Virus record (IMG/VR): IMGVR_UViG_3300007734_000524 | Location: 1-26,152 of that record | Strand: one strand, 5' to 3' | From: a virus | DNA: 26,152 nt | In this document: piece by piece, positions 1 to 26,152 of the stretch | Position numbering within the stretch: position 1 is the stretch's first letter | Layout of the letters: every line of letters starts with the position of its first letter | The notes under the pieces: generated by a model | What the model was told of the DNA's origin: nothing | What the model saw: the letters and a program-made list of their open reading frames with translations, nothing else | Databases searched by the model: none | Position numbers and translations under genes: made by a program

Positions 1-163
1 TGTTCTGCACCACCAGCTCGGCCGTGTTGTCGCGCGCCATCAGGTCAAACGGCTGCGAGAAGCCCAGCTGCCACTGCGCGCTCATCAGCACGCTGGTGAC
101 TTCGGTGCCGAATGCGCCGGTGCCGTCGAAGTCGATGTAGTACCTGAAGACCGGCTTTGCCAA
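1..163 (-). CDS. Tail protein downstream of tape measure, 5' part only
   Basis: This is the first 54 codons of a gene that runs off the left edge. I place its start at a TTG codon directly after the tape-measure TAG stop; the frame stays open to position 1. The visible protein begins AKPVFRYYIDFDGTGAFG and continues with VLMSAQWQLGFSQPFD and ending in NTAELVVQN. A gene directly after the tape measure in a siphophage is usually a distal tail or baseplate-hub protein, and the alternating hydrophobic pattern suits a beta-rich tail protein. The specific role is inferred from position only. The TTG start is uncertain because no strong ribosome-binding site precedes it, so translation may be coupled to the tape-measure stop. 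Confidence 0.6.
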   Translation of the reverse strand, partial: MAKPVFRYYIDFDGTGAFGTEVTSVLMSAQWQLGFSQPFDLMARDNTAELVVQN

Positions 164-2530
164 CTAATTCACCGCAAACTGCATGCCGCGCGCGCGTGCT
201 TCCTTGCTCAGCTGGTTGAACAGCTCCGACGTACTCTGCACGCCGTATACGTTCAGCGTGCCGATGGCGAGGCCGCCTCTGCCCAGCGCGCCGTTGGGCG
301 TGATGCTGCCGCCGGTGCCAGCCGGGTTGAACAGCTCCGGTCCACGCTCGCCCACCAAGTATGCGCCCGCACTGCCCATCACAGCGCCGCCGCCGGCTTT
401 CTTGCCTGCCACAGACACAGTGCCCATAGCAGGCGCACCGAACCCTTTCACGTCTATCACGCTCTGCTTGAGTTCTTCTCTGATGGTTGTAATACGCAGC
501 GTCACTTCCCTGCTCTGTACGCTGTTGTACTCGGTCGCAATCTCGCGAAACTCTTTCGCCGTCAGCTTCGCGGCGTCTTGCGCCTTCTTCAAGTCTGGCT
601 GGATGTGATTGCTCACGTCGCCGCTGATGCTGTTCACGAAGGATGCGAACGAAGCCATACCGGCCTCGTTCTCACTCGCGAATGCGCCGGCGTATGTCTT
701 GCGCGCGTCTGCCAGCAGCGTGGCTGCGGTCTGCACCAAGATCGTGTCCTTGATCGCCGTGCTGTTGGCGATGCCAAGCGCTGCCGCTTCGGCTTCAATG
801 CGAGTGATCTCAAGCGCGCTCAGGCCGTCCTTCGCATCGCTGGCTAGTTGATCCAGCACAATGCCTTCCTTTATGCGCGTGGCCACTTGCGTCTGCAGCA
901 GCAGGTCGGCTGCTTTGTCCGCTTCCAGCGCAGCAGTTGCCTCGCCCAGCTTCGTCGTATAAGTCCCCGTCTCAACCGCTGCTAGCTGCACAGCCGTCAG
1001 GCCGGTGCCTTGCGTTGCCACCAGCAGCTTGTGCGCTTCGTCCTGCTCGCGTATCTTAATATTCAGGTGGTCCATCGCCAGCGTATAATCGTCGCCGCTG
1101 ATTTTGCCCTCGGCTTGCTTCTCGTTCAGCTCTTGCACGTCCTGCTTCAGGTCGCGGTGCAGCAGCGCCGACTTGTCGATGGCATCGCTGTTGTCCTTGA
1201 TAGTCCCGGTGCCGGCCAAGATCGCCGCTTGATTTTTGCCGTGCGCTGCGGTCAGGTCGTCCACAATCTTCTGGTGCTTTGCGGTTGTCTCTGCCAGCTT
1301 CTCGGTGTCGGTGTCGTATTCTTTTGACGCGCCGCTCAAAGTAGAAAAGCTGTCGGCCTGTAACCTGAGCGCTTCTTTGTTGTTGTCGATTGCTTCCCTG
1401 TTTAGATTTAGCTCAATGGTTGATTTGTGCGTGGCATCATACAGCGCGGTGAAGCGCGTCTCGGATTGCTCCATCGCATATGCTTGATTGACACCCGCCA
1501 CCTTAAGTAAATCGTAGGCTTTCGCGAAGTCTATAACTCTGTAAGTGGTTTCCTCGTAGCCGCTGGTGGTTTTGTTTGTCGTAATTTCTACAGCCTGCCC
1601 AAACTGTACGACGTCTACATATCCATTCTTGAACGCATCAACCAAGTCGTGCTGCGCATCAGCTTGCCTGTTTACTCTCGCGACGTACTCCTCAGCTGCG
1701 TTCGCCATTTCCGTGATCACGTCTGCGCCAGCTTTCACTGCCGGCACAAAAGTTTTACCGGTTTCAGTAGCCAAGCCAGCCATCGCATCTTTCATGGTGC
1801 TCAGCTTGCCGCTGGCGGTCTCAGCTTGCAGTGCCATCATGCCGCCGAAGTCTTGCTTCATGCTGGCCAGTAACACCTGCACGCCGCTGTCAGCCGGCAC
1901 CAAACCTTTCTCCACCAGCTTAGCCATCTCACCGGTTGTCACGCCGGCAGCGTCTGCCAAGTAGCGCAAAGCCGGTATGCCCTTTTCTGTGAGTTGGTTA
2001 AGCTCCTGTGTGGAAATTTTGCCCTTAGCCCCCATCTGTCCTAAGGCTAAAGTGATGGAGTCGATTGTTGCCTTGCCACCGCCTAAGCCAGCGGCTGCAT
2101 CGCCCACCGCCGTCAGCGTTGGGATCACGTCTTCGGCCGCCGTGCCCATCGCCATCAAGCGCTTGGCGGCTGCCTGTATATCTTGAAACTCAAACGGCGT
2201 TTTGTCTGCAAACGACTTCAAGTCGTTCAGCATCTGCCCGGCTTTCTCTCCGCTGCCGAGCATAGTCGTGAAGGCGATCTTGGATTGTTCTAACGCATCA
2301 GCCAGCTCGAAGCTTCCCACGATTGCATTTTTCAACGCACCCACAATCGCAGACAATCCCATCTGCAAGCCCAAGCCGCCGGCGATCGCGCTCATGGTCT
2401 TGCCCATGCCCTCGAACGCGCCGCCGGCCTCTTTCGCCTTCTTGCCTACATTCTCGACCTCTTGCCCAGCCTTCTTCATCGGCTCGCTGGCTTCGTCGAC
2501 CGCAATGATGCGCACCTTTACATCAGCCAT
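164..2530 (-). CDS. Tape measure protein
   Basis: This protein sets tail length and is threaded through the tail tube. It has 788 residues, mostly Ala-rich helix. Residues about 75-270 match the conserved N-terminal tape-measure domain (SKIAFTTMLGSGEKAGQML, then DKTPFEFQDIQAAAKRLMAM and QLTEKGIPALRYLA). The middle (about 390-680) is long charged and Ala-rich helix with coiled-coil character. The C-terminus carries the common phage motif GAYLVGERGPELFNP followed by GSITPNG. It starts just inside the end of the tail chaperone extension (8-base overlap), the canonical G/GT-tape measure arrangement. At 788 residues it predicts a fairly short tail if the usual rule of about 1.5 angstrom per residue applies; that length is an inference. 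Confidence 0.95.
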   Translation of the reverse strand: MADVKVRIIAVDEASEPMKKAGQEVENVGKKAKEAGGAFEGMGKTMSAIAGGLGLQMGLSAIVGALKNAIVGSFELADALEQSKIAFTTMLGSGEKAGQMLNDLKSFADKTPFEFQDIQAAAKRLMAMGTAAEDVIPTLTAVGDAAAGLGGGKATIDSITLALGQMGAKGKISTQELNQLTEKGIPALRYLADAAGVTTGEMAKLVEKGLVPADSGVQVLLASMKQDFGGMMALQAETASGKLSTMKDAMAGLATETGKTFVPAVKAGADVITEMANAAEEYVARVNRQADAQHDLVDAFKNGYVDVVQFGQAVEITTNKTTSGYEETTYRVIDFAKAYDLLKVAGVNQAYAMEQSETRFTALYDATHKSTIELNLNREAIDNNKEALRLQADSFSTLSGASKEYDTDTEKLAETTAKHQKIVDDLTAAHGKNQAAILAGTGTIKDNSDAIDKSALLHRDLKQDVQELNEKQAEGKISGDDYTLAMDHLNIKIREQDEAHKLLVATQGTGLTAVQLAAVETGTYTTKLGEATAALEADKAADLLLQTQVATRIKEGIVLDQLASDAKDGLSALEITRIEAEAAALGIANSTAIKDTILVQTAATLLADARKTYAGAFASENEAGMASFASFVNSISGDVSNHIQPDLKKAQDAAKLTAKEFREIATEYNSVQSREVTLRITTIREELKQSVIDVKGFGAPAMGTVSVAGKKAGGGAVMGSAGAYLVGERGPELFNPAGTGGSITPNGALGRGGLAIGTLNVYGVQSTSELFNQLSKEARARGMQFAVN

Positions 2531-3082
2531 CGTGTTCGTTCTCCATGCGCTCTATGTCGCGCACAAGCGCCAGCACCTGCGGCTGGCTGTTTGCCAGTGC
2601 CATCAGGTTGCCAGAGCTTGCCTTGAAAGTCTTGAATGCGTTGTATACGTTCAGCATGGCGGCCATGCGTTGCAGCATGCCAGCCGGCTGGTCAAGTAGA
2701 CCGCCCTGCTCTGGCAGTGCGTGCCAGCGTTCACATTGCCATGCCATGCGTAATTCCATAGGTGCCTCGGCGCCATCGCGCGCGCAGCGCATGGCGTTTA
2801 TTATGCTTTTGGGTCGATCTCCATCGCCTCGGTGTATACGCTGGCAAGCTTCTCGCTCAGCCAGCGCACAGCGCTCACCTTCATCTCGCCCACATCTGAC
2901 AGCTTCATCTCCGGCGACTTGATCCACCCCGAAGACACAGCTGCGCGCACTATCTCGCCCCGGTACTTTGCCAGCGGCAGCTCGGCCGCCGGCTTGATCA
3001 GTACCGCGAAGGCCTCGACGTGGCGCTGCTTTAGCTCATGCAGCACCACGTCAACGCCCAGCGACTCGTTTTGCAGTAACAC
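2523..3082 (-). CDS. Tail assembly chaperone, -1 frameshift fusion (GT-like)
   Basis: Frame 0 (2801-3082) and a second open frame ending at 2523 are joined by a -1 shift at 2807-2813. The fusion would be about 186 residues: 92 from the first frame, then SIINAMRCARDGAEAPMELR and a further stretch ending in DIERMENEHDG. The second frame has no separate credible start: the ATG at 2927 would read an out-of-frame, Arg-rich section of the first gene. In lambda-like phages the GT product binds the tape measure while the tail-tube-binding part is shared with G. The fusion ends 8 bases inside the tape-measure gene, suggesting translational coupling. Confidence 0.85.
2771..2813 (-). promoter_or_regulatory. 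Programmed -1 frameshift signal in tail chaperone gene
   Basis: On the minus strand the heptamer C CCA AAA (bases 2813-2807) sits in the correct phase of frame 0, so tandem slippage gives CCC AAA. The frame-0 stop TAA follows after one codon. About 10 bases downstream a hairpin can form between CGCCAT (2796-2791) and ATGGCG (2776-2771), with a very GC-rich loop that may extend the stem. Slippery heptamer, nearby stop and downstream stem are the classical parts of such a signal. The frameshift itself is known for this gene position in many phages; the frequency here is unknown. Confidence 0.85.
2801..3082 (-). CDS. Tail assembly chaperone, unshifted product (G-like)
   Basis: A 93-residue acidic protein directly after the tail tube gene and before the tape measure, the standard place for the tail assembly chaperone. 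It begins MLLQNESLGVDVVLHELK and ends EAMEIDPKA. The chaperone coats the tape measure before tail tube polymerisation. The slippery heptamer CCCAAAA lies 2 codons before its TAA stop, so a minority of ribosomes should continue into the longer form listed separately. I do not recognise a specific chaperone family from the sequence; the call rests on gene order, size and the frameshift signal. Confidence 0.85.
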   Translation of the reverse strand: MLLQNESLGVDVVLHELKQRHVEAFAVLIKPAAELPLAKYRGEIVRAAVSSGWIKSPEMKLSDVGEMKVSAVRWLSEKLASVYTEAMEIDPKA

Positions 3083-3087
3083 CGCCT

Positions 3088-3480
3088 TTACGCGTTGGTG
3101 CCGACGGTCAGCGCGCTGTTGCCACTCAAGGACACAGACGCCACCACCAGCCCGTCATAGGGCGCAGAAAACTGCACGCCCGTCACAATCGCCGTGCCGC
3201 TCAACTTGATCGCACCGGACGCCACGCCTTCCGGGTTTACGACCAAAGTCTGCGAAGCGCCCGGCGCCAGCTCTGTGTCGAACAAGTCCGTGGTGTCATC
3301 GTATAGCATCTCAACGGTTGCCTCGAACGAAGTCACCGTGCTCAGCTGCCCACGGAAAGTGTCCGCTGCCGCCGTGATGTCCACCATGTTGATCGCAGTC
3401 GTGACGCTTGCGCTGCGCACGTGCGTCAGCGTGTCCGACCCGAACTTCACCACCAATCCTTTGCCTGAAAATACAGCCAT
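3088..3480 (-). CDS. Major tail (tube) protein
   Basis: A 130-residue beta-rich protein that should form the rings of the tail tube. It begins MAVFSGKGLVVKFGSDTLTH and has the typical tube-protein layout: short N-terminal strand, a region around VDITAAADTFRGQLSTVTSFE, then an Ig-like or tube-fold set of strands ending in SLSGNSALTVGTNA. It lies between the tail terminator gene and the tail chaperones, as expected. Its short length and Thr/Ser/Ala richness suit single-domain siphophage tube proteins of the type with Pfam tail-tube families. There is no added surface domain at the C-terminus. Confidence 0.85.
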   Translation of the reverse strand: MAVFSGKGLVVKFGSDTLTHVRSASVTTAINMVDITAAADTFRGQLSTVTSFEATVEMLYDDTTDLFDTELAPGASQTLVVNPEGVASGAIKLSGTAIVTGVQFSAPYDGLVVASVSLSGNSALTVGTNA

Positions 3481-3493
3481 GTTGTTTTTACCT

Positions 3494-3958
3494 CTACTGG
3501 TATTCTGTTACGTTGATTATTGTCTGGCAGCCGAAGAAGTTCTCGCCACTTCCAGCCGGCCACTCAAACACTCCGCGCGCAGTGCTTGCGCCTGTTATCT
3601 CACAGCGCGTGAATATGCTGCGGTTGGCCTGCAGCACAACCAGCAGCGCATCCGCATAGCGCATCGTGTCTGGCCACTCGTCGGCCACCCGACTCAAGCC
3701 CACCAGCTCGATTAGCGCCAGCTCGCTCACGCTGTGCATCACTATCCCATCGCCTACGCCAGCCGCCAGCGGGTTGAACATCGCGCTGCTGTCGCCGCGC
3801 GTCGTGCCCAGTAAGCGTGCCGGCAAGTTAGCGCCGGGCATGCTTGCAGGCAAGCTGCTGATGTCGTAGGCCGTCGGCGTCACCGTGCCGGTTGCCTCTG
3901 CCGTGTAGCTCACGCTCAGCGCTGCAAGCGCCGACACGATTGACCGCAGACTGCTCAC
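3494..3958 (-). CDS. Putative tail terminator / tail completion protein
   Basis: A 154-residue protein encoded directly before the tail tube gene. It begins MSSLRSIVSALAALSVSYT and contains DEWPDTMRYADALLVVLQAN and ends in TIINVTEYQ. The position between head-tail connector and tube protein is the usual place for the tail terminator, which caps the tube and joins it to the head. The sequence alone does not prove this; the assignment is from synteny. Its start overlaps the end of the connector gene by 4 bases (ATGA), so the two are translationally coupled. Confidence 0.65.
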   Translation of the reverse strand: MSSLRSIVSALAALSVSYTAEATGTVTPTAYDISSLPASMPGANLPARLLGTTRGDSSAMFNPLAAGVGDGIVMHSVSELALIELVGLSRVADEWPDTMRYADALLVVLQANRSIFTRCEITGASTARGVFEWPAGSGENFFGCQTIINVTEYQ

Positions 3959-4548
3959 CTGCTGTTCCGCCTGTACGGCTCCAAGATCGCCGCGATGTCC
4001 GCCGGCAGCCTGCCCGGCAGTAGCACCATCCCATCGCCCACGCTGACTGCGCGGTCCAGATCGGCGTTGCTCTCGCGCTGCCGATACAAGAATGCCACCA
4101 GCCGGATCGTTGCCGCCACTATGTCATCCGGCGCAGTCAGGCTGTAAGCCCACTTCGCCAAGACGCTGATGGCGCGCTCGTTGTCCCCGGCGTTTGTCAT
4201 CTGCCAGATATACGATGAGCTTGCCAGCATCTGCAGCCCATAGATCGGCGTGCCGTTTGCCGGCAGTGTCGTGCAGTCCGTGTTCACCACGATCACCGAG
4301 GCGTCGCCGTTGGTGATCGTGGTGATGGTCGCTGCCTCCAGCCCGTCACTGAAGTACAGCGTGCGCCCGTACACATCGAGCTGCGAGTTGAAGTAGTTCG
4401 TACTGTTCGCGCTCGCCTCGAATGTGCGGTGCGTGTACTTGTCCACCATCGCCTGCGCCCTCACGATCAGCGTGCCGATGAGCGTGTCATCGGTCGCGGT
4501 CGTGATGCCCATGTAAGTCTTGCACAGCGCAGCGGTGGTGTATGCCAT
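3955..4548 (-). CDS. Putative head-tail connector (gp6-like)
   Basis: A 197-residue protein. The N-terminal part (MAYTTAALCKTYMGI, then DDTLIGTLIVRAQAMVDKYT, and FYR-type residues RTFEAS) is typical of HK97 gp6-like or SPP1 gp15-like connectors: a short helical bundle where residues pack the portal ring. The C-terminal half (DIVAATIRLVAFLYRQRESN, then VLLPGRLPADIAAILEPYR) is also characteristic of this group. The role is to join the portal to the neck and tail. It follows the capsid and the 67-residue gene and precedes the tail terminator, which agrees. Confidence 0.75.
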   Translation of the reverse strand: MAYTTAALCKTYMGITTATDDTLIGTLIVRAQAMVDKYTHRTFEASANSTNYFNSQLDVYGRTLYFSDGLEAATITTITNGDASVIVVNTDCTTLPANGTPIYGLQMLASSSYIWQMTNAGDNERAISVLAKWAYSLTAPDDIVAATIRLVAFLYRQRESNADLDRAVSVGDGMVLLPGRLPADIAAILEPYRRNSR

Positions 4549-4549
4549 G

Positions 4550-4753
4550 TCAGTCGTCCTTCTTCGGCTTTGCTACTGGCTTCGGCTTGGCCGAGGCCGT
4601 GCCCTTCAAGGACACGGCCCAGCCGAGCTTCACCAGTTCGGCCTCAAGCTCGTCGGAGATGGTCAGCTCTTCGCCTTCCTCGCCGACGTAGCTTGCGCCG
4701 TTGTTGCCGTAATCAGTCCCGGCCACTGCAGTGGTGAAGCGTACCGCTGCCAT
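4550..4753 (-). CDS. Small hypothetical protein next to capsid gene
   Basis: A 67-residue protein encoded 2 bases after the capsid gene and 1 base before the connector gene. It begins MAAVRFTTAVAGTDYGNNG, has an acidic centre (EEGEELTISDELEAELVKLG) and a Lys/Pro-rich tail ending PVAKPKKDD. Small genes with an acidic ELTISDELAAxLV-type centre often sit after phage capsid genes, but the function is not known to me. It is not a convincing decoration protein by sequence. I can only say that it is probably co-expressed with the head genes. Confidence 0.7.
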   Translation of the reverse strand: MAAVRFTTAVAGTDYGNNGASYVGEEGEELTISDELEAELVKLGWAVSLKGTASAKPKPVAKPKKDD

Positions 4754-4755
4754 GA

Positions 4756-7290
4756 CTAGGCCTGCGTGCCGTAGATCGCGCCTTCCGCAGTCGTTGTGGA
4801 AAAGCCGAAGCGTGCGCCGCTGAAGATCGCCGTCTGTCCGTACTCCTCGTAGAGATACGGGTTGCGGGAAACCACCAGCCCAGCGCGCTCAACCAGCACG
4901 GTGCTGGATGCGAAGTTCACCAGCGAGACTGACTTCAGTCCGGTTGTCGCTGCCGGCATAGCAGCCGACACGAGCACTGGATAGCCGTACAGCATCGCGC
5001 CACTCTGCGAACTGCCAGCCTGCTCGACTTGATTGAACGCGAAGTTTGTCGTGGTCAGTGCGCGGATCAAAGCCAGCGTGGCGTTCTTCATCACCCACAC
5101 CGGGCCGGGTGATCCGATGGTGTAAGGCTCTGGCAGTGAGAAAAACAAGCCAAGCACGTCAGCGATGGTCAGCGCAGCAGCACCCGCGAAGGTGTAGCCC
5201 GCTGTGCCGCCCGCCTGAATGCCGAGCGGTTGTGACGAGCCGGAGCCGGTCACCACGTAGGTGTTCTCAACATTCGCAAGGCCACGGCCGAGCACGTTGA
5301 TCAAGAAGCCGTCCAGCGATGCCTGTTGGTCAGCGAGTAATTCGTTCGATGCTTTTATCATATTGCTGAAGCTAAATACAGACACCAAGCGCGACGTGAA
5401 CGTCGGCAGGCTCTCAGTGTATGCGTTTGCTTCGGCGCGCAGCACGAAGGCCGCTTTGTTGTTCTCAGTCGGCACCTGCACACTGTCCAGCACAGTCTGG
5501 ATAATCATCGCACCAGCGCGGCGCGCAATCGCCTGCTCGTCGCGTTTAGCAACGATCTGGTTATACAGCCCTTCCGGTACCAGCACACCGCCGGCCGTGC
5601 CGGTGCCTTCGGTCATGCCAGTCTTGGTGCTGCTGTAGTCCGCTGTCTCGGTCCTGCTGTAGTAGTTCTTCTGTCCGGTGCGCAGCCAGTGCGTGAAGGC
5701 CTTGTGGCCGTCGTGATCACCGCCCAGCGCGCCCACTACTGCGGCCGCCTTGCCCGCCTCAACCTTCGGCTCGTCAATCTTTGCGGTCAGCGCAGCGATT
5801 GACGCCTTCAACTCTGCAATCTCGTTTGTGTTGTCCATCGTCGTGTCCTCTGTTATGTTTTCAATACCGTCGTTTTCGGTTGCCACGCTTGCCGATGCCT
5901 TCACGGCATCCTCTGGCGTTGCAGCTTCCCCGCTCTTCATCGTTGCCGCTTCGTTGCGCGGCTCAGCTGGCGTCGGTGTCAGTGACGCTTCAGCAACCCA
6001 CCACATTTTGATCCATGACACGCTGGCGGTCTTCTGCTCCCGCTCCACCAAGTGCGCCACCGCGCCGCTTGACCAGCCCAGCTTGCCATCCTCTGCCAGC
6101 TTGTAGATGCTGGCCTCGTATTCGTCCCGCAGCGCCAGTTGCGCTTCGACCCATAGGCCGATGTCATCCTTGCGCAGCTTGCCGCTTCCCAGCACGCGCT
6201 TGCCGATCATCGCGTCCTGCCCATGATGATACAACACCGGCAGCGCTTCGACCGTCCCCAGCTCAGTGTCGGCTGTGAAATAATCGCCGGTCAAGTCCGG
6301 GCTTTGCATGTCCGTGAAGCGCACCAGATAGCCGCCGATCTTGCCTTCGCCCAGCGCCTTGACTGCGCCGCCCACCATCTGCACGTTTATGTTCTTCGTC
6401 ATTTTGCCACCTCGTATTTTCTGAATGTTGTCCGCAGTGCGTGCTCGTGCCCACGCTGCCGCGCGCTTGCTGTCCGTCATCGAGCCGCCGCCCCATAGCG
6501 CGTGCGCCACCACGCCGTTGCTCGGATAGCCTTCAGCGCCCACCATCGCGGCCGGCGCGTTCAGGTCCACCATGTGCCGCGCGAACCACGCCGCCATGCG
6601 CGCCGCCTTGTCTTCCGACACGGTGCCGCCGGCCATCAGCCGCGCCTCGCGCAATGTCTGCGGTGTCAGGCCGTCCCCGCCGTAACCCTCGTTCACCCAG
6701 CTGATGCCCTGCCGCGCGTTGGCCGCCATCCATGCCGGCGCGACGATCTTGATCTCGACCTCGTCTTGCCCCAAGTCCTCTTCGTCTCCCGGCTGCGGCT
6801 GCATCGACTGCGCCAGCTCGTCAGTCAGCGGTCCGCCCTGCACCCACGCATCGCAGCGCCGCGCGCTTGCGCACTTGAAGTCGAAGGCCTCGCAGTAGCC
6901 AAGATCGCCAGCGTCTACCACGTCCCACGCATCCACGCCGCCTATGCCGTCAGCAATGCACGCCCGGATGCGGCTGGTGATGTTGAAAGCCGCGCAGTTG
7001 CCGCAGCGTGCCGTCTTGACTTCCTCGACCGAAACGCCCCAGCGGTCAGCCGCCGCGCCCCAGTAGTCGGCGTTCTCTTGCCCCGGATCAAGCGGCCCGT
7101 AGTTTGCCACCGCGATGGCGTTGTCGCGCGCTTCCAAGTTTGCCGCTATGTTCTGCGTCGCAATCGGGCACACATCACCTTCCGGCGCCTCTGTATCGCC
7201 TTCTAAGCCGTTTTCAGCGTACTCGGCACCCTCTGGCCCCTGCAGCACAATCGCGCCGCTGTCGTCGATTTCAATGGTAATGGTTGTCAT
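4756..7290 (-). CDS. Fused Cys-rich domain / prohead protease / HK97-type major capsid
   Basis: One 844-codon frame holds several normally separate head proteins. Residues 1-150 form a Cys-rich region (C96, C99, C111, C133, C140, C146; motifs ARCGNCAAFN and FDFKCASARRCDAW). Residues 180-285 form a phage accessory domain (ANARQGISWVNEGYGGDGLT, then AWFARHMVDL, VVAHALWGG). Residues 300-445 are an HK97-family (U35/S78) prohead protease with candidate catalytic His in LYHHG (355-356) and Ser in GWSSGA (407-408). Residues 485-515 look like a short coiled-coil scaffold, and 550-844 are the capsid fold (TAGGVLVPEGLYNQIV, then GSGSSQPLGIQ). Protease maturation of the capsid in cis is expected. Internal starts at 6402 and 5838 may give the protease-capsid and capsid alone (see separate entries). 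Confidence 0.9.
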   Translation of the reverse strand: MTTITIEIDDSGAIVLQGPEGAEYAENGLEGDTEAPEGDVCPIATQNIAANLEARDNAIAVANYGPLDPGQENADYWGAAADRWGVSVEEVKTARCGNCAAFNITSRIRACIADGIGGVDAWDVVDAGDLGYCEAFDFKCASARRCDAWVQGGPLTDELAQSMQPQPGDEEDLGQDEVEIKIVAPAWMAANARQGISWVNEGYGGDGLTPQTLREARLMAGGTVSEDKAARMAAWFARHMVDLNAPAAMVGAEGYPSNGVVAHALWGGGSMTDSKRAAAWARARTADNIQKIRGGKMTKNINVQMVGGAVKALGEGKIGGYLVRFTDMQSPDLTGDYFTADTELGTVEALPVLYHHGQDAMIGKRVLGSGKLRKDDIGLWVEAQLALRDEYEASIYKLAEDGKLGWSSGAVAHLVEREQKTASVSWIKMWWVAEASLTPTPAEPRNEAATMKSGEAATPEDAVKASASVATENDGIENITEDTTMDNTNEIAELKASIAALTAKIDEPKVEAGKAAAVVGALGGDHDGHKAFTHWLRTGQKNYYSRTETADYSSTKTGMTEGTGTAGGVLVPEGLYNQIVAKRDEQAIARRAGAMIIQTVLDSVQVPTENNKAAFVLRAEANAYTESLPTFTSRLVSVFSFSNMIKASNELLADQQASLDGFLINVLGRGLANVENTYVVTGSGSSQPLGIQAGGTAGYTFAGAAALTIADVLGLFFSLPEPYTIGSPGPVWVMKNATLALIRALTTTNFAFNQVEQAGSSQSGAMLYGYPVLVSAAMPAATTGLKSVSLVNFASSTVLVERAGLVVSRNPYLYEEYGQTAIFSGARFGFSTTTAEGAIYGTQA
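5836..5851 (-). promoter_or_regulatory. Internal ribosome-binding site and start for capsid part
   Basis: AGAGGA (5851-5846) lies 7 bases before an in-frame ATG (5838-5836, residue Met485, MDNTNEIAELKASIAAL). The start is at the boundary after the protease domain and just before the coiled-coil scaffold segment of the capsid. It would yield a 360-residue scaffold-plus-capsid protein without protease, giving the excess of capsid over protease that a head needs. Proteolysis alone could do the same, so the site is a candidate only. Confidence 0.6.
6400..6413 (-). promoter_or_regulatory. Internal ribosome-binding site and start for protease part
   Basis: Within the capsid fusion gene, GAGGTGG (6413-6407) lies 4 bases before an in-frame ATG (6402-6400, residue Met297, MTKNINVQMVGG). 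Met297 is precisely at the boundary between the N-terminal Cys-rich/accessory region and the prohead protease. The match to the anti-Shine-Dalgarno is as good as those of independent genes here. A product of 548 residues (protease plus capsid) would follow. This is an inference from the site and its position. Confidence 0.6.
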
Positions 7291-7925
7291 GATGTAGCCG
7301 CCGTCACGCCCCTGCTTGCCAGATAATCAGCGATTGCGCGCGCCACAACTTTGGCGGCAGACTGCGCAACTTTCGAATCAACTTTTTTGGCCATCTCATC
7401 CACCGATAACCAGCCGCGCCGTTTCATCGCGGAGCTTTGGCGCATAGTGTCATCAACTCCACCATGCACAGCTCCGGCATAGCGCACGCCCTCGCTAACA
7501 ACTTCCACCACCAGCATGTTCTGGGAAATGCGCGTATTCCAGTTGCCCTGCAGATCATCGCTGCGCAACTTGCCAACCGGTTTCAGCGCGTTTACCATCT
7601 TGACTTTGAAGTCCGTAAACCGCTTGCCGGTGTCCTCGTCTACATTCCTGAACTTTGTCACCTTTTGCACTCTCTGCTTGGCCACATAATAAGCGCCGTC
7701 TCCGCGCTTCCAGAATGTCTTGCCGCCCACTATGCTGTTGCCGCTGCTTGTGGGCTTCAATGCGTTGCCGGAGTAGCCCATCTGTGTCGGCCTGTACTCT
7801 GCCAACTTCTGCGCCGCTGTTGTCAACTCCATCATGGTCTCTTGCATCACCTTGCCCATGTTGATGTTTTTTAGCGCATCAGCAAACAGATTAGCATTCT
7901 CAAGTTCGATTGTAGATTTTGCCAC
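7287..7925 (-). CDS. Putative minor structural protein (HK97 gp10-like?)
   Basis: A 212-residue protein between the portal-MuF gene and the capsid fusion, overlapping both by a few bases. It begins MAKSTIELENANLFADALKN and is basic in the middle (GKTFWKRGDGAYYVAKQRVQ). The order SDDLQGNWNTRIS, then VEVVSEGVRYAGAVHGG, then RRGWLSVDEM and a final Ala-rich amphipathic helix resembles phage minor tail or neck proteins of the HK97 gp10 kind (substrate-like 'S.L..sW' then 'YA..v..G' then 'GW' pattern). That resemblance is weak and I am not certain; a head-associated role is supported mainly by location. Confidence 0.6.
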   Translation of the reverse strand: MAKSTIELENANLFADALKNINMGKVMQETMMELTTAAQKLAEYRPTQMGYSGNALKPTSSGNSIVGGKTFWKRGDGAYYVAKQRVQKVTKFRNVDEDTGKRFTDFKVKMVNALKPVGKLRSDDLQGNWNTRISQNMLVVEVVSEGVRYAGAVHGGVDDTMRQSSAMKRRGWLSVDEMAKKVDSKVAQSAAKVVARAIADYLASRGVTAATS

Positions 7926-10048
7926 TAGTCGAACACTCCAGCGTCGTCACTGTTTCCGGATACCTCGAAGCCAATACGGCAGCGGCAGTTAGGATGAGCC
8001 GGCGGTCCTTCCGCAAATTGCTTGATGTACACCTTTTCTTTTTTGTTGTCCAACGGACCGCACACCGGGCAAACGCGCTCATCGACGCGCGTGCTCCAGC
8101 GTCGCACCGGGTCTTCTCCGTACTCCTTCAGGATGTCAACAGCGCCATTCGTTGCGGCCGCCTTTGCGCGCGTGACTTCGGTCACTGCCGTCAGCGTTGC
8201 GCGGTATGGGCTGAATGTCGGATACAGCGCCGACGTGATCTGCGCCGCGCTCAGCGAAGGATCAAGCCCCAGCTTTGCCGCCACGCGCTGCAAGTTCTTG
8301 ATCGTCGTCGCGTTCATCTCCAAGTTCAGCCGGGTGCCTGCCTCGCGCTCAGCGTAATCGAAGGCCGAGTTTGTCCAGCGCTCAGGATCAACTTCGATTG
8401 AACTCTGGCTTAAGTCAGTCTTGATCTGCACGGTGTATACGCCTTCCAAAATCGGCGCCAGCTTCTTCGCCAGCGCGTTGAACATCGCATCAGTGCCGGC
8501 ATAGTCCACCACGCCGTTGGCTGCCTGCGCTTTGATGCGGCCGCCGAACCGGTTGAATGCTGCGGTCACAGCTGCCGCCACTTTCTTCTCGGCCTTTGTC
8601 AGCAGCTTCAGCGCCTTGTGGTTATCGTTCTCGAACAAGTGCGCCAAGTCCACGCCCGGCTCTGCCAGTTGCGTTTTGATGTAGCGCTCCAGCTCCGGCA
8701 CTACCTGCTCGCAGTTGAACTCAAGCGCGCGCGCCAAGTCCTTGCCGGCCACTTTCGCCCACGCCTTCAGCTCCAGCCCCATGCTGTCCCGGTGCGCCTT
8801 CGCAGCGTACTCGTCGCCCCCCGTGCCGTCTGCCCAGCTGTCCAGCCACTCGTCCTCGTCCGGCTCAGCCTTCAGCGCCTTCGGTGCAGCGTCGACCGCC
8901 ACCACCGCGCCGCTGGTCGTCACCGTCTCCAGCGCCGTCGTCATCCCGGTCACGTCCTCGACGGCATAGCCCAAGATCAGCATCGCGTTGTTCAGCGGTA
9001 TGCCGGCGTTCACCAAGTTCAGCAGCGCACCGCTGCGCTCAGCTTCGTCCTCTTGGTAGATCGACAAGGCTTCCGGCGTGAACTTGATCTGCAAGCCCAT
9101 CGCGCCCAGCACCTGCTCGTTCAGCGCGGCCTCGTACATCATCAGCCGCGCCTTGATCGTGTTCTCATAGAACAGCCGCATGTCCGACTGCGCCGTCGCA
9201 TAGTTTGCGCTGTCACTCGTCAGCAGGCTCAGCGGTATCCCGAAGGCCGCCGCTATCTCGCGCGTGGTTGTCTCGTGCATCTCCGGCATCGCCATCGTGT
9301 TGATCGCCGGCGTGATCGGCTGTACCGTCACTTCGCTGCGCATCGCCAGCACGCGCCACGCATTGCGCACGCCCTGCATGCTGCGCTTGAAGAAGCGCTC
9401 GGTGCGGTCCACCTCAGTCGGCGCCGGGTTGCCCGCAATGGTCAGCAGTGTCATCGGCTGCGCGCCCGACGCGAAGAAGCCGCTGGCGAAGTCCTGCATC
9501 GCAATGCGCAGATTAGCGGCCGGCAGCGCCACTTGTGCCGGCGCCAGCCCGTTGCCCACTTCCGTCACGAAGCTGAACTCGCGCATGAACAGCATGCGCT
9601 CGCTGTCCCACGGCCCGTACTCCATGTTGCCGATGCGCTGGCGGTATTCCGTCTTGCGCGTGCGCGCATCGTATTTGACCGTCATGCTGTTCGGCGTCAG
9701 GAATTGCAGCCCAACGGTGCGATTGCCGCCACTTGCAGGTTGTAGTTTAAGCGCGTACGCACCGCCGGCCACCATCAGACTGGCCTCCATCTCGCCCAGC
9801 AGTTTGCTCAGCGTTTGTGGAAATGGCCAGCTTACAAGCTTCTCACCTTTGCTCACGATGAACGGTACACACGCCAGCGCGTTGGCGCGCAGCATCACTG
9901 CCCGGTAAACCTGCGGCACCTTGCCGTAGGCTTGTGTCGTGTTGCCGACGCCTTCCGGGTGGTCGATCATCTCCTGCGCCCAGCCCGGGATCGCGATGGT
10001 CGCCTTCGTGTGTCCGCCGATGTTTAGCAGTTGTCTTGTTGTTGTCAT
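7925..10048 (-). CDS. Portal protein fused to MuF head-morphogenesis domain
   Basis: A 707-residue protein. The N-terminal 390 residues are a HK97-type portal (IPGWAQEMIDHPEGVGN, LMVAGGAYALKLQ, EIAAAFGIPLSLLTS, with the conserved EIA..FgIP..LL motif). A charged linker follows, and the last 150 residues are a MuF-type domain with a CPVC pair at about 660-663 and HPNCRC at about 685-690, the typical Zn-binding end. The portal forms the DNA channel; MuF proteins are packaged with or near it. I chose the ATG at 10048 since it overlaps the terminase stop (TAATG); an upstream ATG at 10096 would add 16 residues overlapping TerL. Fusion of both domains in one gene is known in phages. Confidence 0.92.
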   Translation of the reverse strand: MTTTRQLLNIGGHTKATIAIPGWAQEMIDHPEGVGNTTQAYGKVPQVYRAVMLRANALACVPFIVSKGEKLVSWPFPQTLSKLLGEMEASLMVAGGAYALKLQPASGGNRTVGLQFLTPNSMTVKYDARTRKTEYRQRIGNMEYGPWDSERMLFMREFSFVTEVGNGLAPAQVALPAANLRIAMQDFASGFFASGAQPMTLLTIAGNPAPTEVDRTERFFKRSMQGVRNAWRVLAMRSEVTVQPITPAINTMAMPEMHETTTREIAAAFGIPLSLLTSDSANYATAQSDMRLFYENTIKARLMMYEAALNEQVLGAMGLQIKFTPEALSIYQEDEAERSGALLNLVNAGIPLNNAMLILGYAVEDVTGMTTALETVTTSGAVVAVDAAPKALKAEPDEDEWLDSWADGTGGDEYAAKAHRDSMGLELKAWAKVAGKDLARALEFNCEQVVPELERYIKTQLAEPGVDLAHLFENDNHKALKLLTKAEKKVAAAVTAAFNRFGGRIKAQAANGVVDYAGTDAMFNALAKKLAPILEGVYTVQIKTDLSQSSIEVDPERWTNSAFDYAEREAGTRLNLEMNATTIKNLQRVAAKLGLDPSLSAAQITSALYPTFSPYRATLTAVTEVTRAKAAATNGAVDILKEYGEDPVRRWSTRVDERVCPVCGPLDNKKEKVYIKQFAEGPPAHPNCRCRIGFEVSGNSDDAGVFD

Positions 10049-11256
10049 TACGCCCCGAATAGTACCACTGGCCCGCCGCGCGCCACTGCACGCCACGCAA
10101 GCGCAAGGCTTATAACGTGATCGTCGTGCATGCCACCCGGTGCTGAATAGCGAACAGCGCCCGACGGTAGGCGCTCGCTTTCGTATGCTTGCAGCTCAGT
10201 GAGCAGCGTGGTGTTGTTTGTCAGCCCGATGTCTCCGCGCTCGATGGCAAGCGCCAGCGCATCTATAAGTGGCGGCTTTGTGATTGCAGTGGTTGTGAAC
10301 GACTGCACCGGCAGCTCAAGCCGCTGCAGTGCTTCCACCAGCGGCCCGCCCATTGAGTTGGCTTCCGCGAGTATAGCATACGGTTGCCAGCGCGCGTGCA
10401 ATCTCTGCAGGCGGTCGAGCTGCAGCGCGTAGGCCGTGTCCTGCATGCGCTCGACTGCCACCACCTGCGCCGTCTCGATGCACATAACAGTGAACACCGT
10501 CGCGTCGTTTGTGCGCCCCCAGTCCACGCCCATCGCGTAGCTGCGCCCCGGCTCCGGCTCGGTCGGGTGCTCGCGCACGCAATCCAGCACGCCCCGGAAT
10601 ACGCCGCCGCCGTCCTCGACGAACTCAGCCAGCCACTCTTGCCGGTATGTTTGATCGCTGACCATGCCGCGCGCAAGCTCAGCCGCGCGCTTGATGTTCT
10701 GCAGCGGGTTATCGCTGCTCGGTGCGGTATAGCTGCGCGTGGTTGTGTTGGCCGGGTCTTGCCCGACAATGAACTGGCGCCAAAACCAATTGCGACCGCG
10801 CGGCGTGCTAATCAGCCACAGCCGCCCGTCCCGATCTGCCAGCGTCGGCAGCAGCACGTCCGTGTAGGTTGACTCGGTCACGCGCGCGGCTTCGTCCACA
10901 ATCACAAGGTCGAAGGCCTCGCCGCGCAGTGCGATGTCATTGTCGGCGGTGTATATGCCAAGCCTGCCGCCGCCGGGAAAGTCCACGCTGCGGTCAGAAC
11001 GGCGCGCTTGAATGCGCGGCTGCTGTATGATGGCGCGCTCCACAAAGCGCCATAGAGGCCGGCTGTTTGCGTAAGTAGGCGCCACCCATGCCACCACTCC
11101 ACCGCTGGCGGCGCTGCTGATTGCCATCGCGCCGGCCATCGTTGTCTTGCCCCAGCGGCGCCCCATCGCCACGACGGCGATTTTATGACGGCTCTGTGCT
11201 ATCCGGGTCTGGTCGTGCCGCAATTGCGGCAACTGCAGCATCGTAGCTGTACGCAT
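10048..11256 (-). CDS. terL: Terminase large subunit
   Basis: The packaging motor, 402 residues. Visible ATPase motifs: Walker A GRRWGKTT (about 32-39), Walker B DLVIVDEAA (about 116-124) and a coupling STPRGR motif (about 150-155). The C-terminal RNase H-like nuclease begins with GVDWGRTNDAT (about 243-253) and ends with GGMHDDHVISLALAW, which supplies the last catalytic Asp. Start chosen at 11256 (MRTATMLQLPQLRHDQTRIA) because GAGG lies 6 bases before it; an earlier ATG at 11289 lacks this. It overlaps the end of the small subunit gene by 74 bases. The protein is on the short side for TerL, but all motifs are present. Confidence 0.95.
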   Translation of the reverse strand: MRTATMLQLPQLRHDQTRIAQSRHKIAVVAMGRRWGKTTMAGAMAISSAASGGVVAWVAPTYANSRPLWRFVERAIIQQPRIQARRSDRSVDFPGGGRLGIYTADNDIALRGEAFDLVIVDEAARVTESTYTDVLLPTLADRDGRLWLISTPRGRNWFWRQFIVGQDPANTTTRSYTAPSSDNPLQNIKRAAELARGMVSDQTYRQEWLAEFVEDGGGVFRGVLDCVREHPTEPEPGRSYAMGVDWGRTNDATVFTVMCIETAQVVAVERMQDTAYALQLDRLQRLHARWQPYAILAEANSMGGPLVEALQRLELPVQSFTTTAITKPPLIDALALAIERGDIGLTNNTTLLTELQAYESERLPSGAVRYSAPGGMHDDHVISLALAWRAVARGGPVVLFGA

Positions 11257-11605
11257 TGACTGCCTCGATTTGAATCGGGCCGAGGTCATCGCTGCCGCCG
11301 ATTGGCTGCGGCACGTTGCCCCAGCCGTAGCGCAGCAGGTTTAATCGGTCGCCGGAATTCTTACTCCGAAACATTGACCGCAGCAGCAGGTCAAGCGCGG
11401 TCATGGTGCCGTTGACTGGCTCCGCTCCCAGTGCTTGAATGTATGCCTTCAGCGCGGTGATTGTCTGCGGTCTGCCGTGCGGATTGCCGCTGACGCCCTT
11501 CGGCCAGCGGTGCTCAGTTGGCGGTATGTTGCCGCCCCTGCCAGCGCCGGGCAGCAGCGGCTTAGCCGGTTTGCTCGTTGTTTGTTTGCGTTTAGCTGCC
11601 ATCAT
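11183..11605 (-). CDS. terS: Putative terminase small subunit
   Basis: A 140-residue basic protein directly before TerL. The segment RWPKGVSGNPHGRP (about 33-46) matches the conserved KGxSGNPxGRP motif of a phage family common next to large terminases. A helical section follows (TMTALDLLLRSMFR). Small terminases recognise the packaging site, and this motif class is usually annotated as TerS or a related protein of the DUF5681 type. The start overlaps the methyltransferase stop (ATGATG); the second ATG at 11602 is an equal alternative. Its C-terminal end overlaps the large-subunit gene. Confidence 0.8.
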   Translation of the reverse strand: MMAAKRKQTTSKPAKPLLPGAGRGGNIPPTEHRWPKGVSGNPHGRPQTITALKAYIQALGAEPVNGTMTALDLLLRSMFRSKNSGDRLNLLRYGWGNVPQPIGGSDDLGPIQIEAVNAYSYDAAVAAIAARPDPDSTEPS

Positions 11606-12837
11606 GCACGCTCAATCGCCAGCGCCGGAAATGCGGTTGCCATGCGCTCAAGTATAACGGCGCAGTATTCCGCGCTGATCTCAATGCCGCGACACTTGCG
11701 CTGCAGATTTTCGCACGCCACCATCGTCGTGCCGCTGCCGCAAAATGGCTCATAGATTGTCTCGCCTTCGTCGGTGTGAAGCTGAATAAAGCGCGATGGC
11801 AATTCAACCGTGAACGGGGCGGAATGCTCCTCTTGTTTCGTTGCCGGCAAATTCCACACTGCCTGCATTGCCCAAGGTTGCTCAACGTCGCGTCTCACAA
11901 CCTTGGGCAATGCAGGATTGTGAAACGTCGCAAGAAATTCCCAATTCTGGTCAATCATATCCGCGCCGGGCCCGACACCATTAAGCCCGCCGCTTTTCGG
12001 CCAGCAACGAACATATCTCATTAGCCAGCCAAGAGAACGGAAGGCATTACACCACTCGTCAAGATTCAGACGTGTTTCAATATCGCCGCCAGTGTGTAAA
12101 TGTCGCCGCTGCGCGGCGACATTTATCACGATACGCTCATTGACTACGCCAACAATTCCAGCGGCTATTGCTTCCGTAAACGCAAAGATTTCCGCGTTTG
12201 TTCGCTCGCCTTCGTATTCCTTCCCGCACCAATATGGCGGCGACGTAACGCACAGTTGCGCGGTATCACCACCCATCACACGCCGCACATCCTCGCTCTT
12301 CGTGCTATCTCCGCACAACAGACGATGCTCGCCAATGCGCCACAGGTCGCCAGTCTTGACCTGCCATTTCTTGTTCAACTCCGCCGCGCGGTCAATCTGC
12401 GGCTCGGCGTCTACGGTTTCTGGCTCGCTAAAATCTTCCAGCAGCTCCGCCAGCTCATCATCCACAAACAGCCCGTCCAGCAGCTCGCGCTCGGTTGCCA
12501 GCAGGTCGGCGATAACATCAGCATCCCAGTCGGCCAGCTCAGCGGTGCGGTTGTCGTACAGCGCCAGCCGCGTCTTTTGCTTTGGCGTCAGCCCGGTGCG
12601 CCGCACTGCGATGATGGTCTCGCCGTCAGCGTCCACCACCTGCACCTTCTCAATGCCGGCACGCGCTGCGGCCTCAATCGTTGCGTTGCCAGCCAGCACC
12701 ACGCCGTGCTCGTCAATCACTATGCTGCGTGCGGCTCCGACTTCGCCGAGCGCCTTCTCCAGCATCCCGACGTTGCGCGGGTTGTGGCGCCGAGCGTTGC
12801 GCGGGTCCGGCGTCAGGTCTGCCAGCGTCTCAATCAT
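11602..12837 (-). CDS. ParB-like nuclease domain fused to DNA methyltransferase
   Basis: A 411-residue protein. Residues about 9-110 form a ParB/Srx-like domain (PDPRNARRHNPRNVGMLEKA, then VVLAGNATIEAAARAG), common at the N-terminus of phage methylases. The methyltransferase part has motif IV TSPPYW at 198-203, fitting a cytosine-N4 or adenine-N6 enzyme, and the AdoMet-binding FCGSGTT near residue 365. The circular order (IV before I) is the beta class. Start at 12837 chosen because it begins 10 bases after the holin-like gene stop; the longer frame from 12924 would overlap that gene. Two perfect inverted repeats (11862-11916 and 12097-12125) lie inside the coding region between the motifs. 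Phage methylases usually protect genome DNA from restriction. Confidence 0.88.
   Translation of the reverse strand: MIETLADLTPDPRNARRHNPRNVGMLEKALGEVGAARSIVIDEHGVVLAGNATIEAAARAGIEKVQVVDADGETIIAVRRTGLTPKQKTRLALYDNRTAELADWDADVIADLLATERELLDGLFVDDELAELLEDFSEPETVDAEPQIDRAAELNKKWQVKTGDLWRIGEHRLLCGDSTKSEDVRRVMGGDTAQLCVTSPPYWCGKEYEGERTNAEIFAFTEAIAAGIVGVVNERIVINVAAQRRHLHTGGDIETRLNLDEWCNAFRSLGWLMRYVRCWPKSGGLNGVGPGADMIDQNWEFLATFHNPALPKVVRRDVEQPWAMQAVWNLPATKQEEHSAPFTVELPSRFIQLHTDEGETIYEPFCGSGTTMVACENLQRKCRGIEISAEYCAVILERMATAFPALAIERA
11862..11916. repeat. Perfect 19-bp inverted repeat inside methyltransferase gene
   Basis: The arms 11862-11880 and 11898-11916 are perfectly complementary (CCTGCATTGCCCAAGGTTG and its complement), with a 17-base spacer. 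The repeat is translated without disrupting the frame (HNPALPKVVRRDVEQPWAMQ). It falls between catalytic motifs IV and I, a region where such enzymes vary. No U-tract follows, so it is not a standard terminator. Confidence 0.9.
12097..12125. repeat. Perfect 13-bp inverted repeat inside methyltransferase gene
   Basis: The arms TAAATGTCGCCGC (12097-12109) and its complement (12113-12125) are separated by 3 bases (TGC). Coding read-through is in frame (INVAAQRRHLH). It lies about 180 bases from the larger repeat in the same gene. A stem of this length and GC content would be very stable in mRNA. Confidence 0.9.
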
Positions 12838-12847
12838 TGCGGCTGGC

Positions 12848-13030
12848 TTAGCCTTGCCCACTGTCCTCGATCCCCGTGGCGATGCTGTACGCTGCAAGCG
12901 CAGCCACCAGCGTGTTGGCCGCATCGTTGCCGGCCATGCCGCCGGTCTGCCACGCGCCGATGATCGCGACTGCCGATGCTACCAGCGCCCAGAACTTGCG
13001 GCTCTGCAGTAGGTTGTGGATTTTTAGCAT
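12848..13030 (-). CDS. Small membrane protein, possible holin
   Basis: A 60-residue protein: MLKIHNLLQSRKFWALVASA, then two hydrophobic segments (about 13-30 and 38-54) and a short acidic tail EDSGQG. The pattern SRKFWA...VAIIGAW..., followed by a second helix ending in ATGIED, is widespread in phages and is frequently called a holin or hypothetical membrane protein. The start is well set: GGAGA lies 5 bases before the ATG. The longer frame around it is only an accidental extension into the neighbouring methyltransferase gene. The lysis genes lie elsewhere (22783-24373), so a lysis role is not assured. Confidence 0.75.
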   Translation of the reverse strand: MLKIHNLLQSRKFWALVASAVAIIGAWQTGGMAGNDAANTLVAALAAYSIATGIEDSGQG

Positions 13031-13040
13031 TGTGATCTCC

Positions 13041-14345
13041 CTATATGTGCAGCGGTTGCTGTGCTGGTGATTGTACTGCATGCGCAATGCGTGCGCGCGC
13101 GATGGCGATGTACTCGGCGTCTTGCTCGATGCCGATGAAGCCGAAGCCGTCCATGCGTGCGGCCTTGCCGGTTGAGCCGCTGCCCATGAACGGGTCGAGG
13201 ACCGTGCCGGCTGGCGGCGTGACGAGCTTGCACAAGTAGCGCATGAGGGCAGTCGGCTTGACTGTTGGGTGGTGATTCTTCTGCGCTCGCGTTCTATTTT
13301 CTGGATTGCGATTATTGTGAATAATTCCTTCATCACTATGAATTCCGTAAGTAGAATGTGCATTTTCTTTGTCTTCAAATTCATCGCACCCTTCGTTCCT
13401 GTCCGCCTTGCTCGCTTTTGCGCAGTAGAAGAAGCGAGCAGCGGAGCCGGTGTCGGCGTAGCCCATATCATCCATCGGCGGCTTTGCGTTGTCGCCGCCG
13501 AACGTATTGCCGCCACTATTGTGACGCACCGCCGTGCCCGCCTTAACGTTTGGGAACAGCGCCGTCACCTCGTCGCTGCCGTCGTGGATGATGTTGGCGG
13601 GCCAGCGGCCGGGAGGCGCTGCGCCGGTTGCCTGCTTCTGCGCGTCGTCGTTCTCGCTGCCCGGCTCGCGCATGTTGCCGCTCTTGTAGTTCCGCGAGGA
13701 CGGCCACGTCTCGACCGTATCTCCCACCCGGCACCCGTCGATGTTCAGCGCCCCGGTCCCGTGCTGCAGGACGTTCGCCGCGACCGTGCCTTCCAGCGGC
13801 TTGCGTGCCACGATGATCGGCTCCCACGCTGGCTTCAGCGCCGTGCCCCAGCCGGCCCACTGCGCGGCCTCGGCGGTTGCCGGAGCGGTGATCGCGGAAA
13901 GGTCAATTCCCCCGCTCTCACCGCCAACGATTCGCCCGCCCCGAATGTCGCATTTTGGGGTTGCGGCGCGGTCCGTCCTTCGTCCAACTATCTCTCGTTC
14001 TGCGCCAGCCGCCTTGTCTATCGCCTTGCTCACGTCGTGCGACTTCGGAAACCCGCTGCCGTACACCCACATCACCGTGTCGCGGATCTCCCAGCCTGCG
14101 TCCTCAATCGCCACGGCCAGCCGGTGGAATGTGCGTGTGCCGCCGAACGCCAGCAGGTGCGCGCCCGGCTTCGCCACCCGCAGCGCTGCGCTCCAGAACG
14201 CCACGCCCGGCACGCCGTGGTCCCAGTCCTTGCCCATGAAGCTCAGCCCATAGGGCGGATCACATACCACGGCATCGACGCTGGCGGCTGGCAGCCCGGC
14301 CATCACCGGACGGCAGTCACCGTGCAGCAGGTCTAGTACGGCCAC
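13041..14345 (-). CDS. DNA methyltransferase (DPPY type)
   Basis: A 434-residue beta-class methylase, likely adenine-N6 or cytosine-N4. It opens with LLHGDCRPVMAGLPAASVDA and has motif IV DPPYGLSF at about 29-36. The AdoMet-binding motif I is near the C-terminus (DPFMGSGSTG, about 384-393), followed by GFIGIEQDAEYIAIA. The 300-residue insertion between them (KSHDVSKAIDK, EIVGRRTDRAA, FFYCAKASKADRNEG, HHPTVKPTALMRYL) is typical for phage and host enzymes of this group. The start is a GTG that lies inside the end of the 37-residue gene at 14333, suggesting coupling. The target sequence cannot be predicted. It probably protects phage DNA from host restriction. Confidence 0.9.
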   Translation of the reverse strand: MAVLDLLHGDCRPVMAGLPAASVDAVVCDPPYGLSFMGKDWDHGVPGVAFWSAALRVAKPGAHLLAFGGTRTFHRLAVAIEDAGWEIRDTVMWVYGSGFPKSHDVSKAIDKAAGAEREIVGRRTDRAATPKCDIRGGRIVGGESGGIDLSAITAPATAEAAQWAGWGTALKPAWEPIIVARKPLEGTVAANVLQHGTGALNIDGCRVGDTVETWPSSRNYKSGNMREPGSENDDAQKQATGAAPPGRWPANIIHDGSDEVTALFPNVKAGTAVRHNSGGNTFGGDNAKPPMDDMGYADTGSAARFFYCAKASKADRNEGCDEFEDKENAHSTYGIHSDEGIIHNNRNPENRTRAQKNHHPTVKPTALMRYLCKLVTPPAGTVLDPFMGSGSTGKAARMDGFGFIGIEQDAEYIAIARARIAHAVQSPAQQPLHI

Positions 14346-14446
14346 TTGAACCAGCGCGCCACCAGCACAAGCTCAATCGCGATGCCGGCAATCAGCACCG
14401 CCGCCATCAGCAGCCCCGCCATGAAGTGCTTGTTGTCCGGTGTCAT
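14333..14446 (-). CDS. 37-residue single-pass membrane protein
   Basis: Short ORF encoding 37 residues: MTPDNKHFMAGLLMAAVLIA, then GIAIELVLVARWFKWPY. A single hydrophobic helix (about 9-31) is followed by a basic aromatic end, giving likely N-out/C-in topology or the reverse. Its ATG overlaps the stop of the preceding gene (ATGA) and its end overlaps the GTG start of the methyltransferase by 13 bases, so it is translated as part of the chain. Function unknown: small phage membrane protein, possibly lysis-related. Confidence 0.6.
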   Translation of the reverse strand: MTPDNKHFMAGLLMAAVLIAGIAIELVLVARWFKWPY

Positions 14447-14976
14447 GCGATGGGAACTTTTGCCATAAATGTTATGCCAGCGTTTATTAACTCCTTCCAT
14501 GTTATATAAATAAACTGATTGCCATCAGGATTATTTTTGCATTCAAATTTTTGCACGCCCTCAAAATTTATATAGCTGTATAACTGCTCTGTCACAATCA
14601 CAGCCGCTCCGAGCAAAGTGCCTTTATAAATATATGCCTGTACCGTCATGTACGGCGTTAAATAATTACTGTTCTCAATGCCCCGCAATCGTTTTGTAAA
14701 TTCAGTCTGAAAGTTTGTTTTAAGTTTTGTGCGGATTGTAAATGTCTCATAGTTTGTTGCCCCATATTGCACTCTGGATGCAATGCCTCTGGCTCCGTCT
14801 TGAGTTATTTGCAAAAAGTCAATGCCGCAACTGCAATCCAACACAGAAGCTATTTTCTCCTTTACGCCTTCCACTTGTAAAATATTGCCACCACCGCACT
14901 GCTGTTCGATTTGCGGCCATACAATATTTGCGAACGCGTCACCGCTTTTGGCAATTTGTAGCTCCGCTTCATTCAT
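14443..14976 (-). CDS. Putative PD-(D/E)XK-type nuclease or unknown protein
   Basis: A 177-residue protein with A/T-rich codons compared with its neighbours, suggesting separate origin. It starts MNEAELQIAKSGDAFANIVW; the segment VLDCSCGIDFLQI, followed by GARGIASRVQYGATNYETFT and IRTKLKTNFQTEF, resembles a phage family whose central GID...GIA.RVQ.....TFTIR pattern I remember, often placed next to methylases. A restriction-endonuclease-like fold is possible, but the catalytic residues are not certain from sequence. Start chosen at 14976 (GAGGGTG upstream; ATG overlaps the stop of the upstream methylase), not the ATG at 15003. It ends in an ATGA overlap with the 37-residue gene. Confidence 0.65.
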   Translation of the reverse strand: MNEAELQIAKSGDAFANIVWPQIEQQCGGGNILQVEGVKEKIASVLDCSCGIDFLQITQDGARGIASRVQYGATNYETFTIRTKLKTNFQTEFTKRLRGIENSNYLTPYMTVQAYIYKGTLLGAAVIVTEQLYSYINFEGVQKFECKNNPDGNQFIYITWKELINAGITFMAKVPIA

Positions 14977-16084
14977 GACGGATGCACCCTCGCTCAACCG
15001 CAATTTTTACCACGTCAGATTTAATCTCGCACCCGCGCGCCAAGCGCCCCAGCCGGGCTGCTGCTAACAGCGTTGTGCCGCTGCCGGCAAACGGATCAAG
15101 CACAAGGTCGCCCGGTTTGGTCGCGTGCCTGATGTATCCCTCAATCAAGCCGTCAGGCTTTTGCCATTGGTAGACGCGCTCAATCGAGCGTGCAGGATGC
15201 GCCATGTCTTGCGATGCGCATAACTCCGTTAGCAGCGGGCAGTCCAGCTCGCCAGCATCTGAGCCAACAAAATATAGCACAGCCTGATAATTTAAGAAGT
15301 ATTGCATCTTGGGCGCTGGCCCCATTGTGTTGCGGTATGTCCATGTCAGCACCTGAGCCAGCGGTAAATTGTGACGCTCGCAAACGTTTAGATAGGCTCG
15401 CAACTCTGCCGGATATGCGCCAACAAACACATAAGCTCTGCCGGTCGATTTTACTTTTCTCCATGCCAATGGCAGCCACTCTACAAACTGGCTGATGTCT
15501 GGCACGTCTGTCATAAATGGCGGGTCTGTCAGTAGCAGGTCGCATTGTGGCTGATGCTTTATCCACTGCAATGCATCAGATTGTTGGATGATAGGCGCGT
15601 CTGGTCTTGCGCGCATTTGCTTGCCAATTTTTACGCGCTCGTCTCGCACCTTTTCCTGCCGCATGTATTTGAGCACCTCACTGACCGTCTGCACGCCTTC
15701 GCGCACCTGCTCAAACTGGTGCATCGGCATGGCCGCCAGCTGCTGCGCCATCACGCTTAGATTTTTGCTAATTCCTATATCTTTTAGAGTTGGCAAAGTA
15801 TAGTCCTGATCGCGGACTATACTTTTTTTAGGCTGCCCAACTTTAGCTCTATCTTCCCCAACAGCCAGCATCTCGCCCAGCTTGCGCAGCGCCTCAATCT
15901 TGATCGCCAGCGCGTAGGCCATTGCCTCCTCGCCCAGCTGTTGCCGGCGCGCGTAAATCTGCGCGGCGTGCGCCATGTCCATCACCTTCTTCGTCTCGCC
16001 GATTGTCTTGGCTTCTGCCAGCGCGGTGCGCGCCCGGTCAAGCTGCACCACCATCAAATCCGCTTTTATGGTTTTGTCGTTCAT
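14969..16084 (-). CDS. DNA methyltransferase (DPPF type) with helical N-terminal domain
   Basis: A 371-residue protein. The N-terminal 140 residues are helical: AKTIGETKKVMDMAHAAQIY, LAIKIEALRKLGEML, then TLPTLKDIGISKNLSVMAQQ, a segment often found in phage proteins joined to methylases or ParB domains. The C-terminal methylase has motif IV DPPF (187-190) and the AdoMet motif DPFAGSGTT (about 330-338), suggesting an adenine-N6 enzyme. The start at 16084 is preferred over 16096 since GGAGACCAAC, the shared leader of the window, precedes it. A perfect inverted repeat (15795-15825) lies in the linker between KKSIVRDQDY and the second helical block. Probable role: protection of phage DNA. Confidence 0.88.
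   Translation of the reverse strand: MNDKTIKADLMVVQLDRARTALAEAKTIGETKKVMDMAHAAQIYARRQQLGEEAMAYALAIKIEALRKLGEMLAVGEDRAKVGQPKKSIVRDQDYTLPTLKDIGISKNLSVMAQQLAAMPMHQFEQVREGVQTVSEVLKYMRQEKVRDERVKIGKQMRARPDAPIIQQSDALQWIKHQPQCDLLLTDPPFMTDVPDISQFVEWLPLAWRKVKSTGRAYVFVGAYPAELRAYLNVCERHNLPLAQVLTWTYRNTMGPAPKMQYFLNYQAVLYFVGSDAGELDCPLLTELCASQDMAHPARSIERVYQWQKPDGLIEGYIRHATKPGDLVLDPFAGSGTTLLAAARLGRLARGCEIKSDVVKIAVERGCIRHE
15795..15825. repeat. Perfect 12-bp inverted repeat inside methyltransferase gene
   Basis: Arms AAAGTATAGTCC (15795-15806) and complement (15814-15825) with a 7-base spacer. On the plus strand the second arm runs into a T-tract, so it resembles a terminator in the opposite direction; no plus-strand gene is seen to need it. 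It encodes part of a linker (SIVRDQDYTL), A/T-rich relative to its surroundings, and does not break the frame. Confidence 0.9.
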
Positions 16085-16103
16085 GTTGGTCTCCATTGTG
16101 ATT

Positions 16104-16337
16104 TTACTCTATATCTGGATGTTCGTGTGGCAATTGGATCACGGGTCGGTATAACTTTCCCGTGTCGTAGAACATATCGGCCTCGCCTTCCGGGTCTGAC
16201 CCTTCCCTAAATCCATCGGCGAGGTCGATGATGCCGGCCAAGTAGTGCCGGTTTTCGTCCGGCACAAACTCCCACAGCAGGTAGCCGCTCGTCACGCAGC
16301 GGTCTGTAAACATGCGCTCAGGGTTTCTGTCTGTCAC
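16104..16337 (-). CDS. Hypothetical protein, 77 residues
   Basis: The frame begins at a GTG that overlaps the TGA stop of the 3D-domain gene (GTGA). The product starts TDRNPERMFTDRCVTSGYLL and continues WEFVPDENRHYLAGIIDLAD, ending in VIQLPHEHPDIE. It is acidic and looks like a small soluble protein; I do not recognise a family. A longer frame upstream, to 16613, is Arg-rich and is a shadow of the 3D-domain gene. The start is coupled to the upstream stop. The next gene (methylase) starts 20 bases further on. Confidence 0.65.
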   Translation of the reverse strand: MTDRNPERMFTDRCVTSGYLLWEFVPDENRHYLAGIIDLADGFREGSDPEGEADMFYDTGKLYRPVIQLPHEHPDIE

Positions 16338-17094
16338 GGCATCACATAGGCCGGCGAAGTAATGCACCCCGACGGGCAGAAGTGGTCGGTGACCACCTCG
16401 GCGTCCGGCCACCACGCTGGCGCCGGCTGCAGTAAGTCGATGAAGGCGCTGCCGTCGTACAAGTCTTGGATCGCGCCGCCCCGGTCCACGCAGTAGAAAC
16501 TGCGGTTCAGCTTCTCGATGAAGATGCGCTGGCGCAGGTCTACCGACGGCGGGCACGCCGCGCCGACGCCCGCCCAGCTGCTCCACGGCTCGCCCAGTAG
16601 CTTGCTGCGGCACGTGCCGCCCATCGGGTGCTGCTTGTCCTTGATCCAGTTCGTCGGGTAGCAGTTCGTCCCACCAAGCGCCGGCCAGTAGTAGCTGACG
16701 CGCACGATGAACACCTTGAACGGCTTGTTTGCCGGCAGCGCGGTCATCGGCTTCGCGTCTGGCGTCGGCTGTATTTCGCCTGCTTCCGGGTCGTGCTCCG
16801 GCGGCAGGCTTACGGTTTTGGGGTTGCGGCTGCCTTTGGGAAGATGTAGAACGTGCTGCCCTGCATAATCATGATGGTGTTGCCGGCTGCGTCCTGCAGC
16901 ATCATCGGCTGGCCCACGGTCATCGGCGCCACGGTTGCGGTCGGTGCTGGCGGCGTGGCGGTCTCAGCGTGCGATGTGCCGGTGCTGCCAGCCACTGCCA
17001 ACGTCAGCATGGCAGCGCCGATGAAGGCGGCCACGCTCAGCTTGACTGCTGCGGTCTTCGTAACGGTCGGTATCTTGAACGGTATGTTTTTCAT
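16334..17094 (-). CDS. Signal peptide-3D domain protein by -1 frameshift
   Basis: A -1 shift at 16816-16822 would join the 94-residue signal-peptide protein to a second open frame ending at 16334, giving about 253 residues. The second frame encodes TVSLPPEHDPEAGEIQPTPD, a Pro-rich linker, then a 3D domain: GGTCRSKLLGEPWSSWAGVG, CPPSVDLRQRIFIE, CVDRGGAIQDL and FIDLLQPAP, carrying the three spaced Asp of the family. 3D domains are beta-barrel domains found in cell-wall hydrolases (MltA-related). The only ATG in the second frame before the domain (16747) has no ribosome-binding site, so fusion is the simplest way to express and secrete it. A single-base sequencing error in a homopolymer is the alternative. 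Confidence 0.65.
16778..16822 (-). promoter_or_regulatory. Likely -1 frameshift signal upstream of 3D domain
   Basis: Heptamer C CCA AAA (16822-16816) in frame 0 phase, two codons before TAA (16812-16810). Six bases later a stem can form between GCCTGC (16809-16804) and GCAGGC (16783-16778), with an inner CCGG/CCGG pairing. The 6-base spacer is close to ideal for a stimulatory hairpin. It is the same heptamer as in the tail chaperone gene of this window. No experimental evidence; inferred from the sequence. Confidence 0.65.
16810..17094 (-). CDS. Secreted small protein, unshifted product
   Basis: A 94-residue protein with a clear Sec-type signal: basic N-terminus KNIPFKIPTVTKTAAVKL, a hydrophobic stretch SVAAFIGAAMLTLAVAG, and a likely signal peptidase site after SHA. 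The mature part is Pro/Ala/Thr-rich (TATPPAPTATVAPMTVGQP) followed by LQDAAGNTIMIMQGSTFYIF. The second of two ATGs is preferred, since it has the same spacing to GGAGACC as the other genes with this leader. A CCCAAAA heptamer stands two codons before the TAA stop; see the frameshift product. Function of the short form is unknown. Confidence 0.75.
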   Translation of the reverse strand: MKNIPFKIPTVTKTAAVKLSVAAFIGAAMLTLAVAGSTGTSHAETATPPAPTATVAPMTVGQPMMLQDAAGNTIMIMQGSTFYIFPKAAATPKP

Positions 17095-17115
17095 CATGGT
17101 CTCCAGTATAGGCTA

Positions 17116-17394
17116 TTAACGCGCTGGCCGTTTTGCCAGCAGCGTGACGGTGTCGAACTCGCAGCCGGTGCTCGTGTACTCGTAGTGCGTGCCGCAATCC
17201 ACGCCGAAGATGCCGGCCATGCACTGCGGCCGGATCGCGCCCTCGTGCGTGCAAACGCAGTCGCCGGTATAGCGCAGTGCGTGCTGCCTGCGCTGCGCCT
17301 TGCGCCGCTCTGCGCAGAGTGCGTGTGTAAAACGCCGGCGCTCGCGCTGCTCATCGGTGCGCGGTATCCATGCCGGCCTTAAAGACGGTGCCAC
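17116..17394 (-). CDS. Hypothetical Cys-containing protein, 92 residues
   Basis: The frame starts at a GTG within the last codons of the VRR-NUC gene. The N-terminus is basic (RTDEQRERRRFTHALCAERR) and the C-terminal half has five Cys (GDCVCTHEGAIRPQCMAGIF, VDCGTHYEYTSTGCEF), which may bind zinc or form disulfides. The end TLLAKRPAR lies 19 bases before the signal-peptide gene leader. I do not recognise a family. No strong ribosome-binding site is visible, so translation may depend on coupling to the upstream gene. A frame at 17094-17354 in another register is not convincing. Confidence 0.5.
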   Translation of the reverse strand: MAPSLRPAWIPRTDEQRERRRFTHALCAERRKAQRRQHALRYTGDCVCTHEGAIRPQCMAGIFGVDCGTHYEYTSTGCEFDTVTLLAKRPAR

Positions 17395-17693
17395 TTGTGG
17401 AACTTGCCCGGCTCAGCGGTTGCCGCCCATACTGTCTGCACCAGCTCGGCGGCCTGTTCCGGGCTGCGCACGATCACGGCTTGCCCGGTCCACTTCGTGT
17501 GCCACGCGCCCTGCAGGTCGTTCAGCTCGTTGCCGTCGACCTTGACTTCCACCAGCAGGTTGACGCCCCGGCAGCCGACGAGCAGGTCTGGCACGCCCTT
17601 GCCGACGGCATGCAGGTGCTGCACGGTGCAGCCCATGCCGCGCAGCGTTGCCACGATCTCCGGCTGGTTGCTGTCAACTCGGGATGCGGTCAT
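17379..17693 (-). CDS. VRR-NUC / Holliday-junction resolvase-like nuclease
   Basis: A 104-residue small nuclease. The PD-(D/E)XK signature is visible: GKGVPDLLVGCRGVNLLVEV with PD at 35-36, then E49 and K51 (EVK). An N-terminal helix (PEIVATLRGMGCTVQHL) and a C-terminal helix (SPEQAAELVQTVW) complete the minimal fold. Phage VRR-NUC proteins of about 100 residues act as structure-specific endonucleases in replication or recombination. It overlaps the 81-residue gene upstream by 20 bases and the 92-residue gene downstream by 16 bases, so they are one transcript. Confidence 0.85.
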   Translation of the reverse strand: MTASRVDSNQPEIVATLRGMGCTVQHLHAVGKGVPDLLVGCRGVNLLVEVKVDGNELNDLQGAWHTKWTGQAVIVRSPEQAAELVQTVWAATAEPGKFHKWHRL

Positions 17694-17919
17694 AAATGCG
17701 CTGGCTCTCAGCGTTCACCAGTCCCAGCAGGCGCTCGGCGCTCACCAGTCCACCGCTCAGCGCTTCGTCCAGCAGGTTTTCTTGAAAGACTTCGGCGGCA
17801 GCGTATACGATGCGCGTCAGGCGTGCGCGCAGGTCCAGCAGCGAAGCGGCTGTCATCTCCGGCTGGCTCTCCACAAAGTGCGTCAGCTCGCCCATGCCGG
17901 GTGGGTGTGGGTTCGTCAT
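17674..17919 (-). CDS. Hypothetical protein, 81 residues
   Basis: A small helical, acidic protein, MTNPHPPGMGELTHFVESQP then LLDLRARLTRIVYAAAEVFQ and ENLLDEALSGGLVSAERLLG. No recognised domain. Its ATG overlaps the stop of the 164-residue gene (TGATG), suggesting coupled translation. It is encoded between a hypothetical protein and the VRR-NUC gene and may be a partner in DNA metabolism, but that is only from location. Confidence 0.65.
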   Translation of the reverse strand: MTNPHPPGMGELTHFVESQPEMTAASLLDLRARLTRIVYAAAEVFQENLLDEALSGGLVSAERLLGLVNAESQRIYDRIPS

Positions 17920-18413
17920 CAGATCACCGTCTCGCCCGTATCATACACGCCAGCGGCCGGCTCTGCATCGAGCGCAGACACGCGCTTCGCCACCGGCGCA
18001 CGGTGCGCGTCAGCATCGCGCTCAGCTTCCAGCCGGCCGTGCACCATCAGCGCCCGCTCAAACAGCTGCATCGGTGTCGGCACCTGCGCCTTCTTCCCGC
18101 GCCAGTCCCCCGCGTACCAGTCTTCCAGCACGGTGCCGCTCATAAAGTAGCCGGGCAGCTCGTACTCGTTGCACAGCTTGCAGGCCTCGAAGAACTCAGC
18201 CGCTGCAGGGTTCATGCGGTCGCGTAGCCAGTGCTGCACCAGCTTCGTGCCGTAGCCGCACGCCTTCGCCAGCTGCTCCATGATGTCCGTCTTGTAGCCG
18301 TGCTGGCCGTCAGCCTTCCATGCTGCAAGCCCAGCGGGATCGCTGGTGCGCTCGCTCACGCCGTCTGTATACCGTCTGCCGTATGTTCTCTGAAACGCCT
18401 CTGTTGTTTGCAT
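17919..18413 (-). CDS. Hypothetical protein at head of operon, 164 residues
   Basis: First gene after the 446-base gene-free region, preceded by AGGAGACCAAC and the ATG (shared leader). The protein starts MQTTEAFQRTYGRRYTDGVS, with LAAWKADGQHGYKTDIMEQL and AKACGYGTKLVQHWLRDRMN, a stretch that could be a helix-turn-helix (ACGYGTKLVQHWLRDR). The rest is acidic and Ala-rich (EFFEACKLCNEYELPGYFMS). A DNA-binding or replication role is possible but unproven. Two promoters and two palindromes lie upstream, so it is probably regulated; it may regulate itself. Confidence 0.7.
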   Translation of the reverse strand: MQTTEAFQRTYGRRYTDGVSERTSDPAGLAAWKADGQHGYKTDIMEQLAKACGYGTKLVQHWLRDRMNPAAAEFFEACKLCNEYELPGYFMSGTVLEDWYAGDWRGKKAQVPTPMQLFERALMVHGRLEAERDADAHRAPVAKRVSALDAEPAAGVYDTGETVI

Positions 18414-18464
18414 GTTGGTCTCCTGTAATCTGCAGTTATTTCCATTTCGGACATCACTCTAATC

Positions 18465-18502
18465 CCATCGAATTCGATGGCTTATCCCGTGGATTTCCAC
18501 GG
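18465..18502. promoter_or_regulatory. Tandem palindromes, probable operator pair
   Basis: Two 16-base dyads: CCATCGAATTCGATGG (18465-18480, perfect) and CCGTGGATTTCCACGG (18487-18502, 7-bp arms). Their centres are 22 bases apart, two helical turns, so proteins bound at both would lie on the same DNA face. They lie between the two candidate promoters and the start of the 164-residue gene (18413). This arrangement is typical of repressor operators. They would sit in the 5' leader of the transcript, and could also form RNA hairpins. Confidence 0.7.
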
Positions 18503-18517
18503 CTTTGCCAGTGTAGC

Positions 18518-18547
18518 ATTATCTTCAGGCCGTCGTTTTGTCCTCAA
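18518..18547 (-). promoter_or_regulatory. Candidate promoter (TTGAGG-18-GATAAT)
   Basis: -35 TTGAGG (18547-18542) and -10 GATAAT (18523-18518), 18-base spacing. A start near 18511 would put the palindrome at 18487-18502 just downstream of the initiation site, a good repressor position. Matches to consensus: 4/6 and 5/6. Confidence 0.45.
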
Positions 18548-18569
18548 CTTATAGGTTCAAGTTAAGTTA

Positions 18570-18598
18570 TATATATATGCTTTTTACTAGTGTTTCAA
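18570..18598 (-). promoter_or_regulatory. Candidate promoter (TTGAAA-17-TATATA)
   Basis: -35 TTGAAA (18598-18593) and -10 TATATA (18575-18570) with ideal 17-base spacing, inside an A/T-rich stretch unlike its GC-rich surroundings. The transcript would have a leader of about 150 bases including the second candidate promoter and the palindromes before the 164-residue gene. Confidence 0.6.
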
Positions 18599-18621
18599 CG
18601 ATGTCCTTGTAAATCGCGACT

Positions 18622-18638
18622 CCCCCCCCCTCCCCCCC
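18622..18638. repeat. C9-T-C7 homopolymer tract
   Basis: On the plus strand nine C, one T, seven C (G-tracts on the transcribed minus strand). It lies about 25 bases upstream of the -35 of the TTGAAA promoter. Such tracts may vary in length by slippage, change promoter spacing or geometry, or form a G-quadruplex on the G strand. It is not translated in any supported gene. Length errors in sequencing are also common here. Confidence 0.7.
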
Positions 18639-18639
18639 A

Positions 18640-18827
18640 TCAGCTTTTCAGCTGGTGGAGTACAGCGCCGGGGTCTTTCGGCGGCGCGTCTGCCGTGTGT
18701 GTATCACTCTCGCTGCACGCTCGCAGTGCTCGCTCTCGTTATGTTGCTGCCGCCTGCGTGCCGGCGGTCAGTTGTCGGACCGTGCGCATCAGCAGCGACT
18801 GACGCGCACGGTGTCCGCTTGGGAGGC
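18640..18827 (-). ncRNA. Candidate structured RNA in gene-free region
   Basis: Of the 446 bases without a gene (18414-18859), the right half is packed with possible RNA stems on the minus strand. The strongest lies at 18776-18817: CGGA, a 2-base bulge, then CCGTGCGC and further pairs, closed by a loop near GTCGCTGC, with one G-U pair. Others: CCGCC...GGCGG (near 18750-18765), GCGCCG...CGGCGC (near 18664-18690), and CAGCT-GAAA-AGCTG (18642-18655) with a GNRA-type tetraloop. A promoter (18834-18863) stands upstream. I do not recognise a known RNA family; it is not a tRNA (no T-loop or anticodon arm). Function unknown. Confidence 0.4.
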
Positions 18828-18833
18828 GCCTTT

Positions 18834-18863
18834 ATCTTACTCGAACGCCCCGCCCGGTGTCAA
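18834..18863 (-). promoter_or_regulatory. Candidate promoter (TTGACA-18-TAAGAT)
   Basis: Perfect -35 TTGACA (18863-18858) and -10 TAAGAT (18839-18834), spacing 18. It overlaps the last codons and stop of the 26-residue gene. Transcription would start near 18827 and enter the gene-free, structured segment. Confidence 0.5.
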
Positions 18864-18940
18864 CCGCCAGATGTAGGGCTAAGGTAGATCGCCACCCCCA
18901 GCAGTACGGTCACGGCGAAGATCATCGGCAGCCAGCTCAT
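18860..18940 (-). CDS. 26-residue membrane peptide
   Basis: A micro-gene with the sequence MSWLPMIFAVTVLLGVAIYL followed by SPTSGG: one transmembrane helix and a short polar tail. The support is a near-perfect Shine-Dalgarno (AGGAGGTGG, 6 bases before ATG) and an ATGA overlap with the preceding gene. It is too short to be recognised by usual gene finders, and the frame's upstream extension to 19195 is only the antisense-like shadow of the preceding gene. Function unknown; similar phage peptides may act on the host membrane. Confidence 0.7.
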   Translation of the reverse strand: MSWLPMIFAVTVLLGVAIYLSPTSGG

Positions 18941-19149
18941 ATCGCCACCTCCTGCGCGTCGCCCTTGTCGATGGCGTACAGCTGCGCGCCGCCGCCTTCC
19001 CACACCAGCTTGCCCAGCTTCTCCGGCTTCACCTTGCCGTCCTTGCGCACCACGTTGACGATGTCGCCGGTCTTGGCGCTGCCTTCCAGCCGCACGCCCC
19101 ACTCGCCGCTCTTCAGCTTGCTGTAGTTCGGTGCCTTCGGTGTTTCCAT
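18937..19149 (-). CDS. Small basic hypothetical protein, 70 residues
   Basis: METPKAPNYSKLKSGEWGVR then LEGSAKTGDIVNVVRKDGKV and KPEKLGKLVWEGGGAQLYAI. The pattern of a beta-strand Trp-containing repeat with lysines (G-EWGVR, GDIVNVVRKDG, KPEKLGKLVW) is common in small phage proteins encoded near annealing proteins, sometimes like an RNA/DNA-binding barrel, but I do not know the function. Start chosen for the AAGGAGG 5 bases before ATG. A GTG at 19254, overlapping the stop of the annealing-protein gene, would give 35 extra residues in the same frame and is a real alternative. Confidence 0.75.
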   Translation of the reverse strand: METPKAPNYSKLKSGEWGVRLEGSAKTGDIVNVVRKDGKVKPEKLGKLVWEGGGAQLYAIDKGDAQEVAI

Positions 19150-19250
19150 GTTTGCCTCCTTCGTTGCTATGGCCGCCGCAACGCTGCGACGGCACTGATC
19201 GTCATACAGTTTGGCGCGTTCGCGCCACGTGCCCGTGCCGAACTCGCGCC

Positions 19251-20000
19251 TCACAGCGTGCGCAACTTTGCGACGTGCTCCAGCATGCGCTGCAGCGCCG
19301 CCACGTCCGTGTTCTTGCTCCACGTCTTCGTGCCGTGCGCCCGCAGAGCCGCCTTCACGGAATCGTCGCCGGTGAACACATCCGGCCACAAGTCGATGGC
19401 CCAGTTGCACAGTCCCTGCAGGTCGGTGATCTCGTTGGCCGGCTCCGGCTCAGCGTCCACCGCTGGCAGCGGGTCTGCAGCCGGCACTGGCGCCACGGCG
19501 TGCCCGTTTGTCACCGGCAGTGCCACTGGTGCCCGCACCGCGCCCGGGATCGTCTCCACCTCGCTCTCGTCCAGCATACCTAGCCCGCATAGGCTCAGCG
19601 TCACGCGCCGCTTGCTCTTCGTCTCCGCCTTCATCAGGCCGTTCGCCAGCGCGTCACCCTTCAGCCCGGCGATTGCCACCGCGCCCGTCGCGCAGTCAGT
19701 GCGGCCGTTCTTGTCCATCGCCGTCGCGGTCACGATGTAGACGTCGCCCACCTGCGCGCTCGTGATGCCGGTGATGCTGACGCCGTGCAGCTGGCGCAGC
19801 TGCTCGGTGCAGCTCTTCGTTGCGTACAGCACCAGCTTCCCGCTCAGCTGCAGGTACTGGAAAGGCTGCGTCAGCGGGTTCAAGCCTAAGCTCTCGCAAA
19901 GCCGCTGGTAGTACGTCAGCCGCTGGTCCGCGCTCAGCTTGGCCAAGTCGCCGGCCACCAGCACCGTCTCGATCTGTGTCAGTTCGTTGCCTTGTATCAT
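19251..20000 (-). CDS. Putative single-strand annealing / recombination protein
   Basis: A 249-residue protein whose core recalls a widespread phage family: RLTYYQRLCESLGLNPLTQP, LQLSGKLVLYATKSCTEQLR, YIVTATAMDKNGRTDCATGA, and LANGLMKAETKSKRRVTLSL followed by GLGMLDESE. This pattern is often found with recombination functions (RecT/Erf-like annealing proteins), which pair complementary single strands in replication and repair. The C-terminal 90 residues are Ala/Pro-rich, then a helical acidic end. Neighbouring genes (RHH regulator, 164-residue protein, VRR-NUC) form an early replication/recombination set. Leader AGGAGACCATC before ATG. I did not search; annealing function is a probable assignment. 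Confidence 0.65.
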   Translation of the reverse strand: MIQGNELTQIETVLVAGDLAKLSADQRLTYYQRLCESLGLNPLTQPFQYLQLSGKLVLYATKSCTEQLRQLHGVSITGITSAQVGDVYIVTATAMDKNGRTDCATGAVAIAGLKGDALANGLMKAETKSKRRVTLSLCGLGMLDESEVETIPGAVRAPVALPVTNGHAVAPVPAADPLPAVDAEPEPANEITDLQGLCNWAIDLWPDVFTGDDSVKAALRAHGTKTWSKNTDVAALQRMLEHVAKLRTL

Positions 20001-20015
20001 GATGGTCTCCTGTGT

Positions 20016-20252
20016 CTACTCTTCGCTGTCAGCGTGTGGCGCTGGCGCCGGTCGTGGTATCAGGTTGGTGAACTTGCGCTTGCGCTCCATGTGCTCGATG
20101 AGAGCGTCGCGGATCACTTCGCTCTTCGTCAGTTGCACCCGGTGCGCGAAACTGTGCAGCTGCCGGTGCATCGCGGCGTCCAGCCAGAAGCTGACGCAGA
20201 CTTCGGCGTGCGGCGGCTTGTGCTCGTGCTTGCGGTCGTCTGGAAATCTCAT
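20016..20252 (-). CDS. Ribbon-helix-helix (CopG/Arc-type) regulator
   Basis: A 78-residue protein. Residues about 16-55 fit the ribbon-helix-helix fold: the strand AEVCVSFWLDAAMHRQLHSF, then the helix-turn-helix AHRVQLTKSEVIRDALIEHM. The conserved TKSEVIRDAL motif is typical. It should bind DNA as a dimer or tetramer, probably at palindromes such as those at 18465-18502 or promoter repeats near 20440, but the target is not known. A Pro-rich acidic tail ends the protein. Its ATG overlaps the stop of the 53-residue gene (ATGA). Confidence 0.8.
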   Translation of the reverse strand: MRFPDDRKHEHKPPHAEVCVSFWLDAAMHRQLHSFAHRVQLTKSEVIRDALIEHMERKRKFTNLIPRPAPAPHADSEE

Positions 20253-20410
20253 GCCAGCACCTCGCGCAGTATGCGCAGATCGTTGTTGATGTTGTCGATG
20301 CTGCTGATGGCGGCGTCCAGCGATGCCAGCATGGCCTGAAATGGCGTCAGCTCTGGCTCTGGCTTTGGCTTTGGCTTTGGCTCGTTGTCCTGCGGTGTTT
20401 TGTCGTTCAT
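20249..20410 (-). CDS. Small hypothetical protein with Lys-Pro repeat
   Basis: 53 residues: MNDKTPQDNEPKPKPKPEPE then LTPFQAMLASLDAAISSIDN and INNDLRILREVLA. The KP/EP repeat is a flexible linker and the end is an amphipathic helix. AGGAGACCACC precedes the ATG; a longer frame from 20449 is not supported. A strong promoter lies directly upstream, so this is the first gene of a transcript. Function unknown. Confidence 0.7.
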   Translation of the reverse strand: MNDKTPQDNEPKPKPKPEPELTPFQAMLASLDAAISSIDNINNDLRILREVLA

Positions 20411-20429
20411 GGTGGTCTCCTTGTGTTTA

Positions 20430-20457
20430 AGTATATGCGCCCTTGTCAAGTTGTCAA
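20430..20457 (-). promoter_or_regulatory. Strong promoter (TTGACA-16-TATACT)
   Basis: -35 TTGACA (20457-20452) and -10 TATACT (20435-20430), spacing 16. The promoter contains a second TTGACA copy 8 bases closer (20449-20444), i.e. the direct repeat ACTTGACA twice, which could be a regulator site or alternate -35. It lies between the end of the 164-residue gene (20459) and the 53-residue gene. The -10 and following TTAA are shared with the promoter at 21514-21543. Confidence 0.75.
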
Positions 20458-20458
20458 G

Positions 20459-20953
20459 TCAGTCCTTCGGGCCGAAGCGGCTGTCCGCCACCTTGACGGA
20501 CTTTGCCGGCTTGCCGGTCTTGATGTCCAGCTTCGTCTCGGTGGTGAAGCACTTGTTGAACTTCGCGTCGCCGATCAGTGCGCGCACCGCCCCGGACTTC
20601 CACGGCTGGCTGCCCAGCATGCCGCCCGCGCCGGTGGTCAGTAGCTCCATGTTGCCGTTGCCGGCCTCAAGGATTGCCATCAGGATTTCTTGATCGTCGA
20701 CGCTCTTGGTCACGCGCGTGCTGCCGACGTACAGCCGCTCGGTGTCGCTGATCTGCAGGTCGCACTGGTTCAGGTTCATGTAGTCGATCAGCGCGGCGTC
20801 TACGTCCGCCATCAGCTCGCGCGCTTGGCGCAGTGCCACGATTGCGCGGTCGCGCACGCGCAGCAGCGCCCGGTCGTTCTCATCGCTGCGCTCCGCGCCG
20901 ATCACGTCCAGCAGTTGTGCGATGCGCTTCAGGTCGATTGCTTCGATGGTCAT
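20459..20953 (-). CDS. Hypothetical protein of early region, 164 residues
   Basis: Starts MTIEAIDLKRIAQLLDVIGA, then a helical region (RALLRVRDRAIVALRQAREL, DVDAALIDYMNLNQCDLQI) and a C-terminal part with MLGSQPWKSGAVRALIGDAK and CFTTETKLDIKTGKPAKSVK. I recall this kind of sequence near phage annealing proteins but cannot name its function. AGGAGACCACT precedes its ATG. It is the last gene of the transcript from the 21514 promoter before the next promoter at 20430. Confidence 0.7.
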   Translation of the reverse strand: MTIEAIDLKRIAQLLDVIGAERSDENDRALLRVRDRAIVALRQARELMADVDAALIDYMNLNQCDLQISDTERLYVGSTRVTKSVDDQEILMAILEAGNGNMELLTTGAGGMLGSQPWKSGAVRALIGDAKFNKCFTTETKLDIKTGKPAKSVKVADSRFGPKD

Positions 20954-20965
20954 AGTGGTCTCCTG

Positions 20966-21169
20966 TTAGTTATATGCGGACTTCACGATGCGCTTGGCTT
21001 CAGTCTGGCATTGCGCAACCTGCAGCGGCTGCATGCGGCCGGCGAAGAAGCCAGCCGCCAGCACAGCGCGCTGGCTGTTAGCTTCGGTCTTGGCCGTGAT
21101 CGCCAGCACCAGCGCCATCGTTAGCGCGTGCTGCTCTGCCTGCGTAGCTGTTAGGGGTCTGCGGGTCAT
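20966..21169 (-). CDS. Small hypothetical protein, 67 residues
   Basis: MTRRPLTATQAEQHALTMAL then VLAITAKTEANSQRAVLAAG and FFAGRMQPLQVAQCQTEAKR. Helical and Ala-rich; no family recognised. The AGGAGACCAAC leader directly before the ATG and the tight spacing to the next gene (12 bases) support it. A long hairpin (21190-21215) stands just before its leader. Confidence 0.7.
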   Translation of the reverse strand: MTRRPLTATQAEQHALTMALVLAITAKTEANSQRAVLAAGFFAGRMQPLQVAQCQTEAKRIVKSAYN

Positions 21170-21189
21170 GTTGGTCTCCTGTTGCTAGT

Positions 21190-21215
21190 GGGCGCAAGCT
21201 TGGTAACTTGCGCCC
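21190..21215 (-). promoter_or_regulatory. Intercistronic hairpin before the 67-residue gene
   Basis: Perfect 9-bp arms GGGCGCAAG (21215-21207 on the minus strand) and CTTGCGCCC, with an 8-base loop. It lies between the genes at 21229-21456 and 20966-21169, 10 bases before the AGGAGACC leader. No U-tract follows, so it is more likely an mRNA-processing, stability or attenuation element than a terminator. Confidence 0.7.
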
Positions 21216-21228
21216 GGCTTGGTGTTTC

Positions 21229-21456
21229 TTACTTGGCCAGCGCCAGCACTTGCATAAGTGTGCGCATGATGCCCATGCCATTGTCGTTCAGCTGGTAGGC
21301 TGTCTGACCGTTTGCATACGGCATCGAGCTGGTCATGTCTGGCACGATTGTCATGCCGACGAGCGTGATACCTTTGGCGGTCAAGCCTTTCACTGCGCGC
21401 TTGCCGAAGTGGCTTACTGCGATTTCGTTCATCATCAAGCTGGTGGTTGCGGTCAT
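21229..21456 (-). CDS. Small hypothetical protein, 75 residues
   Basis: First gene downstream of the strongest promoter in the window. MTATTSLMMNEIAVSHFGKR then AVKGLTAKGITLVGMTIVPD and MTSSMPYANGQTAYQLNDNG. The glycine-turn rich middle resembles a small beta-sheet protein; no family is recognised. Its leader is GGGAGACCAACCAC before ATG, the same motif with a longer spacing. As first gene from a perfect -35 promoter it is probably an abundant early product. Confidence 0.7.
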   Translation of the reverse strand: MTATTSLMMNEIAVSHFGKRAVKGLTAKGITLVGMTIVPDMTSSMPYANGQTAYQLNDNGMGIMRTLMQVLALAK

Positions 21457-21513
21457 GTGGTTGGTCTCCCTTTCGTTGTCTGCCGGGCTGCTTGTGCTGC
21501 CCTCTATGTCTTA

Positions 21514-21543
21514 AGTATACAGGCAAGGTTAGCAACTTGTCAA
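21514..21543 (-). promoter_or_regulatory. Strong promoter (TTGACA-18-TATACT)
   Basis: Perfect -35 TTGACA (21543-21538), -10 TATACT (21519-21514), spacing 18. Transcription should start near 21507, about 50 bases before the 75-residue gene. It shares TTGACAA and TATACTTAA with the 20430-20457 promoter. It drives the early operon leftward. Confidence 0.8.
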
Positions 21544-21621
21544 GCGTTTTGCCCTACGAGTTTCGCCTATAAAACAAGGCATTTTGCGCAGTTAGAACAC
21601 CTGTTCGAGTTTTACCGGCTT

Positions 21622-21656
21622 AAAATGCAACGCGCGCACCGCTGTGGATGCGCGCG
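21622..21656 (-). terminator. Hairpin terminator after the winged-helix gene
   Basis: Arms CGCGCGCA (21656-21649) and TGCGCGCG (21638-21631), with a loop containing a further CC/GG pair. On the minus strand it is followed by TTGCATTTT (21630-21622), a moderate U-tract. It would end transcription of the lysis/fibre operon (and the candidate small RNA) before the early promoter at 21543. Confidence 0.65.
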
Positions 21657-21684
21657 CGCAATGTCTAGGAGACCAATCGAAGAC
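21622..21684 (-). ncRNA. Candidate antisense small RNA to shared leader
   Basis: A transcript from about 21684 to the terminator at 21622 would be about 62 bases. It contains the exact complement (21667-21676) of AGGAGACCAA, the leader found before eight genes (16084, 17094, 18413, 20000, 20410, 20953, 21169, 21456). The other copies point the opposite way, and no gene on the plus strand follows this one. The RNA would have a single-stranded 5' end with the complement and a 3' terminator hairpin, the typical layout of a trans-acting small RNA. An extended -10 promoter lies at 21691-21699. Inference from sequence only. Confidence 0.45.
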
Positions 21685-21690
21685 GCTCTC

Positions 21691-21699
21691 AGTATAGCA
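21691..21699 (-). promoter_or_regulatory. Extended -10 promoter TGC-TATACT
   Basis: On the minus strand TG (21699-21698), C, TATACT (21696-21691). Extended -10 promoters do not need a -35, and none is seen at 16-18 bases (ACGTGC or similar). It overlaps the gap just after the winged-helix gene stop at 21703. The same TATACT hexamer is used by both strong promoters nearby. Confidence 0.45.
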
Positions 21700-21702
21700 C
21701 CA

Positions 21703-21978
21703 TCACTTCGTCAGCACGTACACCGGCACGGCGCGCATGTAGCCCGCGATGCTTTGCCGGTACTCCAGCTCAACGATGCACTTCTTCTGGTCGATCAAGA
21801 TGCGCAGCTGGTGCCGCACCTTCGTGATGTTCAGGTTGCTCTCCACCGCCAGCTCTGCGGCCGTCTTGCCTTCGCCCTTGCGCGTGTGCTCGGCCATCGC
21901 ATGCCGCAGCGCTTCCAGCAGCGTGCTCTCTGTGATCTTCGGCATCGTTGACTTAATTGGCTTCGTTGTCTTGGTCAT
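21703..21978 (-). CDS. Winged-helix DNA-binding regulator
   Basis: A 91-residue protein: SIMPKITES-type N-terminus (MTKTTKPIKSTMPKITES), then LLEALRHAMAEHTRKGEG and KTAAELAVESNLNITKVRHQ, LRILIDQKKCIVELEY. The TAAELA...ITKVRHQLRIL helix-turn-helix and the following beta-hairpin suit a winged helix of the MarR/ArsR-like or phage regulator kind. The ATG overlaps the stop of the metallophosphoesterase-like gene (ATGA). It ends the operon just before the promoter region, so it may control the early promoters. Confidence 0.75.
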   Translation of the reverse strand: MTKTTKPIKSTMPKITESTLLEALRHAMAEHTRKGEGKTAAELAVESNLNITKVRHQLRILIDQKKCIVELEYRQSIAGYMRAVPVYVLTK

Positions 21979-22775
21979 AGTTTTGTAACTCGCTCCCGCT
22001 CAGGTTGGAATGTGCGCGTGACCACGTTGGCCGCGCCGTTGTCGACTGTGATGAAGATACCGCCGATGGGTGCAAGGCTGGCGCCGATCTTGTGCGCGTA
22101 CTCGTCCCTCAGTTTGAAGCTCGGCGTGATGAATATGCGCGTGTGCCCGAACTCATAGCTCGCCGGCTGGTGCACGTGCGCGCGCAGCATGATGTCCGGC
22201 GCTCGCTCGCCGCGCTCCGCAGCGCGCAGCACGGTGGTCATCAACGCCCGACGCACATTGTTGCCGGCAGTCCACGGCACGCCGCCCCCGCTGATGTGAT
22301 GCGCCACGTCCAGCAGCACGCCGCCCACTTCGATGCGCCACCTATAGTCGGATCGCCAGCCGCTCGCGTTGCGCGCTGCGCCCAGCTCGCGTGCCACCGT
22401 TTCGTCGGCCATTCCCTGCTGCTTGCTGTGCGCACCGCTGCCGCGCACTACGAACAGCTTGTCCACCTTGCTGACGTGCTTGCGCATTAACTCGATGGCC
22501 ATGCTCTCCATGACTTCGGCTTGCCCGCTTATCTGTTGCGCTGCGTGGTGCTCGCCTTCGCAGAACTCACCATTAACTATGATGGCGCTGCGCTTGGCCG
22601 GTAGCTTGTGAAACTCTGCCCAGAACTTATTCCAGCAGTCCAGCACCCACAACTGCGCCGGGCTGGCGTGCAGGCGCTGCCCGTCCGGCAGCACGTACTC
22701 GCGCGCGGCTGGCAGTGCGACGGTGCTGCCGATGTGCAGGTCGCTTACGACCGCCACCTTGAACGCATGGCGCAT
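21975..22775 (-). CDS. Metallophosphoesterase-like protein
   Basis: A 266-residue calcineurin-like fold protein. Motifs in order: VVSDLHIGS (D12, H14), NGEFCEGEHH (68-77), RGSGAHS (111-117), AHHISGGG (159-166) and LRAHVHQP (198-205). These match the metal-ligand blocks of the family, but the usual NGD/DG at the second block is NGE/EG, so both positions have Glu in place of Asp; and RGSGAH replaces GNH. Activity may be changed or the metal different. Its substrate is unknown; phage members may act on nucleotides or nucleic acids. It lies between the XhlA-like gene and the winged-helix regulator. Confidence 0.8.
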   Translation of the reverse strand: MRHAFKVAVVSDLHIGSTVALPAAREYVLPDGQRLHASPAQLWVLDCWNKFWAEFHKLPAKRSAIIVNGEFCEGEHHAAQQISGQAEVMESMAIELMRKHVSKVDKLFVVRGSGAHSKQQGMADETVARELGAARNASGWRSDYRWRIEVGGVLLDVAHHISGGGVPWTAGNNVRRALMTTVLRAAERGERAPDIMLRAHVHQPASYEFGHTRIFITPSFKLRDEYAHKIGASLAPIGGIFITVDNGAANVVTRTFQPERERVTKL

Positions 22776-22782
22776 GCGCTGC

Positions 22783-22995
22783 CTATCTGGTGCGGAACAT
22801 CGCCACGGTGCCCGCGATGGCGGCGCTGATGCCCGCCGACACGAAGCCCACCATGACGCTCATTTTTGCCACCTGCGCTTCCATCACCCGCTGGCGCGCG
22901 TCGGCCTCTGCCTGCACCGCCAGCAGCCGGTCGACCTTGTCTTCCAGCAGGCTCAGCCGCACCGCCACCGTCACGTTGATGCTGTCTTCGCTCAT
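22783..22995 (-). CDS. XhlA-like coiled-coil/membrane protein
   Basis: A 70-residue protein: MSEDSINVTVAVRLSLLEDK, then a coiled-coil LLAVQAEADARQRVMEAQVA and a C-terminal transmembrane helix (SVMVGFVSAGISAAIAGTVA), with a basic end FRTR. This layout fits XhlA-type hemolysin/holin accessory proteins. Its position after two wall hydrolases suits a lysis module. The true start is at 22995, overlapping the stop of the hydrolase gene (ATGA); an upstream ATG would add 13 residues. Confidence 0.75.
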   Translation of the reverse strand: MSEDSINVTVAVRLSLLEDKVDRLLAVQAEADARQRVMEAQVAKMSVMVGFVSAGISAAIAGTVAMFRTR

Positions 22996-23801
22996 ACTCG
23001 TTGCCCCACTATATCGGCCATGTCGTTCGTCCACGTCTCATGCGCGAACTGCCCACCGCTTGCGCTGCTCACAAACGCAAACGCCGCGCGCACCGTGCTG
23101 TCCAGATTGTGTACATATTGCACGTACTGCCGCGCCTTCTCGCTCTTGTCCACGCCCTCGGCCGGGTTGCTGAACTCAGTGATGAAGATCGCCTTCCCGA
23201 AGCGCGCATACTCTTTATAATGGTTGCCCTCGTTCGGGTCCGTCAGCCCCGGCACCGCCTGCCAGTAGCAGTGGCAGCCCACCCAGTCCACCGCGCTCAT
23301 CGCGCCCACGTTCACAGCGTCGATGAGAAACTGCCGCCACGGCTCGCGGAAACTTGGCAGCGCGCCGCCCGGTGACAAGCCCGGCCACCCCAGCAGCGCG
23401 TCCGGCAGCTCAGCCTTTATCAGCAGTGACAAGCCGGTCAGCCACTTGGCGAAGCCGGCGCCGCCATTCCAGCGCGCACCGCACCCGCCCTCGATGCTCA
23501 AGTTCGGCTCGTTGTGCAGCTCGAAGAGCCGCACGCCGGCCGCATAGTGCGCGTGCACCGCTTCCCGGCTGGCTGCCCATGCGCTCTGCGGCGATGCCAG
23601 CTGCTCGCCCTGCAGCATGATGCGCACCAGCACCAAGTCCACGCCGTGCGGCGCCAGCCACTGCACGGTCGCCGGATTTTCCCAGCTCAGCATTTTGTAC
23701 GCCTTGATCCGCCCGCGCTTGACGAACTCCTGCTCAGCCGGCAGTATCAGGTTGCCCCAGCTGCCGTCTGCGCTGCCGTGCAGCCCCCACAGCGCGCTCA
23801 C
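22992..23801 (-). CDS. Glycoside hydrolase-like protein (clan GH-A fold), putative endolysin
   Basis: A 269-residue TIM-barrel type enzyme. The acid/base motif LHNEPN has Glu98, and the nucleophile motif ITEFSN has Glu209, both typical of clan GH-A enzymes. Between them lie WRQFLIDAVN, VDWVGCHCYWQA and FREPW. It lies directly after the GH25 gene and before the XhlA-like gene, so it may act on cell-wall or surface glycans; the true substrate cannot be read. It starts with an ATG overlapping the GH25 stop. A lysis or virion-wall role is inferred. Confidence 0.75.
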   Translation of the reverse strand: MSALWGLHGSADGSWGNLILPAEQEFVKRGRIKAYKMLSWENPATVQWLAPHGVDLVLVRIMLQGEQLASPQSAWAASREAVHAHYAAGVRLFELHNEPNLSIEGGCGARWNGGAGFAKWLTGLSLLIKAELPDALLGWPGLSPGGALPSFREPWRQFLIDAVNVGAMSAVDWVGCHCYWQAVPGLTDPNEGNHYKEYARFGKAIFITEFSNPAEGVDKSEKARQYVQYVHNLDSTVRAAFAFVSSASGGQFAHETWTNDMADIVGQRV

Positions 23802-24373
23802 GGTAGCACCCGCCTGTTGGTATCCAAGTGTCCCTCAAAGCCCGGTAGACGCCCCTTGTCGCTGTGCTGCCATATCTGCCAGCTCGTCCAGCCGTCCGGC
23901 ATCGCCGGCTTGTCGGCTGTGGTGTAGTTTGCCACCCATAGCGGCAAGTGTCCCCACTGGTGCGGTCCGGCGCCGTAGCAGGCCGCCCAGCTGCCCCGGC
24001 TGCAGTAGATCATCGGCGTCAAGCCGCTGCGCAAAAAAGTCTCCAGCCAGCTGTCGATGTGCTTCTTCGTCAGGCCGGGTGCTTCGATGTCCAGCACATA
24101 CGGCTGATCAAGCTCGCGCGCCACGGTCAGCGCCAACGATGCCTGCGCGGATGCTGGAATGTTTGCAAGAAGAAACTGATAGCCGCTGACGGTGATCCCG
24201 CCGGCGCGCATGGCCGCCCAAGTGTGGCGCCAGAAGGTGCTGTCCACCTGCACGCCGTAGCAGTGCCGCGCCACTACGAAGCGCACACCGCCCTCGTCCC
24301 GAAGTCTGCGCCAGTTCAGCCGCTCAGGCGCCTGCCACTTCGATACATCTATGCCGACCTCGTAATCTGTCAA
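23798..24373 (-). CDS. GH25 lysozyme (muramidase)
   Basis: A 191-residue endolysin. The N-terminal GIDVSKWQ (D9), then VVARHCYGVQVDSTFWRHTW, and the catalytic pair in YVLDIEAPG (D95, E97) are typical of GH25. LWVANYT and WQIWQHSDKGRLPGFEGHLD complete the signature. The enzyme cleaves N-acetylmuramic acid bonds in peptidoglycan. No separate cell-wall-binding domain is present. It starts 12 bases after the previous gene and overlaps the next by 4. Confidence 0.92.
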   Translation of the reverse strand: MTDYEVGIDVSKWQAPERLNWRRLRDEGGVRFVVARHCYGVQVDSTFWRHTWAAMRAGGITVSGYQFLLANIPASAQASLALTVARELDQPYVLDIEAPGLTKKHIDSWLETFLRSGLTPMIYCSRGSWAACYGAGPHQWGHLPLWVANYTTADKPAMPDGWTSWQIWQHSDKGRLPGFEGHLDTNRRVLP

Positions 24374-24384
24374 GTTGTGGCACC

Positions 24385-24735
24385 TTACACCGCGACCCAG
24401 CCCAGCGTCTCTTCATCCCACATCCACGGCCCGCCCTCGCTCGGCATCGCCACTGGCGCAGTCCACCTGCAGGTCGCCTCGTCCAGCACCCAACTTGCCC
24501 ACGGCTTTGGCGCGATAAACGCATCGCGTGCCGTGTCGTATGTGTAGCCGATGCCAGCATAGTTCTTGCGTATGTTGCCGTTGTAGGAAGTCTGCACCCA
24601 TTCACCGCCAAGCAGGTTATGACAAAACGCCGCGCCGATTGCGCCATCCTCTGCGCCGTTGCTTGCCGTGTCCGCGTTGCTCACCACAATCACTCGCGCA
24701 ACGATGCCGTTTATAATTTCTGCAAAGTGCGCCAT
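24385..24735 (-). CDS. Fibre-associated/tail accessory protein, 116 residues
   Basis: Contains a widespread phage pattern: MAHFAEIINGIVARVIVVSN at the start, then GGEWVQTSYNGNIRKNYAGI, GYTYDTARDAFIAPKPW, and paired W motifs at the end (ASWVLDEATCRWTAP, WMWDEETLGWVAV). Proteins of this kind, common in cyanophage and other phages, are encoded beside tail fibres. The role may be in fibre assembly or as a small virion protein. The gene follows the glycine-rich adhesin by 1 base. No catalytic motif is visible. Confidence 0.8.
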   Translation of the reverse strand: MAHFAEIINGIVARVIVVSNADTASNGAEDGAIGAAFCHNLLGGEWVQTSYNGNIRKNYAGIGYTYDTARDAFIAPKPWASWVLDEATCRWTAPVAMPSEGGPWMWDEETLGWVAV

Positions 24736-24736
24736 A

Positions 24737-25645
24737 CTATAACACCGTAAAAGTTCCAGTAGCTGTGAAAGTGTGGTATGTATAGCCGCTTACACTTGTA
24801 ATGGCGCCGCCTGTTGCTTTCGTATATCCGAGATAACGGATTACAACAACGCCTCCGTTTGCAGCGCCACCACTAAGTGATGAGCCAACTTGATTTCCAG
24901 TTGAACCGCCACCGCCTGCGCCATTACTTGATCCGCTTGCAGCGTTGCCGTTTGCGTTGCCACTTCCACCACTTCCGCCGATGCTATTGCCGCCAGTGCC
25001 GCCCGTCCCACCGTAAGCGCCACAACCACCGCCACCGCCACTTCCGTAATATGTCCCTAAACTTTTCCAGTTCAAACCACCACCGCCGTTTGCGCCATTG
25101 CCACCTGTACCATCTACAACTGCAACACCAGCCGATGACGCACCGCCACCGCCGCCGCCTGCTTGATTAGGTGAAGCGGAATTTGCTCCTCCAGCGCCTC
25201 CCGCTGTGCCTTCAGCAGGCGAAAATGCGCCTTGATTACCAGCACCACTACTGCCACTTAAACTGCCCCCACCTCCCGAACCGCCAGCTCTGCCATTCGT
25301 ATTTGCGCCACCTTGATACGAAGCTCCACCACCACCCCCCGATGCTGATACCGTTCCAGTCATAGTAACTAGTGAACTTGTGTTCCCATTTCCACCAACA
25401 GCACCAGAACCATTTGTGCCAGCCCCGCCAATCGTTACTGTGTACGCTTTAGTTCCTAGCGTGGCAGTTAAATCACGCACACCGCCGCCGCCGCCGCCGC
25501 CGCTTCCGGGACTAGTCCCGTCTTTACCACCACCACCGCCGCCGCCTGCCACTACCGCATACTCCACGGAAAGATAAAATGTATATGGCGGTCGCTTATG
25601 CAACGTCGCGCCGTCTAACTTTCGCAGTTGCGTCAGCCCAAACAT
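24737..25645 (-). CDS. Glycine-rich tail fibre / adhesin tip protein
   Basis: A 302-residue protein. A short N-terminal part (MFGLTQLRKLDGATLHKRPP) is followed by a long glycine-rich domain with poly-Gly runs (GGGGGGGKDG, GSGGGGGGGV and others), interspersed with N/S/T/A, then a C-terminal cap with NGGVVVIRYLGY and TYHTFTATGTFTVL. The GGVVVIRY and terminal FTATGTFTV motifs are typical of phage glycine-rich fibre or tip proteins, which form polyglycine-II bundles and bind the host surface. The start at 25645 is coupled to the previous stop (ATG 2 bases before); an upstream ATG at 25732 lies inside the previous gene. Tandem Gly codons make the coding sequence repetitive. Confidence 0.85.
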   Translation of the reverse strand: MFGLTQLRKLDGATLHKRPPYTFYLSVEYAVVAGGGGGGGKDGTSPGSGGGGGGGVRDLTATLGTKAYTVTIGGAGTNGSGAVGGNGNTSSLVTMTGTVSASGGGGGASYQGGANTNGRAGGSGGGGSLSGSSGAGNQGAFSPAEGTAGGAGGANSASPNQAGGGGGGASSAGVAVVDGTGGNGANGGGGLNWKSLGTYYGSGGGGGCGAYGGTGGTGGNSIGGSGGSGNANGNAASGSSNGAGGGGSTGNQVGSSLSGGAANGGVVVIRYLGYTKATGGAITSVSGYTYHTFTATGTFTVL

Positions 25646-25646
25646 G

Positions 25647-26024
25647 TTAACTAATCTCGTCCCACGAACAAGTGAACACTGCGTCGCCGCTTGCGCTTGC
25701 GAAAATGCCCATGCTCTGATTCTCCAGCACATAGATTGCGCTGTCTTTAGTGATCACAACCAGCGTGCTGTCCGCTGCAACTGCGACGGTGCTGGCTATG
25801 GCCGTAGCCGTGCCGCCAAGCGCAGCCTGCGAATACATGCGCACACTTACATCCACACTGGCAGTGCCGTCAATGTTTGCCACATACAAACTGTTTACTT
25901 TGAAAATCTTTCCGCTGCTAGCGCCGTTGCTAACAATGCTGGTATCGGGCGTGCCTGTACCCACTGCCGCCGATAGCATATTGCCGTTAATAGTTGCGAC
26001 GTTTACAATATTTGGATTTGCCAT
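25647..26024 (-). CDS. Putative virion structural protein, 125 residues
   Basis: A small beta-rich protein beginning MANPNIVNVATINGNMLSAA and with the sections SGKIFKVNSLYVANIDGTAS, TVAVAADSTLVVITKDSAIY and LENQSMGIFASASGDAVFTC ending in SWDEIS. This layout is known for small phage structural proteins with an internal VPADATLVV-like strand, encoded near fibres. GGAG lies 9 bases before the ATG. It is placed between two fibre genes. A virion role is likely; the precise one is not known. Confidence 0.75.
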   Translation of the reverse strand: MANPNIVNVATINGNMLSAAVGTGTPDTSIVSNGASSGKIFKVNSLYVANIDGTASVDVSVRMYSQAALGGTATAIASTVAVAADSTLVVITKDSAIYVLENQSMGIFASASGDAVFTCSWDEIS

Positions 26025-26047
26025 TTTCTTTTACTCCGTAAAACTTG

Positions 26048-26152
26048 TTAGCCGAAAATCATTGCGGCTGCAATTGCCTTGCCCATCGTAATTCCACCGC
26101 TTGCGGGCGCTTGAAAGCTTGGCGCGCTTGTCGGCCCGTTGCTTGTCAGCAC
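26048..26152 (-). CDS. Tail fibre gene, 3' end only
   Basis: The last 34 codons of a gene entering from the right edge. The end reads VLTSNGPTSAPSFQAPASGG and ITMGKAIAAAMIFG before TAA. This LTSNG.....PSF and GKAIAAAMIFG ending is often seen at the C-terminus of phage fibre or fibre-related proteins. The start is outside the window, so the length and N-terminal domain are unknown. A GGAG before the next gene is 10 bases further on. Confidence 0.75.
   Translation of the reverse strand: MLTSNGPTSAPSFQAPASGGITMGKAIAAAMIFG

Follow-up and report, generated by a model that had tools for sequence, protein, structure and literature searches.

A candidate −1 frameshift in phages from metagenomes that would add a 3D-like domain to an exported protein

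Programmed −1 ribosomal frameshifting in tailed phages is known for the tail assembly chaperones and for the addition of domains to capsid or tail proteins, as in phages A2 and T3 and in Listeria phages (PMC5009743). Among wall enzymes of the double-psi-barrel type, the third conserved Asp is the catalytic residue, namely D162 in YuiC and D308 in MltA (PMC4499186). Of two sources on phage phi-vML3, one lists its lysin, with two overlapping genes, as frameshifted (PMC10885494), and the other describes a lysin plus a smaller holin-like protein that come from one gene (PMC3111421). Apart from this lead, we found no frameshift described in the open-access literature for any 3D-type phage protein that is exported by Sec. 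A preliminary description of the DNA studied here had remarked that use of the heptamer in a lysis-type or surface gene is unusual.

The DNA analyzed here, called the window below, is an IMG/VR virus record of 26,152 bases in which most genes lie on the minus strand, as does the locus itself. The frame-0 ORF (16,813–17,097, minus strand) starts at an ATG at 17,097 that is served by a Shine–Dalgarno duplex of −5.2 kcal/mol, and has 95 codons (or 94 when the second Met is taken as the start) before a TAA at 16,812–16,810. It encodes an export signal, a Pro/Thr linker and a small conserved module. The signal-peptide-like N-terminus (16,966–17,097) consists of the hydrophobic VKLSVAAFIGAAMLTLAVA followed by SHA|ET, which is a likely cleavage point; the hydropathy of this stretch is 2.0 in the window and 2.4 in the relative L008, and an AF2 model places a helix at residues 12–36. 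In an alignment of orthologs the module reads MTVGQPMMLxDAxGNTxMIMQGSTFxxFPK (16,834–16,923); it is modeled at low confidence as three short strands, and sequence searches, including that of a phage collection, found no relative of it outside the frameshift clade. The 3′ end of the ORF reads ...GCC GCA ACC CCA AAA CCG TAA and contains the slippery heptamer C CCA AAA (16,816–16,822) in the X XXY YYZ phase required for a −1 shift, followed by a single sense codon (CCG) and the stop. In all eight contigs in which we found this arrangement the heptamer is conserved and the stop lies 0–1 codons downstream of it. The −1 frame (16,334–16,816) comprises 160 codons counted from ACC at 16,816, ends with TGA at 16,336–16,334 and would be added only after a shift, giving a predicted fusion of 94 + 160 = 254 amino acids with the junction ...ATPK|TVSLPPEHDPEAGEIQPTPDAK, also written ...ATPK-TVSLPP....

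Downstream of the heptamer there is a putative stimulatory stem, whose 5′ arm GCCTGC (16,804–16,809) begins after 6 nt, within the distance of about 5–9 nt expected at a −1 frameshift site, and is invariant in the eight contigs and whose 3′ arm is GCAGGC (16,778–16,783). These 6 bp enclose a loop of 20 nt that itself forms an inner helix and so lengthens the stem. The inner helix is CCGG/CCGG in the window and AATTGC/GCAATT in the other clade, that is, the pairing has been kept while the sequence has changed. The 49 nt located 3′ of the window heptamer fold with −20 kcal/mol (z −3.6), and the stems of four variants range from −18 to −22 kcal/mol, with z between −3.6 and −5.0. In addition, an SD-like AAAGG (16,833–16,837; duplex −4.1 to −4.3 kcal/mol) is found 10 nt 5′ of the heptamer, and AAGG or CAGG precedes the heptamer by 10–13 nt in both clades (CAGGA in the other clade). 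It is possible that this element is a further stimulator of the shift, but matches as short as this are common and make it a weak hint. A second in-phase heptamer, C CCA AAG at 16,840 in the window, reads CCCGAAG in the near relatives and was rejected as a shift site because it is not conserved in them.

The same split is present in seven further IMG/VR contigs from five metagenome datasets, which together with the window make up two clades; the frameshift family is known from these eight contigs only, all of them metagenomic. A search with the 3D-like part recovered three near relatives that are 90–97% identical and split in the same way, and a search with the N-terminal part recovered four more contigs of about 55% protein identity that keep the split. 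In this second clade the short ORF ends in ...AAC CCA AAA TAA or ...AGC CCA AAA TAG, and the stem follows 6 nt after the heptamer as in the window; the stop differs among the contigs (TAA or TAG). Between the two clades the heptamer and both arms match at every one of 19 bases, against 6 of 26 in the spacer and loop, which is about the level of chance. As the arms also fall within Ser-Leu and Ala-Gly codons, their conservation may partly be exerted at the protein level; the third positions are kept too. Two clades with differing loops, spacers and stops and identical heptamer and arms amount to a natural experiment. When heptamer and stem were searched as bare DNA in 2.9 million viral contigs, 44 loci were recovered, and the ORF was split in phase and continued in a long −1 frame at all seven loci of the 3D-like family and at none of the 37 others that have the same DNA motif. 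In 761 kb, both strands counted, the whole arrangement occurred only in the 3D genes of this family and in the tail chaperone genes that these phages carry. The chaperone pair of the window (2,523–3,082, minus strand) carries C CCA AAA (2,813–2,807) at its end, and because the tail chaperone of these phages uses CCCAAAA, the host ribosome presumably slips on it. The ortholog of the chaperone in L057, a relative of the second clade, likewise uses CCCAAAA.

Selection was estimated for the two frames separately. In close pairs dN/dS is 0.03–0.16 for the frame-0 ORF; for the −1 frame it is 0.03–0.10 in most close pairs and 0.2–0.4 in the pairs with L004, 0.40 being the highest value. Between clades the synonymous sites are saturated and dN is about 0.4–0.5. 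These values indicate that purifying selection is acting on both frames. Taken together, these sequence data make a true programmed −1 frameshift with two products, a 95-residue module protein and a 254-residue fusion of module and 3D-like domain, very probable. The preliminary description had proposed this shift from a short signal-peptide ORF ending just past a C CCA AAA in slippage phase, from a 6-bp stem 6 bases further on, from the lack of a ribosome-binding site at the only ATG of the 3D frame and from the use of the same heptamer by the tail chaperone; each of these points was confirmed, and the relatives with the same split whose search it had recommended were found, including the clade of 55% identity.

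The added part contains a predicted double-psi-barrel domain (16,427–16,705), which was compared with known families by profile and by fold. We call it 3D-like because it does not reach the Pfam cut-off and does not have all three Asp residues. Pfam does not recognize the window domain, which stays below the gathering cut-off, and the only Pfam 3D match was obtained for the more distant relative L020 (E 0.27; 11.9 bits against a cut-off of 23.8). From the three conserved Asp of PF06725, the second and the third are present, as D111 (16,484–16,486) and the catalytic-type D127 (16,436–16,438), respectively, while the position of the first is occupied by Cys88 (16,553–16,555) in the profile alignment. 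Owing to an insertion ahead of D127, the second and the third Asp lie 5 residues further apart than they do in YuiC. The 3D domain announced in the preliminary description can thus be retained as an open frame of 160 codons with a 3D-like domain, but not as a 3D domain by Pfam score or by its first Asp. A single hhalign comparison with a profile of phage 3D domains gave an E value of 9.4e-6, and the reversed-profile control gave 0.36. The query profile was made from eight relatives, and the 3D profile from eight real phage proteins plus a first row that is a composed, consensus-like 3D sequence, scored by Pfam as 3D with 3.6e-26. The AlphaFold model of the domain is of moderate quality (pLDDT 65) and Foldseek alone gave no significant match to it. 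Re-examination of the Foldseek candidates with this model yielded MltA (Z 7.5), YuiC (Z 7.1) and expansins (Z about 7), all double-psi barrels, and above them a diffocin baseplate protein (Z 8.9). A direct sequence search of the PDB returned nothing usable. All eight aligned sequences keep DxGG...D, including the catalytic Asp, as well as an S-Y-Y motif comparable to T91/Y93 of YuiC (PMC4499186). The domain probably works like MltA and YuiC, and on balance we lean towards a function in cutting peptidoglycan.

The strongest of the competing explanations accepts the shift and takes the domain not as a wall cutter but as an expansin-like or binding-only double-psi barrel that would decorate the surface, mask receptors or exclude superinfecting phages. 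Expansins align with the domain as well as MltA and YuiC do, a Cys stands in place of the first 3D Asp and the gene has a nuclease gene and DNA methyltransferases as neighbors and lies away from the GH25 endolysin, all of which would fit such a function. However, the conservation of the catalytic Asp within DxGG...D and of the S-Y-Y motif in 8 of 8 sequences (PMC4499186) speaks against it, and we regard this explanation as unlikely, but serious.

With respect to the genomic surroundings, the 3D gene is part of a tight operon and adjoins a VRR-NUC-like gene, and in the relatives the next gene overlaps its stop (ATGA). The GH25 endolysin gene is located away from it (23,798–24,373), so that the 3D-like protein is unlikely to be the main enzyme of lysis, and the label "lysis-type" used in the preliminary description needs softening, the endolysin being encoded by a gene of its own at another place in the window. 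GH25 is part of a likely lysis cassette (22,783–24,373, minus strand), together with an overlapping glycosyl-hydrolase-like gene (Glyco_hydro_cc, E 5e-4, just below the cut-off) and a gene for a small protein that may have a membrane segment. Three genes resembling DNA methyltransferases (11,602–16,096, minus strand) are clustered before the terminase, and other sets of them are present in the relatives. In the contigs examined, a gene for a small conserved membrane-like protein with the motif SRKFWALV has the 3D gene on one side and the terminase genes on the other (12,848–13,030, minus strand, in the window; 6,968–7,156 in L015; 6,411–6,590 in L019); this protein had no match to holins. Homology of the window to L002, L004 and L008 ends right past the 3D stop (around 16,334), where these relatives have a gene of ~160 amino acids (FDGWLMQDGKVRALVETKC) with the ATGA overlap and the window has an unrelated small ORF with a GTGA overlap, which suggests a recombination joint. 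Elsewhere in the window (4,756–7,290, minus strand), an ORF of 844 amino acids reads, by eye, like a major capsid protein with a protease fused to it.

In L019 and L020, which are more distant relatives, a single frame holds both a signal peptide and the 3D-like domain, and the N-terminal module is absent; these nearest one-frame relatives manage without a frameshift. In L019 the neighbors are those of the frameshift clade, with a VRR-NUC-like nuclease gene upstream and the small SRKFWALV protein downstream. The preliminary description had counted relatives with both parts in one frame against the shift; such a joining of signal peptide and domain does occur in L019 and L020, but because the N-terminal module is absent from both, they show the origin of the domain and do not refute the shift. 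As both carry a signal peptide together with the domain, the latter would ordinarily be exported, and the frameshift clade would differ from them in having an extra module and in making the domain optional. Neither half of the window gene had a relative in the phage collection, the L020 domain had no match in phages and the L019 domain none in plasmids. In prokaryote genomes there was one weak match in an archaeal MAG, L028, a genome in which PF06725 gave no hit; it corresponds to a distant 3D-like sequence YSYYNPALGGVNCHEDNW (contig positions about 3,198–3,380), 32% identical and with no Pfam match. The nearest terminases, some from Thermus phages and a halovirus, are about 30–35% identical.

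Translation of the 3D-like ORF on its own, either by reinitiation after the frame-0 stop or from the ATG at 16,747, would give two separate proteins and no fusion. The tight packing of genes makes such coupling common in phages, and in the clade of the window there is indeed an ATG (16,745–16,747, minus strand), 75 nt past the heptamer and the only one ahead of the domain core. However, it is not preceded by a Shine–Dalgarno sequence (duplex +0.1 kcal/mol, against −5.2 kcal/mol at the frame-0 start) and is absent from the second clade, where the −1 frames of L008 and L009 contain no ATG, GTG or TTG between heptamer and domain. An independent start in the −1 frame was discarded on these grounds. 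A domain made separately would moreover remain unexported, whereas L019 and L020 have signal peptides of their own, and the 19/19 conservation of heptamer and stem would be left unexplained. We consider this explanation improbable.

Transcriptional slippage usually takes homopolymers far longer than the C3 and A4 runs of the window. Slippage of this kind at the C/A tract would make the fusion from an altered mRNA, and a short C3-4A4 run does lie at the shift point, but the runs are short, with A4 after C3, and the other clade has AAAACCCAAAAT there; furthermore, such slippage needs neither a stem at the spacing of ribosomal frameshifting nor a strict X XXY YYZ phase, and it is very improbable. 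Finally, a single continuous ORF could have been broken by a mistake in sequencing or assembly or by decay of the gene, to which the homopolymer tract at the junction and the one-frame domain of L019 and L020 might point. This was ruled out by the dN/dS values of both frames and by the recurrence of the split, with differing stops, in eight contigs that come from several metagenome datasets and belong to two diverged clades, and its probability is negligible. All in all, the conserved split and signal, the lack of a start in L008 and L009 and the selection on both frames make an error, a pseudogene or an independent start very unlikely.

Returning to the programmed −1 frameshift, we propose that most ribosomes would reach the frame-0 stop and yield the 95-residue protein, exported and composed of a signal or anchor helix and the small module. 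A minority would pause at the stem 6 nt downstream of the heptamer, slip in tandem from C CCA AAA to CCC AAA, pass the stop and append the 160 residues with the 3D-like domain, and the resulting fusion of 254 residues would be exported as well. Slippage would thus set the ratio of domain-free to domain-bearing protein. From the features of the locus we infer a minority rate of slippage and the export of both products. The domain would most likely cut or bind peptidoglycan as MltA and YuiC do, with a role in limited wall remodeling or as an accessory in lysis. The excess of the domain-free form may dilute, anchor or restrain the fusion. It is even conceivable, if doubtful, that slippage sets the dose of a Sec-exported, wall-acting enzyme relative to a surplus of the form that lacks the enzyme and carries the same membrane or wall module, and so fixes a ratio of enzyme to restrainer outside the cytoplasm; we found no phage wall enzyme for which such regulation by frameshifting has been described. 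If the proposal is true, phages set the dose of an envelope-acting protein via the ribosome, and the locus would be a warning that gene callers miss or mis-start domains of this sort: the −1 part in the window has no proper start codon.

The locus shares with the tail assembly chaperone G/GT of lambda and most long-tailed phages (PMC5009743) a −1 tandem slippage that ends a short ORF and gives a minority fusion. However, the chaperone pair of the window adjoins an ORF of 788 amino acids (2,530–164) taken as the tape measure, whereas the 3D gene (17,097–16,334) does not, and the latter has an export signal and a 3D-like domain. The head protein of Lactobacillus phage A2, the coat protein of T3, other Ig-like additions and the Listeria phages PSA and A118 (PMC5009743) likewise provide a minority of the protein with an extra domain by slippage near a stop, but there capsid or tail proteins are extended, whereas the base protein of the 3D gene has a signal-peptide-like N-terminus, is encoded outside the window's head/tail block and would receive a domain that resembles a wall enzyme. 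Like the lytic transglycosylases Sps/YuiC and MltA (PMC4499186), the fusion combines a signal peptide with a predicted double-psi barrel, the catalytic Asp and a DxGGAI motif, and it differs from them in the Cys in place of the first Asp, the 5-residue insertion, the Pfam score below the cut-off, the N-terminal module and the frameshift. The 3D proteins of other phages (the YorM homologue of phi3T, gp2.8 of SPO1 and those of Listeria phage LP-124 and Carnobacterium phage cd3) also carry a phage-borne 3D domain, and that of cd3 has DRGGAIQ in common with the window and also lacks the first Asp. They are very distant, none being recovered by direct search with the window protein, and in the annotated regions compared the domain is held in a single CDS. 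The lysin of phi-vML3 resembles our locus in that overlapping frames yield two products in the context of wall degradation; it differs in that PMC3111421 has a lysin and a smaller holin-like protein encoded by one gene. Thus, the mechanism is already known, and what appears to be new is its use in an exported protein that resembles a wall enzyme.

What the first reader, a model, noticed from the sequence alone, without database searches (positions are those of the whole stretch)
21622..21699. Candidate small RNA antisense to a leader shared by eight genes
Eight genes carry GGAGACCA (mostly AGGAGACCAAC or similar) just before ATG. The only reverse-oriented copy lies in the gap after the winged-helix gene, at 21667-21676, with 10 of 10 complementarity to the best leaders and 8-9 to the rest. 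It stands between an extended -10 promoter (TGC-TATACT) and a hairpin with a U-tract. No plus-strand start codon follows that copy, so it is not a ribosome-binding site. The layout (5' single-stranded antisense, 3' terminator) is what a small RNA blocking translation of the early genes would have. I know of no described phage system of this exact kind, but I have not searched.
Basis: partly seen in the sequence, partly recalled or inferred. Interest (0 to 1): 0.85.

Follow-up and report, generated by a model that had tools for sequence, protein, structure and literature searches.

The report
Phage small RNA matching shared gene leaders
A bacterial virus seems to make one tiny RNA whose looped end is a mirror match to the ribosome-landing site shared by eight of its own genes, and a distant cousin virus keeps the same design at another place in its genome, which suggests that one RNA can turn down a whole set of viral genes at once.

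Summary
Eight minus-strand genes carry GGAGACCA at the ribosome-binding site, and the one reverse copy (21668-21675) lies between an extended -10 (TGCTATACT) and a GC hairpin. Three near relatives keep the element unchanged. The decisive evidence is a distant relative (G001, about 50-65% protein identity) with at least 13 GGAGACCA leaders before ATG. It has one reverse copy, at a different locus, with the same layout: TGCTATACT, 6 nt, a G-initial stem-loop carrying YUGGUCUCCU, then a GC hairpin. Three stem pairs change on both sides while the antisense stays fixed. The antisense is in a hairpin loop, not a single-stranded tail. Predicted pairing covers the Shine-Dalgarno at -10 to -13 kcal/mol net, against -6 to -8.5 for the ribosome. 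Most likely it is an sRNA of about 60-66 nt that blocks translation of the leader-bearing non-structural genes; transcription, timing and effect are untested. Cluster K mycobacteriophages, whose start-associated sequences (SAS) are unexplained since 2011, also have a single reverse SAS. In several I find it in the apical loop of a covarying hairpin, in an unannotated gap where published RNA-seq puts the start of late transcription. Other subclusters have altered loops, so that link is a lead.

The parts
21691..21699 (-). extended -10 promoter element TGCTATACT, no good -35
   Evidence: Identical in L004, L005, L149 and distant G001
21619..21684 (-). predicted small RNA, about 60-66 nt, predicted start at G21684 (7th base after the -10)
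   Evidence: 0 differences in two relatives while 66-nt windows nearby average 4.5 and 2.7; intergenic
21663..21684 (-). 5' stem-loop GUCU-UC-GA-UUGGUC-UC-CU-AGAC presenting the antisense
   Evidence: Folds; three of seven pairs changed on both sides in G001
21667..21676 (-). antisense UUGGUCUCCU, complementary to the shared leader; loop holds the YUNR sequence UUGG
21622..21660 (-). GC-rich hairpin 21660-21626 plus TTTT, terminator-like
21462..21469 (-). leader GGAGACCA of gene 21456-21229
   Evidence: duplex -17.7 kcal/mol
21172..21179 (-). leader of gene 21169-20966
20956..20963 (-). leader of gene 20953-20459
20413..20420 (-). leader of gene starting at about 20410
20003..20010 (-). leader of gene 20000-19251 (RecT-like by eye only; no Pfam or PHROG match)
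18416..18423 (-). leader of gene 18413-17919
17097..17104 (-). leader of gene starting at 17097/17094
16087..16094 (-). leader of the DNA methylase gene; true start probably ATG at 16084

Best explanation
The gap after the winged-helix gene encodes a phage small RNA of about 60-66 nt made from its own extended -10 promoter. Shown by sequence: leaders, single complementary copy, architecture, conservation with covariation in a distant relative. Inferred: transcription, termination, pairing in vivo, repression, timing (probably when the phage leaves its early phase).
For: Eight leaders and one reverse copy, 0 of 100 shuffles as many. The same nine-base promoter element, a 6-nt gap and a G-initial stem-loop occur at the only reverse copy in distant G001, at another locus. 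A scan of 2.9 million viral contigs for TGCTATAMT-N13-18-TNGTCTCCT gave 50 contigs; only the three near relatives and G001 among them have repeated leaders before start codons, so a chance hit in G001 is of order 1e-5 to 1e-4. Hairpin register: 92.9% of cells paired and 3 double changes, against at most 60% and 1 when slid. Duplex energy for eight targets averages -16.7 against -8.4 kcal/mol for 23 other starts (Mann-Whitney p 2e-5), and 0 of 1000 shuffled antisense sequences do as well. Net energy after opening both RNAs is -9.6 to -12.6 in the window and -6.1 to -9.7 in G001; 16S anti-SD pairing is -6.4 to -8.5. Leaders show 1 difference in 40 positions against 17 in 150 in their 5' flanks in L073. 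Loop UUGG/CUGG fits the YUNR antisense-loop motif (own knowledge; papers using the term found).
Against: No RNA data for this phage. Only two independent lineages carry the element. G001's second hairpin lacks a canonical U-tract, and the element could be the 5' UTR of the following holin-like gene there. G002 (24.8 kb fragment) has the leaders without a reverse copy; G003 (15 kb fragment) has GGAGACAA leaders without one. Full conservation in near relatives is weak alone: 7-19% of 66-nt windows also have no differences. The stem comparison rests on two distinct sequences, and 52 of 500 shuffles matched it.
Confidence: 0.7

Rival explanations
1. The antisense stem-loop is part of a longer transcript (leader of a neighbouring, possibly late, operon) and acts from there, rather than as a separate small RNA.
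For: Weak terminators; in G001 it stands just upstream of a 60-aa holin-like gene; in cluster K the reverse-SAS hairpin lies in the gap where published RNA-seq puts the start of late transcription (PMC11373665).
Against: In the window the next gene has its own strong TTGACA-18-TATACT promoter; both elements are about 66 nt with two compact hairpins.
Confidence: 0.2
2. The leader is the binding site of a phage RNA-binding protein or simply a strong ribosome-binding site; the reverse copy is a coincidence.
For: The leader contains a Shine-Dalgarno core; repeated start-associated sequences are known without a known partner (PMC3203893).
Against: Same promoter-plus-hairpin context in two lineages at unrelated loci with compensatory stems; chance rate of the layout about 1e-5 per contig.
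Confidence: 0.06
3. The RNA activates or buffers: it is a decoy for a leader-binding factor, or protects the leaders from nucleases.
For: Direction of effect cannot be read from sequence; no call bears on it directly.
Against: The pairing covers the Shine-Dalgarno itself, which normally blocks initiation.
Confidence: 0.04

Closest known systems
Start-associated sequences (SAS) of cluster K mycobacteriophages (Pope 2011, PMC3203893)
   Same: Over-conserved motif at the ribosome-binding site of many non-structural genes, and a single reverse copy away from gene starts; here found in a hairpin loop of an unannotated gap in K1/K5-type phages.
   Different: Different motif (GGGATAGGAGCCC), mycobacterial hosts, no homology seen; the reverse copy sits in a larger structured region; no partner RNA proposed in the papers read.
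P22 sar RNA and other phage antisense RNAs (lambda OOP, P1 C4/P4 CI)
   Same: Phage RNA that pairs with phage mRNA; sar blocks translation initiation (PMC12197685; C4/CI from own knowledge).
   Different: Those act on one or two targets, mostly encoded opposite them; here one RNA matches a leader repeated before eight to fourteen genes, in trans.
Bacterial sRNAs with anti-Shine-Dalgarno loops (CU-rich-loop RNAs; own knowledge)
   Same: Stem-loop presents a sequence that pairs with ribosome-binding sites of several mRNAs.
   Different: Host-encoded and general; here the match extends into a phage-specific ACCA beside the Shine-Dalgarno. No Rfam family matched.

Membership tests
Trans-acting base-pairing small RNA | own promoter in an intergenic place | tested here: met
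   TGCTATACT conserved in two lineages; sequence level only
Trans-acting base-pairing small RNA | discrete transcript with a terminator | tested here: inconclusive
   GC hairpin plus TTTT in the window; no canonical terminator in G001
Trans-acting base-pairing small RNA | complementarity to targets beyond chance | tested here: met
Trans-acting base-pairing small RNA | conserved pairing region with covarying structure | tested here: met
   only two distinct sequences
Trans-acting base-pairing small RNA | expression and regulation in vivo | not testable with these tools
   no transcript data
Start-associated sequence (SAS) system | 13-bp GGGATAGGAGCCC consensus | tested here: not met
   leader is AGGAGACCAA
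Start-associated sequence (SAS) system | repeated over-conserved motif at starts of non-structural genes, one reverse copy | tested here: met
Known Rfam RNA family (e.g. C4 antisense RNA) | covariance model match | tested here: not met
   no match to the element at E up to 1

The most novel reading that the evidence does not exclude
Unrelated phages (this lineage and cluster K mycobacteriophages) have independently evolved the same regulatory layout: a phage-specific ribosome-binding leader repeated across the non-structural genes, and one hairpin RNA whose loop is antisense to it, used to shut that gene set off together.
Probability: 0.35. Interest if true: 0.9.

Novelty: new variant of a known kind. 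Interest (0 to 1): 0.75.

Why it matters
Phage small RNAs known so far mostly hit one target. One RNA matched to a leader spread over a whole gene module would be a translational regulon inside a virus genome. It would also make the 2011 question of what start-associated sequences are for directly testable in cultured mycobacteriophages: the prediction is that the reverse SAS hairpin pairs with the SAS of the other genes.

Tried and rejected
(1) Microbacterium cluster EF phage AnnaSerena, which has SAS-like GGGAAAGGACCCC: no reverse copy; a 9-nt partial match lies in the stem of a terminator, so no support. (2) 46 further viral contigs with promoter-spaced TNGTCTCCT have no repeated matching leaders in the stretches held; treated as the chance background. 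(3) Sixteen-base matches in bacterial genomes are chance. (4) A covariance model of the stem-loop found no further convincing copy in the related loci searched. (5) Plus-strand ribosome-binding-site reading: no start codon in range in the window. (6) MAFFT misaligned the full-length elements, so the stem was counted on the 24-nt gapless alignment only. (7) The cluster K loop in Unicorn, Bryler, Sunflower1121 and Ekdilam has two mismatches to the SAS, Shandong1 differs more, and ShedlockHolmes and Yuna lack the loop match: this weakens the cluster K parallel.

Full report
WHAT IS THERE. The window is a 26,152-bp virus record, a probable fragment. On its minus strand eight genes carry GGAGACCA just before the start codon; the plus strand has one copy, at 21668. 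The eight lie in the module between the head/packaging genes and the winged-helix/phosphoesterase genes. Among them Pfam and PHROGs name only a DNA methylase. The other 23 gene starts examined do not carry the leader.

THE ELEMENT. Read on the minus strand the gap after the winged-helix gene is TGCTATACT GAGAGC GTCTTCGATTGGTCTCCTAGAC AT TGCGCGCGCGCATCCACAGCGGTGCGCGCGTTGCA TTTT. An extended -10 stands 6 nt before a G that would be the first base of the transcript. A 22-nt stem-loop follows at once; its apical loop is UUGGUC and its 3' arm continues UCCU, so loop plus arm give UUGGUCUCCU, complementary to AGGAGACCAA. A GC hairpin and a short U-tract end it.

NEAR RELATIVES. Three IMG/VR records (L004/L175, L005/L073, L149) have the leaders and an identical element. 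Leaders are conserved while their 5' flanks change (1 of 40 against 17 of 150 positions in L073; 0 of 40 against 10 of 150 in L175). Genes that differ between the genomes also have the leader, for example L005:8834. Perfect conservation of the element alone is weak evidence, because 7% and 19% of 66-nt windows in these comparisons are also unchanged.

THE DISTANT RELATIVE. A terminase search gave intermediate relatives. G001 (IMGVR_UViG_3300027649_000009, 31 kb) shares synteny at about 50-65% protein identity over most shared genes. It has at least 13 GGAGACCA leaders before ATG and exactly one reverse copy, at 12177. That copy is not after a winged-helix gene but upstream of a holin-like gene, and reads TGCTATACT TATTCT GTAGTCGGACTGGTCTCCTGCTAT GGCTCATAGGCCGCG.... 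It has the same promoter element, the same 6-nt gap, a stem-loop in the same register with the antisense in loop and arm, then a GC hairpin. Between the two, three stem pairs differ on both sides and remain paired, and YUGGUCUCCU is kept. The extended -10 motif occurs once in the 14.5 kb of G001 examined. In 2.9 million viral contigs the layout was found 50 times; only these phages combine it with repeated leaders. I take this as the decisive evidence.

ENERGETICS. Duplex energies of the eight leaders are -15.2 to -17.7 kcal/mol; other starts average -8.4; no shuffled antisense of 1000 did as well. After paying for opening both RNAs the net is -9.6 to -12.6 in the window and -6.1 to -9.7 in G001, against -6.4 to -8.5 for 16S anti-Shine-Dalgarno pairing. 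The duplex covers the Shine-Dalgarno and ends at or near the start codon, the geometry expected of a translation block. The loop starts UUGG (CUGG in G001), which fits the YUNR U-turn motif of fast-pairing antisense loops (own knowledge).

LIMITS. No transcript is known. The window's U-tract is short, and G001 has no canonical terminator, so read-through into the next gene is possible. G002 and G003 have the leader (GGAGACCAAACC and GGAGACAAA forms) and no reverse copy, but both are fragments. That the targets are early genes, and that the RNA represses them, are inferences.

PARALLEL IN CLUSTER K. Pope et al. [quoted passage not shown] they left open whether an RNA or a protein binds. A 2024 paper still calls the role unknown (PMC11373665). 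I located the reverse copy of Angelica. In Anaya, Adephagia, Niklas, Enkosi and Murucutumbu it lies in a gap of about 385 bp without annotated genes. The 7-phage alignment keeps CTCCTATCCC invariant, and RNAalifold places it in the apical loop of a stem with pairs that change on both sides. The position (about 58685 in Adephagia) is inside the gene 92-93 gap where late transcription 'appears to initiate'. Against this, the hairpin is kept in other subclusters with a loop carrying two mismatches to the SAS (Unicorn, Bryler, Sunflower1121, Ekdilam), differs more in Shandong1, and the loop match is missing in ShedlockHolmes and Yuna. AnnaSerena of cluster EF shows nothing similar. I therefore treat cluster K as a strong lead for the same working principle, not as proof, and claim no common ancestry.

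VERDICT. A probable new phage small RNA acting on a multi-gene leader regulon; a new variant of phage antisense regulation.

Noticed in passing
L328 about 440 (Adephagia 58685), L322 33635 (Angelica 58634): Reverse start-associated sequence of cluster K lies in the apical loop of a conserved, covarying hairpin in a mostly unannotated gap of about 385 bp; 159 Mycobacterium phage records match a 201-bp stretch of this region.
   Followed up: partly
L322 33504-33851 (Angelica gene 92): Annotated gene 92 overlaps this structured region; most cluster-mates checked annotate no gene there, so it may be spurious.
   Followed up: partly
L170 1429-5697 (G001): Several leaders in G001 share longer upstream modules (CACCGCGTAAGCGGCCACCTTCAAAGGAGACCA, and a GGCCGCGCGCC hairpin form), resembling the extended start-associated sequences of cluster K.
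   Followed up: no
L174 (G003): Leader variant GGAGACAAA before at least four genes; a matching antisense UUUGUCUCC is predicted outside the 15-kb fragment.
   Followed up: partly
window 21514-21543 and 20430-20457, minus strand: Two near-consensus promoters TTGACA-N18/N16-TATACT inside the leader-gene module.
   Followed up: no
L180 1194-1224: Unrelated 56-kb phage contig with TGCTATAAT, a TTTGTCTCCT stretch and a strong intrinsic terminator, with no repeated matching leader nearby; possible small RNA.
   Followed up: no
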